Positions 1-64,000 of a DNA stretch of 64,000 nucleotides are shown piece after piece. Numbering within the stretch: the stretch's first letter is position 1; each line of letters opens with the position of its first letter. Below the pieces are notes generated by a model. That model saw nothing but the letters and a program-made list of their open reading frames with translations, did no database searches and was not told the DNA's origin. The position numbers and the translations under genes are program-made. The stretch is from Actinomycetota bacterium (GTDB lineage: Bacteria; Actinomycetota; Geothermincolia; Geothermincolales; RBG-13-55-18), in the NCBI GenBank assembly GCA_014360645.1, contig JACIXD010000006.1, positions 1 to 64,000 on the forward strand, written 5' to 3'.

Positions 1-138
1 TCCGGCGTATACATAGACGAGGAGATGGTGCGCCTGCAGGAGGCGCAGCGGGCCTTCCAGGCGGCGGCGCGGGCCATCACGGTGATGGACGACGCCCTCA
101 ACACCATCATCAACGGCATGGGCATCGTGGGCAGGTAG
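1..138 (+). CDS. flgK: FlgK flagellar hook-filament junction protein, C-terminal end (partial)
   Basis: The window opens inside this gene; 45 codons remain, read in frame 1 and closed by TAG at 136-138. The residues [19 protein letters not shown] and the terminal [14 protein letters not shown] are the typical C-terminal D0 helix of FlgK/HAP1, which pairs with the N-terminal helix to pack into the axial filament. FlgK caps the hook and carries the first filament subunits. It lies 12 nt before flgL, the usual HAP1-HAP3 pair, which supports the call although most of the protein is outside the window. Confidence 0.88.
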
Positions 139-150
139 GAGGGATGAGGG

Positions 151-1050
151 ATGAGGATAACCAACCGCATGATCAGCGAGAACACCCTGAAGGACCTGCA
201 GCGCGTGCTGGGGGAGGTCCTCGCGGTCCAGGAGCAGCTCTCCACGGGGAAGAGGGTGAACCGTCCCTCCGACGATCCCTTTGCCACCCACCGCGCCATC
301 AGCTCGCGGGGAGCGGTGTTGGTGCTGGAGCAATACGCGCGTAACGTGAGCGAGATAAAGGGCTGGGTGACCACCACCGACTACGCCCTGAGCAACATCA
401 CCGAGGCCCTCCGGGAGGTGCGCACCCTGGCCATCCAAGCGGCCAACGGCTACCTCACCGGCACCGACCGCGAGAACATCGCCCTGCGCATCGACGAGTT
501 CAGGGACACCATCATGCAGCTCAGCCGCCAGCAGTTCGCGGGACGCTACGTGTTCTCGGGCACGCGTACCGGCGAGGAGCCCTTCACCTGGACGGGCACC
601 GACGTCCTCTACAACGGCAACGCGGAGCACATACGGGTGAACATCGGGCCGGGGGCGGACCTGGCGGTGAACGTCACCGGCGAGGAGGCCTTCATGAACA
701 TCGGGGTCTCGGGGACCAACGTGTTCAAGCTCCTGTACGACCTGGCCCAGGCGGTGAGGGCTGGGGACCACCAGGCGGTGGGAGGAGAGCTGCTGGGAGC
801 CATCGACGACGCCATGGACAAGGTGGTGGAGAAGCAGGGGGTGACGGGCTCGGCCGCGAACCGCCTTGAGCGCATGGAGTCCCTCATATCCCAGCTCACG
901 GAAAGGGAGATGAGCCTGCTCTCCGAGGCCGAGGACGTGGACCTCGCGGAGGCGGTGATGAACATGAACCTCAAGCAGAGCGCCTACCAGGCATCCCTGG
1001 CCGCCTGCGCGCGGGTCATCCTGCCCTCCCTCCTCGACTACCTGGGTTGA
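151..1050 (+). CDS. flgL: FlgL flagellar hook-associated protein 3
   Basis: 299 aa, a normal FlgL length. It forms the second hook-filament junction ring between FlgK and flagellin. The N-terminus (MRITNRMISENTL, then QLSTGKRVNRPSDDP near residues 30-45) is the flagellin-like D0/D1 signature used by FlgL, and the C-terminus (NMNLKQSAYQASLAA) is the matching D0 helix. The ATG at 151 follows a GGAGGGATGAGGG ribosome site and lies 12 nt after flgK. The central domain is short, as expected for HAP3. The next gene, fliW, starts about 95 nt later. Confidence 0.95.
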   Translation: MRITNRMISENTLKDLQRVLGEVLAVQEQLSTGKRVNRPSDDPFATHRAISSRGAVLVLEQYARNVSEIKGWVTTTDYALSNITEALREVRTLAIQAANGYLTGTDRENIALRIDEFRDTIMQLSRQQFAGRYVFSGTRTGEEPFTWTGTDVLYNGNAEHIRVNIGPGADLAVNVTGEEAFMNIGVSGTNVFKLLYDLAQAVRAGDHQAVGGELLGAIDDAMDKVVEKQGVTGSAANRLERMESLISQLTEREMSLLSEAEDVDLAEAVMNMNLKQSAYQASLAACARVILPSLLDYLG

Positions 1051-1144
1051 AGCGGGAGGGCGGGACCGCAATTCAACCACCTGGTGGAGGGAACATCACC
1101 CTTTTAATATGATAGTATAGGCCGGACAGCGTGACGGGGGAGAG

Positions 1145-1597
1145 ATGTTGAGGTACGAGAGCGCCAAGCTGGGGAGCATAGAATACGGCGAGGAGCAGGT
1201 GATAAGCTTCGTGGAGGGCATCCTGGGGTTCCCCGCCTACCGCGAGTTCGTGCTCCTGGAACACCGGCAGGGGCCGTTCATGTGGCTGCAGTCGCTGGAG
1301 GAGCCCTCCCTGGCCTTCCTGGTCGCGGACCCCTGGAATTTCTTTCCTGACTACGCGCCGGAGATACCCGACGAGGACGTGGAGGCGCTGGAGCTGGAGG
1401 AGCCCTATAATTTCTCCGTCTTCTGCTTCGTCACCGTCCCGGAGCGGGTGGAGATGACCAGCGTCAACCTCAAGGGGCCCACGGTGGTGAACCTCAATAC
1501 CAGGAGGGCCAAGCAAGTGGTGCTCCTGAACCCGGAATACACCACTCGGCACTACCTCTTCCCCCGCGAGGCGGGGGAGGCGGGCACGGCGGAATGA
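1145..1597 (+). CDS. fliW: FliW flagellar assembly factor (CsrA antagonist)
   Basis: 150 aa, standard size. The residues [21 protein letters not shown] and FLLLE-like segments ([27 protein letters not shown], cut here into parts by the reader) mark the FliW family. In Bacillus FliW binds CsrA and relieves its repression of flagellin translation, and it is titrated by unassembled flagellin. Its position directly before csrA, and close to the flagellin genes, fits the same partner switch. A GGGGGAGAG ribosome site precedes the ATG. An AT-rich stretch at 1102-1120 with a possible -10 (TATGAT at 1108-1113) could give fliW-csrA its own promoter; no good -35 is visible. Confidence 0.95.
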
Positions 1598-1619
1598 AGG
1601 ACTTCGCAAAGGAGCAGGG

Positions 1620-1874
1620 ATGCTCGTTCTCACCCGGAAGATAAACGAGAGCGTGATGATCGGAGACGAGGTGGAGGTCTGCCTGCTGGAGATCAAGGGA
1701 GACAAGGTCCGCCTCGGCATAAAGGCGCCGCGCTCGGTGACCGTGCACCGGAAGGAAGTCTACGAGGAGATCAGGCGGGCCAACGAGGAGGCGGCGCGCT
1801 CCAGTTTCGAGGGGGCGCGGGAGGCCGAGAGGATAATGGAGGAACTAGGGGGCGCGCATGGGCGGCAGGGGTGA
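1620..1874 (+). CDS. csrA: CsrA/RsmA translational regulator
   Basis: 84 aa; starts [18 protein letters not shown], followed by [22 protein letters not shown], the complete CsrA beta-barrel core including the conserved Arg of the RNA-binding face. CsrA dimers bind GGA motifs near ribosome sites and block translation. The tail after about residue 58 is longer than in most CsrA proteins and is Glu/Arg-rich. Two GGA-containing sites in the flagellin leaders (9911-9920 and 10044-10050, repeated in the second copy) are plausible targets. Its 3' end overlaps the next gene by 17 nt. Confidence 0.96.
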
Positions 1875-2637
1875 GAGCAAGCGCATCCTCTACATCGAGG
1901 ACGAGCCGGAGATGGCGCGTATGGTGACGCGCATGCTCGAGGCCGAAGGGCACACCGTGATAGAGGCCGAGAGGGGGACGCAGGGGCTGGAATCCCTGTA
2001 CGAGTCCTTCCCCCACCTGGTGCTGCTCGACCTGCGCATGACGGTGATGAGCGGCTACGAGTTCCTGGAGGCCATGAAGTCCCACAGCGGCCTGCGCGAG
2101 ATACCGGTGGTCTGCGTCACCGGCCTGGGAGGGCTGGACCGGATCCTGGAGGCCTTCATGAGGGGAGCGGACGGATACCTCGTGAAGCCCATCGACCTCG
2201 ATCTCCTCACCGCCCTCATCGCCTTCCTCACCTCCAGGGAGAGCCTGGAGGCCAAAACGGGACTCCTCCTCGACCTTCCCGGCATGCGGGAGGCCGCGAG
2301 GCTGGTGGGTTACGGCGTGGACAGCCTGGAGAAGGCGGGGGTGCTCTTGGCCGTGGATGAGGCCGGAAGCGAGGGATGCACGCTGCGCCAGTTGGGGTCG
2401 AGGTTGGGATCGCTGCACGAGGACCTGGAGAAGGAGGTGCGCGAACTGACGGCCGCGGGAGCCCTACGGTGGGAGGAGGCGGAGGGCACGCTGCGCCTAA
2501 ACCTTGAGGGGGGCTGGGGCGAAAAGCATGATGAGATAAGGCGCCTGCTCAAGGACAAACAGCTCCTGGAGGCCTTCGTGAACGGCCTGTACACCGGCGT
2601 CCTCGCTTACGCGCTGGAGACGGGCTATTACGAGTGA
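1858..2637 (+). CDS. Response regulator with CheY-like receiver and uncharacterised C-terminal region
   Basis: 259 aa. Residues about 8-125 form a receiver domain: acidic pair in YIEDEPE, phospho-acceptor Asp in LVLLDLRM near residue 58, conserved Thr in VCVTGLG and Lys in YLVKPIDL. The remaining ~130 residues match no output domain I recognise; a stretch around 150-220 ([30 protein letters not shown], in segments) looks like a winged-helix-type fold that reads a template of short helices. The ATG at 1858 lies inside csrA, so the two are translationally coupled. No histidine kinase is adjacent. A role in flagellar or CsrA control is inference from position. Confidence 0.8.
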
Positions 2638-2690
2638 GGGGGCGTCCCTTCGCGTACGGCTCCTCCGGCAAGAGGCCCGGCTCTTTCATC

Positions 2691-2881
2691 CCTTTGCCTT
2701 CGACCCACGGACCCGGGCCCGCCGTTCACGGATGTGCCCGCATGAAGATGACCCCCTCCCGTCCCCTCGGCTCTATCCCGCCCTTGCCCCTTTGCCTTCG
2801 ACCCACGGACCCGGGCCCGCCGTTCACGGATGTGCCCGCATGAAGATGACCCCCTCCCGTCCCCTCGGCTCTATCCCGCCC
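2691..2881 (+). repeat. Tandem direct repeat, two copies of about 93 bp
   Basis: The block starting CCTTTGCCTTCGACCCACGG occurs at 2691-2783 and again at 2789-2881 (98-bp period), without a mismatch that I can see. It lies in the 423-nt gap between the response regulator and the glycosyltransferase gene. No coding gene is convincing in that gap; short open frames across the repeat merely mirror its periodicity. Confidence 0.85.
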
Positions 2882-3060
2882 CGCCGGCGCTCCTGCCCGT
2901 CGATGGTTCTCTCCGGCGAGGATTTACGCGCTTTTTCCCCTCCCGTATCCCCCAAATGCGTGATATGCGGATGCCGTGGCGTAGATAAAGTCTAGCCTGC
3001 GGGTAGCCCGATATGCCCGCTCCACGGCGGCCGGGAAGGCCGGTTAAGGGAGGACTGACC

Positions 3061-5385
3061 TTGGCGACGTTCAGCGTGCTCATGCCCGCCTACAACCACG
3101 AGCGCTTCGTGGCCGAGGCCATGGAGAGCGTGCTCGGGCAGACGTTCTCGGACCTCGAGCTCATCGTCATCGACGACGCCTCACGCGATTCCACGCCCGA
3201 TATCATCAGGCGGTATGCCGCGAACGACCACAGGGTGAAGGCGCATTTCCACGCCCGCAACCGGGGCATCTCCGCGACCTTGAACGAAGCCCTCGACCTG
3301 GCGACGGGGAGGTTCGTGGCGGTGATAAACTCGGACGACCTCTGGATGCCGGATAAGCTGCGGCGGCAGTGGGAGGTGCTGCGGGACAACGAGGACCTCG
3401 TGGTGTGGACGGAGGGCGTTTTGGTGGACGCGGAGGGGAGGTACACGGGGAAGACCTTCACCGCCTCTTGCCGCGCGGAGGAGAGGAAGAAGGCCGGCGA
3501 CCTTTTCGACGAGCTGGTGATGGGCAATCACGTGTTGCACAGCAGCATCGCGGCGAAGCGCGAGACCATGGCGGCCATACGGTACGACGAGGACCTCAGG
3601 TACAACAACGACCACAAGCTGTTGCTGGACCTGGCGGATTCGCATCTGTACTCTTTCCTTTCCGATGCACTGGTGGGATACCGCATCCACGGCGACAAAC
3701 CCTCCATCCATAACCCCGTAGAATGGGACGAGGACTATATGCGCCTCTATTCCTACGCCCTGGACCGCTACGGTGGACGGCTGCGGAAGGAGAAGAAGGC
3801 CCTGCTCTATCTCTATCTCTGCCGTATCTACGACCGGCAGGGGATGCGCTCCAACGCCGTGCGCCTGCTCTCCCGGGCCCTGAAACTGGACCAAGACCCC
3901 GCTCTCCTGTACAAGGCGCTCAATCTCTGCGACGGGATGCGCAGGAACGAGCACTTCTGGGCCTTAGCGCCCCGGGTTGAGGGGGACAGGAGGCGGGCGG
4001 CCGGTACCGCGGGCGCCGCCGGGGGGGCGGTGCCGGGACAGAGCGCCTCTGTCCATGCCCCCGAGGAGACCTTCGCGAGCGGCCTCGAACACGCCCTGCG
4101 AGGCGATCACGGCGGGGCGCTGGAGCTCTTCGAGGGGGCGCTGCGGGCCGACCCCGATGCCTCCGGGGCATGGGTCAACATCGCCATCATCCGCAGCATG
4201 TCGGGAGACATGAAAGGCGCCATGTCCTGCCTGCGGGCGTCGCTGGAGGCGGGCGGTTCGGAGGCCCATGCTTGGTACAACATGGGCGTGGTCCATGACC
4301 GAGAGGGCAGGCCGGAGGAGGCGAAGGGTTGCTTCGAGCGCGCCGCGAGCCTCCTGAGGGGAAGCGGCAACATCGACATGCTCGCCGCCGCGGAGATGGG
4401 GCGCGGTGTTTGCCTGGCGGGAATGGGGAGTTATACCGAGGCCGTGTCCTGCATGGAGCGGGCGTCGCGCCTTATCCCCACGGACCCCAGACCGGTTTTC
4501 AACCGCGCCTTCTGCCTGGAGATGGCCGAGAGGTACGAGGAGGCCGTGCGGGGCTACGAGGAGGCGGCGCGGCTGGTGCGGGAGCCGCGTTGGGAGGAGA
4601 TGAGGAAGGGCCTCTGCCTGGAGAGGATGGGACGCATGCGGGAGGCGGCGAGGTGTTTCGACAGGGTGTTGCAGCGCGACCCTGGGGACGACGAGGCGTG
4701 GCTGGAGAAGGGACGCAATCTCCAGTCTCGAGGCGAGTTCGGGAAGGCGCTGCAATGTTACGGTAGGGCCGTGAAGGCCAACCCGAAGAACGCCGAGGCC
4801 TGGCGGCGCAGGGGATGGCTGCTGGCACTGAGCGGCCGGGCCGGCGAGGCGGCGGACTGTTATCGCGAGGCGCTCAGGTTCGTGCCCCGCGACCCCGAGG
4901 TACTGGAGGCCGCGGGAGCGGCATGCCTGGCGGCGCACGGTTATGATGAGGCGGAGGGTTGTTTTTACGCGGCCCTCGAGGAGGAGCAAGACAGCCTGAC
5001 CTCTTGGCTGGGGCTGGCGGCGTGCCGTGAAGCGAGGGGAGACCTGGAGGGCGCCCTGGAATGCGTGGAAGAGGCCATCGTGCGCGAACCGACGGCCGCG
5101 GAGGCCTGGAACGAGAGGGGCAACATATTGTCGCGCCTTGGAGCACTGAAGGAGGCGCGTTTCTGCTACCTGCGAGCCTTGGAGCTGGAGGAGAGACTGC
5201 CCGAGGTCTGGTTCAACCTGGCGGCGGTGGAGGAGGAGCTGGGAGACCGCGAGGCCTGCGCCAGGGCCCTGCGACGCTTCATAGACTGCGCGCCGGCGGA
5301 ATGGGAGGAAAGGGTGGAGGCGGCCAGAAGGAGGCTCGCGGAGTGGGAGGTCGAGGAAGCTCTGGCCCGGAGGCGCGGCGTTTGA
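3061..5385 (+). CDS. Family 2 glycosyltransferase fused to a long TPR array
   Basis: 774 aa from the TTG at 3061, chosen because AAGGGAGGA (3046-3054) sits 6 nt upstream and the sequence then begins at once with the GT-A strand (ATFSVLMPAYNHERFVAEAM). An ATG at 3013 would add 16 residues but lacks a ribosome site. Residues 1-280 are a GT2 domain with the nucleotide-sugar aspartates in IVIDDASRD and the metal-binding VINSDDLW. From about residue 340 to the end there are roughly a dozen tetratricopeptide repeats (for example AWYNMGVVHDREGRPEEAK). Such fusions often modify flagellins or other surface proteins; position beside csrA and the flagellins supports flagellin glycosylation, but acceptor and sugar are unknown. 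Confidence 0.85.
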   Translation: MATFSVLMPAYNHERFVAEAMESVLGQTFSDLELIVIDDASRDSTPDIIRRYAANDHRVKAHFHARNRGISATLNEALDLATGRFVAVINSDDLWMPDKLRRQWEVLRDNEDLVVWTEGVLVDAEGRYTGKTFTASCRAEERKKAGDLFDELVMGNHVLHSSIAAKRETMAAIRYDEDLRYNNDHKLLLDLADSHLYSFLSDALVGYRIHGDKPSIHNPVEWDEDYMRLYSYALDRYGGRLRKEKKALLYLYLCRIYDRQGMRSNAVRLLSRALKLDQDPALLYKALNLCDGMRRNEHFWALAPRVEGDRRRAAGTAGAAGGAVPGQSASVHAPEETFASGLEHALRGDHGGALELFEGALRADPDASGAWVNIAIIRSMSGDMKGAMSCLRASLEAGGSEAHAWYNMGVVHDREGRPEEAKGCFERAASLLRGSGNIDMLAAAEMGRGVCLAGMGSYTEAVSCMERASRLIPTDPRPVFNRAFCLEMAERYEEAVRGYEEAARLVREPRWEEMRKGLCLERMGRMREAARCFDRVLQRDPGDDEAWLEKGRNLQSRGEFGKALQCYGRAVKANPKNAEAWRRRGWLLALSGRAGEAADCYREALRFVPRDPEVLEAAGAACLAAHGYDEAEGCFYAALEEEQDSLTSWLGLAACREARGDLEGALECVEEAIVREPTAAEAWNERGNILSRLGALKEARFCYLRALELEERLPEVWFNLAAVEEELGDREACARALRRFIDCAPAEWEERVEAARRRLAEWEVEEALARRRGV

Positions 5386-5518
5386 CCGACCGCCTCGGAG
5401 AGCGCATGGGATGGAGCGGGTGTGTCGGCGGTATCGCCTTTTCGGCCGGCAGACATTCCCTGTGCGCCGGCGGCCCTCGACATATGGCGCGAAACGTCCC
5501 CGGAAGGCGGTGAAGCAG

Positions 5519-6037
5519 ATGGCGGGAGCGGGGGAAAGCAGAGGCACAATCCCGGGCACGGCCCCGGAAAAAGAGGCTGGCCGCGGGGGTCCGGGACTCT
5601 GTGACTTGGCCGAAGCCCTCCTCGAGGAAGGCAGGAGCTCGGAGGCGGAGGCTATCTTCGTGGAGGCCGCCGGCATGCCTGAGAGCGCATCGCGGGCCTG
5701 GAACGGGCTGGGCGCCTGCCGATACCGGGAGGGGCTCACCGAGGAAGCGCGGGCATGCTTCGAGATGGCGTTGCGGGCGGATCCCCTAAACCCGGACGCC
5801 CTAGCGAACCTGGCCACCATCTCGAGGGAACGCGGACGGCTTGAGGAGGCCAAGTCCCTTTTGCGGAAAGGGCTGGCCGTCTCGCCGGGGGACCCCGACC
5901 TCCTATGTGAATACGCCTCGATATGCGCCGAGGAGGGGGAACAGGAAGAGGCGGAACGAGCATTGCGCGCCGCCCTGGAGAGCGACCCCTCCCATCCCCG
6001 GGCGCTGCTCATGCTGAGCGCCACCCTTCTCTCCTGA
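5519..6037 (+). CDS. Small TPR-repeat protein
   Basis: 172 aa from the ATG at 5519 (GGAAGG at 5502-5507 upstream; a GTG at 5510 is an alternative, and the frame is open back to 5411). Four TPR motifs fill residues ~25-170 (LAEALLEEGRSSEAEAIF, GLGACRYREGLTEEARACF, LATISRERGRLEEAKSLL). No catalytic domain, signal peptide or membrane segment. It follows the GT2-TPR gene on the same strand and resembles its TPR array, so it may have arisen from it or act as a scaffold for the same glycosylation complex; that is inference. Confidence 0.75.
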   Translation: MAGAGESRGTIPGTAPEKEAGRGGPGLCDLAEALLEEGRSSEAEAIFVEAAGMPESASRAWNGLGACRYREGLTEEARACFEMALRADPLNPDALANLATISRERGRLEEAKSLLRKGLAVSPGDPDLLCEYASICAEEGEQEEAERALRAALESDPSHPRALLMLSATLLS

Positions 6038-6229
6038 ACTGCCGGTCAGGGAGTCGAGGGCGCGGTTCTTCACGGTCGAGGATCCGCGATGCCAGCCCGC
6101 CGCGGTGCGCGCGGCGGCAACACGATCGCTCGACGCCCACCAGGCCCACGGTTCGGAAAGACAAGAAACACGCCTGCATTGACTGCCATGTATGGTTTTA
6201 AACGATCAAGACATCTGCTCAGGAACACG

Positions 6230-6568
6230 CTAAAGGCATCGTTTTAGGCTCATGACGCAACCTCCGACGTTGTTGCCGGCGCCATCCCATCCTGCGGCGG
6301 CCGCCCCTCCCGCGCTCCCCTTCCTCGCCGCCCCTCCAAAGTATATCCACCGGCGTGCGCCGTCCGCCGGGACCACGTAGCGGGGTTTTACGGCGAGGGG
6401 GAACCACGCGTGCTCGTGACCTCTACCCACCGCGGTCAAAGAGACTTCGTGCCCTCTCTGCGAGAGGAGGTTGCAGAGACGGAAGGCGTTGAGGCTCTTC
6501 CTGTCTCTGCCCACACGGAAAAGACACAGGTCCACGCGTCTCGCTCCGGATGATCGCGAGCTCCGCAT
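6230..6568 (-). pseudogene. Glycosyltransferase N-terminal remnant
   Basis: The ATG at 6568 has an excellent site (AAGGAGG, 6-nt spacing). The first ~75 residues look like the N-terminal Rossmann half of a GT4-type glycosyltransferase (VDLCLFRVGRD, NAFRLCNLLSQRGHEVSLTAV). After about position 6350 the frame becomes Gly/Ala/Arg-rich without similarity to the family and stops at 6230, so two thirds of the enzyme, including the nucleotide-sugar-binding half, are missing. Interpretation: a gene cut by deletion. The 192 nt between the upstream TPR gene end (6037) and this frame hold nothing I can assign. Confidence 0.55.
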
Positions 6569-6579
6569 GCATGTCCTCC

Positions 6580-6855
6580 TTATCCAGCTCCGCCTGTGGA
6601 GGGAACGCGGCGTTCGCGCACCGGGGGACGCGCCGGGTTCCCCACCGCCGTGATTCCCGAAGGCACGTCGCGGGTCACCACGGCGCCCGCTCCCACTACC
6701 TCGCCCTCGCCGACCTCCACGCTGGCGAGCACGGCGGCGTTTGCGCCGACCGAAGCGCCCCTCCTCACCGCGGGGCCCCGCAGGGGGACGTCGGTACGAC
6801 TGGCCACGTACTTGTCGTTCATGAAGCAGACCTCGTGCCCGAGTATGAGAACGGC
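6580..6855 (-). pseudogene. Sugar O/N-acetyltransferase C-terminal remnant (left-handed beta-helix)
   Basis: The frame carries [12 protein letters not shown], then [20 protein letters not shown] and [20 protein letters not shown], ending NPAR: the hexapeptide-repeat half and C-terminus of WbbJ/QdtC-like acetyltransferases that act on dTDP-amino sugars. The N-terminal half is missing. Upstream the frame runs straight into the aminotransferase remnant in another frame, with the join near 6841-6865. The first in-frame ATG (6822) lies inside the conserved motif, so a functional product is unlikely. Confidence 0.7.
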
Positions 6856-7157
6856 GTGGTGATCACCTCGTCACCCTCCGAGATGCCGAAGGCGCGCAGG
6901 GCGGCGTGGAGGGCGACGGTGCCGTTGGAAACGGCGACGGCATGGGCGGCGCCGCAGTAAGCGGCGAAGGCGGCCTCGAATGCCCTGACCACCGGTCCCT
7001 GCGCCAGCCTGCCGGAATCGAGCACCTCGAACACGGCGCGTTCTTCCTCCTCGCCGATGAGCGGCCTGACCATGGGGACGCGGCGTCTCATCGGCTCACA
7101 CCCGTGCAGGCGCTCTCGGGGTATCGCCCTGCGCGATCCCGTACCGGCGGCTGTCAT
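6819..7157 (-). pseudogene. DegT/DnrJ/EryC1 sugar aminotransferase, N-terminal remnant
   Basis: Residues such as VPMVRPLIGEEEERAVFEVL, SGRLAQGPVVRAFEAAFA and AVAVSNGTVALHAALRAFG, then GDEVITTPF, are the first ~100 residues of the PLP-dependent DegT family (dTDP-3-keto-sugar aminotransferases). Homology ends after ITTPFS and the frame stops at 6819; the PLP-lysine region is absent. The ATG at 7157 overlaps the stop of the preceding gene (ATGA), a trace of the original operon. An aminotransferase and acetyltransferase pair is what dTDP-3-acetamido-dideoxyhexose pathways use, so a flagellin sugar may have been lost. Confidence 0.75.
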
Positions 7158-7985
7158 GCCGCCACCTCCTCCAGCAGGCGCAGCAGCTCCGCTCGTACCA
7201 GGGGAGGGGAGGCCGTATCCCGGAAGCGCTCCCGCAGTCGGGACCCGCAGGCTTGCCGCGCCGCGGCGTCCTCGATGAAGAAGGAGGCGATCCTCTCCAC
7301 GTCTTCCTCGCTCGAGGCGGTATACGGATAGTCCGGACCCAGCGCGTCGGTGGATGAGTAAAGTGGCTGCTCCGGATGGCTGAAGGCCACCACGGGAAGG
7401 CCCATGGCCATGGCCTCCACGCGTACCGTGCCGCCCACCACAGGAAAGGTCTCGACGAGAAAATCGGAGCTGGAGTAGAAGGGACGCAAGTCCGCGTAGG
7501 GTCCCGTGATCATGAAACGCCGTGCCGCATCCCTCTCCATGGGCATGAGGCCCGCAAGGGTCTCCGGCTCCGGGGGGACGGTCAGGAATAGATGGTAATG
7601 GTGGGGGTGCTTTTCCAGGATGTGCGACACGGCGCGGAAAAAACAGAAGCCGGGGTCGGTCATAGCCTTCCATATACTACTAAGAAATAAGGAGAGGGTG
7701 GCGCGGCGCGGGATCCCCAGAGAGGCCCGGATATCGGGTACCCTCGCCAGGTCCGTGGTGAGGGGGATAACCCGCGTGCTTGCCACGCCTCTCTCGCGAA
7801 GGCTGAGCTCCGCTCCTATGGTGCGGAAATCAACGTAGTGGTCGCAACTGGACGCGCCCAGCCAGAATTCGCTGTCTGCGTGGTTGAAGAACACGCAGGG
7901 AGGATCCCCCGCGCACCCGTACGCCGCCGCTGCGCCCAGGGCGTCATGGGGGTGGATAAAAATGATCGCCGAGTTCGCGCATCTC
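7154..7985 (-). pseudogene. Glycosyltransferase C-terminal remnant lacking its N-terminal domain
   Basis: From about 7985 the frame reads AIIFIHPHDALGAAAAY, FFNHADSEFWLG, then a GT4/GT-B C-terminal half (FYSSSDFLVETFPVVGGTVR, EAMAMGLPVVAFSH) and a regular end at 7154. The expected N-terminal Rossmann half (about 100-150 residues) is missing. Frame residues before 7985 are Arg/Gly-rich antisense-like sequence inside the neighbouring zinc-ribbon gene, so the apparent start at 8077 is not credible. It could be expressed from an internal start but would lack the acceptor domain. Confidence 0.65.
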
Positions 7986-8000
7986 CGCGGCCGCTTGCCG

Positions 8001-8312
8001 TCAGCGCGGGCGTTCCGGGGCCCCCGTTTTCGCGGCCTTCTCCTCCTCCCGCCCGCTCGATCCGCGACCGCCGCCACGCCGGCGGCCGTCCGCTTCTCCT
8101 CCCTCTTCCGCCATGCTCGCGCGGCAGGCGGGGCACGGCTTGTCGAGCGAGCCGGGGCGGAAGGCGGCGATGAAGAACTCCCCGCAGAAGGGGCACCTCA
8201 ACTCCACCAGCTTCTCTCCCTTGACCAGCTCGCCTATACCCCGGGTGAAATCGGGCCCGCCTGCCGCGAGCAGCTCCTGTAGGCGCCCGTAAGGGATGAA
8301 GTAGTAAAGCAT
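8001..8312 (-). CDS. Small zinc-ribbon protein of unknown function
   Basis: 103 aa. Residues ~38-62 hold two CxxC pairs (CPFCGEFFI and CPAC, 16-18 residues apart), a zinc-ribbon. The N-terminus (MLYYFIPYGRLQELLAAGG) is ordinary, while the last 30 residues are a low-complexity Arg/Gly/Glu tail, so the 3' end may be a by-product of the deletion that truncated the next gene. It starts 21 nt after the intact glycosyltransferase on the same strand. No function is proposed. Confidence 0.55.
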   Translation of the reverse strand: MLYYFIPYGRLQELLAAGGPDFTRGIGELVKGEKLVELRCPFCGEFFIAAFRPGSLDKPCPACRASMAEEGGEADGRRRGGGRGSSGREEEKAAKTGAPERPR

Positions 8313-8333
8313 CCTCTACAAGCTCCTCCCGTT

Positions 8334-9392
8334 TCAGTTGTTGCCGGCGGTCATCGAGACACGCAGCCGCTTTTCCGCCACCAAGGCCGTAAAGACCCCC
8401 TCCCAGAAGGCGGCGACTCTATCCACGCTCCTGGCGGCGGCCGCCTCCCGCGCTCTGCGTCCCATCTCACCGCGGGCACTCTCGTTCTCCACCAGGTAGG
8501 TGAGCTTGGCAAGCCAGTCGCGCGCGCCCTCGCAGAGGAAACCGTTGACCCCGTCCTTCACCAGTCGAAGGTAGGAAGGCCGCGGGCTGGCCAGCACCGG
8601 TATGCCCAGGCAGGAATATTCCAGCCCCTTGAGGTCGCTCTTGCAGCGGTTGAACTCGTTGTCCGCCAGGGGCACCAGTCCGATGTCGAAGTTGGCCAGC
8701 ATGGCGGGATATTCCCGAAAGCCCACGGGCGGCAGGAATATCTTCTGTTCCTCGGGGATGCCCTCCAGCAGCGCATAGACGTCCGCGGCTCCACCCACGG
8801 CGACCTTAACCCTCGGGTATCTCCGGCATAAGCGCTTCAGGCTTCCCACCACCAGGCGGAAATCCTCGGCGTGGGTGGGGGAGCCCGCCCAACCCACCAC
8901 CAGCGCCCCGTCCCTCTTCTCCCGCCGCACCTGCCACGCGGGATCTCCGGTGTCCACGCAGTTGGGGAGGGGGAAGGTCAGGGGGTTGAAGCGGGAATAT
9001 CTCTCCGCCAGCTCGGGCGTGGCGACCGTCACCGCGTCCGCCTCGCGCATGCATTCCTCCATGGCCGCTAGTCTCTCGCTTGCGCGGCCGCGGAAACTGG
9101 ATGAGGAGGGATTGTAGAAGGGGATGGCGTGATAGTAGTCGTCTATCTCGTAGACGCGCGCCTTCCCCGCCTCCCCCAGGGCGCGCATGCAGCGCAGGGT
9201 GGACTCGTCCTGCGAGAGCTGGAAGACGTAGAGGTCGTGTTCCAGGTCCAGGGGAAGGGAGGTGTCGCTCCAGGTCTCCAGGCGGTCCGTGAAGCGCACC
9301 CGGTGTCCCAGCCTCTCAAGGGCACGACCGGGGTAGATACAGCGATAATGCCCGGACCCCTGCAGGTTGGCATATAGATAGAGGACCTTCAT
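8334..9392 (-). CDS. GT4-like glycosyltransferase
   Basis: 352 aa. The ATG at 9392 is preferred over the GTG at 9401 because GAGGTGG lies 5 nt before it. The N-terminal half (MKVLYLYANLQGSGHYRCIYPGRAL, in segments) is a GT-B Rossmann domain and the C-terminal half has the donor-site pattern (VVGWAGSPTHAEDF, FDIGLVPLADNEFNRCKSDLK, GLEYSCLGIPVLASPRPSY). It transfers a sugar from an activated nucleotide donor; no signal peptide, so cytoplasmic. It appears intact and is the head of the minus-strand glycosylation island next to the flagellins, so it may glycosylate flagellin. Confidence 0.8.
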   Translation of the reverse strand: MKVLYLYANLQGSGHYRCIYPGRALERLGHRVRFTDRLETWSDTSLPLDLEHDLYVFQLSQDESTLRCMRALGEAGKARVYEIDDYYHAIPFYNPSSSSFRGRASERLAAMEECMREADAVTVATPELAERYSRFNPLTFPLPNCVDTGDPAWQVRREKRDGALVVGWAGSPTHAEDFRLVVGSLKRLCRRYPRVKVAVGGAADVYALLEGIPEEQKIFLPPVGFREYPAMLANFDIGLVPLADNEFNRCKSDLKGLEYSCLGIPVLASPRPSYLRLVKDGVNGFLCEGARDWLAKLTYLVENESARGEMGRRAREAAAARSVDRVAAFWEGVFTALVAEKRLRVSMTAGNN

Positions 9393-9888
9393 CCCCGCCA
9401 CCTCTACCGCTCTTCCTCGTTCCGGCTACCCGCCTTGCGAGCCGTTTATAACCCGGTTCCGCGGGGGGTCAATCAACCGGTCGGTGGTCTGGGCGGCGGC
9501 AAGGGGTTGATTGCCGATGCCCCGCGCTTCCCCTTCATCTCCATGCGGAGCCCGGCGGGGAGGCTCGATATGGCGCCGCGAGACATGCTCGCGGCTGCTC
9601 GCTCCGCCACGTCAAACCCGACATCAGATACCGGGAACGCGACGGGGCGGGCAAAGCCACCCTGTCCCGCATCCGAGTCATGCCTGCTCCGGTAAGGACT
9701 TGAGGTGCGGAGGCAGGACGGGCGGTCGTCGCGATGTGGAGAGGGCGGCTGTCGCGGCCGCCCGAGAATGCTTGCGCTTTATGCGAGACGCCCATATCCA
9801 TCTTCGGTCACCCCTCTCTCCTACGAAAGGTGGATGTGGCTCGGAGGCGCTTTTCCGATGCTCAATACGGACGACCAGCTTTTCCGGT
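9393..9888. other. Intergenic region between the glycosyltransferase and the first flagellin
   Basis: About 500 nt separating divergent genes. I see no convincing coding sequence. It must carry the promoter of the leftward glycosyltransferase gene and probably that of flagellin 1, but no clean sigma-28-type (TAAA-N15-GCCGATAA) or sigma-A site stands out. Confidence 0.5.
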
Positions 9889-11161
9889 AGGCAGGAGGCT
9901 GCCCAGGGTTCAAGGAAGGACGGTGATGCCAGGGAGACAGATACGTATGAGCACGCGCGAGGGGAACGGCCCGGCCGGGGGCCGAAAAAAGACCGGCGCA
10001 AGGCATGAGGCCGCGAGGCCGGGAGGCCGGCCGGAAGAACATCAAGGAGGATGATGAGCAATGGGTCTCAGGATCAACCAGAACATCGCCGCGTACAACG
10101 CGCACCGTAACCTGACGCAGACGGACAACGCCCTCTCCAAGTCCCTGGAGAGACTGTCCTCGGGTCTGCGCATCAACCGCGCCGCCGACGACGCCGCGGG
10201 GCTGAGCATCAGCGAGAAGCTGCGCAGCCAGGTGAAGGGCCTGCAGCAGGCGTCCCGCAACGCCCAGGACGGCATCTCCCTCATCCAGACCGCGGAGGGA
10301 GCGCTGGCGGAAACCCACTCCATCCTGCAGAGGATGAGGGAGCTGGCGGTGCAGGCGGCCAACGGCTCCCTCACCAGTTTGGACCGCCAGGCCATCCAGG
10401 AGGAGGTGGACAAACTCATCGAAGAGGTGTCGCGCATCGCCAATTCCACTTCCTACAACAACCAGGTCCTCCTGTCGGGAACTCTCGGGTCCTCCATCAC
10501 CGTCAACGGAGCCTCGCTGGTGCCCGCCTCGGGTATCGCTAAAATCGAGTCGGTGGGGGCCACCCCGGGTTCATACACCCTCTCCTACGCCAGCGGCAGC
10601 AACACCCTGACCCTCACCCGCGGCGCGATAACCGAGAACGCGGTCATCACCCCGCCCACGGGATTCGACACCGCGGTGGTGACCTTCGCCTCCCTGGGCA
10701 TCAAGGTCACCGTGAACTCAGCCATCGACAACCAGGACATCGCCAGCGGCTCGGGCGGCTTCACCGTGAACTCCAGCTCCATGTCCCTGCACATCGGGGC
10801 CAACAAGGACCAGACCATAAGCGTGAGCATCGGGGACATGACTGCGTCGGGGCTGGGCATCAACAGCGTGAACGTGAGTACCGCCTCCGGCGCGGAGGAG
10901 GCCATCGAGGTTCTGGACACGGCCATCACCACCGTGTCCACGCAGAGGTCCTCGCTCGGCGCGATCCAGAACCGCCTGGAGCACACCATCGCCAACCTGG
11001 GGGTGGCCCAGGAGAACCTCGCCGCATCCGAGTCGCGCATCCGCGACGTGGACATGGCGGCGGAGATGGTCTCCTTCACCCGCAACCAGATCATGATCCA
11101 GGCGGGCACGGCCATGCTCGCCCAGGCCAACGCGGTGCCCCAGACGGTGCTGCAGCTGCTG
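9889..11161 (+). repeat. Long direct repeat, copy 1 (flagellin leader plus gene)
   Basis: The 1,273 bp from 9889 to 11161 recur at 11572-12844 (offset 1,683 bp). I find no difference by eye, in coding, leader or synonymous positions. It starts 172 nt before the flagellin ATG and ends inside the penultimate-to-last codons, so both genes share the leader and differ only in the last residue and terminator. Confidence 0.92.
9926..10054 (+). CDS. Possible leader peptide in the flagellin 5' region (copy 1)
   Basis: A 42-codon frame starts at ATG 9926 with AAGGAAGGA 6 nt upstream and ends at TGA 10052-10054, immediately beside the flagellin ribosome site (AAGGAGG at 10044-10050) and 6 nt before the flagellin ATG. 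The product would be very basic and Gly/Arg-rich (MPGRQIRMSTREGNGPAGG at its start). Because its ribosome site is also a GGA-type CsrA site candidate, it could couple to flagellin translation. It may equally be chance; coding evidence is weak. Confidence 0.25.
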   Translation: MPGRQIRMSTREGNGPAGGRKKTGARHEAARPGGRPEEHQGG

Positions 11162-11167
11162 CGCTAG
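10061..11167 (+). CDS. Flagellin, copy 1
   Basis: 368 aa. Residues 1-140 carry the flagellin N-terminal D0/D1 region (MGLRINQNIAAYNAHRNL, LSSGLRINRAADDAAGLSIS, SLIQTAEGALAETHSILQRM). A ~130-residue Ser/Thr/Gly-rich variable domain follows, then the C-terminal D1/D0 helices (NRLEHTIANLGVAQENLAA, DVDMAAEMVSFTRNQIM, QANAVPQTVLQLLR). It polymerises into the filament after export. AAGGAGG lies 10 nt before the ATG. Its protein differs from copy 2 only in the last residue (Arg here). A strong hairpin at 11433-11467 lies after the next small gene. Confidence 0.97.
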   Translation: MGLRINQNIAAYNAHRNLTQTDNALSKSLERLSSGLRINRAADDAAGLSISEKLRSQVKGLQQASRNAQDGISLIQTAEGALAETHSILQRMRELAVQAANGSLTSLDRQAIQEEVDKLIEEVSRIANSTSYNNQVLLSGTLGSSITVNGASLVPASGIAKIESVGATPGSYTLSYASGSNTLTLTRGAITENAVITPPTGFDTAVVTFASLGIKVTVNSAIDNQDIASGSGGFTVNSSSMSLHIGANKDQTISVSIGDMTASGLGINSVNVSTASGAEEAIEVLDTAITTVSTQRSSLGAIQNRLEHTIANLGVAQENLAASESRIRDVDMAAEMVSFTRNQIMIQAGTAMLAQANAVPQTVLQLLR

Positions 11168-11267
11168 ACGGGTAAACGCCCTGTCGGCGGCGATGGCGGA
11201 CTCAGGGAAAAACCTGACGGCCCGGTGGAACCAGGAAGGACGTGAACATCGCCAAGGAGGGAAAAAG

Positions 11268-11426
11268 ATGCAACTCGACGAGAGGCAGATCGGATTGCTT
11301 GAGAACGCGGTATTCCTATGGCTGACCATACTGCCCCCTGTCTCCACCGAGGTCCAGAGGGAACTCGGAGAGCTGCTCAAGAGCCTGGGCAGGATGCACG
11401 TGTCGGCCTCCTGCTCCCTGGATTGA
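11268..11426 (+). CDS. Small protein of unknown function between the flagellin copies
   Basis: 52 aa, too short for most gene callers. The ATG at 11268 has AAGGAGG (11254-11260) 7 nt upstream. The sequence (MQLDERQIGLLENAVFLWLT, ILPPVSTEVQRELGELLKS, ending in two Cys/Ser) is amphipathic and shows no family I recognise. The open frame extends back to 11193 but lacks a better site. It lies between flagellin 1 and a strong terminator-like hairpin and may be co-transcribed with the flagellin. FliT/FlaG-like accessory roles are possible, but that is only position. Confidence 0.55.
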   Translation: MQLDERQIGLLENAVFLWLTILPPVSTEVQRELGELLKSLGRMHVSASCSLD

Positions 11427-11432
11427 CGGAAG

Positions 11433-11467
11433 GAGCGCCCGCGCGCCGGGGAGGGGCGCGGGCGCTC
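11433..11467 (+). terminator. Strong GC hairpin after flagellin-1 unit
   Basis: A perfect 12-bp stem (GAGCGCCCGCGC at 11433-11444 with 11456-11467) and an 11-nt loop lie 6 nt after the small gene. There is no clear T-run, so it may be a Rho-assisted or GC-type terminator or an mRNA-stabilising end. Confidence 0.7.
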
Positions 11468-11571
11468 ATCATTCCCTCTCTGCCAGGCGCTCCGTCAATC
11501 GACCATCTGACGGGGTGATGGTGACCATGCGGTTGATGGAGAGCGGCGGACGCGGCGCCAGAATCGCCTTA

Positions 11572-12844
11572 AGGCAGGAGGCTGCCCAGGGTTCAAGGAA
11601 GGACGGTGATGCCAGGGAGACAGATACGTATGAGCACGCGCGAGGGGAACGGCCCGGCCGGGGGCCGAAAAAAGACCGGCGCAAGGCATGAGGCCGCGAG
11701 GCCGGGAGGCCGGCCGGAAGAACATCAAGGAGGATGATGAGCAATGGGTCTCAGGATCAACCAGAACATCGCCGCGTACAACGCGCACCGTAACCTGACG
11801 CAGACGGACAACGCCCTCTCCAAGTCCCTGGAGAGACTGTCCTCGGGTCTGCGCATCAACCGCGCCGCCGACGACGCCGCGGGGCTGAGCATCAGCGAGA
11901 AGCTGCGCAGCCAGGTGAAGGGCCTGCAGCAGGCGTCCCGCAACGCCCAGGACGGCATCTCCCTCATCCAGACCGCGGAGGGAGCGCTGGCGGAAACCCA
12001 CTCCATCCTGCAGAGGATGAGGGAGCTGGCGGTGCAGGCGGCCAACGGCTCCCTCACCAGTTTGGACCGCCAGGCCATCCAGGAGGAGGTGGACAAACTC
12101 ATCGAAGAGGTGTCGCGCATCGCCAATTCCACTTCCTACAACAACCAGGTCCTCCTGTCGGGAACTCTCGGGTCCTCCATCACCGTCAACGGAGCCTCGC
12201 TGGTGCCCGCCTCGGGTATCGCTAAAATCGAGTCGGTGGGGGCCACCCCGGGTTCATACACCCTCTCCTACGCCAGCGGCAGCAACACCCTGACCCTCAC
12301 CCGCGGCGCGATAACCGAGAACGCGGTCATCACCCCGCCCACGGGATTCGACACCGCGGTGGTGACCTTCGCCTCCCTGGGCATCAAGGTCACCGTGAAC
12401 TCAGCCATCGACAACCAGGACATCGCCAGCGGCTCGGGCGGCTTCACCGTGAACTCCAGCTCCATGTCCCTGCACATCGGGGCCAACAAGGACCAGACCA
12501 TAAGCGTGAGCATCGGGGACATGACTGCGTCGGGGCTGGGCATCAACAGCGTGAACGTGAGTACCGCCTCCGGCGCGGAGGAGGCCATCGAGGTTCTGGA
12601 CACGGCCATCACCACCGTGTCCACGCAGAGGTCCTCGCTCGGCGCGATCCAGAACCGCCTGGAGCACACCATCGCCAACCTGGGGGTGGCCCAGGAGAAC
12701 CTCGCCGCATCCGAGTCGCGCATCCGCGACGTGGACATGGCGGCGGAGATGGTCTCCTTCACCCGCAACCAGATCATGATCCAGGCGGGCACGGCCATGC
12801 TCGCCCAGGCCAACGCGGTGCCCCAGACGGTGCTGCAGCTGCTG
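11572..12844 (+). repeat. Long direct repeat, copy 2 (flagellin leader plus gene)
   Basis: Second copy of the 1,273-bp block at 9889-11161, starting at AGGCAGGAG. The unique sequence between the two copies is 410 bp and contains the 52-aa gene and its hairpin. Confidence 0.92.
11609..11737 (+). CDS. Possible leader peptide in the flagellin 5' region (copy 2)
   Basis: Same 42-codon frame as at 9926-10054, carried along in the duplicated block with the same upstream AAGGAAGGA and the same overlap with the flagellin ribosome site. Its conservation here is a result of recent duplication and is not independent evidence of coding. Confidence 0.22.
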   Translation: MPGRQIRMSTREGNGPAGGRKKTGARHEAARPGGRPEEHQGG

Positions 12845-12850
12845 TCATAG
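11744..12850 (+). CDS. Flagellin, copy 2
   Basis: 368 aa, identical to copy 1 except the last residue (Ser instead of Arg). It has the same leader, the same AAGGAGG spacing and the same D0/D1 ends and variable centre. The transcript is followed by its own hairpin (12867-12894) and then flaG-fliD-fliS, so this copy heads the filament-cap unit, while copy 1 ends in its own terminator. Two equal subunits give gene dosage; the lack of divergence suggests very recent duplication or ongoing conversion. Confidence 0.97.
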   Translation: MGLRINQNIAAYNAHRNLTQTDNALSKSLERLSSGLRINRAADDAAGLSISEKLRSQVKGLQQASRNAQDGISLIQTAEGALAETHSILQRMRELAVQAANGSLTSLDRQAIQEEVDKLIEEVSRIANSTSYNNQVLLSGTLGSSITVNGASLVPASGIAKIESVGATPGSYTLSYASGSNTLTLTRGAITENAVITPPTGFDTAVVTFASLGIKVTVNSAIDNQDIASGSGGFTVNSSSMSLHIGANKDQTISVSIGDMTASGLGINSVNVSTASGAEEAIEVLDTAITTVSTQRSSLGAIQNRLEHTIANLGVAQENLAASESRIRDVDMAAEMVSFTRNQIMIQAGTAMLAQANAVPQTVLQLLS

Positions 12851-12866
12851 AGAGGATGAGGCGATC

Positions 12867-12894
12867 CGGAGGGAGGGCGAGCGCCCTCCCTCCG
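12867..12894 (+). terminator. Hairpin after flagellin 2
   Basis: A perfect 12-bp stem (CGGAGGGAGGGC at 12867-12878 with 12883-12894), 4-nt loop, followed by an A-rich run rather than T. It probably ends or reduces transcription from flagellin 2 before flaG. Confidence 0.7.
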
Positions 12895-12941
12895 AAGAAA
12901 AGCACGGGTCCCGGGCATGAGGTGCGGGACCGTTGGTGGTG

Positions 12942-13319
12942 ATGGACATGGATGTCAGCAGGCTGGGGGCGACCTACGGCTCGCAGTTCGCCGAGCCGCA
13001 CCAGGTCACCAGGAAGGAGAGAGAGGCAAAAGAGGCCCAGGCCGCAGCGCCCCCTCCGGGTCCGCGCGGGCCCCGGGAGGAGGGGGACGAGGAGCCGAGG
13101 CCCATGCTGAGCCTCCTCAGCCGGGTGATGGAGAGAAGGGGCCATAAGGTGAAGCTCTCGGTGCACGAGGCCACCAACCGGGTGATGATCAGGATCACGG
13201 ACTCGGAGACGGGAGAGGTGATCAACGAGATACCGCGGGAGAGCTACCTGGACATGGTGGCGAGCTTTCTCTCCAACCTGGACCGGGTGCACGGCATGAA
13301 CCTGGACGAGATATGCTGA
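12942..13319 (+). CDS. flaG: FlaG family protein
   Basis: 125 aa from ATG 12942 (GTG 12933 is an alternative; neither has a strong site). The C-terminal half has the FlaG pattern: LSVHEATNRVMIRITDSETG, EVINEIPRESYLDMVASFL. The N-terminal half is Pro/Glu-rich and disordered. FlaG affects filament length in several bacteria; mechanism is not settled. It lies in the usual flagellin-flaG-fliD-fliS order. Confidence 0.9.
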   Translation: MDMDVSRLGATYGSQFAEPHQVTRKEREAKEAQAAAPPPGPRGPREEGDEEPRPMLSLLSRVMERRGHKVKLSVHEATNRVMIRITDSETGEVINEIPRESYLDMVASFLSNLDRVHGMNLDEIC

Positions 13320-13394
13320 GCCGCGTCCATGGGGAGCGATCGAGAGAAAAACGACATATGCGAGGACTGTAGAAGAGGCAAGGAGAGGGGAGAC

Positions 13395-16181
13395 ATGTGT
13401 GCCTACCTGAGCTCGCTGCGAGGGGTATCCGGCCTCGCCAGCGGGGTGGACTGGCGGCAGATCATCGATTCCCTCATGGCCGTGGAGCGCAGGCCCATCG
13501 TCGCTCTGCAGCAGAGGGAGGCTTCCGTCAACGCGCGCCTCGTGGCGGTGCGCGAGGTGAACTCGCTGGCCGCCTCCTTGAAGAGCAAGGCCTTCGCCCT
13601 CTCCCTGCGGGCCAACCTGATGGCGCGGTCAGTGGAGGTGAGCGGGAACGCGGTGAGCGCTACGGCCGCGCCCGACGCCGCCGCCGGCACCCACAAGGTG
13701 ACCGTGTTCCGGCTGGCCACGTCCACCAGGGCGGCCTCCACTTCCGGCATAGGGTCGGCGGTGGACGCCTCCGCCGCGCTGGCGGAATCCGGGATGTCCG
13801 TCGTCCCCACCACGGGCTATTTCACCATCAACGGCACCAGGGTCTTCATAGACTCCTCGACCACCCTGGACAGCGGGGAGAACTCCGTGACCGCTCTCAT
13901 CAACGGCGCGGGCCTGGGGATAGTCGCCTCCATGGCGCGGGACGGAAGCGGACGCTTCAACCTGCTCAAGCTCTACCGGGCCGAGGGCTCCATAGCGCTG
14001 GGCAGCGGCAGCGACACCAGCAACTTCCTCCAGGCGGCGCGCCTCTACGGCTCCGATCCCCTCTCCACCTGGACCAGCGGAGTAGCGGAGGGCGGCATGG
14101 AGGGGACGGTGGCGGGAGACGTGTCCTCGGACGCCAGGGTGACCTTCACCTACGGCGGCAAAACATATACCACGCAGGCCGGGGCGCTCTCCGCCACCGG
14201 CGGAACGACCGCCCTGTCCGACCTCGCCGCGTCGCTGCAGGCCGCCCTCAACGCCGAGCTGCAGGGGGTGGGGTCGGTGACGGTGAGCGTCGAAGACCCC
14301 ACCGGAGCCGGCAACGGCAGGCTGGTGATCACCGACGACCTCGCGGGCGGCAGCATCGGTGTTGTCTCGCTGGACGGGAGCGCGACCGAGGGGCTGCAGC
14401 CCCTGCTTGCCTCCGGGGGAGCCACGTCGGGAGAGACGGTGGTGAGCGCCTATGGCCTGGGGGCGGCCTCGCCGGGCGAATATCTCTATGACGCCCGGCT
14501 GGCGGCGGTCCTCAAAGACTCCTGGCTCTCCGGCTACGTGGAGAGCTCCGGCACGGCCGGGAAGATCGCTTTCGACCTTGAGGGCACCGAGACCGTATCC
14601 TTCACGTACCACGGCGTCGCGTATGAGACCGGCGCCCTAGCCGCGGCCACCGCGGGCGTCACCGACCTCGCGGCGGTGGCGGCCGACCTGGAGGCCAAGC
14701 TGAGCGCCGCCCTGGGGACGGCGGGGGCGGTCTCGGTAAAGGTTTACGACCCCGACGGGACCGGCAACGCTCGTCTGGTGGTGACCGACGAGAGCCCCCC
14801 GGGCGGGAGCGAGGTCTCCTTCTCCTTCGCATCCGCGCCCGCGGGCCTCGCCCTGTTGAGCGGCGAGGGGGCGGAGGCCAGGGGCTTGGTGCTGGTCAAC
14901 GGCAGGGCGGTGACCTACGACAAGTACCGCGATTCCCTAAACGCCTTCCTCGGCCGCCTCAACGCCGCGGGGGCGGGGGTGAGGGCGTCCTACGACGCGG
15001 TGGCGGACGGCGTCTCCCTCACGGCCCTCCAGACCGGACCGGCATCCATCGTCCTCGAGGACGTGGGAGGCAACCTCCTGGAGGCCCTGAACCTTCTGGG
15101 CAAGGCGGCGCAGTCCCCGGGAGCCAACGCCCGTTTCTCCGTCAACACCGTGAACGGTGGGCAGGTGATGACCTCCGCCTCCAACACCTTGAGCGGGCTC
15201 ATCCCCGGCGTCACCATGCAGCTGCTGCAGGTGAGCGATACCGATGCCGGCGGCGCCTACGTCCCCACCTCCCTGACCGTGGCCCAAGACACGAAAAAGA
15301 CCCTCGACGCGGTAAAGGAGTTCGTCTCCGCCTACAACGATCTGGTATCCAAGCTGTCCGCTTACACCAAGTACGATGTCAAGACCAATACGGCGGGAGT
15401 GCTCAACGGCGTATCCCAGGCCCGGGACCTGCTGCGGCGCCTCAAGGGCATGGTGGGATACGCGGCCCAGGGGATGGACGGCTACCCCATGACCCTGCGA
15501 GAGATCGGCATCGGAGTGGGGGGCGCGAGCACGGCGGACCTGGCGGCCGGTGAACTGAGGCTGGACGAGAGCGTTTTCACCGCCGCCCTGCGGGATGACC
15601 CGGAGCGTGTTTACCGGATCATCGCCGGATACACGGGAGACGTCTCCCTGCAGGCGGGAGGGAACGGGAGCATCGCCTCTGCTTCGGGGCGTCCCACCGG
15701 GCAGGCGGGCGCGGGGACCTACCGCGTGGCGAGCGACGGGGAAGGCAACCTGGAGGTCTATTTCACCCCCACCGCCGGAGCGGAGCAGTACATGGGCTCC
15801 GGGACCATACGGGCCGGAGGGAGCAACTCCACCCTCATTCCAGGGGTCACCCTCTATGCCAAGTCCACCCTCGCCGCGGGCACGGATTATCTCGTCAAGC
15901 AGGAGAGCCAGACCGGCGTGCTCAAGGCCCTGGAGATCTACCTCGGTGAGGTGACCGCCTCCGGAGGCATCCTGTCCAGCGCGGAGAAGCGCATGGAGGG
16001 CCAGGTCGAGGACCTTAAGGAGCAGGTGGAAAAGTTGCAGGAGCGCCTGGGATCCTACGAGGCAAGGCTCGTGCGCCAGTACACGGCCATGGAGACGCTG
16101 CTCTCGCAGATGATGTCCCAGAGCCAGTGGCTGAGCAACCAGGTGAGCATCCTCAACCGCAACTGGTCGGGAGCGAGGTAA
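13395..16181 (+). CDS. fliD: FliD filament cap protein, enlarged
   Basis: 928 aa from ATG 13395 (AGGAGAG at 13381-13387), about twice the usual 450-500. FliD pentamers cap the filament and fold incoming flagellin. The N-terminal region (SSLRGVSGLASGVDWRQIIDSLM) and C-terminal coiled coil (QVEDLKEQVEKLQERLGSYEA, QYTAMETLLSQMMSQSQWLSNQ) are canonical. The excess lies in the centre and includes two related segments at residues ~249-325 and ~401-475 (VTFTYGGKTYTT / VSFTYHGVAYET, later VEDPTGAGNGRLVITD / VYDPDGTGNARLVVTD), an internal domain duplication. These are probably surface-exposed head domains. Confidence 0.95.
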   Translation: MCAYLSSLRGVSGLASGVDWRQIIDSLMAVERRPIVALQQREASVNARLVAVREVNSLAASLKSKAFALSLRANLMARSVEVSGNAVSATAAPDAAAGTHKVTVFRLATSTRAASTSGIGSAVDASAALAESGMSVVPTTGYFTINGTRVFIDSSTTLDSGENSVTALINGAGLGIVASMARDGSGRFNLLKLYRAEGSIALGSGSDTSNFLQAARLYGSDPLSTWTSGVAEGGMEGTVAGDVSSDARVTFTYGGKTYTTQAGALSATGGTTALSDLAASLQAALNAELQGVGSVTVSVEDPTGAGNGRLVITDDLAGGSIGVVSLDGSATEGLQPLLASGGATSGETVVSAYGLGAASPGEYLYDARLAAVLKDSWLSGYVESSGTAGKIAFDLEGTETVSFTYHGVAYETGALAAATAGVTDLAAVAADLEAKLSAALGTAGAVSVKVYDPDGTGNARLVVTDESPPGGSEVSFSFASAPAGLALLSGEGAEARGLVLVNGRAVTYDKYRDSLNAFLGRLNAAGAGVRASYDAVADGVSLTALQTGPASIVLEDVGGNLLEALNLLGKAAQSPGANARFSVNTVNGGQVMTSASNTLSGLIPGVTMQLLQVSDTDAGGAYVPTSLTVAQDTKKTLDAVKEFVSAYNDLVSKLSAYTKYDVKTNTAGVLNGVSQARDLLRRLKGMVGYAAQGMDGYPMTLREIGIGVGGASTADLAAGELRLDESVFTAALRDDPERVYRIIAGYTGDVSLQAGGNGSIASASGRPTGQAGAGTYRVASDGEGNLEVYFTPTAGAEQYMGSGTIRAGGSNSTLIPGVTLYAKSTLAAGTDYLVKQESQTGVLKALEIYLGEVTASGGILSSAEKRMEGQVEDLKEQVEKLQERLGSYEARLVRQYTAMETLLSQMMSQSQWLSNQVSILNRNWSGAR

Positions 16182-16191
16182 GGAGCCGGGC

Positions 16192-16614
16192 ATGGTGAGA
16201 TATAAGGTCGACCAGGCATACAGGCGCAACAGCGTGGCCACCGCCACCCCCCTGGGGCTCATCGTCATGCTCTACGACGGGCTGGCCGTGAACCTGGCCC
16301 GGGCGGAGAGGTCGCTGGCGGTGGCCTCGGGAGCGGAGAGCGCGCGCTTCCTCAAGAAGGCCCAGGACATCATCTGCGAGCTCATGGGCTCCCTGGATTT
16401 CGAGAAGGGCGGGGAGATCGCGCGCAACCTCTTCCGCGTGTACGAATACATGAACTACCGCCTCATCCAGGCCAACCTCAGGCGCGACCCCGCCGTGGTG
16501 GCGGAGGTGAGGGGGCTGGTCCTGCAGCTCAAGGAGGCCTGGGAGGAGGCGGAACGCAAGTTGGGAAGGACGCGCGGCGGAGAAGGCGACCTGGCGCTGG
16601 GAGGAAAGGCATGA
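16192..16614 (+). CDS. fliS: FliS flagellin export chaperone
   Basis: 140 aa. MVRYKVDQAYRRNSVATATP then LIVMLYDGLAVNLARAERSL is the FliS signature; the rest is a four-helix bundle. FliS holds the flagellin C-terminus unfolded in the cytosol until export and also takes part in the FliW-CsrA feedback. It starts 10 nt after fliD and its stop overlaps the next start (ATGA). Confidence 0.96.
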   Translation: MVRYKVDQAYRRNSVATATPLGLIVMLYDGLAVNLARAERSLAVASGAESARFLKKAQDIICELMGSLDFEKGGEIARNLFRVYEYMNYRLIQANLRRDPAVVAEVRGLVLQLKEAWEEAERKLGRTRGGEGDLALGGKA

Positions 16615-16979
16615 ACGCGGCGGCGGTGGACGAGTGCCTGCGGCTGCTGGGGGACTTCGAGTTCCTGCTGCGTGAGGAGCGCGAGGCGCTCTCCCGCGGG
16701 GACCTGCCCGGCGCCGCCAGGGCGGCGCGCGCCAAGGAGGGCATCATCGCCCGCCTGCGGGAGCTGGACCTGGAGGAGCTGGGGGCGGCGGAGCGCGGAG
16801 CCGCGGCGTCCGTGGAGGCGCTGCGCGCGGCGCAGGACGAGAACGTCTCCCTGCTGCGGGACATGGCGGCCGGCGTGGCCGGGGAACTGTCCGCCCTGCG
16901 GGCCAGGAGGAGGACGCTCGGAGCCTACGGCGAACAGACGGCCGCGGATGGGGCGGCTTTTATGAACGGCCAGGCCTGA
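16611..16979 (+). CDS. FlgN/FliT-like flagellar export chaperone
   Basis: 122 aa, almost entirely helical (LRLLGDFEFLLREEREALSR, IIARLRELDLEELGAAERG, SALRARRRTLGAYGEQT). The late AYG motif and size suit the FlgN family, chaperones of FlgK and FlgL; a FliT-like FliD chaperone is the other option, given its place right after fliD-fliS. It overlaps fliS by 4 nt, so the two are co-translated. Confidence 0.7.
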   Translation: MNAAAVDECLRLLGDFEFLLREEREALSRGDLPGAARAARAKEGIIARLRELDLEELGAAERGAAASVEALRAAQDENVSLLRDMAAGVAGELSALRARRRTLGAYGEQTAADGAAFMNGQA

Positions 16980-17023
16980 TGGGCCGCATAAGGCGGGAAG
17001 GGACCCCGCCGTCAAGTTCAAGG

Positions 17024-17047
17024 AAGGACAACTGCGAGGTTGTCCTT
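17024..17047 (+). terminator. Intrinsic terminator-like hairpin
   Basis: AAGGACAAC (17024-17032) pairs perfectly with 17039-17047 around a 6-nt loop and is followed by only one more T. It separates the filament genes from the hook/basal-body operon that starts with the HDOD gene at 17074. Confidence 0.6.
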
Positions 17048-17073
17048 TCGCGCTTGCTGGAGGTGAAAAGGGT

Positions 17074-17955
17074 ATGGACGCGACGAGAGTGCAGGAGAAC
17101 GTGCGGGAGAGGGTGGAGAACCTGCCGGCCCCCAGCGCCGTGGTCATGGAGGTCCTGCGCCGCAGCGGCAACCCGGACTGCTCGGTGAAGGAGATAGCGG
17201 AGGTCATCACCTCCGACGCCTCGCTCACGGCCAGGGTGCTGCGCCTCGCGAACTCCTCCTACTACGGCCTGCCGCGCCGGGTGGAGACGGCGAGCGTGGC
17301 GGTTCCCCTGCTGGGGATCCGCACCATCCGGCGCCTGGTGCTCAGCGTGTCCACCTACGACATCATGAGCCAGAGGCTGGGCGGATACGGGCACGCCGAG
17401 GGGGAGCTGTGGGCGCACTCACTGGGAGTTTCGGTGGCGGCGGAGCACCTGTGCGAGCGCGCGGGGTACCGGAAGAGCGAGGAGATGAGGATGGTGGCGC
17501 TCCTGCACGATATCGGCAAGGTGGTGCTCTCGCCCTTCCTCCTCGAACTGCTGGACCCGGCGTCGCGGGAGGCCTTGAACGCCGGCGGGAGGGAGGCTTT
17601 GGAGGTGGAGCGCGAGGCCTGCGGTTGCGACCACGCGGAGGTGGGGATGATGATCGCCGAGCGCTGGAACCTCTCGCCGCGTTTCGAGGAGATCATCCAC
17701 TACCACCACGAGCCGCGGGAAGCCCCCAACCTGCCCAGGGCGGCGGCCCTGGTGAACGTGGCGGACACCGTGGCGGCGTGGCTGCTTAAGACCGACGAGC
17801 TTGCGCGCACGCCCCTGGAGTTCGACGCGGATGCCCTGGAGATTCTCCTCCTCGAGGAGACCGAGGTGGCCCAAGAGTTGATAGAGGTCAACCGCAAGAT
17901 AGGGGAGGAGATAGGTTTCTGGCTCGACTACGGGAGCGGCGGAGACGGGAGATGA
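17074..17955 (+). CDS. HDOD-domain signalling protein
   Basis: 293 aa. Residues ~10-210 form an HDOD domain (LPAPSAVVMEVLRRSG, ITSDASLTARVLRLANSSYY, MVALLHDIGKVVLSPFL). It keeps an H-D pair in LLHDIGK, but HDOD proteins generally lack the full HD-GYP metal site and act as signalling adaptors rather than confirmed phosphodiesterases. No receiver or membrane segment is present. Placed as the first gene of the basal-body run, it may link a signal (possibly from the orphan response regulator) to flagellar output; that is inference. GGAGGTGAAAAGGGT precedes the ATG. Confidence 0.88.
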   Translation: MDATRVQENVRERVENLPAPSAVVMEVLRRSGNPDCSVKEIAEVITSDASLTARVLRLANSSYYGLPRRVETASVAVPLLGIRTIRRLVLSVSTYDIMSQRLGGYGHAEGELWAHSLGVSVAAEHLCERAGYRKSEEMRMVALLHDIGKVVLSPFLLELLDPASREALNAGGREALEVEREACGCDHAEVGMMIAERWNLSPRFEEIIHYHHEPREAPNLPRAAALVNVADTVAAWLLKTDELARTPLEFDADALEILLLEETEVAQELIEVNRKIGEEIGFWLDYGSGGDGR

Positions 17956-17974
17956 GGGAGGGAGGCGGCTGGAA

Positions 17975-18367
17975 ATGACCCTGGACATCTTCGGAGACGC
18001 CACCTTCGCCCTGTTGGGAAAGGCGCTGGACGCGTACTCCCTGCGCCACCGCGTGAGCGCGAACAACCTCGCCAACGCCAGCACCCCCGGCTTCAAGAGG
18101 TCCTACCTGCCCTTCGAGGAGGAGCTGGGTAAGAGGGTGCGGTGGGGGCGCGGCGGGGGGAAGGCGCTGCCCGAAGGCCTGGAGGGGCTCGAGCTCAAAG
18201 CGCAGGTGGACTACCGCACGGAGAGCCGCGAGGACGGCAACAACGTGGACATGGAGCAGGAGATCGCCGAGATGAGCAAGAACAGCATCCGCTACACGGC
18301 GGCGAGCTCCATGATCAAGAAGAAGGCGGAGATGTACCGCTACGTGATCTCGGAAGGCAGGAGGTAA
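17975..18367 (+). CDS. flgB: FlgB flagellar rod protein
   Basis: 130 aa. LGKALDAYSLRHRVSANNLANASTPGFKRSYLPFEEEL contains the rod-protein motif ANNLANASTPGFK. The C-terminus (EIAEMSKNSIRYTAASSMIKKK) is the matching helix. It builds the proximal rod. It starts 19 nt after the HDOD gene, and flgC follows 3 nt after its stop. Confidence 0.96.
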   Translation: MTLDIFGDATFALLGKALDAYSLRHRVSANNLANASTPGFKRSYLPFEEELGKRVRWGRGGGKALPEGLEGLELKAQVDYRTESREDGNNVDMEQEIAEMSKNSIRYTAASSMIKKKAEMYRYVISEGRR

Positions 18368-18370
18368 GAG

Positions 18371-18790
18371 ATGGGTATTTTCGGCTCCTTCGACATCAGC
18401 GCCTCCGGGCTCACCGCCAACCGCCTGTGGATGGACGTCATCGCCTCCAACATCGCCAACGCCCAGACCACCCGCACGCCCGAGGGCGGCCCCTACCGGC
18501 GGCGGGAGGTGGTCTTCTCCACGCGCGTCGCGGAGACCTCGCAGCCCGGCCTGGAGGGCGGACAGGGAGTGCGGGTGGTGGGGATAGTGGAGGACCAGAG
18601 CCCGCCCCAGCTCGTCTACGATCCCGATCACCCGGACGCGCGCGAGGACGGCTACGTGGAGATGCCCAACGTGAACGCGGTCACCGAGATGGTGGACATG
18701 CTGGTGGCGTCGCGGGCCTACGAGGCCAACGCGGCGGCCATGGAGGCCGCCAAGGCCATGCTCGGCCGGGCGCTGGACATCCTGAGGTAA
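18371..18790 (+). CDS. flgC: FlgC flagellar rod protein
   Basis: 139 aa, normal size. FDISASGLTANRLWMDVIASNIANAQT is the N-terminal rod motif region; the C-terminus VEMPNVNAVTEMVDMLVASRAYEANAAAM is diagnostic for FlgC. It assembles in the proximal rod with FlgB. It lies between flgB (3 nt) and fliE (15 nt) in the usual flgB-flgC-fliE order. Confidence 0.97.
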   Translation: MGIFGSFDISASGLTANRLWMDVIASNIANAQTTRTPEGGPYRRREVVFSTRVAETSQPGLEGGQGVRVVGIVEDQSPPQLVYDPDHPDAREDGYVEMPNVNAVTEMVDMLVASRAYEANAAAMEAAKAMLGRALDILR

Positions 18791-18805
18791 GGAGGGAGAG
18801 AAGAG

Positions 18806-19105
18806 GTGAAGATCGCCCCCGTCAACCTGCAGCAGCAAGTCGCCAGGACGGTGGCGGAGGGAAGCGCTAAGGCCAGGGAGGGCGGGATCGACTTCAAGGC
18901 CGGGCTCAACCGAGCCATCGAGGGCCTGAACCGGGTCCAGAACGAGGCGGACGACATGGTGGCGAGGATGGTCACCGGGGAGGTGGACGACATCCACCAG
19001 GTTGTCCTCGCGGTGGAGAAGGCCAACCTCTCCATGCAGCTTGCGGTACAGGTGCGCAACAAGGTGCTGGAGGCATACCAGGAGATCATGCACATGCAGG
19101 TGTGA
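18806..19105 (+). CDS. fliE: FliE MS-ring/rod junction protein
   Basis: 99 aa from GTG 18806 (GGAGGGAGAG upstream). The C-terminal half VTGEVDDIHQVVLAVEKANL, SMQLAVQVRNKVLEAYQEIM is the FliE core. It joins the MS ring to the rod and is the first exported subunit. About 90 nt separate it from fliF. Confidence 0.95.
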   Translation: MKIAPVNLQQQVARTVAEGSAKAREGGIDFKAGLNRAIEGLNRVQNEADDMVARMVTGEVDDIHQVVLAVEKANLSMQLAVQVRNKVLEAYQEIMHMQV

Positions 19106-19193
19106 GAGACAGGACAGGGGACAGGTCTCCCGGGATTCCCGGGTCGAGGAGGAAACGGCAGTGAAGAGAGCGCGGCACGAGGAGTGACGGTAG

Positions 19194-20720
19194 ATGCAGA
19201 GGTTGCTCGAGCAGTTGCGGAGGATGGCATCCCGATACACGGCGGGCCAGAAGGCGGCCGCGGTCCTCATCGCGGCCCTGCTGGGCGCGGGCATATATCT
19301 CCTGGTGGGCTACGCCTCGAAGCCCCAGTACCGCGTGCTCTTTTCCGGGCTCGAGGACCGCGACTCCGCCCAGGTGGTCGCCAAGTTGGACGAGATGAAG
19401 GTGGGCTACCGGCTGGAGGGCACTTCCGTGCTGGTGCCCGCGGGGGAGGTGGACAGGCTGCGCGTGCAGCTGGCGGCGGAGAACATCCCCTCGGGCGGCA
19501 AGGTCGGCTTCGAGATCTTCGACAAGTCGAGCTTCGGGGCCAGCGACTTCACCCAGAAGGTCAACTACCAGCGCGCCCTGGAGGGGGAGCTCTCCCGCAC
19601 CATCTCCTCCATCGACCAGGTGCAGTCAGCGGTGGTGCACATCGCCATGCCCGAGGAGAGCATCTTCACCTCGCAGGAAAACTCCGCCACCGCCTCCGTG
19701 CTCATCTCGCTGCGGGGGGGAGCTTCCCTGGAGAAAAGGCAGGTGGAGGGGATCAGGAACCTGGTGGCGCGGGCGGTGGAGGGCCTGAGCCCGGAGAACG
19801 TGAGCGTGGTGGACAGCGAGGGCAACCCCCTCTTTGCGGGGGACGACGGCGCCGCCCTGGCGGCGGACCGCCTGCAGACCACGCGCAGCTACGAATCCTA
19901 CATGGAGGCCTCGCTGCAGCAGATACTCAACCGCGTGGTGGGAAGCGGCAAGGGGGTGGTCAAGGTGAGCCTCGAGCTGGACCTTGCGACGAGGACCACC
20001 CAGACGGAGAAATACGCCGCCCCCGCGGAGGGCGGTCTCCCGAGTTCCCAGGAGACCAGCGAGGAGATATACAACAACGGCGCCGGTTCCGCCACGGGGG
20101 TGCCGGGCACGGGCTCCAATATCCCCGACTACACCACCGTGACCCCGGGCGCCGGGAACGCCGCCTATTCGAAGAAGGAGAGCAGCGTCACCTACGACAA
20201 CAACCGCACCGTAACCGAGGAGACCGAGCCGCCTGGAAAGATCACCGGCATGAGCATCGCGGTGCTGGTGGACGAGAGCGTGGACGCCGACAGCGTCTAC
20301 GCCCTGCAGGAGGCGCTTGCGGCGGCGGCGGGGCTGGACGAGAGGCGGGGCGACACCATCAGCGTGCAGTCGGTGCCCTTCGACACCTCCTACCAAGAGG
20401 AGGTGGAGGCGCAGCTCGCGAAGGCCCAGAGCGGCGAGAGGCTCTGGAAGATGGTCAAGACGGGCCTGCTGGCGCTGGCGGCCCTGGCGGCGGCGGTGTT
20501 TCTGTTCCTCAAGCTCAAAAAGGTGAGGAAGCGGCTGGAGGAGCTCCCCGAACTCGAGGCCAGGGACACCCTGGCTCTGGAGGAGGCCGCGGAGGGGGCA
20601 CGGGCGCTCATGGGCCGCACGGCGAAGTCCCCCATGCTCAGCTCGCTGGAGATGCTGGCAGCCCAGAAGCCGGACGAGATGGCCAGACTGCTGAAGGCGC
20701 TGATACACGAGAGGAGCTGA
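19194..20720 (+). CDS. fliF: FliF MS-ring protein
   Basis: 508 aa. Two transmembrane segments: residues ~20-42 (AAAVLIAALLGAGIYLLVG) and ~420-442 (LLALAALAAAVFLFLKL). Between them are the ring-building motifs, including VLFSGLEDRDSAQVVAKLDE and the YscJ-type KVNYQRALEGELSRTI. The cytoplasmic tail (LSSLEMLAAQKPDEMARLLKALIH) binds FliG. It forms the basal-body ring in the membrane; fliG begins 13 nt downstream. Confidence 0.97.
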   Translation: MQRLLEQLRRMASRYTAGQKAAAVLIAALLGAGIYLLVGYASKPQYRVLFSGLEDRDSAQVVAKLDEMKVGYRLEGTSVLVPAGEVDRLRVQLAAENIPSGGKVGFEIFDKSSFGASDFTQKVNYQRALEGELSRTISSIDQVQSAVVHIAMPEESIFTSQENSATASVLISLRGGASLEKRQVEGIRNLVARAVEGLSPENVSVVDSEGNPLFAGDDGAALAADRLQTTRSYESYMEASLQQILNRVVGSGKGVVKVSLELDLATRTTQTEKYAAPAEGGLPSSQETSEEIYNNGAGSATGVPGTGSNIPDYTTVTPGAGNAAYSKKESSVTYDNNRTVTEETEPPGKITGMSIAVLVDESVDADSVYALQEALAAAAGLDERRGDTISVQSVPFDTSYQEEVEAQLAKAQSGERLWKMVKTGLLALAALAAAVFLFLKLKKVRKRLEELPELEARDTLALEEAAEGARALMGRTAKSPMLSSLEMLAAQKPDEMARLLKALIHERS

Positions 20721-20733
20721 AGGAGGGAGGAGT

Positions 20734-21756
20734 TTGGACGTATCCACCCATCACGGCATGAGCAACGAGAGGAAGGCGGCCATCCTTCTGGTGTCGCTCT
20801 CGCCCGAGGTCTCCTCCAAGGTCATGCAGCACCTCTCGGAGGAGGAGATCGAGACCCTCACCCTGCAGATAGCCAACCTCACCCGGATCACCAAGGAGGA
20901 GCGCGAGCACGTCATCGAGACCTTCTACCACAGGTGCCTGGCGGAGGGCGAGATCGCCGGCGGAGGGTTCAACTACGCCAGGGAGCTGCTGGAAAAGGCC
21001 CTGGGGCCCAAAAAGGCGCAGTACATCCTGGAGAAGCTGAGCACCTCGGTGAGGGTCACCCCCATGTCCTTCATCCAGGACGTGGACATCAAGCAGGTGG
21101 CGGCGCTGCTCATGAACGAGCATCCCCAGACCATCGCCATCGTGCTCGCCAACATCTCCGCACAGCACGCCGCGGCCATCCTCTCCTCCCTGCCCCAGGA
21201 GCTATCGGTGGAGGTGGCCATGCGCCTGGCCATCATGGACAAGGCCTCCCCGGACGTGGTCTTCAGCATCGAGCGCGTGCTGGAGAAGAAGCTCGCCGGC
21301 TCGCTCATGCGCAGCATCGACGACGAGGTGAGCGGGGGCATCAAGGCCCTGGTGGAGATCCTCAACAACGTGGACCGCGCCACGGAGAAGACCATCCTCG
21401 AGGCCTTCGGGAACAAGAACCCCGAGCTGGCCGAGGAGGTGAAGAAGCTCATGTTCGTCTTCGAGGACATCGTCACCCTCGACGATGTGGCGGTGCAGAA
21501 GGTGCTCCAGGACGTGGAGACCAAGGAGCTGGCGCTGGCGTTGAAGGGCACCTCCGTGGAGGTGCGCGAAAAGATCACCAGGAACCTCTCGGAGCGGGCG
21601 GCGGAGATGCTGGAGGAGGAGATAGAGTACATGGGCCCCGTGCGTCTCAAGCAGGTGGAGGAGGCGCAGCAGGGCATCGTGGCCAAGATAAGGGCTCTCG
21701 AGGAGGCGGGGGAGATCATCATCGCCAGGGGAGCGGATGACGAGGTCGTGGTATGA
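20734..21756 (+). CDS. fliG: FliG motor switch protein
   Basis: 340 aa from TTG 20734, 3 nt after a GGAGGGAGGAG site. N-terminal domain (ERKAAILLVSLSPEVSSKVM), middle domain with EHPQ (LLMNEHPQTIAIVLANI) and C-terminal domain with the torque helix charged residues (VFEDIVTLDDVAVQKVLQDV) are all present. It couples MotA to rotor rotation and sets direction through FliM. Its stop overlaps the fliH start by 4 nt. Confidence 0.97.
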   Translation: MDVSTHHGMSNERKAAILLVSLSPEVSSKVMQHLSEEEIETLTLQIANLTRITKEEREHVIETFYHRCLAEGEIAGGGFNYARELLEKALGPKKAQYILEKLSTSVRVTPMSFIQDVDIKQVAALLMNEHPQTIAIVLANISAQHAAAILSSLPQELSVEVAMRLAIMDKASPDVVFSIERVLEKKLAGSLMRSIDDEVSGGIKALVEILNNVDRATEKTILEAFGNKNPELAEEVKKLMFVFEDIVTLDDVAVQKVLQDVETKELALALKGTSVEVREKITRNLSERAAEMLEEEIEYMGPVRLKQVEEAQQGIVAKIRALEEAGEIIIARGADDEVVV

Positions 21757-22475
21757 GCGGGACGGCGGTGAGCGGCTTGGGCGTGGAGACCGGCGAGACA
21801 TCCCCGCACGAGAGGAGGCGCATACGCGGAAAAGTGCTGCCCCGCGTGGAGGTGCTGGGAGTGGTGAGCGTGCCGGCGGTGGAGCCCTGCTCGGACGAGG
21901 AGGACTTGCAGCGCCGCCACGCTCAGGACGAGGGATACGAGGTCCTAGAAAGGGAGATCCTGGAAAGCGCCAGGGAGGCCGCCAGGGAGGAGGGCTTCCG
22001 GGCCGGCTACCGGGACGGCCGCGAACAGGCCATGGGCGAGCTGCGCGGCCTGGTGGGAGCCCTGGAGACGGTACGCAGGGGACTGGAGAACAGCCGGGCG
22101 GAGATGCTGCGAGAGCTGGAGCGCGAGATAACCGCCCTGGCCCTGGAGATAGCGGAGAAGCTGGCGCTCCAGGAGATCACCGCGAACCCGGAGGCGGTGC
22201 GCAACCTGGTGCGGCGGGTGATAGAGAGGGCGGGAGAGAAGCGGTCGCTGCGCGTGCGCTTGAGCCCGGAGGATTGCCGCAGGCTAAGGGAGGGGAGGAA
22301 GGAGCTCCTGGCCAGCCTGGTGGAGGTGGGAGACCTAGACCTGGTGGAGGACGAGAGTCTCTCGGTGGGGGACTGCGTGGTGGAGACCTCCTCGGGGATC
22401 GTGGACGCCCGCCTTGAGCGTCGCGTGGAGCGGGTGAGGTCGTCGGTGATGGAGGGGGAGGACGCGGATGGTTGA
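21753..22475 (+). CDS. fliH: FliH flagellar export ATPase regulator
   Basis: 240 aa. A long Glu/Arg-rich coiled coil (residues ~60-130) with the GxxxG-like run AREAAREEGFRAGYRDGREQ, then a C-terminal domain of the FliH/YscL type (VEVGDLDLVEDESLSVGDCVVETSSGIVDARLERR, in segments). It docks FliI to the C-ring. It overlaps both fliG (4 nt) and fliI (8 nt), so the three are tightly coupled. Confidence 0.92.
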   Translation: MSGTAVSGLGVETGETSPHERRRIRGKVLPRVEVLGVVSVPAVEPCSDEEDLQRRHAQDEGYEVLEREILESAREAAREEGFRAGYRDGREQAMGELRGLVGALETVRRGLENSRAEMLRELEREITALALEIAEKLALQEITANPEAVRNLVRRVIERAGEKRSLRVRLSPEDCRRLREGRKELLASLVEVGDLDLVEDESLSVGDCVVETSSGIVDARLERRVERVRSSVMEGEDADG

Positions 22476-23811
22476 CGAGGCCGCCGTGCATTTCCTCAGC
22501 GGAGGCATCAGGCGTGCCCTGGAGCGCGTGCGAGAGGCCGACCCCCTGCTCTACCTGGGAAAGGTGGAACGGGTGGTGGGATTGATCATCGAGGCCAGCG
22601 GCCCCGAGGGATGCATAGGCGAGCTCTGCCTGGTGAGAGACCGTTCCGGAAAGACGCTGCTCATGGCGGAGGTGGTGGGCTTCAAGGAGGGCAAGGTCAT
22701 GCTCATGCCCCTGAGCACACCCCACGGGGTCGGTCCGGGGTGCGAGGTGCTGGCCCTGGGGAAGCCCCTGCAGGTCCCGGTGGGAGAGGCGCTGCGCGGC
22801 AGGGTACTGGACGGCCTGGGGAGGCCGGCGGATGGCAGGCCCCTGGAGGGGCGTTTCGAGATGCGGCCGGTGGAGAACGACCCCCCGCACCCCCTGGCCA
22901 GGAGGCGCATATGCGAGCCCCTGGGGCTGGGGGTGAGGGCCATCGACGGACTGCTCACCTGCGGCAAGGGGCAGCGCATGGGGATCTTCGCGGGGAGCGG
23001 GGTGGGCAAGAGCACCCTCATGGGCATGATCGCCCGCTATACCCAGGCGGACGTGAACGTCATCGCCCTGGTGGGGGAGAGGGGCAGGGAGGTGCGGGAG
23101 TTCATCGAGCGCGACCTGGGCGCGGAGGGGCTGGAGCGCTCGGTGGTGGTGGTGGCCACCAGCGACGAGCCCGCCATGATCAGGCTGAAGGCGGCTCTGG
23201 CGGCCACCAGCATCGCGGAGCATTTCCGCGACCTGGGCATGGACGTGCTCTTCATGCTCGACTCCGTCACCCGCTTCGCCATGGCCCAGCGTGAGGTGGG
23301 GCTGACGGTGGGGGAGCCGCCCACCACCCGCGGCTACCCGCCCTCGGTTTTCGCCATGCTCCCCCGGCTCATGGAGAGGACCGGCTGCGGGGACCGCGGC
23401 ACCATCACCGCCCTCTACACCATCTTGGTGGAAGGCGACGACATGAACGAGCCCATCGCCGACACCTCGCGCTCCATCCTCGACGGGCACATCGTGCTCT
23501 CCAGGGACCTGGCGGCGAGGAACCACTACCCGGCGGTGGACATCCTGGCCAGCGTGAGCCGCCTGGCCACGGAGGTCATCGACGGCGATCACCGCGCAGC
23601 CGCCGACTGGCTGAGGAGGACCCTGGCGGTGTACCGCGACGCCGAGGACCTCATCAACATCGGCGCCTACCGCCACGGCTCCAACCCCGAGATCGACTAC
23701 GCCATCGCCCATATCCGGGATATAGAGGGTTACCTGTGCCAGGGAGTTGAGGAGAGGTGTACCTGGGAGGAAGCGGTGGAGGGGCTGAAGAGGCTGCGGG
23801 GGAGTGAGTGA
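22468..23811 (+). CDS. fliI: FliI flagellum-specific ATPase
   Basis: 447 aa. Walker A GSGVGKSTLMGMIA near residue 178, Walker B MDVLFMLDSVTRFAMAQRE, and GEPPTTRGYPPSVF are the flagellar/type III ATPase signatures related to F1 beta. It energises substrate unloading at the export gate together with FliH and FliJ. Its 3' end carries one copy of an 18-bp repeat (see 23800-23894). Confidence 0.97.
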   Translation: MVDEAAVHFLSGGIRRALERVREADPLLYLGKVERVVGLIIEASGPEGCIGELCLVRDRSGKTLLMAEVVGFKEGKVMLMPLSTPHGVGPGCEVLALGKPLQVPVGEALRGRVLDGLGRPADGRPLEGRFEMRPVENDPPHPLARRRICEPLGLGVRAIDGLLTCGKGQRMGIFAGSGVGKSTLMGMIARYTQADVNVIALVGERGREVREFIERDLGAEGLERSVVVVATSDEPAMIRLKAALAATSIAEHFRDLGMDVLFMLDSVTRFAMAQREVGLTVGEPPTTRGYPPSVFAMLPRLMERTGCGDRGTITALYTILVEGDDMNEPIADTSRSILDGHIVLSRDLAARNHYPAVDILASVSRLATEVIDGDHRAAADWLRRTLAVYRDAEDLINIGAYRHGSNPEIDYAIAHIRDIEGYLCQGVEERCTWEEAVEGLKRLRGSE

Positions 23812-23894
23812 AGGTGAGGTCACGGCTTTGTTGGGCGGTCCGTCGTCCGGGTCTTTCATTTGCAGATGTGACTCGAGGGAGTGAGTGAAGGTGA
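23800..23894 (+). repeat. 18-bp direct repeat flanking a 59-bp insert between fliI and fliJ
   Basis: GGGAGTGAGTGAAGGTGA occurs at 23800-23817 (end of fliI) and at 23877-23894 (start of fliJ), 77 bp apart. Removing one period would make fliI and fliJ overlap, as all neighbours in this operon do. The 59-bp spacer holds no feature I recognise. Confidence 0.75.
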
Positions 23895-24349
23895 AGAGGT
23901 TCGAGTTCCGCCTCGAGCCGGTCAGGCGCTACCGGGCCGGAGTGGAGAAGGAGAGGAAGCGCGAGTTCGCGGAGGCGCAGGCGGCCTACGACAGGGAGCT
24001 GGCGGAGCTCCGGAGGCTGCGGGACGAGGAGGCCCGGGTGGGGGAAGAGCTGCGCCGGGAGCTCAGGGGCAGGTGCGACGCCGAGCGCGTTAGGGCGGGG
24101 GAGATCCGCCTGGACCTCCTGCACCTGCGCATCGAAAAACAGGAGGCCAGGGTGCGCGAGGCCTTGCGGCACCTGGAGGAGAGGCGCCGGGCGCTGCTGG
24201 AGGCCGCCAGGGAGCGCAAGGTGATGGACAGGCTGCGCGAGCTGAGGTGGGAGGACCACCTCTACGAGATGGGCCGCGAGGAACAGGGATTCCTTGACGA
24301 GGTGGCCGGGGGCCGCTTCATCCTGAGAAGGCTTGCGGCGGAGGAGTGA
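23891..24349 (+). CDS. fliJ: FliJ flagellar export protein
   Basis: 152 aa from GTG 23891 (a GTG at 23885 is also possible; GAGGGA lies at 23875-23880). FliJ proteins typically begin with KRF-x-F-RLEPV, seen here as KRFEFRLEPVRRYRAG. The rest is one continuous Arg/Glu-rich coiled coil. FliJ is the stalk of the FliI hexamer and helps to couple proton flow to export. Confidence 0.9.
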   Translation: MKRFEFRLEPVRRYRAGVEKERKREFAEAQAAYDRELAELRRLRDEEARVGEELRRELRGRCDAERVRAGEIRLDLLHLRIEKQEARVREALRHLEERRRALLEAARERKVMDRLRELRWEDHLYEMGREEQGFLDEVAGGRFILRRLAAEE

Positions 24350-24355
24350 ACGGCG

Positions 24356-24868
24356 ATGGTCGAGGGCATCGAGGCGGTACGGGCAAGGATAGCGGCCATC
24401 GAGAGCCGTCTGCAGGCGCTGGCGGGCCGCGATTTCGCCTCCCTTCTCGAGGCCGCGGGCGCTTCGAGGTCGGCGTCATCCTCCTTCGTGGCCGCTTCCG
24501 GCCGGTCCGTCTCCGAGAGGGCGGGCAGGCTGGAGGCCTACATGCGCTCGCATAATTACAACCCCGCCCTGGCCGCCGAGGCGCGGAGCTTCGTGGAGGC
24601 GGCGGACGCCTACGGCATGGACTGGAGGCTGGCGGCGGCCCTGGCGGCGGTGGAGTCCTCGGGGGGCAGGGAGTGCTTCCGTCCCCATAACCCCTTCGGC
24701 ATCCTGGGGCGCGATTTCGCCTCTTTCCGGGAGGCGGTTTACGAGGTGAACCGCCTGGTGCGCAGCTACGGGTTCGGGAACGACATCCGGGCCATACTGT
24801 CGAAATACAACCCCACCGGCGGCGAGGGATATATCCGCACGGTGCTCCGAGAGATGGAGAAGATGTGA
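24356..24868 (+). CDS. Lysozyme/glucosaminidase-like peptidoglycan hydrolase in the flagellar operon
   Basis: 170 aa. After a ~55-residue helical and Ser-rich leader come LEAYMRSHNYNPALAAEA and AADAYGMDWRLAAALAAVESSGGRE, a lysozyme-like core with the probable catalytic Glu in AAVESSGG, then PHNPFGILG and YNPTGGEGYIRTVL. This resembles SLT/FlgJ-type muramidases that open the wall for the rod. No Sec signal is present, so flagellar export is likely. Its N-terminus resembles that of the next gene (see findings). GGAGGAGTGA precedes the ATG, 6 nt after fliJ. Confidence 0.7.
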   Translation: MVEGIEAVRARIAAIESRLQALAGRDFASLLEAAGASRSASSSFVAASGRSVSERAGRLEAYMRSHNYNPALAAEARSFVEAADAYGMDWRLAAALAAVESSGGRECFRPHNPFGILGRDFASFREAVYEVNRLVRSYGFGNDIRAILSKYNPTGGEGYIRTVLREMEKM

Positions 24869-24890
24869 GAGGGGGAGGAACGGCGGGGTC

Positions 24891-25409
24891 ATGGAAGGTA
24901 TTTCCAGAGTGATGTCGCGCATAGCGGAGATCGAAGCCCGGCTGCAGAGCTTGAGCGGGGCGTACGCCGCCCTGCCCTCCGCCGCGGCGGAGAGCTCCGC
25001 GTTCTCCTTCGCCTCCCTGCTGTCGAGGGCGGATGCCTCGCGGGGACAGGCGGTGGTCAACGAGGCCATGCGCTACCTGGGGGTGCCCTACGTGTACGGA
25101 GGGGGAAGCCCCAGCGGCTTCGACTGTTCCGGGCTGGTGCAGTACGTCTTCCGCAAGTTCGGGGTCAACCTCACCCATTACACCGTGACCCAGGCCCAGG
25201 CGGGCACCCCGGTATCCCGCAGCGAGCTGCGCCCCGGGGACGTCATCTTCTTCGGGGAGAACGGAGGCACCGGCTTCCTCTACCACGTCGGCATATACGT
25301 GGGGAACAACAGCTTCATCCATGCCCCCCATACCGGGGACGTGGTGAAGATATCTCGGCTGGAGGGCAAATACGATGCCAACTACGCCTGCGCGCGCAGG
25401 TACCTGTAG
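24891..25409 (+). CDS. NlpC/P60 peptidoglycan endopeptidase in the flagellar operon
   Basis: 172 aa. Residues ~55-172 are an NlpC/P60 domain: catalytic Cys in GFDCSGLVQYVF, His in LYHVGIYVGNN, third polar residue His in FIHAPHTG. It would cut stem peptides of peptidoglycan. There is no signal peptide; the first 45 residues are a helix with RIAEIEARLQSLSG followed by a Ser/Ala stretch ending FASLLSR, like its neighbour. It lies 22 nt after the muramidase gene and before fliK, so it probably clears the wall during rod or hook passage. Confidence 0.9.
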   Translation: MEGISRVMSRIAEIEARLQSLSGAYAALPSAAAESSAFSFASLLSRADASRGQAVVNEAMRYLGVPYVYGGGSPSGFDCSGLVQYVFRKFGVNLTHYTVTQAQAGTPVSRSELRPGDVIFFGENGGTGFLYHVGIYVGNNSFIHAPHTGDVVKISRLEGKYDANYACARRYL

Positions 25410-25514
25410 CCGCTCGCCGTCGGGACGCGGCGGCGCCGTCATGCTCGGCCCGTTGTCCGGCTGCGCGAGCGGCCCGAGCAAGGGCTTATGCCCGGAGGAA
25501 AGGAGGTGATGAGG

Positions 25515-26942
25515 ATGGCGCAGGTGATGGCCATGCCTGGAACGGAGGAAAAGGCCTCTTCCGCGTTGGCCATCGGAAAGTGCCGCCCTGCCCGACGCCG
25601 CGAGGTGGAGACGCTCCCCTTCCACTCCTGGCTGCAGGGACTGGCAGGATGCGGACGGGAGGAGGCCGTCGGCGCCCGGGGACGGCAAGACGGTTTGCTC
25701 CGCGGCAGCCGCGGCGAGTGCGATGCGGAAGGCCCGGAAAGCCTTTCCGTGTCAAGGATCGCCTGGCGCGAGGAAACGGCCGCAGGAGATGACTCGGATG
25801 CCGGCGCGGTTTTAGAGATGGGGCACGGAGCCCCCGCGCGGCTCGCTCACGCGCTGGCGGCACCCCGGGATACGCTCATGACCGCGGCGGGCGGGGACAG
25901 GCCGGCGGGCTCGCCGTGGAACGCGGGCCGCAGGCCGGCGGAGGTGCCGGGCTTTCCTGTACGAGGAGCCGGGGACGCCGATCCGGTCCAGGGACCGCCG
26001 GTGTCGCCGGTCGATGATCGCGGAACCACGCGTTTGGTCACGGCAGAGGTTATCGTGACGGCCGCCCCGGCGGGGTCGGAAAGCGAGGCAAGCGCCGCCG
26101 CGGAGGTTAGGGACGCGGCGCCCTCTCCGGCGGAGCTCGCGGCCGGTGAGGTATCGGCGGAGAGCGAAGGGGAGAGGACCACCCGGCCCGGCACGCACCT
26201 CGCGACGCTTCCCGATATGAACGGTCACGCGGCGAGGCCGACTGCCCAGGAACGCGCGGCAGCCGGCGCTCCACGCGATAGGGCCGCGCTGGAGCCGGAG
26301 GCAACGGCGAACGCCACCGGCCGCGAGGCCGCGGGGGAGGACCGTGCATGCAGCACGGCGGCGGGCGGCGGCGAGAGACCGCATGCCCGACACGGCATCG
26401 CCGCCGGCCACGAGAGGGCGACGAGGCCTTCCGCCGCCGACGTGGTCTCGGGCTTGCGGGCGAAGACGGATGCGAGGGAAGACCCCGGCTTCCATGCCCG
26501 GTTGTCGGGTACGGAGGCGCGGGAGACCTACGCAGGCCGCGCGGAGGCCCGCATGCTCGAGCTGCGCGACCGCGTCGTGGCCGCCGCCAGGACGGTCAGC
26601 CGGGGAGAGACGGTGAGAGCACAGCTCAAGCTGGTGCCCGAATCCCTGGGGAAGCTGGAGCTGGAGGTGGAATGGAACGGCGGGGTGACGGTGCGACTCA
26701 CCGCCCACACCGGAGCAGCCTTCGAGGCCATGCAGAGGGAGCTGCCGCAGTTGCGCGCCGCGCTGCTGGCCGCCGGGCTGGACCTCGACGGACTGCATCT
26801 GGGAATGGAGGGAGGAAGCGCGCGCGGAGAGACGGCCGCGCGGCGCGGTTCGGCGGGCGCGAGGCGCGTGGCGGCCGGGGCGGAGGCAGCGGTCTCCGCG
26901 GTGCGCCCGGCACACGACGGGATACTGGACATCGAGGCGTGA
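25515..26942 (+). CDS. fliK: FliK hook-length control protein
   Basis: 475 aa from ATG 25515, selected because AGGAGGTGAT (25501-25510) is correctly spaced only for this start (ATG 25488 and 25509 are in frame but badly placed). The N-terminal ~330 residues are low-complexity Ala/Gly/Arg/Glu sequence, as in other FliKs that act as a molecular ruler. The C-terminal ~110 residues carry the Flg_hook domain (RGETVRAQLKLVPESLGKLE, LTAHTGAAFEAMQRELPQLR). It sits before flgD-flgE in the expected order. The ruler part differs strongly between species, so the call rests on the C-terminus and context. Confidence 0.9.
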   Translation: MAQVMAMPGTEEKASSALAIGKCRPARRREVETLPFHSWLQGLAGCGREEAVGARGRQDGLLRGSRGECDAEGPESLSVSRIAWREETAAGDDSDAGAVLEMGHGAPARLAHALAAPRDTLMTAAGGDRPAGSPWNAGRRPAEVPGFPVRGAGDADPVQGPPVSPVDDRGTTRLVTAEVIVTAAPAGSESEASAAAEVRDAAPSPAELAAGEVSAESEGERTTRPGTHLATLPDMNGHAARPTAQERAAAGAPRDRAALEPEATANATGREAAGEDRACSTAAGGGERPHARHGIAAGHERATRPSAADVVSGLRAKTDAREDPGFHARLSGTEARETYAGRAEARMLELRDRVVAAARTVSRGETVRAQLKLVPESLGKLELEVEWNGGVTVRLTAHTGAAFEAMQRELPQLRAALLAAGLDLDGLHLGMEGGSARGETAARRGSAGARRVAAGAEAAVSAVRPAHDGILDIEA

Positions 26943-26956
26943 AAGGAGGGACGTAC

Positions 26957-27370
26957 ATGCAGGTGAGCGCGAACACGGGGGCGGTCTTCTCCGCCTATTC
27001 CGGAACCGCGAGCGCGGAAAGCCGCTCGAAGGAGCTGGGGAAAGACGCCTTCCTGCGGCTGCTGGTGGAACAGCTCAAGAACCAGGACCCCTTCAAGCCC
27101 CTGGACAACGGCGAGTTCCTCTCCCAACTGGCTCAGTTCAGGAGCCTGGAGCAGCTGCAGACTCTGGAGAACTCCCTGAGCACCCTGACCATGATGATGG
27201 CCGTGGAGCAGGGGATAGGGCTGCTGGGCAAGAAGGTGGAGGGCACCGGCGCGGCGGGGGAGAGGCTCGCGGGGACGGTGCAGGCGCTCCGCTTCGACGG
27301 CGAGGACATCGTGGTATGCCTGGAGGAGGGCGAGCTCGCCCTGGGTGAAGTGGAGAGGATAAGCGCCTGA
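26957..27370 (+). CDS. flgD: FlgD hook assembly scaffold, short form
   Basis: 137 aa from ATG 26957 (AAAGGAGGG at 26942-26950). The core ELGKDAFLRLLVEQLKNQDPFKPLDN and EFLSQLAQFRSLEQLQTLE is diagnostic. The C-terminal Ig/tudor-like domain of enterobacterial FlgD is reduced to ~50 residues, as in many Gram-positive FlgDs. FlgD caps the growing hook. Confidence 0.95.
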   Translation: MQVSANTGAVFSAYSGTASAESRSKELGKDAFLRLLVEQLKNQDPFKPLDNGEFLSQLAQFRSLEQLQTLENSLSTLTMMMAVEQGIGLLGKKVEGTGAAGERLAGTVQALRFDGEDIVVCLEEGELALGEVERISA

Positions 27371-27386
27371 GACGGGAGGTTCAGGG

Positions 27387-27758
27387 ATGAACGTGAACGG
27401 GATACCCGGAGACGTGGCGGCCGGGAGCGGCATGTCGGCGACGCGGCCGTCGCGGGCGGCCGGAGGGCCTTCATTCCAGGAACAGCTGCGGGAGAGCGCG
27501 TTGCGGTTCACCCGCCATGCCGAGGAGAGGCTGCAGCGGCGCAGCATATCCCTGGACGGAAGGGACATGGCGCGCTTGGAGGAGGCGGTAAGGGCGGCCG
27601 AGAGCAAGGGTGCGGTGAACTCGCTGGTGCTCATGGACGGCCTGGCCCTGGTGGTGAACGTGGCCACGCGCAACGTGGTGACGGCCTGCGAGCGGGAGGC
27701 GCTGCGCGACGGCGTGTTCACCAACATCGACAGCGCGGTGATCGTGCGCGGCTCCTGA
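27387..27758 (+). CDS. Flagellar operon protein, TIGR02530 family
   Basis: 123 aa. FTRHAEERLQRRSISLDGRD, LEEAVRAAESKGAVNSLVLM and NVATRNVVTACEREALRDGV, FTNIDSAVIV match the family found between flgD and flgE in Firmicutes and relatives. Molecular role is unknown. It lies 16 nt after flgD and about 150 nt before flgE. Confidence 0.9.
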   Translation: MNVNGIPGDVAAGSGMSATRPSRAAGGPSFQEQLRESALRFTRHAEERLQRRSISLDGRDMARLEEAVRAAESKGAVNSLVLMDGLALVVNVATRNVVTACEREALRDGVFTNIDSAVIVRGS

Positions 27759-27905
27759 GCGCGGACGCGTGCTGGAAAAGGCACGGAAGCACGGACAGGT
27801 AAGAGCGCCGGAAGGCGCGGACGGCAAGGCAAGAGGTCATGACGACGGAGGGCCGGACCTCCTGCGAGGGGGCTTTCCGCCGGAGCGAAGGAGGTAGATG
27901 TAGAG

Positions 27906-29138
27906 ATGATGCGATCCATGTTCAGCGGCGTTTCCGGGCTGCGCAACCACCAGACCATGATGGACGTGGTCGGGAACAACATCGCCAACGTGAACACGGT
28001 GGGGTTCAAGTCCAGCCAGCTGAGCTTCCAGGACGCCCTCTGCCAGACCATCAGGGGGGCGAAGTCCTCGGGGACCAGCACCGGGGGCACCAACCCCATC
28101 CAGATCGGGTTGGGGGTCAAGCTGGCGCTGGTGAGCACCAATTTCTCCCAGGGCTCACTGCAGAACACCGGCCGCATGACCGACCTCTCCATACAGGGAG
28201 ACGGGTTCTTCGTGCTCTCCGACGGGGGCGGCCAGTATTACACCCGGGCCGGGTACTTCAGCTTCGACGCGCAGGGGAAGCTCATCAACCCTTCCAACGG
28301 CTACGTGGTGCAGGGATGGATGGCGGACTCCAGCGGCCGCATCGACACCAACACCGCGCTGACCTCAATCAGCATCCCCGTGGGCCAGACCATGCCTCCC
28401 AGCGCCACCACCACCATCAGGTACCAGGGGAACCTGCCCTCAGACGCCTCGGTAGGCGACTCATTCGTCACCGAGATCAACGTGCGGGATTCCCAGGGCA
28501 TGGCGCACGCCGTCACCATGACCTTCACCAAGGCGGGCGTCAATTCCTGGGACTGGGAGGCCACGGGACCGGCGGGCATCTCCGGCAACACCGGCACCCT
28601 CTCTTTCGACAGCGACGGCCTGCTCACCGGCTCCACGGGAGGGCCCATCCAGTTCACCCCCGCGGGGGCGGGCACGGTGAGCATCGTTCCGGACTTCGGC
28701 ACCGCGGGGTCCACCAACGGGGTGACCCAGTTCGCCTCCGCGTCCACGGTGGCCGCGGTGTACCAGGACGGCTACGCCACCGGGAGCCTGCAGAGCATCA
28801 CCATCAGCGACAACGGCGTGCTGGCGGGGTTCTTCTCCAACGGGCTCAACCTGAGGCTGGCGCAGATCGCCGTGTGCGTGTTCAACAACCCCGAGGGGCT
28901 GATCAAGGTGGGGGACAGCATGTACCGCGTCTCCAACAACTCCGGGGAGCCCCTGGTGGGGACGTCGGGTTCCGGGAACCGCGGGGTGATCACGGCGGGC
29001 ACGCTGGAGATGTCCAACGTGGACCTGGCCCAGGAATTCACCAACATGATCATCGCAGAGAGAGGATTCCAGGCCAACTCGCGCATCATCACCTCGGCCG
29101 ACCAGATGTTGCAGGACCTGGTGAACATCAAGAGGTAG
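27906..29138 (+). CDS. flgE: FlgE flagellar hook protein
   Basis: 410 aa. MMRSMFSGVSGLRNHQTMMD, VVGNNIANVNTVGFKSSQL (rod/hook N-terminal motif) and C-terminal MSNVDLAQEFTNMIIAERG, FQANSRIITSADQMLQDLVN identify it. The middle holds the beta-rich D1/D2 domains. It builds the hook after rod completion under FlgD cap and FliK control. AAGGAGG lies upstream. Confidence 0.96.
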   Translation: MMRSMFSGVSGLRNHQTMMDVVGNNIANVNTVGFKSSQLSFQDALCQTIRGAKSSGTSTGGTNPIQIGLGVKLALVSTNFSQGSLQNTGRMTDLSIQGDGFFVLSDGGGQYYTRAGYFSFDAQGKLINPSNGYVVQGWMADSSGRIDTNTALTSISIPVGQTMPPSATTTIRYQGNLPSDASVGDSFVTEINVRDSQGMAHAVTMTFTKAGVNSWDWEATGPAGISGNTGTLSFDSDGLLTGSTGGPIQFTPAGAGTVSIVPDFGTAGSTNGVTQFASASTVAAVYQDGYATGSLQSITISDNGVLAGFFSNGLNLRLAQIAVCVFNNPEGLIKVGDSMYRVSNNSGEPLVGTSGSGNRGVITAGTLEMSNVDLAQEFTNMIIAERGFQANSRIITSADQMLQDLVNIKR

Positions 29139-29153
29139 GGATGAGGGACCGGA

Positions 29154-29178
29154 GGGAGGGGCGTTCCTCGCCCCTCCC
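29154..29178 (+). terminator. Hairpin between flgE and flbD
   Basis: Perfect 10-bp stem (GGGAGGGGCG at 29154-29163 with 29169-29178) and 5-nt loop, 16 nt after flgE. It has no T-run, so it may attenuate transcription or protect the flgE mRNA end rather than stop the operon. Confidence 0.55.
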
Positions 29179-29198
29179 GATCCCGGGAGGTGAAGGGA

Positions 29199-29540
29199 TT
29201 GATAGAGGTAACGAGGTTCCACGACGAGCCGGCCATCATCAACGCCGAGCTCATCGAGATGATCGAGGCGCGCCCCGACACCATCATCACCATGACCACG
29301 GGGCGCAAGATCATCGTCACCGAGAGCGTGGAGGAGCTGGTGCAGAGGGTCATAGAGTACCGGCAGGCCATACGCCCCATCATCAGGACCAACGCCCCGG
29401 TGCTGCCCCTAGAGTGCCCCGCCAAGGCCTGCCCCCTGGACGTCATCCCGGGCGGAGGATGCGTGGAGGAGAGCGGGGCGGTACGGGACACGGAAGGCCC
29501 CGGGGAACCGGAGGCGGGTGAAGCCGTCAACGGAGGGTAG
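29199..29540 (+). CDS. flbD: FlbD flagellar protein
   Basis: 113 aa from TTG 29199, 8 nt after GGGAGG (29185-29190); a GTG at 29190 would overlap that site. IEVTRFHDEPAIINAELIEMI, DTIITMTTGRKIIVTESVEELV match the small FlbD family (pfam FlbD) that sits between flgE and motA in many Gram-positives. The last ~45 residues, with four Cys and a Glu-rich tail, are beyond the family core. Function unknown. Confidence 0.9.
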   Translation: MIEVTRFHDEPAIINAELIEMIEARPDTIITMTTGRKIIVTESVEELVQRVIEYRQAIRPIIRTNAPVLPLECPAKACPLDVIPGGGCVEESGAVRDTEGPGEPEAGEAVNGG

Positions 29541-29543
29541 GCA

Positions 29544-30416
29544 TTGGACATCACCATCCTGGCCGGCACGGTAATAGCTTTGGGCACCCTGTTGTGGGGG
29601 GTCATGGGCACGGGAGGCATCGGGCAGTATATAAACGTCCCCTCTCTGATCATCGTCGTCGGCGGCACGGTGGGGGCGACCCTCATGACCACCGACATGG
29701 CCACCGCCAAGTCCCTGCCCCACATGCTCAAGATCGCCTTCTTCAAGCAAAAGCTGGAGTCGCAGAAGGTCATAGAGGAGCTGGTGGGATACGCGGAGAA
29801 GGCGCGCCGCGAGGGCATCCTATCCCTGGACAAGGAGCTCAAGAACATCGACGACGCTTTCATGCACAAGGCGGTGCAGCTTCTGGTGGACGGCACCGCC
29901 CCGGAGCTCATCCGCGACATCCTGGAGACGGAGATCATCTTCCTGGAACAGCGGCACAACAACGGCATCAAGGTCTTCAGCGTGGCGGGATCCCTGGCCC
30001 CGGCCTTCGGCTTCCTGGGCACCCTCATCGGGCTCATCGCCATGCTGGTGAGGATGAGCGACCCCGAGACCCTGGGGCCGGCCATGGCCGTGGCCCTGGT
30101 CACCACCCTCTACGGAGTCATCCTTTCCAACATGGTCTTCATACCTCTGGGTGAGAAACTGAAGGCGCGCAACGAGGAGGAGATCAAGGCCAAAGAGATG
30201 ATCATCGAGGGCATCATGTCCATCCAGTCGGGAGACAACCCGCGCATCGTGGCCGACAAGCTCAACACTTTCCTTCCCCCGCGCAGCCGTTCCGAGAAGG
30301 AGGGAAAGCCCGCGGGCAAGGGAGCCGGGAAAGCCGGCGCCGGGGGCGAGGGCGCCGGCAAGGGAGCCGGGAAAGAGGCGAAGAAGGGAAAGGAGGAGCT
30401 GAAGGAGGCGGTATAG
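29544..30416 (+). CDS. motA: MotA stator subunit with Lys/Gly-rich tail
   Basis: 290 aa from TTG 29544. Four transmembrane segments: ILAGTVIALGTLLWGVM, SLIIVVGGTVGATLMT, and after the cytoplasmic loop VFSVAGSLAPAFGFLGTLIG and VALVTTLYGVILSNMVF. Conserved Pro in the proton path (AGSLAPAFG) is present, so it is a proton- or sodium-driven stator. After residue ~250 a ~35-residue KGAGKAGAGG-type tail is extra; it contains a 19-bp direct repeat (30315-30333 and 30357-30375). motB follows 75 nt later. Confidence 0.95.
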   Translation: MDITILAGTVIALGTLLWGVMGTGGIGQYINVPSLIIVVGGTVGATLMTTDMATAKSLPHMLKIAFFKQKLESQKVIEELVGYAEKARREGILSLDKELKNIDDAFMHKAVQLLVDGTAPELIRDILETEIIFLEQRHNNGIKVFSVAGSLAPAFGFLGTLIGLIAMLVRMSDPETLGPAMAVALVTTLYGVILSNMVFIPLGEKLKARNEEEIKAKEMIIEGIMSIQSGDNPRIVADKLNTFLPPRSRSEKEGKPAGKGAGKAGAGGEGAGKGAGKEAKKGKEELKEAV

Positions 30417-30491
30417 CGCAGGGAGAGATCCGCGGCGCGGGGTTATGGTCCGAACAGGGAGCAGGAGAAGAGGTAGGGAATCTCAAGAGGA

Positions 30492-31379
30492 ATGAGGGGA
30501 AAAAAGCGCAGGCAGCTCGAGGAACTGGGAGCAAGCTGGATGGCCAGCTACGGTGACATGATCACCCTGCTCCTCTGCTTCTTCATCATGCTCTTCGCCA
30601 TGTCCACCCTCGACGCCCAGAAATGGAAGGCGCTAACGGAGTCCATCAAGGAGTCCTTCGGGGCGGAGGGAGTCAGCCTGCCGGAGGAGATGGAGATACC
30701 CGCGGAGGTCATCGTCCAGGAAGTGGTGGAGGTGGTGGAGGAGCAGATGAGCGGGGAGGAGGCCCTGGAACAGCTCCAGGAACTCGAGGAGCGCATCGAC
30801 AGGTTCATCGCAGACATGGGCCTGGAGTCGGCCATCCAGACGGAGATAGAGGAGGTGGGCCTGGTCATCCGCATGAGCACGGACGAGATCCTCTTCGAGC
30901 TGGGGAGCGCGGAGCTCAAGCCCATGGCCATCTCCTTCCTGGACGCGGTGGCGGTGATCCTCAGGGAGACCGCAAACCAGGTCTGGGTGGAGGGCCACAC
31001 CGACAACATCCCCATCCGGCCCGGGTTCAAGTACCCGAGCAACTGGGAGCTCTCCACCGCCCGGGCGTCCTCGGTGGTGCGACACCTCATCGACAACGGC
31101 GGCCTCCCCCCTGAGCGCATGCGGGCGGCGGGTTACGCCGACACCAAGCCGCGCTTCCCCAACGACAGCGAAGAACACCGCTACCTCAACCGCAGGGTGG
31201 AGATCGTCATCAAGCCCCTGGGGGACATGAGGATGGAATACCGGGAGTGGAAAGCCTCCGTGCAGGAAGGGGAAGGCGTACGCCGGGAGCCAGGGGAAAG
31301 ACAAGAGACCCCTTCCGGCGAGGAGGAGGAAGGCGAGGAGGAGCAGCCGCCCGAGCAGAGCGGGCGCTTTCTTGAGTGA
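30492..31379 (+). CDS. motB: MotB stator subunit
   Basis: 295 aa. One N-terminal transmembrane helix (WMASYGDMITLLLCFFIMLF) holds the essential ion-binding Asp in YGDM. The C-terminal half is an OmpA-like peptidoglycan-binding domain (VWVEGHTDNIPIRPGFKYP, NWELSTARASSVVRHLID, YADTKPRFPNDSEEHRYLNR). It anchors the stator to the wall. A Glu-rich tail of ~30 residues ends the protein. The 217 nt up to fliM hold no gene. Confidence 0.96.
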   Translation: MRGKKRRQLEELGASWMASYGDMITLLLCFFIMLFAMSTLDAQKWKALTESIKESFGAEGVSLPEEMEIPAEVIVQEVVEVVEEQMSGEEALEQLQELEERIDRFIADMGLESAIQTEIEEVGLVIRMSTDEILFELGSAELKPMAISFLDAVAVILRETANQVWVEGHTDNIPIRPGFKYPSNWELSTARASSVVRHLIDNGGLPPERMRAAGYADTKPRFPNDSEEHRYLNRRVEIVIKPLGDMRMEYREWKASVQEGEGVRREPGERQETPSGEEEEGEEEQPPEQSGRFLE

Positions 31380-31596
31380 CGCAGGCGGTAACGGATGTCA
31401 GATGATGACATGAACGGGATGCCATATTATACCATAATGAAGTCGGCCGCCGTACCGCCGGGGCGGGCGAGTTGGCGGGAGGTGCATCGGGCTGGAAGGT
31501 CTTGGGACTGCGCACGCCGGACGGCGCGTCTCGCCGGAGGACGGTATGCCGGGTCCGCGGGGCGGGCCCGGGTGAAAGGTGGGAGGTCTGGTTAAA

Positions 31597-32580
31597 GTGT
31601 CGGACGTGCTTTCTCAAGCGGAGATAGACGCCCTACTGGAGGGCATCAGCAAGGGCGAGATAGAGGCGGACGCGCACGAGCGCAAGACCTACCGCACCTA
31701 CGACTTCCGGCGCCCCACCAAGTTCTCCAAGGACAACCTGCGCACCCTGCATTTCCTGCACGAGACCTTCGCGCGGCAGCTCTCCAGCGCCTTAGCCGGC
31801 TACCTCAGGACCAACGCCCGTTGCGTGCTGGGCTCCGTGGAACAGGTCACCTACGAGGAGTTCCTGCGCTCCCTGCCCTCCCCCACCCTGATCTGCATCT
31901 GCGACCTGGGGGCGCCGGAGAAACCCGTGGTCATGGAGATGAGCCTCTCGCTGGCCTTCGGCATCATCGACCGCATCCTCGGGGGTCCGGGGATGGGGGG
32001 CGTGCAGGAGAGGGAGCTCACGGAGATCGAGCAGGCCATCATCGAGGAGGTCCTGACCTTGGTGCTGGTGGAGCTCTCCAAGGCGTGGTCCACGGTGGTG
32101 GAGGCGGAGTTCCACCTCGAGAAGATGGAGGCGCATCCCCAGTTCGTGCAGGTGGTCTTCCCCACGGAGATAATCCTGGCCGTCTCTCTGGAGGCGGAGG
32201 TGGGCGCCAGCGAGGGGTTCATCAACTTCTGCATCCCCTTTACCAGCCTCCAGGAGATACTCGACGGTTTCAACACCGAAAAATGGCTCTCCAGCCGCCC
32301 CCGGGAAGAGGCGGTGAGGAGGCTGGCGGTAAGGGAGGACCTGGCCTCGGTGAGGGCTCCCCTGGTGGTGGAGCTGGGTCGGGCACGCATATCCCTCTCC
32401 GACCTCAAGAGCCTCAAGCCCGGTCAGGTCATACGCCTGGACAGCAGGGTGGACGACGCCGTGGTGGTGAAGATAGGACGAACCCCCGCCTACCTCGCCT
32501 GGCCCGGGACCTCCCGCGGGAAGATGGCCGTGCGCATCCAAGCCCGCATCGACGAGGAGGGCGTCGCGGACATGCGCTGA
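31597..32580 (+). CDS. fliM: FliM motor switch protein
   Basis: 327 aa from GTG 31597 (GGGAGGT at 31581-31587); this gives the usual N-terminal CheY-binding peptide SDVLSQAEIDALL. The middle CheC-like domain (EFLRSLPSPTLICICDLGAP, MEMSLSLAFGIIDRILGG) and C-terminal SpoA domain (VELGRARISLSDLKSLKPGQ) are present. It forms the C-ring with FliG and FliN and reverses the motor on CheY-P binding. No FliN or fliY follows. Confidence 0.96.
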   Translation: MSDVLSQAEIDALLEGISKGEIEADAHERKTYRTYDFRRPTKFSKDNLRTLHFLHETFARQLSSALAGYLRTNARCVLGSVEQVTYEEFLRSLPSPTLICICDLGAPEKPVVMEMSLSLAFGIIDRILGGPGMGGVQERELTEIEQAIIEEVLTLVLVELSKAWSTVVEAEFHLEKMEAHPQFVQVVFPTEIILAVSLEAEVGASEGFINFCIPFTSLQEILDGFNTEKWLSSRPREEAVRRLAVREDLASVRAPLVVELGRARISLSDLKSLKPGQVIRLDSRVDDAVVVKIGRTPAYLAWPGTSRGKMAVRIQARIDEEGVADMR

Positions 32581-32718
32581 GTCCGCGCGGGACATCTCAT
32601 AGCGCTCTCTCCCGCCGGCAGGCGGCCGCCCGCGACATCCGCGCGCATACCCCCCTCGAGGAAAAGACGCGTTATGGCACCGTCCGGCGGGCCGCGGCGC
32701 GGGTGCTATGATAGGGGC

Positions 32719-33441
32719 ATGCGCAGGAGCGACCGGAACCAAAAGGGCGGCGTGGTGATCGCCATCGACGGACCCGCGGGAGCGGGCAAGAGCACCGTGG
32801 CCCGGGAGCTCGCCCGCCGGCTGGGCATGGGGTACCTGGACACGGGGGCCATGTACCGCGCCCTCACCCTGGAAGCGCTGCGCCGGCGCCTGGACCTGGA
32901 GGACGCGGAGGCGCTGTCGCGCCTTGCGTCTTCCCTGGAGCTGGAATCGGTGTTCCTCCCCGAGGAGAGCCCGCCCTACCGCGTGCTCGTGGGAGGCGAG
33001 GACGTCACCGCCGGGGTGAGGTCGCGGGAGGTCTCGGCGCACGTGTCGCAGGTGTCTTCCCACGCCGCGGTGCGCGCCGAGATGGTGCGCAAGCAGCGCG
33101 CCATGGCGGAGGGGCGCGACATGGTGGTGGAGGGCAGGGACGTGGGGACGGCGGTGTTCCCCCGCGCGCCGGTCAAGTTCTTCGTGACCGCCTCGGTGAC
33201 GGAACGCGCCAGGAGGCGGCACCGCGAGCTGGTGATGGAGGGCCACGAGGTCTCCCTCCAGGCGGTGCGCGAGGAGATGGCGCGCCGGGACCTCCTGGAC
33301 TCCACCCGCGAGACCGACCCCCTGCGCCGCGCCCCGGACGCGGAGGTGGTGGACACCACCGGCCTGAGCGTCTCCCGGGTGGTGGAGAGGCTGATGCGGA
33401 GAGTGCGGGAGAGGCTGGAGGAGGTGTCCGGCGAGCCATGA
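32719..33441 (+). CDS. cmk: Cytidylate kinase
   Basis: 240 aa from ATG 32719. P-loop GPAGAGKSTVARELARRLG at the N-terminus, then YLDTGAMYRALTLEAL, EGRDVGTAVFP and the lid with ARRRHRELVM. It phosphorylates CMP/dCMP with ATP in the cytosol. The ~140 nt after fliM hold only weak signals. Its stop overlaps the next start (ATGA), so cmk and the TIGR03279 gene are coupled. Confidence 0.95.
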   Translation: MRRSDRNQKGGVVIAIDGPAGAGKSTVARELARRLGMGYLDTGAMYRALTLEALRRRLDLEDAEALSRLASSLELESVFLPEESPPYRVLVGGEDVTAGVRSREVSAHVSQVSSHAAVRAEMVRKQRAMAEGRDMVVEGRDVGTAVFPRAPVKFFVTASVTERARRRHRELVMEGHEVSLQAVREEMARRDLLDSTRETDPLRRAPDAEVVDTTGLSVSRVVERLMRRVRERLEEVSGEP

Positions 33442-34772
33442 GCATCGCCACGAGGAGGCTCAAGAAGCGCCGCTGGACACCGCCGCGGGTGGAGGCGGTG
33501 CGGGTGGGGTCGCCCTGCGAGGGAGCGGTGGAAGAGGGTGACCTGCTGCTGGAGATCGGCGGGAGGCACCCCTTGGACGTACTGGACGTGCTCTTCCTGG
33601 GGGCGGAGGGCCGCGTGCGCCTGCGCTTGCGGCGCGGGGGCAGGGAGTTGACCCGGGTGATAAGGAAACCGCCCGAGCAGCCCCTCTCCCTCCTCTTCGA
33701 CCGGGCGGTCTTCGACGGGGTGCGCCGCTGCGCCAACCGCTGCGTGTTCTGCTTCGTGGACCAGATGCCGCCGGGGCTGCGCGCCTCTCTCTACCTCAAG
33801 GACGACGACTACCGCCTCTCCTTTCTCCACGGCAACTTCATCACCCTCAACAACCTCACGCGCGGGGACGTGGAAAGGATAAGGAAGATGCGCATCTCGC
33901 CCCTCTACGTCTCCCTGCATGCCACCCGCCCCGCCCTGCGCGCGGAGCTCATGGGAGCCGGCGCGGAAAGGGGGCTTGCGGTGTTGAGGGAGCTCTTGGA
34001 GGCGGGACTGGAGGTACACCTGCAGGTGGTGGTGTGCCCGGGGATCAACGACGGCCGTGAGCTCGAGCGCACCTTCCGGGATGTGCTGGAGGATTATGGT
34101 AATGCATCCTCCCTGGCGGTGGTGCCCGTGGGCTTGACGCGCTTCGCCCACCGCCTGCCCCGCCCCCTGCGAGGCCACGACCCCCTCTCCGCGGCGGCGG
34201 TCCTAGAACTGGTGGAGGAGTCCCAGGCCTTGGCGCTTGAGAGATACGGGAGGCGCCTCTTCTTCGCCGCGGACGAGTTCTATCTCCTGGCGGGCAGGGA
34301 GTTCCCCCCCGAGGAGGATTACGAGGGTTATCCCCAGCTCGAGAACGGGGTGGGGACGGCGAGGAAGTTCCTGGAAGAGGCGGCGAGGGCCGCGCGGGAA
34401 GGCGAGTCTTTCTCGCCGCGCCGCGGCGTGCTCACGGGGACGCTGGGAGCGGCGGTGCTGGAGCGGGCGCTTGCGGAGGCGGAAACGGGAGCCGAGCTGG
34501 TGCGGGTGCGCAACCTTCTCCTGGGGGAGACGGTGACGGTGAGCGGGCTGCTGGCGGGGCGGGACGTGGTGTCCGCCCTGCGGGAGGCGCCTCCGAAGAG
34601 CGGCGAGCTGCTGCTGCCGGAGAGCGCGCTGCGGGAGGGCCGCTTCCTGGACGGCCTCACGCTTCTCGAGGTGGAGGAGGCGACGGGTTTCAGGATCGTC
34701 CCCTGTCCCGTTGACGGCGGCGAGTTCCTCGGACACCTGGCCGGCGAGAGAGGAGACGGAGATGCGCGCTGA
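33438..34772 (+). CDS. TIGR03279-type putative radical SAM protein (PDZ + DUF512)
   Basis: 444 aa. N-terminal PDZ-like region, then CANRCVFCFVDQMPPGLRAS with the CxxxCxxC-like cysteines, DDYRLSFLHGNFITLNNL, and a long DUF512 domain (FAADEFYLLAGREFPPEEDY). This is the conserved family found in many bacteria next to der (EngA). The cysteine motif suggests an Fe-S or radical SAM role; its substrate is not known. It overlaps cmk and der. Confidence 0.9.
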   Translation: MSIATRRLKKRRWTPPRVEAVRVGSPCEGAVEEGDLLLEIGGRHPLDVLDVLFLGAEGRVRLRLRRGGRELTRVIRKPPEQPLSLLFDRAVFDGVRRCANRCVFCFVDQMPPGLRASLYLKDDDYRLSFLHGNFITLNNLTRGDVERIRKMRISPLYVSLHATRPALRAELMGAGAERGLAVLRELLEAGLEVHLQVVVCPGINDGRELERTFRDVLEDYGNASSLAVVPVGLTRFAHRLPRPLRGHDPLSAAAVLELVEESQALALERYGRRLFFAADEFYLLAGREFPPEEDYEGYPQLENGVGTARKFLEEAARAAREGESFSPRRGVLTGTLGAAVLERALAEAETGAELVRVRNLLLGETVTVSGLLAGRDVVSALREAPPKSGELLLPESALREGRFLDGLTLLEVEEATGFRIVPCPVDGGEFLGHLAGERGDGDAR

Positions 34773-36099
34773 CCTTCCCCTGGTGGCGGTGGTGGGAAGG
34801 CCCAACGTGGGCAAGTCCACCCTGGTGAACCGCATGGTGGGGCACGGCGACGCCATCGTGGAGAGCAGGCCTGGCGTGACCAGGGACCGCAAATATTTCA
34901 CCGCCTCCTGGAGGGGCAGGGATTTCCGCGTCGTGGACACCGGCGGCCTGGACCCGGCGGCGGAGGACGGGCTCGCGCAGGCGGTGGGCAGACAGGCCAT
35001 GCTGGCGGTGCGGGAGGCGGATCTGGTGTTGATGATGGTGGACGCCTGCGAGGGGATCACCGCCGCCGACGAGGAGGTGGCGGAGGCCCTGCGCCGTGCG
35101 GGAAAGCCGGTCATCCTAGTGGCCAACAAGGTGGACAACCAGCGGCGCGAGGACGACGCCGTGGAATGGTATTCCCTGGGAATGGGGGATCCGTGGCCGG
35201 TGTCGGCCATGCACGGGCGCAACATCGGGGACCTCCTCGACGCGGTGGTGGATGCGCTCCCGGAGCCCCTGGAGGAGGGGGAGGATGAGGAGGAGGCCGA
35301 GGAGACGGTGGTGGCCATCGTGGGAAGGCCCAACGTGGGCAAGTCCACACTCTTCAACCGCCTCATCCGCGAGGAGCGCTCCATCGTCAGCGAGGTCCCC
35401 GGCACCACGCGGGACGCCGTCGATACCCGGGTGGAGGTGGAGGGCCGGGCTTACCGGTTCATCGACACCGCGGGCTGGCGGAGACGCACCCGCGTGAAGG
35501 AAGGGGTGGAGTTCTACAGCCTGGTCAGGGTATGGAGGGCCATCGACCGCGCCCAGGTGGTGCTGCTGGTGGTGGACGCCTCGCAGGGGGTGACCGAGCA
35601 GGACCAGAGGATAGCCGCGCGCATACGGGAGGACGGCCGCGCCTGCGTGGTGGTCCTCAACAAGTGGGACCGCGTGAAGGCGGAGGGGAACCCCGGGGAG
35701 GCCTTCGAGGACGCCCGCGAGGAGCTGCGCCACGTGGCCTACGCCCCCTTCCTCAGGGTGAGCGGGCTCACCGGCGCGGGGGTAAAGCGCATACTGCCGG
35801 CGGTGGACCGCGTGCGGAGCGCCTGGGAGTCGCGCGTGCAGACCTCGCACCTCAACGAGTTGCTGCACCGCGTCCTCTCCCAGACCCCGCCGCCCTCCCG
35901 CAGAGGCAGGCGTCTGCAGATCTATTACCTGACCCAGGCGAGGACCGCCCCCCCGCAGTTCGTGTTCTTCGTCAACCGCCCCGACCTCGCCGATCCCTCC
36001 TACGAGCGCTTCCTGGAGCGCAAGATCCGGGAGAGCTTCGACTTCGAGGGCTCTCCGCTGCGCATCGTGCTGCGCTCACGCCGCGCCGCGGAGAGATAA
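34762..36099 (+). CDS. der: Der (EngA) ribosome-assembly GTPase
   Basis: 445 aa from ATG 34762, overlapping the previous stop. Two GTPase domains: first G1 GRPNVGKSTLVNRM, G3 DTGG, G4 NKVD (residues 1-165), second G1 GRPNVGKSTLFNRL, G3 DTAG, G4 NKWD (residues ~185-350), followed by a KH-like domain (AFLRV..., ending RIVLRSR). It acts in 50S assembly. Length and domain order are normal. Confidence 0.97.
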   Translation: MRADLPLVAVVGRPNVGKSTLVNRMVGHGDAIVESRPGVTRDRKYFTASWRGRDFRVVDTGGLDPAAEDGLAQAVGRQAMLAVREADLVLMMVDACEGITAADEEVAEALRRAGKPVILVANKVDNQRREDDAVEWYSLGMGDPWPVSAMHGRNIGDLLDAVVDALPEPLEEGEDEEEAEETVVAIVGRPNVGKSTLFNRLIREERSIVSEVPGTTRDAVDTRVEVEGRAYRFIDTAGWRRRTRVKEGVEFYSLVRVWRAIDRAQVVLLVVDASQGVTEQDQRIAARIREDGRACVVVLNKWDRVKAEGNPGEAFEDAREELRHVAYAPFLRVSGLTGAGVKRILPAVDRVRSAWESRVQTSHLNELLHRVLSQTPPPSRRGRRLQIYYLTQARTAPPQFVFFVNRPDLADPSYERFLERKIRESFDFEGSPLRIVLRSRRAAER

Positions 36100-36364
36100 G
36101 GGATAGAGGGATCGAAGCCGCCTCCCTCCAGCAGGGATCCCCATTTCGGCACCAAGCGCACCTCATCCTCCACGGGCGTCGGAAACCATGTCCTCCTCGA
36201 TGTGTTATATTCAGCATATTCCTCGCATCCCGCGCCGTGCTTCCGCGGGAAGGAGTTTCCTCCCGGCGGGATGGCGGCGCGGAGACGGAGGATGACGCCC
36301 TTTCGTTTTACGGTCGCGCCGCGCGGCGGGGACTCGGCGGCCTTGCGTGATGGGAGACGGTGCC

Positions 36365-37003
36365 ATGGCATTGCGGGCGGTGTTGTGGATCGCGGCGAGC
36401 TACCTCCTCGGCTCCATACCCTTCGGCCTGGTGGTCTCCAGGCTGAAATTCCACCGGGACCTGCGCGAGCTGGGCTCGGGAAACATAGGCGCCACCAACG
36501 TGCTGCGCAACTTCGGCGCCCGCGCCTTCGTGGCGGTGATGATCATGGACATGGCCAAGGGGGTAGCGGCGGTGGCCGTAGGAAGGGCGCTGGGCTTGGG
36601 CCCCAGCCTCTCGCTGGCGGCCGGGCTGGCCTCCATCGTGGGTCACAACTGGAGCCTCTATCTGCGCTTCAGGGGGGGCAAGGGGATCGCCACCAGCGGA
36701 GGGGTGATCATCGCCGCCTACCCCTGGCAGGTGTCGGTGGCGGTGGTGGGGATGTTCCTTCTCATGGTGCTGCTCTCGCGCATCATGTCCGTGGGATCGA
36801 TATGCGCGGCGGCGGCCTTTCCCCTTTCCACCTTCCTGGTGCTGCGCTCCCACCTCTCCGCCTACTGGCCCCACCTGGCGGTGTCCTGCCTGGCGGCGGC
36901 CTTCGCCCTCTACAAGCACCGCGAGAACATGGCCCGCCTGGCGAGGGGCGAGGAGCCGAGGGTGAGGCTGAGGAGGTCGCGGGGGGAGGAGGCCGGGGCA
37001 TGA
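36365..37003 (+). CDS. plsY: PlsY glycerol-3-phosphate acyltransferase
   Basis: 212 aa from ATG 36365 (GGGAG 8 nt before). YLLGSIPFGLVVSRLKF, DLRELGSGNIGATNVLRNFG and SLYLRFRGGKGIATSGG are the three conserved PlsY motifs; five or so hydrophobic helices make it an integral membrane protein. It transfers the acyl group from acyl phosphate to glycerol 3-phosphate, the first step of phospholipid synthesis. It overlaps gpsA (ATGA), whose product makes its substrate. Confidence 0.97.
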   Translation: MALRAVLWIAASYLLGSIPFGLVVSRLKFHRDLRELGSGNIGATNVLRNFGARAFVAVMIMDMAKGVAAVAVGRALGLGPSLSLAAGLASIVGHNWSLYLRFRGGKGIATSGGVIIAAYPWQVSVAVVGMFLLMVLLSRIMSVGSICAAAAFPLSTFLVLRSHLSAYWPHLAVSCLAAAFALYKHRENMARLARGEEPRVRLRRSRGEEAGA

Positions 37004-38001
37004 GGATCGCGGTGGTGGGAGCGGGGAGCTGGGGGACGGCCATGTCCGCCCACCTCCGCCTCTCGGGCCACGAGGTGAAGGTGTGGGCACGGGAGCCGGA
37101 GGTGGTGGAGGGCATCAACCGCGATGGCCGCAACCCCTTCTACCTGAGCGACGTGGAATTGCCGGAGGGCATCGGGGCCAGCGGGGATCTCGAGGAGGCG
37201 CTGCGCGGCGCAGAGACGGTGGTGATGGCCGTCCCCTCGCGCTGGACGCGCGAGACGTCGCGGGCGGCGGCGCCCTATGTGCCCCCGGAAGCGGCGGTGC
37301 TCAACCTCGCCAAGGGTTTCGACTACGAGACCGCCCGGCGCCTCTCCGAGACCATCGCGGAGGAGTTGGGGCGCGACGAGGGCCGGGGGGTGGCGGTGCT
37401 CTCCGGCCCCAACCACGCCGAGGAGGTGGCGAGGAAGGTGCCCAGCGCCACGGTCATCGCCTCCGGAGACCCCGCGCTCTCCCGCTCCCTGCAGAAGGCC
37501 TTCAACTCCCCGTACTTTCGGGTCTACACCAACCCCGACGTCATCGGCGTGGAGGTGGGGGGAGCCTTCAAGAACGTCATCGCCATCGCCGCGGGGGTGC
37601 TGGACGGACTGGGCCTGGGGGACAACACCAAGGCCAGCCTGATAACGCGCGGCCTGGCCGAGATGGCCCGCTTCGGCAACGCCATGGGCGCCAACCCCAA
37701 GACCTTCTCCGGGCTCTCCGGCATCGGGGACCTCATCGTCACCTGCATCAGCCGCCACTCCCGCAACCGCGGCTTCGGCGAGAGGCTGGGGAAGGGCGAT
37801 AAACCGGGCCGCATCCTGGCCGAATCCAGGATGGTGGTGGAGGGGGTGTTCGCCACCCGCACGGTGGCCGTGCTGGCCGGAGAACTCGGCGTGGAGCTGC
37901 CCATAGCAGACGCCGTGCGGGCCGTGATAGAGGAGGAGGCGACCCCGGCCGAGATGCTGGAGCGGCTCATGACCCGCCGCCTGCGCGAGGAAACGGAATA
38001 A
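37000..38001 (+). CDS. gpsA: NAD(P)+ glycerol-3-phosphate dehydrogenase
   Basis: 333 aa. N-terminal GAGSWGTAMSAHLRLSG dinucleotide motif, then LSGPNHAEEVARKVPSATV, VGGAFKNVIAIAAGVLDGLG with the catalytic Lys, DNTKASLITRGLAEM and FSGLSGIGDLIVTCIS. It reduces dihydroxyacetone phosphate to sn-glycerol 3-phosphate for PlsY, with which it forms a two-gene unit at the end of the housekeeping run. Normal length. Confidence 0.97.
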   Translation: MRIAVVGAGSWGTAMSAHLRLSGHEVKVWAREPEVVEGINRDGRNPFYLSDVELPEGIGASGDLEEALRGAETVVMAVPSRWTRETSRAAAPYVPPEAAVLNLAKGFDYETARRLSETIAEELGRDEGRGVAVLSGPNHAEEVARKVPSATVIASGDPALSRSLQKAFNSPYFRVYTNPDVIGVEVGGAFKNVIAIAAGVLDGLGLGDNTKASLITRGLAEMARFGNAMGANPKTFSGLSGIGDLIVTCISRHSRNRGFGERLGKGDKPGRILAESRMVVEGVFATRTVAVLAGELGVELPIADAVRAVIEEEATPAEMLERLMTRRLREETE

Positions 38002-38073
38002 ACCATGGGGTCAGCCCCGGACATGGGACATTTAATCAAGAACATACCATGGGGTCAGCCCCGGACACGGGAC
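38002..38073 (+). repeat. REP-like direct repeat pair after gpsA, and gap before the DUF2993 gene
   Basis: ACCATGGGGTCAGCCCCGGA plus eight more bases occurs at 38002-38029 and 38046-38073 with one mismatch. Each unit holds GGGG-TCAG-CCCC, a small palindrome typical of dispersed REP-like units. The rest of the 480-nt gap to 38481 contains no gene or clear signal. Confidence 0.7.
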
Positions 38074-38481
38074 GAATCTCGTTTGCGGACCGGAGCCCGA
38101 TGCGGAATCGGATATGGCGCCGCCATGCGATAAACGTATGCGCGGCATCACCCGCGAACGTCCCCGATGGAGCGTTCCGCGCATCGCCGCGGCCCGGCGG
38201 AATCCCAAAACACCCTTTCCCCGTGTAAGCCCCGGTCACGGCGTTGCGGCGGTAAAGGACGCCCTCCCCGGCTTGAGGCAACCGCCCTATAGCCGTCGGT
38301 TGTCAATCCGGCCTTAACCCCCCTCGCCCTCCATCCTCTCGCCCTCCAAAAACGACAGGAGAACCCCTCTCGAGGAGGGCCGTGAACGCCGAGGTGTCCC
38401 TGCCAGTGGGAGGGAAGGGGCGGCACGGAGGAAATGTCATTGCCGGTGTGTAAGATTTCCCTGCTTGATGAGGAGGTTGCA

Positions 38482-39156
38482 TTGCGCAGGATCCTTTTTA
38501 CGCTTGCCGTCCTGATCGCCCTGCTGCTGGCGGTGGAGGTAGGGTTGACCATGTTCAGCCAGCGTGGCCTTGCGCTGGCCCTGCGCGGCCGTTACGGCCT
38601 CCCCCGGGACCTGGAGGCCAGGATAAGCTCCTTCCCCCTATTGGTGAGCCTGGCGCGCAATCACCTCGCCGAGCTGCAGCTGTCCTGGAGCGGCACGCTG
38701 ACCATGGTCCACGACGGCAGCGAAGAAGAGATCCCGTGCTCGGGGTCAGCGAGGTTATACGACATAGAGTTGGACCTCTCCTCGCTGCTGATGGGGAAGC
38801 TGGAGCTGAGGAGCATCTCCCGCCTGGAGGCCGCTCTTTCCCTCGACAGGGAGGCGGTGGCGAGGATGCTCGGGAGGGGTAAGGACGAGGTGACCTTAGA
38901 GGAAGGGAGGGTCTGCCTCCTGGAGGGCGGCGCGAAGCGTAAACTGAGGGTCAAGGTCGTGGATGAGAACGCCGTAGCCCTGGAAGAATCGGCACCATCC
39001 ACCGGAGGTTCAGGTTCAGGAAATGCATATCGACCATCCGTTTACACCTTCGACTTTAACGCGATCCCCCTGGAGGCGGAGTTCAGAACGGCCAGCGTAA
39101 CGGGGGAGCGCCTGCGTATAGAGATCTCTATACCCATGTGGGAGGGTTATCTGTGA
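38482..39156 (+). CDS. DUF2993 (LmeA-like) membrane-anchored protein
   Basis: 224 aa from TTG 38482, chosen for AGGAGG at 38471-38476; an ATG at 38434 has no site. Residues ~3-24 (ILFTLAVLIALLLAVEVGL) are a signal anchor. The rest is beta-rich (IELDLSSLLMGKLELRS, LEAALSLDREAVARMLG, FDFNAIPLEAEFRTASVTGE) like the DUF2993/LmeA proteins of Actinobacteria, which bind lipids outside the cell. Identification is by general pattern and moderately sure. Confidence 0.7.
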   Translation: MRRILFTLAVLIALLLAVEVGLTMFSQRGLALALRGRYGLPRDLEARISSFPLLVSLARNHLAELQLSWSGTLTMVHDGSEEEIPCSGSARLYDIELDLSSLLMGKLELRSISRLEAALSLDREAVARMLGRGKDEVTLEEGRVCLLEGGAKRKLRVKVVDENAVALEESAPSTGGSGSGNAYRPSVYTFDFNAIPLEAEFRTASVTGERLRIEISIPMWEGYL

Positions 39157-39275
39157 TGTCTTCAGGATTGATGAAAAAGACCCATGTTTTGATACCTCTA
39201 TGACAGGTTAACCCTCATGGTATCGACTTATGGTAAAGAGTGAGAAGGAATTGAAGGGGTTTTAAGCGAATAACC

Positions 39276-39330
39276 TTGACAGAACAATATTTAGTGGTTT
39301 ATGATTTTGGTAAAACACAATATGTTGTGT
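39276..39330 (+). promoter_or_regulatory. Promoter with two NrdR boxes for nrdR-nrdD
   Basis: TTGACA (39276-39281), 18-bp spacer and TATGAT (39300-39305) form a good sigma-A-type promoter in an AT-rich stretch. Two 16-bp boxes fit the NrdR consensus (acaCwAtATaTwGtgt): GAACAATATTTAGTGG (39282-39297), inside the spacer, and ACACAATATGTTGTGT (39315-39330), just past the -10. Their starts are 33 bp apart, three helical turns, the normal arrangement for NrdR. GGGAGGGG precedes the nrdR ATG at 39356. Confidence 0.85.
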
Positions 39331-39355
39331 TTACCGTTTGGGGAGGGGATAGAAC

Positions 39356-39853
39356 ATGAAATGCCCCTTTTGCGGTTTCCCGGACAGCAAGGTGATCGAC
39401 TCGCGAAGCGCGGACGGCGGTCAAGTGATCAGGCGCCGCAGGGCCTGCAAGGGTTGCGGAAAGAGGTTCACCACCTTTGAGCGCTTCGAGCAGTTTCCCG
39501 TGGCGGTAATCAAGCGAAGCGGAGACAAAGAGCCCTACCGCAAGGAGAAGATACTGGTGGGACTGCGCAAGGCCTTCGAGAAAAGGCCTGTGACCAGCCA
39601 GCAGATAGAGGACCTGGCGACGGAGATAGAGGCAGAGCTGAGGTCGGAGGGAAAGAGCGAGATACCTTCCAGCGCCATCGGCATGGCGGTGCTGCGGAAG
39701 CTGAAGGAGGTGGACGAGGTGGCGTACTTGAGGTTCGCCTCCGTGTACAAGGAGTTCAAGGATCTGAGCGAGTTCCAGAGCGAGCTGGGGCAGCTCCTGG
39801 AGAAAAAGAGCGCAAGTGAGCGTGGGTGCGCGGAAAGGGGGGAACTGAGTTGA
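39356..39853 (+). CDS. nrdR: NrdR ribonucleotide reductase repressor
   Basis: 165 aa. N-terminal zinc ribbon (CPFCGFPDSKVIDSR, RACKGCGKRFTTFERFE) followed by an ATP-cone (VIKRSGDKEPYRKEKILVGL). NrdR senses ATP/dATP and represses reductase genes at NrdR boxes, two of which lie in its own promoter, so it autoregulates and controls nrdD. Slightly extended at the C-terminus. Its TGA overlaps the TTG of nrdD (TTGA). Confidence 0.97.
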   Translation: MKCPFCGFPDSKVIDSRSADGGQVIRRRRACKGCGKRFTTFERFEQFPVAVIKRSGDKEPYRKEKILVGLRKAFEKRPVTSQQIEDLATEIEAELRSEGKSEIPSSAIGMAVLRKLKEVDEVAYLRFASVYKEFKDLSEFQSELGQLLEKKSASERGCAERGELS

Positions 39854-42800
39854 CGGCGGCAAGCAATATAAGGGTTCTGAAGAGGAGGGAGAGGGCGGAG
39901 GACGCCACGGATATCGCCCTTCTGGTGAGCACCTCCTCCAAGGAGGAGATAAACCTCTGGGACAAGAGCAAGATCGTGGATTCTTTAATCCTGGAGACGG
40001 ACGCCAGCCCGGAGCTCGCCCGGCTCATCGCGGACCGGGTGGAGCAGCGGATCGTGGAGGGACACATGAACACCGTGACCACCTCCATAATCCGCGAGCT
40101 GGTGGACCTTGAGCTCCTGGAGCGAGGGCTGGGCACCATGCATAAGCGTCACTCCCACCTCGGCCTCCCCATGTACGACGTGGAGCAGATCATCACCAGC
40201 GCCAACAAGGAGAACAGCAACACCACCCACAACCCGGAGTCCATCAACCTCACCCTGGCGGAGGCCATCCTCAAGGAGTTCGCGCTGCGCAAGGTCTTCT
40301 CGGAGGATATCGCCCGCGCCCACATGGTGGGCGACATCCACCTCCACGACCTCGGATTCATCATCCGGCCCTATTCCTATCTCGGCGACACCGTGATCCA
40401 CTGGCGCGTCAAGGGCTCGCCCCTGGTGTTCACCACCACCATGGAGCAGCTCTATCACCTCCTGGGAGGCGAGACCCGTCCCGAGCCCACGGTAAGGGTG
40501 AAATATCCCTCGCGGCTGGAGATCCTCGACCGCGGGGGCAACTGGACGGAGATCAGGCGGGTGGTCAAGAAGGACCGCCTGGGCAAGCAGATGATCTTCC
40601 TGGCCACCTCGGACGGAAAGCGCATCGTGGTGACCCACGACCACCCGGTGATCACCACCGACGACGTCAAGCCCGCTTCCCTGGTGCGTCCGGGGGACGA
40701 GGTGGAGACCATCGAGGTGGGGGAGGGCCGCGAGAGGGGTATGGAGGAGCTCGACATCGCCCACCTCCTGGAGGCCGGCGCGGTGACCCTCAAGTTCCGC
40801 TTCAATGCCGAGGACATGGTGCTGGCGCACCAGAGGATGAACGAGCTGGTGGCCGGCGCAGCGCGCGCCTCCCGCCCCTCGGGCACCGCGCGGGGGACGC
40901 GCCCCGCGGTGAACCGCGCGCGGGTGGTGATGGCGGAGCCGGTGGAGGTCCTGGACGTCTACATATACGACGTCACCACCGCAAGCGGCACCCTCATCGC
41001 CGACGGCATCTATTCCCATAACTGCGGGGGGCACAGCCTGGACTACATCAAGAAGTACGGCATCTCCCTGCCCAACATCACCAGCACCTCCAGGCCGGCC
41101 AAGCACCCCGAGGTGCTCATCGGGCACATGGTGAAGATGGCCTCCACCCTGCAGTCCCACTACGCCGGGGCCATAGGGTGGGAGGCGGTGAACATGTTCT
41201 TCGCCCCCTATCTCGTGGGACTGGGGTATGACCGCATCAAGCAGCTGGCCCAGATGCTCATATATGAATTCAACCAGCTCGCCGGGGCCAGAGGGTCGCT
41301 GCGCGCGGACGAGAAGATCTTCGTTTACGACCGCCTGAAGCAGAGCGTAGAGCTGGTGGAGATCGGGCCGTTCGTGGAGTCTTTCACCGGAACAGAGGGC
41401 GAGGCCACCGCACCCGTAGAGGGCGACCGCTACTACGCGGTCAGCTTCGACCACCGCACCGGGAAGACCCGGCTCGCGCGCATCTACGCGGCCATAAGGC
41501 ATGAGAACAAACACCGTATCGTCGAGGTCACCACGGGGCAGGGACAGGCGGTCAAGGTGACCGACAACCACTCCCTCTTCGCCTTCGACGAGCGCGGAGA
41601 GGTGGTAAAGGCCCTCCCGCGGGAAAACCCGGAAACGGTGCTCACGCCCGCCGTCATCGATATCGACTCCGTGCCGGGGACCATCGATGTGCTGTCCCTG
41701 CTGGCGGACAGCGGCGGCGTGGAGGAAGACGGCAAGGTGTTCATAGTTGCAAGGGGCCGCAGCAGGCTGGGCATCGACCGCCGCCTGGCGGTTACGCCGG
41801 AGTTGGCGCGCTTGCTGGGTTACTATGTCGCGGAGGGCAGCCTGGGATCCCAGGTGCGCCTGCATCTCTACGAGCGCGCCCTGGAGGCGGACGCCGTGGC
41901 CTGCGTGGAGCGGGTCTTCGGGATATCCTGCACCGTCAGCGACGGCACCTGCCATTTCGGGGGCAAGGCGCACGTCGCGCTCTTCGAGGCCCTTTGCGGC
42001 AGGGGAGCGGAGAACAAGCGCATCCCCGCCGCCGTCCTGCTGGGGGACGAGGAGGTGGTGCGTGAGTTTCTGGCCGCCTACCTCTCCGGGGACGGTTATG
42101 TATCGCGCAACCGCATCGGTTGCAGCACGGTATCGGATATCCTCAAATCCCATCTCTGGTTCGCCTTCACCCGCCTCGGCGCCACGCCAAGCATGAGGAC
42201 GGACAGTCTCGAGCCGCCGACCATCGGCGGGGCGGAGATAGGGAAGGCGGCCCGGAGGCACGTGCTGGCCATCGGCAGGCAGCACCTGGACCGGGTGTAC
42301 TTCGCCCATCCACGCAAGGAGAGCGAGCGGTTAAGGCTGATCGCTTCGGAAAGCGGAGCCCACGGCCTGCGGAGCCGTTCATACCGACACCTGGAGCCGC
42401 TGATCGAGGAAACGCTGGGGAACCGCGTCTGGTCGGAAAAGATCGGCCGGCTCACCCCGAAAAAGATAGCGGAGCTGCGTGACGAGGTGGAGAGGCGTCA
42501 GGCCGGCGTCGATATACGGCTGCTCGAGCAGCTCTACGGCCAGGACCTCACGGAGCTCTGTCGGAGGTACGTAGAGGATGCGGGGCTCCCCCACAGCACG
42601 GCAAGAGGCCTGCTGCGTGAGTTGGAGGGCGGCAGCGTCCCGGTGCACAGCTGCCACCTGAGGCCGGATGCGGTGCTGGAGGGAACGGAGTACGGCGGGG
42701 TGGAGATGCGCGGGGTGTTCGACTCCCAGTATCTTCCGCGCGCCCTGGAGGAAAAGGAAGAGGAGGAGGGCGGAGGCCGATTCATCGAGGCCCGGCAACT

Positions 42801-44361
42801 GGACTCGAATTTCAACATGCTCAAAGGGGGGCTGGAGCTGGCGCTGGAACAGCACCGCCGTCTCTCGGAACTGAGCCTTGCGCTGGAGCGCAGCGAGAAC
42901 CTCCTCCCGGCCTCCGTGCGCTCCATCGAGGAGATCGAGGGCCAGCCCTACGTCTACGATATCGGGGTGGAGGAGACGGAGAACTTCCTCACCGGCGACG
43001 GCATCTTCGCCCACAACAGCCAGGTGGTGTTCACCGACTTCAACCTCTACTGGAACGTGCCGCGCCATTTCCGCGACACCCCGGCCATCGGGCCGGGCGG
43101 AGAGTACACCGGCAAGACCTACAAGGATTACGAGAAGGAGGCCCAGACCTTCCTCAAGGCGCTCTTCGAGGTCTACCTGGAGGGGGACGCCATGGGCAAG
43201 ACCTTCGTGTTCCCCAAGCCCCTGCTGCACATCAACGAGGACTTCTTCCGCACCGAGGGCCACGAGGAGTTCCTGGACCTGGCGTGCAAAGTCGCCTCGC
43301 GACAGGGCATCACCTATTTCGTGTTCGACCGCGGGGACGAGATAACCGTCTCCCAGTGCTGCAGGCTCAAGTTGAGGCTCAAGGAGCAGGACCTGCAGGA
43401 GACCATGACCCCGGAGCGGATGCGCTTCTCGGCCCTCCAGAACATCACCATCAACCTCCCGCGCATCGCCTACAAGGCCAACGGCTCGGACGAGGTGCTG
43501 TTCCACGAGCTGGAGAAGGCCATGCAGATGGTGGCCAAGGCCCATCTTCAGAAAAAGGAGTTCATCTCCAGCCTTATGGCCCTGGGCATAAAGGGCCCGC
43601 TCTCGGTGCTCTGCGACGACAAGGACGGCGAGCCTTACCTACGCCTCGACCGCCTCACCTACCTGGCGGGGCTCCTGGGGCTCAACGAGATGGTGCAGTA
43701 CCACACGGGCATGGAGCTACACCAGTCCCAGGAGGCCCTGAAGTTCGGGCTCAAGGTGGTGGCGCATATGAACCTCACCTGCAAGCGCCTCTCCGAGGAG
43801 TACGGCATCAACATGGTGCTGGAGGAATCCCCGGCGGAGTCCAGCGGCTACCGCCTCGCCAAGCTGGACATGAAGTACTATCCCGCCCAGGCCATGCAGG
43901 TGCTCAAGGGGGATATCGAGCGCGACGAGTTCTACTACACCAACAGCGTCCACCTCAACGTGGAGGCGGACATCGACTACATCGAACGGGTGCAGAAGCA
44001 GAGCCTCTTCCACCCCCTCATCGAGGCGGGGGCCATCTGCCATATATGGCTGGGAGAGCACGAGCCGGATCCCGCGTCCATAAAGAACTTCGTCATCAAG
44101 ACCTTCCGCAACACCCATTCCTCCCAGATCGCCTTCTCGCCGGAGTTCACGGTGTGCAACGACTGCCGGCGCACCCACCGCGGCCTCCACCAGGCATGCC
44201 CGCACTGCGGGTCGGAGGACGTTTACGGCATCACGCGCATCGTGGGCTATTTCTCCAAGATAACCACCTGGAACAAGGGCAAGGTGGGGGAGCTCAAGGA
44301 CAGGGTCCGCACGAGCCTGAAAGGAGGTATGGAGGGTGCAGCATCTGAAGGTGTTCGTTAA
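39850..44361 (+). CDS. nrdD: Class III anaerobic ribonucleoside-triphosphate reductase with two inteins
   Basis: 1,503 codons from TTG 39850; 713 aa after removal of two inteins (40375-41022, 41296-43017). Order in the host protein: ATP-cone (RVLKRRERAEDATDIALLVS), catalytic barrel (HDLGFIIRPY|CGGHSLDYIKK, NQLAGARG|SQVVFTDFNLYW, AIGPGGEYTGKTYKDYE), C-terminal zinc site (CNDCRRTHRGLHQACPHCG) and glycyl-radical loop RIVGYFSKITTWN. It reduces NTPs to dNTPs anaerobically. With a redoxin gene downstream it resembles the NrdD subtype that uses a redoxin as reductant. Both inteins interrupt highly conserved catalytic segments. Confidence 0.96.
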   Translation: MTAASNIRVLKRRERAEDATDIALLVSTSSKEEINLWDKSKIVDSLILETDASPELARLIADRVEQRIVEGHMNTVTTSIIRELVDLELLERGLGTMHKRHSHLGLPMYDVEQIITSANKENSNTTHNPESINLTLAEAILKEFALRKVFSEDIARAHMVGDIHLHDLGFIIRPYSYLGDTVIHWRVKGSPLVFTTTMEQLYHLLGGETRPEPTVRVKYPSRLEILDRGGNWTEIRRVVKKDRLGKQMIFLATSDGKRIVVTHDHPVITTDDVKPASLVRPGDEVETIEVGEGRERGMEELDIAHLLEAGAVTLKFRFNAEDMVLAHQRMNELVAGAARASRPSGTARGTRPAVNRARVVMAEPVEVLDVYIYDVTTASGTLIADGIYSHNCGGHSLDYIKKYGISLPNITSTSRPAKHPEVLIGHMVKMASTLQSHYAGAIGWEAVNMFFAPYLVGLGYDRIKQLAQMLIYEFNQLAGARGSLRADEKIFVYDRLKQSVELVEIGPFVESFTGTEGEATAPVEGDRYYAVSFDHRTGKTRLARIYAAIRHENKHRIVEVTTGQGQAVKVTDNHSLFAFDERGEVVKALPRENPETVLTPAVIDIDSVPGTIDVLSLLADSGGVEEDGKVFIVARGRSRLGIDRRLAVTPELARLLGYYVAEGSLGSQVRLHLYERALEADAVACVERVFGISCTVSDGTCHFGGKAHVALFEALCGRGAENKRIPAAVLLGDEEVVREFLAAYLSGDGYVSRNRIGCSTVSDILKSHLWFAFTRLGATPSMRTDSLEPPTIGGAEIGKAARRHVLAIGRQHLDRVYFAHPRKESERLRLIASESGAHGLRSRSYRHLEPLIEETLGNRVWSEKIGRLTPKKIAELRDEVERRQAGVDIRLLEQLYGQDLTELCRRYVEDAGLPHSTARGLLRELEGGSVPVHSCHLRPDAVLEGTEYGGVEMRGVFDSQYLPRALEEKEEEEGGGRFIEARQLDSNFNMLKGGLELALEQHRRLSELSLALERSENLLPASVRSIEEIEGQPYVYDIGVEETENFLTGDGIFAHNSQVVFTDFNLYWNVPRHFRDTPAIGPGGEYTGKTYKDYEKEAQTFLKALFEVYLEGDAMGKTFVFPKPLLHINEDFFRTEGHEEFLDLACKVASRQGITYFVFDRGDEITVSQCCRLKLRLKEQDLQETMTPERMRFSALQNITINLPRIAYKANGSDEVLFHELEKAMQMVAKAHLQKKEFISSLMALGIKGPLSVLCDDKDGEPYLRLDRLTYLAGLLGLNEMVQYHTGMELHQSQEALKFGLKVVAHMNLTCKRLSEEYGINMVLEESPAESSGYRLAKLDMKYYPAQAMQVLKGDIERDEFYYTNSVHLNVEADIDYIERVQKQSLFHPLIEAGAICHIWLGEHEPDPASIKNFVIKTFRNTHSSQIAFSPEFTVCNDCRRTHRGLHQACPHCGSEDVYGITRIVGYFSKITTWNKGKVGELKDRVRTSLKGGMEGAASEGVR
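40375..41022 (+). mobile_element. Mini-intein 1 in nrdD (216 aa, no endonuclease domain)
   Basis: Starts with Ser (SYLGDTVIHWRVKG, block A) after host RPY and ends IADGIYSHN before host Cys (CGGHS). Block B is RIVVTHDHPVITTD with the Thr-x-x-His pattern; block F/G is VEVLDVYIYDVTTASG then HN. The middle has no LAGLIDADG motif, so this is a mini-intein or one that lost its endonuclease. The junction residue +1 is Cys. Confidence 0.88.
41296..43017 (+). mobile_element. Intein 2 in nrdD (574 aa, LAGLIDADG endonuclease type)
   Basis: Starts SLRADEKIFVYDRLKQS after host GARG and ends FLTGDGIFAHN before host Ser (SQVVF). Block B: QAVKVTDNHSLFAF. Blocks C and E: LLGYYVAEGSLGSQ and FLAAYLSGDGYVSR, two LAGLIDADG-like motifs with acidic residues in place, so homing activity is possible. 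Length and block order are those of a full intein. Confidence 0.9.
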
Positions 44362-44581
44362 GCAGGACTGCAACAAGTGTCCGGCCGCCAAGGAGATCGC
44401 CGGTCGTTTTCCCCGCACGGAGATATACGACATCGAGGAAGTGGACGGGCTGGCGGAGGCGGCGTTCTACAGCGTGCTCTGCACGCCCTCCATCATCGTG
44501 GTCGACGACAGCGGGCGCGAGGTGCATGCCTGGCGCTGCGAGGTGCCCTCGCCGCGCGACGTGGCGGAGCACCTGAACTGA
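44336..44581 (+). CDS. Redoxin (glutaredoxin/NrdH-like) with CNKC motif
   Basis: 81 aa from GTG 44336; AAGGAGG at 44321-44327, overlapping the end of nrdD by 26 nt. Thioredoxin fold: LKVFVKQDCNKCPAAKEIAG with active-site CNKC, cis-Pro in CTPSIIVVDDSGRE. Probably the thiol reductant of NrdD, as in subtypes that use a redoxin and not formate. An alternative is a general thiol-disulfide protein. Confidence 0.88.
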   Translation: MQHLKVFVKQDCNKCPAAKEIAGRFPRTEIYDIEEVDGLAEAAFYSVLCTPSIIVVDDSGREVHAWRCEVPSPRDVAEHLN

Positions 44582-44589
44582 GGGGCGAG

Positions 44590-45312
44590 ATGTCCGCCTT
44601 CCAGCGCGTCAGGGGCCTTCAGCCCGCCAGCATGATCGACTGGCCGGGGAAGCTGTGCAGCGTGATCTTTCTGGGCGGGTGCAATTTCCGCTGCCCCTAC
44701 TGCCACAACCCGGAACTGGTGGAGGAAAAGGATAGCGGGGAGGCGCTGGTATGGGGTGAGGTGCTCCGCTTCCTACAGGGCCGCAGGGGGTGGATTGACG
44801 GCGTCGCCATCACCGGAGGGGAGCCCTGCATCCACGCCGACCTGCCGCTCATGTGCGCGGAGCTACGCTCCCTGGGTTTCGCGGTGAGGATCGATACCAA
44901 TGGGTCGCGGCCCCAGGTCTTGCGGAACATGCTGCAGGGCGGCGTCCTGGACGCGGTGGCCATGGACCTGAAGACCTCCCTGGAGCGCTACCCCGGGGTG
45001 GTGAGGCGCCCCGTGGACCCCGCGGCAATCCGCGCCTCCGCGGAGGCCATCCTGGAGTGCGGGCTGGAGCACGAGTTCCGCTGCACGGTGGTCCCCGGCC
45101 TGGTGGGGTTCGAGGACCTTGAGGAGCTGGCGCGCATGATCAGGGGGGCGTCCTCCCTGGTGCTGCAGCAGTTCCGTCCCCAGGTCACCCTCGATCCGGA
45201 GTACAGGGGCGCCCGAGGGTACGAGGACGAGGTGCTGGCGCGTTGGGCGGAGATGCTCTCGGAGTACGTCCCCACCAGGGTCAGGGGCCTGGTGGGGATG
45301 CGGGCTTCGTGA
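44590..45312 (+). CDS. nrdG: NrdG-type activase of anaerobic ribonucleotide reductase
   Basis: 240 aa from ATG 44590. CNFRCPYCHNPELV holds the CxxxCxxC [4Fe-4S] motif of radical SAM enzymes; GVAITGGEPCIHADLP is the GGE SAM-binding motif; SMIDWPGKLCSVIFLGG is typical of the NrdG2 (TIGR02495) form. It makes the glycyl radical on NrdD. It starts 8 nt after the redoxin gene. Confidence 0.95.
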   Translation: MSAFQRVRGLQPASMIDWPGKLCSVIFLGGCNFRCPYCHNPELVEEKDSGEALVWGEVLRFLQGRRGWIDGVAITGGEPCIHADLPLMCAELRSLGFAVRIDTNGSRPQVLRNMLQGGVLDAVAMDLKTSLERYPGVVRRPVDPAAIRASAEAILECGLEHEFRCTVVPGLVGFEDLEELARMIRGASSLVLQQFRPQVTLDPEYRGARGYEDEVLARWAEMLSEYVPTRVRGLVGMRAS

Positions 45313-45321
45313 GGTCCGGGG

Positions 45322-45768
45322 TTGGAGAGGCTCCCTCGCCTGCGCGTCGCGGCGGCGGTGACGCGCGAGGGCAGGCTGCTCCTGGTCAGACACCGCAAAG
45401 GGGAAGAGGAGTATTACCTCCTTCCCGGGGGAGGAGTAAAGTGGGGTGAGAGCATGACGGAGGCGCTGCATCGGGAGGTGCGCGAGGAGACCGGTCTGGA
45501 GGTGCAGGCCGGGCGCCTTCTCTGCGTGAGCGAGACCCTGTACCCGGACGGCTCCCGGCATATCGTCAACCTGGTGTTCAGGGGAGTTGAAAGGGGAGGG
45601 GAGCTGAGGCCCTCGTCGGATCCTCGGGTGGAGGGATGCGCCTTCGTGGAGCTGGACGAACTGGCGGAGTTGAGGTTCTACCCCCCCATGGCGGCTTTTC
45701 TGCAGCGCGCCTGCGCGCCCGGCTACCGCGGAGGGGGCATCTACCTGGGAGCCATGTGGAGGGATTGA
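45322..45768 (+). CDS. NUDIX hydrolase
   Basis: 148 aa from TTG 45322. The NUDIX box is complete: GGGVKWGESMTEALHREVREETGLEV split as G-x5-E-x7-REV-x-EE-x-G. Such enzymes cleave nucleoside diphosphate-linked compounds; the operon suggests cleaning of oxidised or excess nucleotides, but the substrate cannot be read from sequence. It begins 9 nt after nrdG and ends 1 nt before the next start. Confidence 0.92.
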   Translation: MERLPRLRVAAAVTREGRLLLVRHRKGEEEYYLLPGGGVKWGESMTEALHREVREETGLEVQAGRLLCVSETLYPDGSRHIVNLVFRGVERGGELRPSSDPRVEGCAFVELDELAELRFYPPMAAFLQRACAPGYRGGGIYLGAMWRD

Positions 45769-45769
45769 C

Positions 45770-46411
45770 TTGGAAAAGGATGGTAGCGGAGCCTCGCAGC
45801 GCGACCCCTTCGCCGATCCCAGCGCCCTGCTGAGGGAGGGCGACCCGGCGGATATCGCGGAGCGCACGGGAGTGCCCTTTCGGGACGGCGCGTTCAGGCT
45901 CTCCTTCCTGCGCTGGGAGCTCTCCGTCACCCACCCCGAGCTCGCATTCAGCGCTCCCAGGTTCCTGGACACCTATGTGGTCAGGCTGCTGGCCTTCCTC
46001 TATCTGGCAAAGGCCAGGGCGGGCCCCCTGGCCAGCCGCTGGATCCCCTACCGCGAGCTCAAAGACGGCCTCTTCTACTCCAAGAGCTTCGCGGAGACGG
46101 TGGAGGAGAAGCTCTGCCGCAGGTTCGGCGAGGACCTGGAGGGCATGGCCGCCGCCTGCGAAGCCCTGGGCGGCAGGAGGGTGGACCAGGGTGACCTGGG
46201 GTTGGTCCTCAACACCCTGCCGCGCCTTCCCCTCCTCATCATCGCCTGGAAGGGAGACGAGGAGTTCCCCCCCAACCTCCGCATCCTCTTCGACGCCTCG
46301 GCCACCGACTACCTCAACGCCTTCGAGCTGCGCATGCTCTGCGGGGAGGTGAGCAGCCGCATCATAGCCGTGGCCGACGGCAGGCTGGAGCTGCCTCCTC
46401 CGGAAGAATAG
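45770..46411 (+). CDS. DUF3786 family protein
   Basis: 213 aa from TTG 45770. LLAFLYLAKARAGPLASRWI, LPLLIIAWKGDEEFPPNLRI and LFDASATDYLNAFELRMLCG look like DUF3786, a family common in anaerobes with corrinoid or Fe-S metabolism. No cofactor motif is visible. It is the last gene of the nrd transcript. The 237 nt to the PadR gene include a (GGA)8 simple repeat at about 46520-46543. Confidence 0.75.
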   Translation: MEKDGSGASQRDPFADPSALLREGDPADIAERTGVPFRDGAFRLSFLRWELSVTHPELAFSAPRFLDTYVVRLLAFLYLAKARAGPLASRWIPYRELKDGLFYSKSFAETVEEKLCRRFGEDLEGMAAACEALGGRRVDQGDLGLVLNTLPRLPLLIIAWKGDEEFPPNLRILFDASATDYLNAFELRMLCGEVSSRIIAVADGRLELPPPEE

Positions 46412-46611
46412 GGCGGGGGCCGCTCTGGCGTAGCCGCGTCTCCATGCCGGTCAGGGGACCGAGAGGCAGGCACCACGGATGGCGGCGGTATGCACAGGCG
46501 TGCGTTTAAAAGTAGAGATGGAGGAGGAGGAGGAGGAGGAGAGCGCGTACCCGCGAAGAGGTCCCCTGAAGCGGATGGCGGAAAGTATTTCATCTCCCTG
46601 TCCATATAGTC

Positions 46612-46649
46612 TATAATAAACTAGTTAATAATAAAACAAGGGGAGTGTG
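46612..46649 (+). promoter_or_regulatory. AT-rich promoter with palindrome before the PadR gene
   Basis: A perfect TATAAT (46612-46617) lies in an AT-rich island in otherwise GC-rich DNA, with the palindrome AACTAGTT at 46619-46626, a possible PadR operator. No -35 is obvious. A similar CTAGT core lies at 56189-56203. Confidence 0.5.
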
Positions 46650-47213
46650 ATGGCGACCTCGAGGACGGCGGCCATGATCCTCGGCCTGCTGGCGGAGGGA
46701 GAGAGGCACGGCTACGAGCTGCTGCGGGAGATGGAGGAACGTGGGCTGCTGCGTTGGACCCGCGCCAGCCGGGTCTCCGTGTACAAGAACCTCGCCCGCC
46801 TCGAGGAGGAGGGCTGCCTGGTATCCTGGCGAGAGAAAGACGGCAACCTGCCGGAGAGGATCGTCTACGGCATAACCGCGGAGGGAGAGCGCAGGCTCAA
46901 GGAGATGCTCTACGACCTCTGCTCCTCCCGCGAGCCGCTGCGCATGGACTACGCGGTGGGCGCGGCCTTCCTGGAACGCCTGGAGGCGGGAGAGGCGCGG
47001 GAAGCCCTGGAGGCGAGGAGGGAGTTCCTGCGGGGGCAGATCAAGCGCCTGGCGCGGGAGAGGGAGATGCTGGCGGGCCTGGACGATGAGGTCCTGCAGT
47101 CCATAAGGGAGCGCGAGATAGGGGCATACCGCGAGGAACTGCGCTGGCTGGACCGCCTTGAGGCATCCCTTGGCGGGAGGGCGGGAAAACGGCCCAGGGG
47201 GGCAGGGAGGTGA
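46650..47213 (+). CDS. PadR family transcriptional regulator
   Basis: 187 aa from ATG 46650. MATSRTAAMILGLLAEGERHGYELLREMEERG is the PadR winged helix start, then RLEEEGCLVSWREKDG and VYGITAEGERRLKEML; the C-terminal half is a Glu/Arg-rich dimerisation helix. These repress neighbours or transporters. Neighbour is a TetR gene; the target is not visible, but the palindrome in its own promoter suggests autoregulation. Confidence 0.92.
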   Translation: MATSRTAAMILGLLAEGERHGYELLREMEERGLLRWTRASRVSVYKNLARLEEEGCLVSWREKDGNLPERIVYGITAEGERRLKEMLYDLCSSREPLRMDYAVGAAFLERLEAGEAREALEARREFLRGQIKRLAREREMLAGLDDEVLQSIREREIGAYREELRWLDRLEASLGGRAGKRPRGAGR

Positions 47214-47318
47214 ACCGCGCCCGTTGCCTCGTCGCCGGAAACCGGGCGGAGAGAGATTCGTGATCGGACGCCGCAGCTGTTATCATAAAGGTGGTGCAGG
47301 AGGCGCAGAGGAGTCCTT

Positions 47319-47960
47319 TTGAGCAAAGACGAGAGGGCCAGGAAGATACTGGACGAGGCGGAACGGCTCGCCTTCGAGGTCGGATATCGGCGTTTCAACA
47401 TGGATGACCTCTCCCAGAGGCTGCGCATCAGCAAAAAGACCATCTACGAGGCCTTTTCCTCCAAGGACGAGCTCTTCACCACCGCCCTCAACCGCCGGGC
47501 GGGAAAGATCCTGCGGCGCGTGCAGGAGATCGTGGACCTCCGCGCCGACGCCATGACCAAGCTCTACCTCATGAGCAAGCACGTGGTCGATGAGGTCTCG
47601 CACATCAAGCCTTCCTTGGTCAAGGAGGTGGAGACCTATTTCCCCGACGTCTTCGACGTCTACGGGGATTTCTACCGCAAGATCGTCGCGGGCCTCACCG
47701 CCATCATCGAGGAGGGGGTGAGGAACGGTGAGTTCCGCACCGACGTGAACCCGGTGGTCTTCGCCTACATGGTGCAGGGCATAGTGGACCTCTCCAGCAG
47801 TCCCTATCTGCTCATCGAGAGCGGGTTGAGCCTGGACGAGGTCTACACCGCCTTCATGAAGATCCTCATGGAGGGCATCGTGAAAAAGAACGGGACGGCG
47901 GAGGCGCGGAAGGAGGATGGCGAGAAGTCACGCGGCGTTTCCTCCTGCGGAACCGCCTGA
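47319..47960 (+). CDS. TetR family regulator
   Basis: 213 aa from TTG 47319. N-terminal HTH with KILDEAERLAFEVGYRRFNMD and LRISKKTIYEAFSSKDELF; the C-terminal ligand domain is ~150 residues. The last ~20 residues are disordered. It sits ahead of an acyl-CoA module on the same strand and may respond to an acyl-CoA; a nearby palindrome at 48290-48318 could be its operator. Confidence 0.92.
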   Translation: MSKDERARKILDEAERLAFEVGYRRFNMDDLSQRLRISKKTIYEAFSSKDELFTTALNRRAGKILRRVQEIVDLRADAMTKLYLMSKHVVDEVSHIKPSLVKEVETYFPDVFDVYGDFYRKIVAGLTAIIEEGVRNGEFRTDVNPVVFAYMVQGIVDLSSSPYLLIESGLSLDEVYTAFMKILMEGIVKKNGTAEARKEDGEKSRGVSSCGTA

Positions 47961-48289
47961 GCGGGGGGCGGATCAGGCGGAGCGGAACGGGAGGGGGAGC
48001 GAAGGCGAAAGGTCCGCCGGCGAGGCGGGAGACGCCTGCAGGAAGCCGCTTCCAGCCCGTATGTCTCCCGCGCGCGCAGGCGCGGAACGCGGCACGTGAG
48101 GGCCGTATTCGCCCGCGCGGCGTAGGTGGGGTGCAGCGAGAGAGGGTATGGGGACAGAAGAAGGCGGCAAAGCCGCGGTCCCGCGTCTTCCCCCGGCGCA
48201 CCCGGGAAAAGAGTGCCCTTGAGTCCGCTCCCGGCGCCGTACGGGAATGGGCGGCGGAAATATGGAGGGTTCAGGGTTGCAAGGGGCGT

Positions 48290-48318
48290 AAAAACTGATA
48301 AACTGTATTCAGTTTTTT
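48290..48318 (+). promoter_or_regulatory. Candidate operator or terminator palindrome
   Basis: AAAAACTGA (48290-48298) pairs with TCAGTTTTT (48309-48317); nested in it is AAACTG-TATT-CAGTTT (48300-48315), a perfect 16-bp inverted repeat. It is AT-rich and lies 290 nt before the thioesterase gene. A TetR operator is one reading; a T-rich terminator after the TetR gene is the other. The 642-nt gap 47961-48603 has no gene; it also holds a repeat (48399-48527). Confidence 0.5.
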
Positions 48319-48398
48319 AGTTTCCACGTTAAAGCCGAATTGTCAGGATATCAGAAAAGACGGCGGGGGGTTTTCGAACGGCGCGGTACCACCGAAGG

Positions 48399-48527
48399 GC
48401 ATCCGCGGCGGAGGCGGAAGGCGGGCCGGTGGGGGACGGGCTTCGGAGACGCGATATACAAACGAAGGACCCCCGCGGTGACCTCCGGAAGCATCCGCGG
48501 CGGAGGCGGAAGGCGGGCCGGTGGGGG
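48399..48527 (+). repeat. 37-bp direct repeat
   Basis: GCATCCGCGGCGGAGGCGGA followed by AGGCGGGCCGGTGGGGG occurs at 48399-48435 and 48491-48527, 92 bp apart, exact by eye. No function seen. Confidence 0.85.
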
Positions 48528-48603
48528 TTTGTCGGGAAAACGATACGGGGAAGAGCACAAGGGTTGGAGCTAAGCTTATACGAGGAACGAGGTCAGGACC
48601 TCT

Positions 48604-49056
48604 ATGGACGTACGATCGAAGATCGAAGATGTGACCCCGGGAGTGCGCGGGATCATCGCCGCCGACCCCTATGCGGCGCGCATCGGAGCCGAGCTGAAGG
48701 AGATAAGACCGGGCTGGGCCAGGGTGTCCATGCGCCTGGACGAGGCACATCTCAACTTCATGGGCATGGTGCACGGAGGAGTGATGTTCTCCCTGGCCGA
48801 CGTGGCCTTCGGGGCGGCGGCCAACTCCTTCGGCACCAGGGCGATGGCCTTGACGGTGAACGTTGATTTCCTGGCCGCTCCCGAGGTGACGGGGGAGATG
48901 ACGGCCGAGGTGGAGCTGGTCACCAGGGCGGGAAAGATGGGCTATTACCGCATGGTGGTCACCGACGCCCGGGGCACGGTGGTGGCTAAGTGCCAGGGTT
49001 GGGCCTACCATACCGGCAAGCCCCTGCGAGACGAGGGGGAGGGGAACGGCCGGTGA
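48604..49056 (+). CDS. PaaI-type hotdog thioesterase
   Basis: 150 aa. The hotdog core HLNFMGMVHGGVMFSLADVAFG carries the Asn-His-Gly-Gly and Asp motif, then FLAAPEVTGEMTAEVELVTR and YRMVVTDARGTVVAKCQGW. It hydrolyses acyl-CoA or aryl-CoA to free CoA; here it probably releases stalled CoA intermediates. It is the first gene of the acyl-CoA module; a TATGG start is preceded by GAGGTCAGGA. Confidence 0.9.
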   Translation: MDVRSKIEDVTPGVRGIIAADPYAARIGAELKEIRPGWARVSMRLDEAHLNFMGMVHGGVMFSLADVAFGAAANSFGTRAMALTVNVDFLAAPEVTGEMTAEVELVTRAGKMGYYRMVVTDARGTVVAKCQGWAYHTGKPLRDEGEGNGR

Positions 49057-49412
49057 ACCGGGCCGGGGAGGTCCGGACCCTCGAAAGAGACCGGGGGTTG
49101 CCGGAGGCATTAACTCCCCTGACGGGGGAAGACAGTCCGGCAGGGGGAAAGACGTCCGGGGGTAGAGAGGGGACGGTCGGACCGGGAACTCATCTCCGCG
49201 CACCGCGGCCGGAGGGGATCACGGCGGAGGAGAGTATCCTGCCGGCACTGAGCCCGGCGGAGCGGCATAAAGAAGGCGGAGTCGCGGCCTGACCACGACG
49301 CGGCGCGGGATGGTGCAGGGGTTACGGCCATAGGGAAAGAGTTTTCAGGGGAGCCCGCGTCCCGGGCACCCCATGGCGAGTCGGCTTCAGATGGCGAGTG
49401 GAAGGAGTGCCT
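49057..49412. other. Intergenic, no gene seen
   Basis: 355 nt between thioesterase and SDR. No coding potential that I trust, no clear promoter or hairpin of note. The nonamer ATGGCGAGT occurs twice close to the SDR start. Confidence 0.5.
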
Positions 49413-50171
49413 ATGTCTCTGGAGGGAAAGGTCGCGCTGGTGACGGGCGGTTCCGGAGGGCTCGGCAGGGTACACGGCCTGGTGCTGGCGGAGCACGGGG
49501 CGGACGTGGCCCTGGTCTACAACCGCAACGAGGCCAAGGCCGCCGAGGTGGTGAAGGAGATCGAGGAAAAGGGGCGCAGGGCCTTGGCGGTGAAGATGGA
49601 CCTCGCGGACGAGGAGTCCATCGTGCAGGGCGTGAAGAAGGTGGAGAGCGAGCTGGGGGGAGTGGACATCCTGGTCAACAACGCCGCGGCGGGGATCGTG
49701 CGCGCCATCACCATCACCGATATGAGCAAGGAGGACTGGGACGCCGACGTGGCGGTGAACCTCACCGCACCTTTCCTGCTCATCAAGGCGGTGTTCCCCG
49801 GCATGGCCGAGCGGGGCTGGGGGCGCATCATCAACGTCTCCTCGGTCACGGGGACCATGGGAGGCTTCGGGCAGTGCAGCTACGCCGCCACCAAGGCGGG
49901 GCTCATCGGGCTGACCAAGACGGTGGCCCTGGAGGGAGCGCGCAAGAACATCACCTGCAACGCGGTGGTGCTGGGGGTGTTCGACGCGGGCAGCTTCTAC
50001 GACGTGGCGGAGCCCTTCCGCGAGCGCATCATCAAGCGCGTGGCCATGCGCCGCTCCGGCGATCCCCGCGAGCTCTCCGAGGTCATCGCCTTCCTGGCCT
50101 CGGAGGAGGCCAGTTTCCTAACCGGTGAGGCCATCGAGGTGAGCGGGGGGATCAGCCTCTTCACCTTCTAG
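49413..50171 (+). CDS. Short-chain dehydrogenase/reductase (FabG-like)
   Basis: 252 aa from ATG 49413 (GGAAGGA 7 nt upstream). NAD(P) motif VTGGSGGLGRVHG, NNAAAGI, catalytic Ser in INVSSVTG and YxxxK in CSYAATKAGL. The C-terminus ends in GEAIEVSGG. In this module it could oxidise a 3-hydroxyacyl-CoA made after the dehydrogenase step. A 3-oxoacyl reductase is the other reading. Confidence 0.92.
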   Translation: MSLEGKVALVTGGSGGLGRVHGLVLAEHGADVALVYNRNEAKAAEVVKEIEEKGRRALAVKMDLADEESIVQGVKKVESELGGVDILVNNAAAGIVRAITITDMSKEDWDADVAVNLTAPFLLIKAVFPGMAERGWGRIINVSSVTGTMGGFGQCSYAATKAGLIGLTKTVALEGARKNITCNAVVLGVFDAGSFYDVAEPFRERIIKRVAMRRSGDPRELSEVIAFLASEEASFLTGEAIEVSGGISLFTF

Positions 50172-50589
50172 GGGCCCGTTTTACATGCCTGCCGTGCTCG
50201 GCGTGGAAAGATGGGCGTGATGAGGCAGGCCGGGCGAGCGGCAGCGGAAAGGAGACGCAGGCGACGGGGACGGGGCGCGGGCCGCAGGGCGACATGTCGG
50301 CGGAGTTCACGGAACGTGCTCGAGGCGGTGCGCAGGCCGTGAAAGTGATGGCAGAAGATGGTAAGAGGACCGCAGGGCCGGCCTGTGAACGGTACAGAGA
50401 TGGGGCGACTGCGGACGCCGGCATGGGGGCAGCATGCGGGCACTCCGAAGGCCGGACCGTGAGGCGGGAAATGAGATCGGAACGGGACCGGTAAGGCCCC
50501 ATGCGGCTCCCGGGAACACGGCCGGAAAGGCCGGGGAGAGGGCGCAAAGAACACGGATGGGATTCTCTCGAGGGAACGGAGGAAGCGAG
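50172..50589. other. Intergenic, no gene seen
   Basis: 418 nt before the acyl-CoA dehydrogenase gene. No reliable coding or RNA signal; the frame open upstream of the ATG at 50590 has no ribosome site. Confidence 0.45.
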
Positions 50590-51726
50590 ATGGGATTCAT
50601 ACTCAAGCCGGAGCACGAGGCACTGCGCGGCGAGATCCGCCGCCTGGCGGAGGAGAAGATAGCGCCCCGCGCGGCGGAGATAGACCGCAGCGGGGAATAC
50701 CCCTGGGACATCCAGAAGCTGCTGGCCTCCCAGGGACTGCTGGGGTACGCCATCCCCGAGGAATACGGCGGGTCCGGGGCCGACCTGCTCTCCTGCTGCA
50801 TCGTGGGCGAGGAGCTGGCCCGGGTCTGCGCCAACTCCTCCCTCATCTTCGTGGTGCAAAAACTGGCCGCCTACCCCATCATCATCGCGGGCTCCGAGGA
50901 GACCAAGCGCAAGTACCTCCCCGACGTGGCCTCGGGGGAGAAGCTGGCGGCCTTCTGCCTCACGGAGAGGGACTCGGGGTCCGATGCCGGCGCCACCAAG
51001 ACCACGGCGCGCCGGGAGGGCGACCGCTACGTCATCAACGGTCAGAAGTGCTTCATCACCAACGGTGGGCTGGCCAAGGTGCACTCGGTGTTCTGCATGA
51101 CCGACCCTGAGAAGGGTTACCGGGGGATAAGCGCCTTCTGCGTGGGCGACGAGCCCGGGATATCCGTGGGCAAGATCGAGGACAAGATGGGCATGCGGGG
51201 GGCCCAGGTGGCGGAGCTCATCTTCGAGGACTGCGTGGTCCCGGCGGAGAACCGCCTGGGAGAGGAGGGGACGGGCTTCGTGACCGCCATGAAGACCCTG
51301 GACAACTCCCGTCCCCTGGTGGGGGCGCAGGCCCTGGGAATCGCCCAGGGAGCCCTGGAGGCCGCGGTGTCCTGGGCGAGGGAACGCAAGGCCTTCGGGA
51401 AGCCCATCGGCACCCTGCAGGGGGTGGGGTTCATGCTCGCGGACATGGCCACGGAGGTGGAGGCGGCGCGCCTACTGGTATATGAGGCCGCGGCCCTCGC
51501 CGACGCCGGCGCCCCCGACCTCAGCATCTATTCCGCCATGTCCAAGATGAAGGCCTCCGACGTGGCCATGCGCGTGACCACCGACGCCGTACAGGTCATG
51601 GGGGGCTACGGGTACATGCGTGACCATCCCGTGGAGCGCATGATGCGCGACGCCAAGGTCACGCAGATCTACGAGGGCACCAACCAGGTGCAGAGGCTGG
51701 TGATATCGCGTGCCCTGCTGAAATAG
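50590..51726 (+). CDS. Acyl-CoA dehydrogenase
   Basis: 378 aa from ATG 50590 (GGAGGAAGCGAG). FAD and substrate motifs: AFCLTERDSGSDAGATKTTA, YVINGQKCFITNGGLAKVH, the catalytic Glu region MRDHPVERMMRDAKVTQIYEG, and QVMGGYGYMRD. It oxidises acyl-CoA to enoyl-CoA with ETF as acceptor. It lies 38 nt before the mutase genes, so activation, oxidation and rearrangement are in one operon. Confidence 0.96.
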   Translation: MGFILKPEHEALRGEIRRLAEEKIAPRAAEIDRSGEYPWDIQKLLASQGLLGYAIPEEYGGSGADLLSCCIVGEELARVCANSSLIFVVQKLAAYPIIIAGSEETKRKYLPDVASGEKLAAFCLTERDSGSDAGATKTTARREGDRYVINGQKCFITNGGLAKVHSVFCMTDPEKGYRGISAFCVGDEPGISVGKIEDKMGMRGAQVAELIFEDCVVPAENRLGEEGTGFVTAMKTLDNSRPLVGAQALGIAQGALEAAVSWARERKAFGKPIGTLQGVGFMLADMATEVEAARLLVYEAAALADAGAPDLSIYSAMSKMKASDVAMRVTTDAVQVMGGYGYMRDHPVERMMRDAKVTQIYEGTNQVQRLVISRALLK

Positions 51727-51764
51727 AGAAGTCGCATCCGATACTTTCGCGGGAGGTGCTGGAG

Positions 51765-53438
51765 ATGGCGGAGATGGAGGAGATACGCAGGGGCCTCGAG
51801 GAATGGCGAGAGGCCAAGAAAGAGTGGCCGGAACGCAGGGAGGAGTTCAGGACCGACGCCGGGATCCCGGTGAAGGACCTCTACACGCCGCTGGACACGG
51901 AGGGCATAGACTACCTCAGGGACATAGGGTTTCCGGGCCAGCCTCCATACACCCGCGGCGTTTACCCCACCATGTACCGCGGCAGGTACTGGACCATCCG
52001 CATGTTCAGCGGCCACGGCACGCCCGAGGAGACCAACGACCGCTGGCGCATGCTCTACGAGGAGGGGGAGACGGGCTTCTCGGCGGCGGTGGATTCCCTC
52101 ACCTTCTCGGGAGTGGACCCAGACCAGGAGGTGCACGGCGCCGCCCACGAGGTGGGCAAGGAGGGGGTGCCGCTCTATTCCATCCGCGGGGTGGAGGCCC
52201 TGGTGGAAGACCTTCCCATCGACCGCATGAGCGTCGCCCTGGTGGTGGAGCCCATGACCTCGGCGGCGGTGACCTCCATGTACTTCAACGTGGCCAAGGA
52301 GCGCGGGCTGCGCAAGGAACAGCTGGCGGGGACCACCCAGAACGACATCCTCACCATGACCATCGGGTACATCCCTTGGGGCTCGCTGCGGCCCGCCGAC
52401 CTCCTCAAGCTGGCCTGCGACCTCATCGAGTACTGCACGGCCATGAAGGAGGCGCCGCGCTGGAACCCCATCAACTTCACCACCTACAACTACCGCGAGG
52501 GGGGCATCGACGCGGTGCAGGAGATCGGCATGGGGCTGGCCAACGCCGTGGCCCACATCGAAGAGCTGCTCCGCCGCGGCTGGAAGATCGACGATTTCGT
52601 GCACCGCCTGGCCTTCCACCTCTCCGCCCACCGCGATTTCTTCGAGGAGATCGCCAAGTACCGCGCCGCCCGCAAGCTCTGGTACCGTCTCATGAAGGAG
52701 CGCTACAAGCCCGAGAACCCGGAGGCCTACCGCTTCCGCTTCCACGTGCAGACGGCGGGATGTTCCCTCACCGCCCAGCAGCCCATGGTGAACATCATCC
52801 GCACCGCCTACCAGGCCCTGGAGGCGGTGCTGGGGGGCACGCAGTCCCTGCATACCAACTCCTACGACGAGGCCATCTGCCTGCCCTGCGAGGAGTCGGT
52901 GCGCCTGGCGGTGCGCACCCAGGAGCTCATCCAGGAGGAGACGGGGGTGGCCAACGTGGTGGACCCCCTGGCGGGCTCCTATTACGTGGAAGCCCTCACC
53001 CGCGAGCTGGAGGAGAGGATCTGGGACTACTTCCTGCGCATCGAGGAGATGGGGGGAGTGGTGGAGGCCCTCAATACCGGATGGCTCTTCAACGAGATGA
53101 GCAAGGCCTTCAACAAGCGCCGCCGCGACCAAGAGTCGGGCGAGGAGCGCATCATCGGCGTGAACTGCTACGTCATGGAGGGCGAGGAGCCTACCCCGCC
53201 CTTCCGCACCAACCCTCGCGCGGCGGAGATCGAGAAGGAGCGCCTGCGCGCCCTGCGGGCGGAGCGAGACGATCGCAGAGTGGCGGCCCTCCTCGACCAA
53301 CTTCGGGGGGTGTGCGAGCGCCGGGAGAACGTCCTGCCGGTGGTGAGCGAGCTCACCGCCGCCGGAGCTACCCTGGGGGAGATCACCGGGGTATATCGAG
53401 AGGTCTGGGGCATCTGGCAGCTGCCCTTCGTGGCCTGA
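51765..53438 (+). CDS. B12-dependent acyl-CoA mutase, large subunit, atypical active site
   Basis: 557 aa from ATG 51765 (GGGAGG at 51751-51756); no B12 domain, which lies in the next gene. YPTMYRGRYWTIRMFSGHGT, QLAGTTQNDILTMTIGYIP, TAQQPMVNIIRTAYQAL and GGTQSLHTNSYDEAICLP are family hallmarks (methylmalonyl-CoA mutase TIM barrel). By eye, the Tyr89-equivalent is Phe (IRMFSG) as in isobutyryl-CoA mutase, the Arg207 that holds the malonyl carboxylate is Tyr (ILTMTIGY), and the His244-equivalent is Asn (TYNYREGG). The substrate is therefore unlikely to be methylmalonyl-CoA. Confidence 0.9.
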   Translation: MAEMEEIRRGLEEWREAKKEWPERREEFRTDAGIPVKDLYTPLDTEGIDYLRDIGFPGQPPYTRGVYPTMYRGRYWTIRMFSGHGTPEETNDRWRMLYEEGETGFSAAVDSLTFSGVDPDQEVHGAAHEVGKEGVPLYSIRGVEALVEDLPIDRMSVALVVEPMTSAAVTSMYFNVAKERGLRKEQLAGTTQNDILTMTIGYIPWGSLRPADLLKLACDLIEYCTAMKEAPRWNPINFTTYNYREGGIDAVQEIGMGLANAVAHIEELLRRGWKIDDFVHRLAFHLSAHRDFFEEIAKYRAARKLWYRLMKERYKPENPEAYRFRFHVQTAGCSLTAQQPMVNIIRTAYQALEAVLGGTQSLHTNSYDEAICLPCEESVRLAVRTQELIQEETGVANVVDPLAGSYYVEALTRELEERIWDYFLRIEEMGGVVEALNTGWLFNEMSKAFNKRRRDQESGEERIIGVNCYVMEGEEPTPPFRTNPRAAEIEKERLRALRAERDDRRVAALLDQLRGVCERRENVLPVVSELTAAGATLGEITGVYREVWGIWQLPFVA

Positions 53439-53451
53439 GAGGAGGGCGGAG

Positions 53452-53859
53452 ATGGAAAAGAAGACCAGGGTGCTGCTCTTCAAGCCCGGTCTCGACGGCC
53501 ACTGGCGGGGCATCATGACCGTATCCAAGGCCCTCTCCGAGGCGGGCATGGAGACCATCTTCTTCGGTTTCAAGACCGTGGAGGGGGTGGTGGAGGCGGC
53601 CATCCAGGAGGACGTGGACGTCATCGGCTTCTCGGTGCATTCAGGCGCTCACCTGGAGTGGGCGAGGGAGCTGGTGCGGGAGCTGGACGAAAAGGGAGTG
53701 CGCGGAGATTTCCTCCTCCTCATCGGGGGGGTCTTCCCCGAGCAGGACCACGCGGAACTCATGGAGATAGGCATAGACGGCGTCTTCGGACCCGGTACGG
53801 TGACTGCGGACATCGTGAAGTTCATCGAGGAGAACCTCAAGCGCAGGGTCTCGGGGTGA
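53452..53859 (+). CDS. B12-binding small subunit of the acyl-CoA mutase
   Basis: 135 aa. Rossmann B12 domain with LFKPGLDGHWRGIMTVSKA (DxHxxG, the His being the axial ligand), GFSVHSGAH and IGGVFPEQDH. It begins 13 nt after the large subunit and is the usual partner in two-subunit mutases (isobutyryl, 2-hydroxyisobutyryl and related types). Confidence 0.95.
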   Translation: MEKKTRVLLFKPGLDGHWRGIMTVSKALSEAGMETIFFGFKTVEGVVEAAIQEDVDVIGFSVHSGAHLEWARELVRELDEKGVRGDFLLLIGGVFPEQDHAELMEIGIDGVFGPGTVTADIVKFIEENLKRRVSG

Positions 53860-54011
53860 GACCGGGCCGCGCGGGCGGCGTGACGGGGGGCGGAAGGAAG
53901 GGAACGCCGGGTCCCGCGCCCGCGGGAGAGGGAAGGCGGCAGAGGTCCGCGGCCGCCGGAGGACATGGGAACTCGGTACCCGGAAGTCGGATTCGGCAAG
54001 GAGGTCGGGTG

Positions 54012-55283
54012 ATGTCGGGCAGCAGCAGGAGAAGGATCGGAAGGGGAGTGGCCATCGTCGGCGCGGGCATGTCCAACTTCGGCATGTTCCCCGACAGGGA
54101 CTCCAAGGACCTGTTCGCCGAGGCCTTCAGCGAGATGTTGGCCAGCGTGGACAAGGGGTTCGACCCCGCGGACATCCAGGCGGCGTGGATCGGCAACTTC
54201 AGCAACGACTTCTTCGTGCACCAGGCGCACTGGGGGCCGATCATCGCCGACCTCACGGGCATCGTGCCCCGGGCGGTGACCAGGACGGAGGGGGCCTGTG
54301 CCTCCAGCACCCTGGCCATGCGTGACGGCCTCATGGCCATCGCCTCGGGCATGTACGACATCGTGCTGGCGGGCGGGGTGGAGGAGATGTCCAAGTGCAC
54401 CACCGAGGAGGTGACGGAGGGGCTGGCCCTGGCCACCTCGCCCTACGAGGGAGAGGCGGGCTACACCTTCCCCGGGGTCTTCGGGGCCCTGGCCACCGCC
54501 TACTTCCACAAGTACGGCGCGGGGCGCGAGCACCTCATGAACATCACCATCAAGAGCCACGAGAACGCCCCCCTCAACCCTAAGGGCCAGTTCAAGCAGA
54601 CCATCCGCGACCTCATGGAGGCGAGGAAGGCCAGGGCGGCCAAGAAGGGCGAGCCGGTGCCCGACTGGGCGGACGAAAAGGAGGCCCTCTTCGACCCCCG
54701 CTTCAACCCCCCGGTGGCCTGGCCCATGCACCTCTTCGACTGCTGTCCCATCTCCGACGGCGCGAGCTGCATCCTCATGGTCGCCGAGGAGCTCGCCAAG
54801 AGCTTCACCGACAACCCCATCTACATCGTGGGGTTCGGCCAGGGCAGCGGGAGGGGGCTGCACGCCTGCCCCAGCCTCACCTCCTTCGAGGCCAACAAGC
54901 AGGCGGCGGCGGAGGCCTACGGCATGTCCGGGCTCACCCCCAAAGACGTGCAGTTCGCTGAGGTGCACGACTGCTTCAGCATCGCGGAGCTCATCCACAT
55001 CGAGGACCTGGGCTTCTTCCCGGAGGGCGAGGGCTACAAGGCCATCGCCGAGGGCGAGACGCGCCGGGAGGGCCGCATGCCCATCAACACCTCAGGGGGC
55101 CTCAAGTGCAAGGGGCACCCGGTGGGGGCCACGGGCACGGCCCAGATGTACGAGGTCTGGAAGCAGTTGAGGGGAGAGGCTGGGGAGCGCCAGATCCCGG
55201 GCCGGGACCTCTATATCGGGGCCACCCAGAACCTGGGAGGCACCGGAGGCACCTGCACCTTCACCATCTTCGAGAGGAGGTAG
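54012..55283 (+). CDS. SCP-x-type thiolase (acetyl-CoA acetyltransferase family)
   Basis: 423 aa from ATG 54012 (AAGGAGG at 53999-54005). Nucleophile Cys in RTEGACASSTLAMRDG, His in EVHDCFSIAEL and Cys/His in GLKCKGHPVGATGTAQ. It cleaves or condenses 3-oxoacyl-CoA. Members of this branch commonly occur with a DUF35 partner, as here. The region 53860-54011 has no gene. Confidence 0.93.
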   Translation: MSGSSRRRIGRGVAIVGAGMSNFGMFPDRDSKDLFAEAFSEMLASVDKGFDPADIQAAWIGNFSNDFFVHQAHWGPIIADLTGIVPRAVTRTEGACASSTLAMRDGLMAIASGMYDIVLAGGVEEMSKCTTEEVTEGLALATSPYEGEAGYTFPGVFGALATAYFHKYGAGREHLMNITIKSHENAPLNPKGQFKQTIRDLMEARKARAAKKGEPVPDWADEKEALFDPRFNPPVAWPMHLFDCCPISDGASCILMVAEELAKSFTDNPIYIVGFGQGSGRGLHACPSLTSFEANKQAAAEAYGMSGLTPKDVQFAEVHDCFSIAELIHIEDLGFFPEGEGYKAIAEGETRREGRMPINTSGGLKCKGHPVGATGTAQMYEVWKQLRGEAGERQIPGRDLYIGATQNLGGTGGTCTFTIFERR

Positions 55284-55288
55284 GGAAA

Positions 55289-55705
55289 ATGGAGGAGAGG
55301 CCTTTCAGCGACATCTCATACCGCAAGTTCCTCGAGGAGGAGAAGTTCATGGGCTCGCGCTGCCGCAAGTGCGGTCAGATATACGTGCCCCCGCGCCGCT
55401 TCTGCCTGGAGTGCCGTTCGGAGGACATGGAGTGGCACGAGATGAAGGGGGAGGGGGAGCTGGCCGCCTTCACCTGCATCTCCATCGGGCCGTCCTTCAT
55501 GATCGAGGAGGGGTACGACCGCAAGAACCCCTACTGCACGGGGGTGGTGACCCTGGTGGAGGGGCCGCGCATGGTGGCGCGTATCGAGGGCGTGGACGCG
55601 CGCAATCCCGAGTCCATCAAGATCGGGACGCCCATGAAGGTGGAGTTCCTGCACCGCGGGGAAGGGGACAAGGCCCGAACCTTTCTGGCTTTTCGTCCCG
55701 CCTGA
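55289..55705 (+). CDS. DUF35 OB-fold zinc-ribbon protein, thiolase partner
   Basis: 138 aa from ATG 55289 (GAGAGGAGG). A rubredoxin-like zinc ribbon (SRCRKCGQIYVPPRRFCLEC) then an OB-fold (AFTCISIGPSFMIEEGYDRK, GVVTLVEGPRMVARIEGVDA). DUF35 proteins form complexes with thiolase-like enzymes and help to hold or channel the CoA ester. It lies 5 nt after the thiolase and ends the module. Confidence 0.93.
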   Translation: MEERPFSDISYRKFLEEEKFMGSRCRKCGQIYVPPRRFCLECRSEDMEWHEMKGEGELAAFTCISIGPSFMIEEGYDRKNPYCTGVVTLVEGPRMVARIEGVDARNPESIKIGTPMKVEFLHRGEGDKARTFLAFRPA

Positions 55706-56323
55706 GGCGCGGAGGAGCCGACGGTGAGGCCCGGGGTCCGTGTCGGCATGGACCCGGGCTTCTCTTTCCTGTCCGCCATGTCCGTCGAGTGCCCAGTTGC
55801 CGGGGCCTGGCGGCGATCTCGCAGGCGATTCTCGCGGGCAGGGGAGAATGCGCCGCCGCCGGGGTCCCGGTCTCCGTTCCGTCGCCGGTCCGTGCCGCCG
55901 GAAGGAGGCCGGCGTCGGTCCGAAGACGACACGTCTTCCGCCATGGACGCCTGCGGATGCGGCGGGGCATGTAGACGGGAGGAACAAGGGCGATGTGCGG
56001 CTCACCCGCCTCGAGGCATCCCGCTGAGAGCCCGGCAGGACCCGAGTGACAAGACAGATTCGCGTAGTCCTCGAAGGGCAGCGAAGGGCCGAGACTTTGA
56101 AGGCCTCGCAGGACCCGAAAGCCAAGACGGGGACACGCGCCCGTACATGTGCGCGGGTCTCCCGACCGCAGCATTGATAATAGTTAATATGTAACTAGTA
56201 CATAATAAACTATAATATATAGCATTTGGGCCCGATATCGAGAGAGCCGGCCGTTTTGCGCCGAGCGCCGTCCATACGCCCGCCGGGACGCAAAAGGGCT
56301 TCCGCCGCGGATGCTTGCAGGCT
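55706..56323. other. Intergenic with AT-rich promoter-like island (56175-56225)
   Basis: 618 nt between two convergent genes. No coding gene seen. An AT-rich island at 56175-56225 in GC-rich DNA contains ATGT-AACTAGT-ACAT (56189-56203), an imperfect palindrome like a PadR operator, and TATAAT at 56211-56216. No gene starts just downstream on either strand, so a small RNA or an orphan promoter is possible. Confidence 0.5.
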
Positions 56324-57385
56324 TTATGGAGCCCGGGATGCGCTGATCTCTACCCGCAGGGTGCCGTCCTTTTCGCGCTGGTAGGCACATTCCGAGCTCA
56401 TGCCCGTCAAGACGTCGTAGATGCCCTGCATGATGCCCGCAACCAGCAGGGGAGGGATGGCGTTCTCCACAACCGCCCTGATGCCCTTGCGGGTGAGGTT
56501 GAACTCCACCAGGTTGCCCATGCCCCGCAGGGCGATCTGGCGCGTGAGGTAGTCGGGGCTCTGTTCCACCTCCCGGCGGTGCAGTATGTCGGCGACGTAC
56601 TGGCGCTGCGCCTCCACGATGTGGTGGCCGAGGTCCTCGCCCAGCTCCGCCTCCAGCTCCCGGAACACGGAGTCGATGTCCTCCGCGCCCAGCACCGCCA
56701 TATGCCTTCCCGTTGCGGGGTCGGTGATGGTGCCGGCCTCCAGGTCCCACCTGAAACGGGCTATATCCTCCGGGATGCCGCAGGCGGGGCAGAGGTCGTA
56801 GGAGAGCTTGCCGGGCTTGCGGGGGATGACCACGCGCACCAGGCGCGAGGCGATCTCCTCTTCCACCTCCGGCCCCGGGGTCACGGTGATGAGGTGTCCG
56901 CCGTCCTTCTCCTCGATGTGGAGCTGCGCGGGCAGCCCCTCCACGCGGTTGAACACCGCCGCGAGGTCGCCGCAGAAGAGGGTCTCCGAATAGATGTTCC
57001 TCCCGAAGACCTTTATGTATTCGCCCGCCTTGAAGTCCACCAGCTCGTAATGCCCGTAGCCGAGCAGCGCTCCCCGGGCGGAGATGGTCTCGTAGACCTT
57101 GCGGCGCAGGAAGGCCTTGATCACGGCCAGCTTAAACCCCGAGAACATCCCCTCCAGATAATGGTAGGTGGACTTGCGCTTGCCCTCGATGGCGATGCGG
57201 TCCACGGACACTCCCAGCAGAGACTCCAGGTTGGCGAGCAGCCTCTTCATCCCCTCCGCCTCGTAAAAGATCACGCGGTGGTCGGGGTTCCTGGTCTGGG
57301 TGATGGTCCCGTCGGGATTCCAGGAGTTCTCGCGCGAGAACTCTTTGGGCACCCCGCACCTGGGGCATCTCCTGGCACCGGACAT
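56324..57385 (-). CDS. Unknown protein with two zinc-ribbon CxxC sites
   Basis: 353 aa; ATG at 57385 with GGGAGGGAGAG upstream. An N-terminal CPRCGVP and a central LCPACGIP are two CxxC pairs that could bind one zinc ion. The middle (YHYLEGMFSGFKLAVIKAFL, ARGALLGYGHYELVDFKAGE) has beta-helix mixtures somewhat like V4R-type ligand-sensing or DUF domains, but I do not recognise the family. Placed between the thiolase module and acyl-CoA synthetase on the reverse strand. Soluble, no signal. Function not assigned. Confidence 0.75.
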   Translation of the reverse strand: MSGARRCPRCGVPKEFSRENSWNPDGTITQTRNPDHRVIFYEAEGMKRLLANLESLLGVSVDRIAIEGKRKSTYHYLEGMFSGFKLAVIKAFLRRKVYETISARGALLGYGHYELVDFKAGEYIKVFGRNIYSETLFCGDLAAVFNRVEGLPAQLHIEEKDGGHLITVTPGPEVEEEIASRLVRVVIPRKPGKLSYDLCPACGIPEDIARFRWDLEAGTITDPATGRHMAVLGAEDIDSVFRELEAELGEDLGHHIVEAQRQYVADILHRREVEQSPDYLTRQIALRGMGNLVEFNLTRKGIRAVVENAIPPLLVAGIMQGIYDVLTGMSSECAYQREKDGTLRVEISASRAP

Positions 57386-58006
57386 CTCTCCCTCCCTTGA
57401 TCGAGCTTCCGCCAGTTAATGAACATAACCTATATGTTTGTCTGTATATGTTATATCGATACCTTTATTCATATACTTCGTCCCCTGGCCCCGAATCCCT
57501 TAAACGGCCGCGCCATTTCCCGTCCGTTCCCGAACCGTGCGCGATGCCGCATTTGAGCGGGGCATTCGGCATGCGCGGAGGCGCGTCTTTGTCCGCCCGG
57601 CCCTCGGAGCCCGTGTTCATGAATCCGGTCTCCGCGCGCTCACCGCGGGCGCGAGGGAACGATGCGGGCTCGAAGCCATCCGCGCCCCTTTTGCCGATGA
57701 TCGTCAGATCGCATGAAGAGCTTGGGAGGGAACATCGATCGCAGACCCTTTTTTGTGCGGCGGCTTTGCTGCGGCGTTCAACCGCGCGGAAAGACGGCCC
57801 TAGGGGCTGCATATGAGGAGGGAGGTTCCTTCATGGCGAGGGATTTTACGGCCACCCCTGCTTGGCGACGCCCCTCCGCCAACTGTGGACCTCCTCCCCG
57901 CAGGCGATATCCGCGAGAACGACCCCTGTCGCCGCGCACGTAGCGAGATAACCGGGGTGGAGATACATACCGCCGATAATGTATCTTATGTTAAGTTACT
58001 GTATTT
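57386..58006. other. Intergenic with AT-rich promoter region
   Basis: 620 nt. The part next to the zinc-ribbon gene (57415-57480) is AT-rich with several ATATGTT/AACATA half-sites and should contain its leftward promoter. An AT-rich stretch at 57960-58006 lies at the 3' end of the synthetase gene. No gene is seen between. Confidence 0.5.
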
Positions 58007-59728
58007 CTATAGCTCTAACGACTGGGCCTGTTCCCTGAGCTCGCGCCGCAGGATCTTCCCCGCCCCGCTTGCCGGAAGCGCCTCCACGATCTTCACCATG
58101 CGTATCTTCTTGTACGCCGCCAGCTTGCCGTTGGCGTATTCCAGTAGCTCATCCTCGCTGGCCGATGCACCGGGCCTGAGCTCCACGAAGGCTATGGGGA
58201 TGTCTCCTGAGCGCTCGTCGTACTTTCCCACCACCGCCGACTGTGCCACCGCGGGATGGGAGTTGAGGACCTCCTCCAGGTCGCGGGGATATACGTTGTA
58301 TCCCTTGTAGATGAGCATGTCCTTCTTGCGGTCCACGATATAGACGTAGCCGTCCTCGTCGAACTTTCCGATGTCCCCGGTGTACAACCAGCCGTCCCTC
58401 AGCACCTCCGCCGTCTCCTGGGGCTTTCTCCAGTAGCCCTTCATCACTTGGGGGCCCTTGATGCATATCTCGCCTATCTCCCCCACCGGCATCTCCGCCT
58501 CGCCCTTCTCGGGGTCCACGATCTTTATCTCCGTGTCCTGCATGGGCAGGCCCACGGAGCCGAGGCGGAACCCCTCGCGGGAGGGCGGGTTGGCGCAGCA
58601 GCCCATGGTGCACTCCGAGAGCCCGTAGGCCTCGCAGATCACCCCGGGGATCTTCTCCATGAGGGTCTCCAGGAGGTGGTGCGGGATGGGGGCCGCCCCC
58701 GAGGCCACCAGGCGGATGTCCGACATGTCGATCTCCGCGAAGAGGGGATGCTCCACCAAGGGCACGAAGAGCTGGGGGGCTCCCCCGAAGACGGTGGCGC
58801 GGAACTTGTTGATGGCCTGCAGGTATTCCGCGGGCTCGAAGCGGGGAAAGACCACCAGGGTGTTGCCCCCGAGCAGCTGCATGGTGAGGTAGCCGATGGC
58901 CCCCATGGCGTGGAACCACGGCACCACGATGAGGGAGATCTCCGCCGCGCGGCGGGCTGGGTGGTCCTCATCCCGGTCTCCCTCCTCGCGCTTCACAAGG
59001 AACTTGCCGTCCTCGTAGAGGACGTCCCCGCCCCCGAACCAGTAGGCGAACTGGCAGCAGTTGACCACCGCGTTGTAATGGGTGATCATCACCCCTTTCG
59101 GGGTTCCCGTGGTGCCCCCCGTGTAAGCGATGTGCGCAAGGTCCTCCCGGACGTCGAACTCCACCTGCGGCGGCTCGGGAGGGTAGTCGGCGACCAGGGA
59201 CACGAAATCAATGGCCCCCTCGGGAACCGGCTGCTTCTGCAGCATCTTCACGGGGGCGGAGAGCGGCGGGTAGCAGTCGGCCAGGCTCACGATGACGGTG
59301 CGCTTCACCGGCGATCTGGGGATCACCTGCTGCGGCACGCCGAAGAGCAGATCCAGGCCGATGAAGGTCTCCACCTCGGCGTCGTTGAGCTGGAAATCTA
59401 TCTCGCGCTCCGCCAGTAGCGGGCTCATGGGGACGAAGATGGCCCCCGCCTTGAGCAACCCGTAATAGGCGATGGCGAACTGGGGGCAGTTCGGGAGATG
59501 GACGGCCACGCGATCCCCCTTCTTCACCCCCAGGGAGACCAGGGCGTTGGCGAAGCGGTCCGAGAGGGCATCCAGCTCCTGGAAGGTGATCTCCATACCC
59601 CCGAAGACGATGGCGTTGCGCCACGGCCACTGTAAGGCCGCCGAACGAAGGATCTGGAACACCGGGACCTCGGGATAAGTGAGGGTCTTCGGCACTCCTT
59701 TGGGCCAGCACTTGTAGTTCTTCTCCAT
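58007..59728 (-). CDS. AMP-forming acyl-CoA synthetase
   Basis: 573 aa from ATG 59728 (GGGAGGGAT upstream). ATP motif IAYTGGTTGTPKGVMITHYN, YGLSECTMG and GWLYTGDIGKFDEDGYVY, hinge Asp/Arg in VDRKKDMLIYKGYNVYP, C-terminal catalytic Lys in SGAGKILRRELRE. It activates a carboxylic acid to acyl-CoA via acyl-AMP, the entry step for the adjoining module. Aryl or branched-chain acids are plausible substrates; the sequence does not decide. Confidence 0.95.
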   Translation of the reverse strand: MEKNYKCWPKGVPKTLTYPEVPVFQILRSAALQWPWRNAIVFGGMEITFQELDALSDRFANALVSLGVKKGDRVAVHLPNCPQFAIAYYGLLKAGAIFVPMSPLLAEREIDFQLNDAEVETFIGLDLLFGVPQQVIPRSPVKRTVIVSLADCYPPLSAPVKMLQKQPVPEGAIDFVSLVADYPPEPPQVEFDVREDLAHIAYTGGTTGTPKGVMITHYNAVVNCCQFAYWFGGGDVLYEDGKFLVKREEGDRDEDHPARRAAEISLIVVPWFHAMGAIGYLTMQLLGGNTLVVFPRFEPAEYLQAINKFRATVFGGAPQLFVPLVEHPLFAEIDMSDIRLVASGAAPIPHHLLETLMEKIPGVICEAYGLSECTMGCCANPPSREGFRLGSVGLPMQDTEIKIVDPEKGEAEMPVGEIGEICIKGPQVMKGYWRKPQETAEVLRDGWLYTGDIGKFDEDGYVYIVDRKKDMLIYKGYNVYPRDLEEVLNSHPAVAQSAVVGKYDERSGDIPIAFVELRPGASASEDELLEYANGKLAAYKKIRMVKIVEALPASGAGKILRRELREQAQSLEL

Positions 59729-59913
59729 GACATCCCTCCCTTTCGTCATCGCCTTACGTTGCGGCCCTGTCGCCGCGGGATGCTGAGCGGCCGGCCGGGG
59801 AAAAATGGATGACATAAAGGAGCGCAATGCGCTTCCGCTGCTCTTTGCCGTGCCGTGATGTCGTGGTGCGGTCGTTCTCTCTACCCCTGCCGGCCCTCAC
59901 GCTGACGGTGGGG

Positions 59914-59937
59914 CCTATGGGTATGATAACCCATAGG
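59914..59937 (-). promoter_or_regulatory. Perfect palindrome upstream of the acyl-CoA synthetase gene
   Basis: CCTATGGGT-ATGATA-ACCCATAGG: nine-base arms, six-base spacer, about 190 nt before the synthetase start. It also contains a TATGAT that may serve as -10. Likely a regulator operator; no obvious neighbour of the same binding type is identified. Confidence 0.6.
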
Positions 59938-60828
59938 TGGGTGTGCCGTAAAACGCCGCTTTGATCTTCCTGCGGCATCCCCGCAAGGCGTCTTGGGAGT
60001 TGTCCCCTTTTCCCCGGCACCTCACCCGCGCGAGACCACCCTCCCGACCCCGCAGCCCCTGAAGGCCGACTCCACCTCGCCTCCACCTGAGGTGCTTTCC
60101 CCATCATGGGATCGAGAGACCCTCGCTCAAGCGCCTCTCCCCTCCCTCCGCGGCATGCGCCTCCCGCGTCGCCCTCTCGCCCTCGCAAGAAGCGCCCCTC
60201 GCGGCCTCAGCCTTCTCCCCCTCTCGCGGCGAGCGGCTCCACCGCCCCCGTACCGGTCCGGATCGACAAGCCCCATGGCCGCATGCTGCCTGCGGGCCTG
60301 TCTCCCCACCGTCTTTTTTCAGACCGCTTCTCCCGTGTCTCCAGGCCCCCCTGCGATGAAGCGCGCCCTTTCCGCGTTAAGCAATACTACCAAAAAGTAC
60401 TCAGCAGAGCCTGAAAAGCCCTTTTTCTAATACCAAAGACCGATACAAAAGCCCGGTTTTCTGCCCGACAATACGAACTGGACTGATAAAAAAGTCCAAC
60501 GCCCCACCCGGAAAGCAGCTGGCTCCCAAGGTCGGCTGCTTCCACCTTTGTAGGGGCTTTTCCCCGATGGGGGTCGGTATCCTTACGCTTCGGACACATC
60601 GATATCCCGGAAAGAGACCCTGTTTCGCTGCAACCAAAGGCCGTAGGCCCTATCCCACTTACAGACGAGCCGCGACCATCGTGCCTTCGAATAACGATTC
60701 CATATCTACACCCGGTAAAGGTGCTCTCGCTCCTCACAGGCGGCGTGGTGCGAAATGGCGAGCCTGCAGGTCGTGACATGTTTGAGACCCCGGGCTCGGC
60801 GTGTGGTCAATGCGGGTGCGGTTCGATC
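59938..60828. other. Gap with a lower-GC, hairpin-rich segment (60400-60720)
   Basis: About 890 nt without a gene that I trust. The part at 60400-60720 is clearly less GC-rich than its surroundings and has several short perfect hairpins (for example GGACT..AGTCC near 60478-60495, GGCCGTAGGCC near 60642-60652). Several frames stay open through it on both strands, none with family resemblance. Possibly structured RNA, a repeat element or decayed insertion. Confidence 0.5.
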
Positions 60829-61587
60829 TCACCGCCGTTTACGGTCGCGGGGGTCCTCCGCCTCGCCGCCTTTGCCGGAAAGGGGCCCGGAAGCGAGGCG
60901 GTCGTGGAAGGTCGCGTAGCGGTCGGTGATCACCCCGTCGCAGCCGGCCATGACCAGATCGCGCAGGGATTCAAGGGTGTTGACCGTCCAGGGGATGACC
61001 CGAAGGCCGGCGGCGTGCGCTTCCCCGACCAGCTCATCGTCCGTCGCCATGCTTACGGGCAGCAGCACCGCGGCTCCGCAGCCCGCCGCCTCGCGCAGCA
61101 TGCGTTCATGCCCGATCTCGAACTGGCTAAGCAGGCCCAGCTCGGCGTCGACGCCGGTGGCGCGGAAGGAGCGCAGGAAATCCCCGTCAAAGGAGCTGAT
61201 GAGCAGATAGGGAAAGTGAGGCGCGCCCTTGAGCTCTCGCGCAAGGATCCCCGGGTCGCATCGCTTGATCTCCAGGTTGAGGGAGCACCTTCCCCCCGCC
61301 ACCTCCAGGTATTCACGCAGGGTGGGCACGTGGGGGGCGCGTTCCCTTATCTCCCGCATGTCCATGCGGGCCGCCAGGCCGAGGCCAAGGAAGGGGCCGT
61401 GAAGGATGACGGGCACGCCGTCCCTGGACATGCGCACGTCGGTCTCCAACATCTCCACGCCGTGATCGAGGGCTGCCTCCAATGCCTCCAGGGTGTTCTC
61501 GGGCCCAAAGCCCCTGCCTCCCCGGTGGACGATAAGGAGGAACTCTCTGCGCTCGACGCGACCGTCCTCGCTGATCTCGATGATCAT
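60829..61587 (-). CDS. Glycerophosphodiester phosphodiesterase
   Basis: 252 aa from ATG 61587 (GAGAGG 8 nt before). VHRGGRGFGPENTLEALEAA has the first catalytic His and Arg-Glu; MLETDVRMSRDGVPVILHG has the Glu-Asp metal pair and second His, although the residue after this His is Gly where Asp is usual. SLNLEIKR and the final GVITDRYATFHD complete the GDPD barrel. It hydrolyses glycerophosphodiesters to G3P and alcohol; cytoplasmic, as no signal is present. Confidence 0.9.
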   Translation of the reverse strand: MIIEISEDGRVERREFLLIVHRGGRGFGPENTLEALEAALDHGVEMLETDVRMSRDGVPVILHGPFLGLGLAARMDMREIRERAPHVPTLREYLEVAGGRCSLNLEIKRCDPGILARELKGAPHFPYLLISSFDGDFLRSFRATGVDAELGLLSQFEIGHERMLREAAGCGAAVLLPVSMATDDELVGEAHAAGLRVIPWTVNTLESLRDLVMAGCDGVITDRYATFHDRLASGPLSGKGGEAEDPRDRKRR

Positions 61588-61778
61588 CCGACAACCTCTC
61601 TCCTATCTCCGCTCTATGGTTCGGCATCGGAGGCCTCCCCTTTGAGTTTTCATGACACACCCGCCGCAGGCGGATCTCAGGCGAGCTGTTTTCTTTCTCC
61701 GTACTCCCCCGGGGGGCGCTGTTTGAGGTCAACCGGGTTTTTCTCTTCGGCGACAATAAGAATTCCCGTCCTATAAAG

Positions 61779-61804
61779 CCTTTTATAAGGACCTTTTATA
61801 AGGA
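61779..61804 (+). repeat. Tandem 13-bp repeat
   Basis: CCTTTTATAAGGA occurs twice without spacing (61779-61791, 61792-61804). It lies in the 506-nt gap between the GDPD and signal peptidase genes, which otherwise shows no gene; the AT-rich unit could be part of a promoter or operator. Confidence 0.7.
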
Positions 61805-62093
61805 CATGGAGCCCTTCTTCGTATCACCTTCATCCCCGCCTTGAATCCCTGCCGGTGTTGCGTTGCTCTAGCCCGTAGGAAGGCGGATCGAGCTCAAGGA
61901 TGATGGAACGATGAACCGGGCGCTCGATGCGGGCAAGGAAAAAGAACGCGGCTCGCCCGCCGGGCGTCTGCCGCCGCGCGCGGGAAGGATGCCCCGTTGC
62001 GTGGCCGTCGAAGATCGGGAACCGGTGCCCATCCCGTGCCCGTGGGAAGAGACCCCGTGCGTCGGCATCCATCGCCGCACGGCAGGGGTGAGC

Positions 62094-62654
62094 TCAGGTC
62101 TGGGAAATGATCTCGAGGGACAGCCATCCCCTGCGCGGGCCGGAACGTTCGAGGTAGTACCGCGCCAGCATATAGAGCGCCAGTACGAGGAGGGGCGTGA
62201 TCACGCAGGCGAGGTATCCAGCGGGACTGCGCAGGTAATCGATGAAGATGCCTCCCTTGGGGATGACCACCCTCACCTCACCCGTGATGTGGCTCAGAGG
62301 TACCGCGAAAGGGTCCTCCTCGGGATTGTTGTCCCCCTTGGTCACCGCGTACACGGCGCCCTTTTCCTCCTCCAGGGCGACCACCCGGTGTACGACGCTC
62401 TGTTCGAGCTCCTCTGGGTCGGGGAAGACGACCACCTCGCCCACCTGCACGTCTTTATCGGCCTTCGGGGTCACCAGCACCGCGTCCCCATCCTTGATAT
62501 GCGGGTACATGGAGTTGCCCTTCACCGGGCTCAGGGGAGAGATGGTGGCCTGGGCGATGATCAAAAAGTTGCTGGCGAGGGCGAAGACGAGCATGGCCAT
62601 TACCGCGGTTCCCAGCAGCCGGGAAAGCACCCTTCCGAGACCTCCTTTTCTCAA
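62094..62654 (-). CDS. Signal peptidase I, ER/SipW type
   Basis: 186 aa from TTG 62654 (AAGGAGG 6 nt upstream; a GTG at 62693 is in frame but lacks a site). Transmembrane helix at residues ~12-34, catalytic Ser in KGNSMYPHIKDGDAVLV, His in QSVVHRVVALE (Ser-His dyad as in archaeal/ER S26B enzymes, not the Ser-Lys type), YAVTKGDNNPEEDP and a second C-terminal hydrophobic helix (ACVITPLLVLALYMLAR). It cleaves signal peptides of exported proteins. Related enzymes in Bacillus process biofilm fibre proteins. Confidence 0.93.
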   Translation of the reverse strand: MRKGGLGRVLSRLLGTAVMAMLVFALASNFLIIAQATISPLSPVKGNSMYPHIKDGDAVLVTPKADKDVQVGEVVVFPDPEELEQSVVHRVVALEEEKGAVYAVTKGDNNPEEDPFAVPLSHITGEVRVVIPKGGIFIDYLRSPAGYLACVITPLLVLALYMLARYYLERSGPRRGWLSLEIISQT

Positions 62655-62939
62655 CTCGACCCTCCTTAGACCGCAGGCTTCTCGCTTTACCACAAGGCGG
62701 CTGCGTCGACGGCGCCTTGAAGGCCTTCTGTCGCCGGCGTCGCTCCGCTTACGCTATCAATCGATAGCCCGCGGCCGCTCTTTCATCACCACAATGGGCC
62801 ATAAGAGCGCCTTTGCGGTATGAGCTTGGACATGGCGGTGCACGCAAGGGGCGTATGGATACCCACCCGTTCCCGTGGTGAGGAAGGGGTCCATCTCCGG
62901 CAGGGCGGGTATCATGAGATGCGGAGCCACGGACAAAGA

Positions 62940-62973
62940 CCGCCGCCTCGTGGTCGCGATCACGAGGCGGCGG
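62940..62973 (-). terminator. Strong hairpin after the DUF1858 gene
   Basis: CCGCCGCCTCGTG (62940-62952) pairs perfectly with 62961-62973, 8-nt loop. On the minus strand it lies 87 nt after the DUF1858 stop and is followed by TCTTTG, a weak T-run. The rest of 62655-63060 has only a small palindrome, GCTATC-AATC-GATAGC (62753-62768), before the signal peptidase gene. Confidence 0.65.
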
Positions 62974-63060
62974 TCATGCCGACGTCATGCACGATAAAGT
63001 CGAGACCTGCGTTTGGTGGCCGGCAACCGGCTCGAATATGCTCTGCGTCCGAAGCGGCCC

Positions 63061-63264
63061 TCAGGCCTTCTCCTCCACGGTGGAGTTCAAGTCCCTGATC
63101 AGCGCATCAACGTCGATGCCGTGGGCGAGGGCGCCCTGCTCGATGTTCTCGAAACGCGCCACCGAACAGCCGATGCAGTGCAGGCCGTGCTCCAGGAACA
63201 CCCTGATGGTCTCGGGGTTCTTCTCCACCACTTCCTGTATGGTCATGTCCTTGGTAATGGCCAT
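63061..63264 (-). CDS. DUF1858 domain protein
   Basis: 67 aa, ATG at 63264 with AAGGAGGTGAGAAG. ITKDMTIQEVVEKNPETIRVFLEHGLHCIGCSVAR is the DUF1858 signature with its CxxC (CIGC). Such small proteins accompany hybrid-cluster, iron-sulfur or cysteine-metabolism genes in anaerobes; function unknown. It follows the zinc-ribbon gene by about 100 nt on the same strand. Confidence 0.92.
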   Translation of the reverse strand: MAITKDMTIQEVVEKNPETIRVFLEHGLHCIGCSVARFENIEQGALAHGIDVDALIRDLNSTVEEKA

Positions 63265-63360
63265 CTTCTCACCTCCTTGACCTTCGTTTCCATGTGCATA
63301 GTTTAAGCCCTCGAGGCCGGTATGAACAGGATGTATTTCATGCCCCTTGCGAAGTGCCCG

Positions 63361-63660
63361 CTATGGGGCCTGGTCCTCGAGGAGCAGGTGCAGGTCGAGA
63401 AGGTCGTCCCAGGAGAGGGGCGGCTCTCCCCTGGCCTCCTTGTACTCTATGGGAGGAGTCAGGACCACGGGCCCACTGCCGTTCATGCGCATGAAGTCCA
63501 CGAAGCGCCCGTCGGCCGGATAGGCCTGCGCCTCTCCGCAGAGGCCGCAGATGAAGGTGTAGAAGGTGCCGTCGCCGTCTCCGTGCTCCACTAGGAGGAT
63601 GTCCTCGAGGGACAGGTTGACCTCACCGCACCTCCAGCAGCGCGACTTTACCCGGATCAT
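63361..63660 (-). CDS. Small zinc-ribbon protein, unknown function
   Basis: 99 aa, ATG at 63660 with GGAGGTAGGGG. Two CxxC pairs (CWRCGEV, CGLCGEA) near residues 8-41 form a likely zinc ribbon; the rest is unassigned. The gene is divergent to the ArsR-like regulator and could be its target. The frame is short but has good start and codon features. Confidence 0.65.
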   Translation of the reverse strand: MIRVKSRCWRCGEVNLSLEDILLVEHGDGDGTFYTFICGLCGEAQAYPADGRFVDFMRMNGSGPVVLTPPIEYKEARGEPPLSWDDLLDLHLLLEDQAP

Positions 63661-63752
63661 CCCCTACCTCCTTTATACATTAATTATATTATTTACTATA
63701 TAAATATATTGTTATATAATATCCTCGTCAAGCTCTTTTTTGGAGGTATGCG
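63661..63752. promoter_or_regulatory. AT-rich divergent promoter region
   Basis: A long AT stretch (63671-63720) separates the zinc-ribbon gene (minus) from the HTH regulator (plus). TATAAT at 63715-63720 may serve the regulator; TATACAT-type sequences may serve the minus strand. Palindromic TA-rich sites may be the regulator's operator. Confidence 0.6.
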
Positions 63753-64000
63753 ATGACCGTCTATGGCGAACGCATCGCCGATGTCTCCACGGCCCTGGCG
63801 GACCCCACCAGGCGCGAGATCATGGATTTCGTGATACGTTCCGAGAGCCCCCTCTCGGTGCGGGAGGTGGCCAGGCATTTCGGGCTACACGACAACGCCG
63901 CTAGGTTACACCTCGACAAACTGGTGAAAGGCGGGCTGCTGCGCGTGGTGCGCAGCAGGCAGAAACGCGGCGGAAGGCCGGCGCATCTCTACCGCCCCGG
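63753..64000 (+). CDS. ArsR/MarR-like helix-turn-helix regulator (partial)
   Basis: 82 codons before the window ends. VYGERIADVSTALADPTRREIMDFVI and VREVARHFGLHDNAARLHLDK, GGRPAHLYRP are a winged helix with the ADPTRREI start typical of ArsR or related regulators. GGAGGT at 63742-63747 selects the ATG at 63753; the ATG at 63748 is stopped immediately. No metal-binding cysteines are seen in the visible part. Confidence 0.85.
   Translation, partial: MTVYGERIADVSTALADPTRREIMDFVIRSESPLSVREVARHFGLHDNAARLHLDKLVKGGLLRVVRSRQKRGGRPAHLYRP

Follow-up and report, generated by a model that had tools for sequence, protein, structure and literature searches.

The nrdD gene studied here lies in a window of 64,000 nucleotides from the contig JACIXD010000006.1 (the whole stretch of DNA that was analysed), which belongs to a metagenome-assembled genome of the Candidatus Solincola group (Actinomycetota, Geothermincolia, Geothermincolales) of 3.38 Mb in 34 contigs with 2.6% contamination and only one nrdD. 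An nrdR frame (39356-39853), identified by eye from its translation, precedes nrdD, and nrdG (TIGR02495) is located downstream after a redoxin-like frame, so that the gene order nrdR-nrdD-redoxin-nrdG is intact. The nrdD reading frame is interrupted by two inserts, designated inteins a and b, and its features are as follows.

39850..44361, + strand: nrdD precursor ORF, TTG start, 1503 aa, class III ribonucleotide reductase (NRDD 1.5e-137; TIGR02487 415 bits over cut-off)
39850..40374, + strand: N-extein, 175 aa, weak ATP-cone match below the Pfam cut-off
40375-41022, + strand: intein a, a 216-aa mini-intein with Ser1, TxxH block B, Asp in block F, HN end and +1 Cys
40741..40851, + strand: conserved linker of intein a, occupying the position of the LAGLIDADG endonuclease of same-site relatives (alignment with the 424-aa allele of genome G025)
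41023..41295, + strand: middle extein, 91 aa, starting at the beta-A catalytic cysteine (CGGHSL)
41296-43017, + strand: intein b, 574 aa, with LAGLIDADG homing endonuclease, Ser1, HN end and +1 Ser
41806..41844, + strand: LAGLIDADG motif 1 (LLGYYVAEG), acidic residue kept in 7/7 class members
42067..42105, + strand: LAGLIDADG motif 2 (AYLSGDG), kept in 7/7 class members
43018..44358, + strand: C-extein, 447 aa, with SQCCRL, zinc-binding cysteines and RIVGY
43351-43377, + strand: SQCCRL finger loop in the C-extein, uninterrupted in this nrdD
44155-44208, + strand: zinc-binding cysteines (CxxC pairs) in the C-extein
44236-44256, + strand: glycyl-radical motif RIVGY in the C-extein

Removal of both inteins from the product leaves 713 aa (175 + 91 + 447 extein residues), in which all of the NrdD hallmarks are present, namely the beta-A cysteine (CGGHS), the finger-loop cysteine (SQCCRL), the zinc CxxC pairs and the glycyl-radical RIVGY. 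Pfam NRDD matched the ORF in three pieces (460 bits summed) with gaps at both intein junctions, Intein_splicing covered both inserts, and LAGLIDADG_3 exceeded the cut-off in the second insert only; among the NCBIfam models, TIGR02487 (NrdD) was above cut-off, and intein_Nterm and intein_Cterm each gave two matches. The first-pass annotation, made from the sequence letters, had described a 216-aa insert directly before CGGHS and a 574-aa LAGLIDADG insert directly before SQVVFTD, both starting with Ser, with +1 Cys and +1 Ser, respectively, and an expected spliced length of 713 aa; the reading frame confirmed each of these boundaries, lengths and residues exactly. The comparison with intein-free relatives that it had proposed was also favorable, as their NrdD orthologues (72–85% identity) are contiguous across both junctions, and the inserts are thus not due to chance. 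The GC content of both inteins (66–67%) is similar to that of the window and is uninformative about recent transfer. A whole-genome search for the Intein_splicing family found no inteins beyond these two, within the sensitivity of the model.

Intein a has the class 1 residues S1, T87..H90, H215-N216 and +1 C, and it is located at RPY|CGGHSL; in intein-free orthologues, RPY|CGGHS is uninterrupted. In 19 site-a sequences, the Thr and His of block B, the block F Asp and the terminal Asn are invariant, and the penultimate His is nearly so. When scanned alone, intein a fell below the Pfam cut-off and just below the NCBIfam cut-off; its profile matched the Pab PolC intein (2.6e-9) among the inteins of the PDB. 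The AlphaFold model (pLDDT 59) was poor and too weak to lean on, and the best 10 Foldseek matches with this low-confidence model were all inteins, with E of about 2e-3. Class 1 is defined by Cys, Ser or Thr at positions 1 and +1 and by a terminal Asn (PMC4031507), and intein a is predicted to belong to it by residues, insertion and matches.

The +1 Cys of site a aligns with a Cys of the Thermotoga maritima (MPYCFAY) and Prevotella copri (LTCVQH) NrdD and is taken, by position, to be the cysteine of strand beta-A, the one member of the customary reductive pair that class III enzymes retain (92.6%; PMC9669993). This residue had been assigned in the first-pass annotation to a key loop, which is not the case: the finger loop is the SQCCRL stretch of the C-extein. 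This motif is of the double-cysteine type, both cysteines of which are essential in T. maritima (PMC4493059). Additionally, an 81-aa thioredoxin/glutaredoxin-like frame with a CNKC (CxxC) motif (44336-44581) overlaps the end of nrdD and lies before nrdG; an NCBIfam search of this frame gave no match, and its product is a possible reductant of this double-cysteine NrdD.

For intein b, the residues Ser1, Thr89, His92, Asp555, His573 and Asn574 are invariant in nine site-b sequences, the profile matched the Pko Pol-2 intein (5.6e-37), and the best Foldseek matches of the AlphaFold model (pLDDT 74) included VMA and Pol-2 inteins and I-DmoI. These data characterize intein b as a class 1 intein with a putatively active LAGLIDADG endonuclease. 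Site b (GARG|SQVVFTD) is contiguous in intein-free relatives and falls in a conserved stretch (GGNQVVF in P. copri), and no sign was found that its residues are catalytic; the earlier proposal that the two inteins occupy different catalytic sites therefore stands for site a only. Within the family, empty site-b alleles agree with the flanks of filled ones at 27–34 of 36 bases, so targets for homing exist. The view that the small intein has no endonuclease and is fixed, and that the large one, with its intact LAGLIDADG motifs, could home, is supported by the relatives, alignments, trees and dN/dS.

The occupancy of both sites was surveyed in 31 genomes of the class (Geothermincolia), 15 of them in the family of the window, and further sampling of the phylum was added. 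At exactly these junctions, intein-free, a-only, b-only and a + b alleles were all found among the class genomes. Site a carries a mini-intein of 214–223 aa with all splicing residues kept in 15/15 genomes of the family (six genera); one genome of a second family, for which f2 is a working code and not a taxon name, has a 212-aa site-a mini-intein, pieced together from two loci that a contig break separates. The nearest intein-free relative, G016 of family f3 (likewise a working code), has two nrdD copies (L004, L042), both of which are empty at a and b. At site b, all three members of the window's genus carry an intein and the 12 other family genomes carry none; outside the family, the site is filled in G015, G018, G022 and G025.

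At site a, G025 harbors a 424-aa allele with LAGLIDADG, and G022, from the same genus, is empty, which looks like the pattern of a mobile allele. The alignment of the mini-intein with the G025 allele has a gap of roughly 200 residues that falls over the endonuclease, and the phylum sampling revealed other endonuclease-bearing site-a alleles in G097, G275 (380 aa) and G293 (422 aa). The position of this gap, together with the existence of such alleles in G025, G097 and G293, makes it likely that intein a descends from an endonuclease-bearing form and has lost the endonuclease. Note that the 424-aa Thr1 allele of G025 (L040) ends with KN, not HN, so its splicing may be slow or absent. The first residue at site a differs by type, being Ser in the mini-inteins, Thr in the endonuclease-bearing inteins (TYMGDSV, TYIGDTL, TYFGKEV, all with +1 Cys) and Cys in the viral ones. 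The Thr1 loci (L040:4447-5718, L044:2755-3894, L045:734-1873, L046:682-1947, L065, L067, L068, L069 and L071) belong to Actinomycetota, Desulfobacterales, Bipolaricaulota and one archaeon. Reviews admit Thr at position 1, and among the papers searched no experiment devoted to Thr1 splicing was found.

Within the family, the subclades of the extein tree recur in the intein-a tree. When the genus's three genomes were compared, dS was 0.38–0.49 for the exteins, 0.41–0.50 for intein a and 0.76–0.87 for intein b, and the corresponding dN/dS values were 0.04, about 0.16 and 0.15–0.20; by sub-region, dN/dS was 0.14–0.22 for the intein-b endonuclease and 0.14–0.35 for the intein-a linker. Both inteins are under purifying selection. 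The agreement of the trees, the extein-like dS and the low dN/dS all argue for intein a being inherited vertically and maintained in the family. Of the earlier suggestion that the small intein is fixed or decaying, the first part is thus upheld by its presence with all splicing residues in 15/15 genomes, and the second is contradicted by a dN/dS of about 0.16. The dS of intein b, approximately twice that of the rest of the gene, fits a later arrival, an older history or exchange by homing, and could also come from a different codon constraint.

The same data bear on two less favorable explanations of the locus. The genome also encodes an intein-free, vitamin B12-dependent class II reductase, NrdJ, so nrdD is not the sole source of deoxynucleotides, and the precursor could in principle be a non-splicing, tolerated pseudogene, with NrdJ supplying deoxynucleotides. 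However, no stop or frameshift is present in the three species of the genus, all of the splicing residues and the order of the neighboring genes are retained, and dN/dS is as low as 0.04 in the exteins and 0.15–0.20 in the intein; this very improbable reading was rejected on dN/dS. An artefact of assembly or binning, by which foreign intein DNA was joined to nrdD, might be suggested by the fact that the named relatives are themselves metagenome-assembled. Nevertheless, three genomes of the genus, each assembled on its own, have both insertions at identical codons, as do other families, a pattern for which the 2.6% contamination cannot account, and we give this explanation almost no credence.

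The locus is thus very probably an ordinary class III reductase that two separate class 1 inteins have colonised and that is spliced after translation; the splicing, the cleavage and homing by intein b and the order of arrival are inferred from sequence comparison. Each intein would excise itself, with Ser1 attacking the preceding peptide bond (N-O shift), the resulting ester moving to the +1 Cys of site a or the +1 Ser of site b and the terminal Asn cyclising to free the intein, whereupon the flanks would be joined into the 713-aa enzyme. Intein a would have been acquired no later than the ancestor of the Geothermincolaceae, the family of the window, and would have lost the endonuclease and become vertically inherited, and intein b would have reached the genus of the window later, or been exchanged since, with its endonuclease kept; the latter could cut an empty nrdD at GARG^SQVVFTD and copy the intein in. 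The persistence of intein a would follow from its location directly before the invariant catalytic Cys, where only exact removal restores the enzyme, and the rarity of exact deletion before an invariant residue would be enough to explain its retention in the whole family. Under this scheme, the absence of intein a from f3 (G016) would need a loss or an allele replacement.

A different meaning could be given to the same retention. Intein a is located immediately before the catalytic Cys, it is an endonuclease-free mini-intein under purifying selection in 15/15 genomes and six genera of the family, and other inteins have been shown to splice conditionally (PMC7765530), all of which would suit a post-translational switch, in which oxidation or stress holds splicing back and active NrdD is formed only in anoxic cells. 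At the same time, Ser1 in both inteins makes a Cys1 disulfide trap impossible, and the N-extein and intein a contain no Cys at all, the first Cys of the precursor being the +1 residue (392) and the next lying at 685 in the endonuclease of intein b. No cysteine pair for a trapping disulfide was found at a splice site (the splicing halves of intein b are also free of Cys), close relatives use this enzyme in an intein-free form, and the intein-free NrdJ is encoded. Such a switch is consequently unlikely, a redox trap was rejected on the number of cysteines, and the redox control point envisaged in the first-pass annotation is not supported, given the missing Cys1, the lack of any Cys before the +1 Cys and the presence of NrdJ. 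Domestication of intein a in another form, with selected splicing that times or conditions NrdD maturation via a signal other than a disulfide, is an equally slim prospect.

The reading of the locus as a doubly colonised reductase gains a broader setting from the intein-a alignment, which found 23 loci when 84,980 species genomes were scanned with it. Beyond the family, these included the NrdD of Desulfatirhabdium, Desulfobacterales, Bipolaricaulota, Methanoxibalbensis and Altiarchaeales, interrupted at the equivalent of site a; the non-family inteins end with WNHN before CVGWDL, and several of these genes hold more than one intein. In two viral contigs (IMG/VR L073, L074), NrdD has one intein at site a and another two codons past site b; this second one is a 26% relative of intein b across residues 1–574. 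Site a is thus an intein hot spot across bacteria, archaea and viral contigs. A viral source of intein a was considered and rejected, as no viral contig was hit when these were scanned with the intein-a alignment; in annotated phages, the NrdD matches listed were at most 35% identical and in single pieces, with no inserts in the region searched.

More heavily occupied genes were also encountered. The second NrdD of G097 (L047, contig G097:C23, a 1716-aa ORF) is interrupted three times: by a 250-aa intein at site a, by a 618-aa LAGLIDADG intein (b') two codons past site b, and by a 159-aa intein with Cys1 and +1 Cys immediately before the finger-loop CCRL (site c). Between the close relatives G097 and G275, b' is 618 aa with endonuclease in the former (L047:2687-4540) and 177 aa without it in the latter (L048:2662-3192), and site a of the same pair holds 250 aa versus nothing, so that intein shrinkage plus loss or gain seems to have been caught between sister genomes. 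The 1898-aa NrdD ORF of the Desulfobacterales MAG GMC2 (L071) likewise reads as having three inteins: one occupies site a, one lies near site b and the third precedes TVLHVYLG near the C-terminus. NrdD is densely targeted by inteins: insertion sites immediately precede both catalytic cysteine positions (site a here and site c in a relative), and occupied alleles span bacteria, archaea and viruses. The alleles of the Solincola family form a clean natural series (empty, a, b, a + b, endonuclease kept or lost) that bears on the persistence of endonuclease-free inteins.

Among the known systems, intein b resembles the Pko/Tko Pol-2 intein PI-PkoII (2cw7) and TliVMA (7qss/7qsu), in which Hint halves also flank a two-motif LAGLIDADG endonuclease, but the host of these is not NrdD, and the identity in structural alignments is only about 18–20%. 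Intein a is similar to the mini-inteins of Pab PolC/PolII, Pho RadA and Mja TFIIB, its best matches, in having the splicing domain only; it differs from them in host protein and insertion site and in a conserved linker of ~70 residues, part of which can be aligned with the segment ahead of the endonuclease in longer alleles. Two inteins per class III reductase gene are likewise found in the archaeal anaerobic reductase MJ0832 of Methanocaldococcus jannaschii (RNR-1 and RNR-2). The viral NrdD of L073 and L074 also hold two inteins as here, with Cys1 at site a and LAGLIDADG-like motifs in both, and inteins in phage nrdD were reported earlier, e.g., in Clostridium phage c-st (PMC3653736). The haloarchaeal MCM helicase also has two independent inteins per gene, with relatives carrying either alone, but both of its endonucleases are active, whereas intein a has none, and multiple inteins per gene are common in archaea (PMC10643990). 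The two-intein nrdD is thus a further example of a known mobile element and is neither new in kind nor a new switch.
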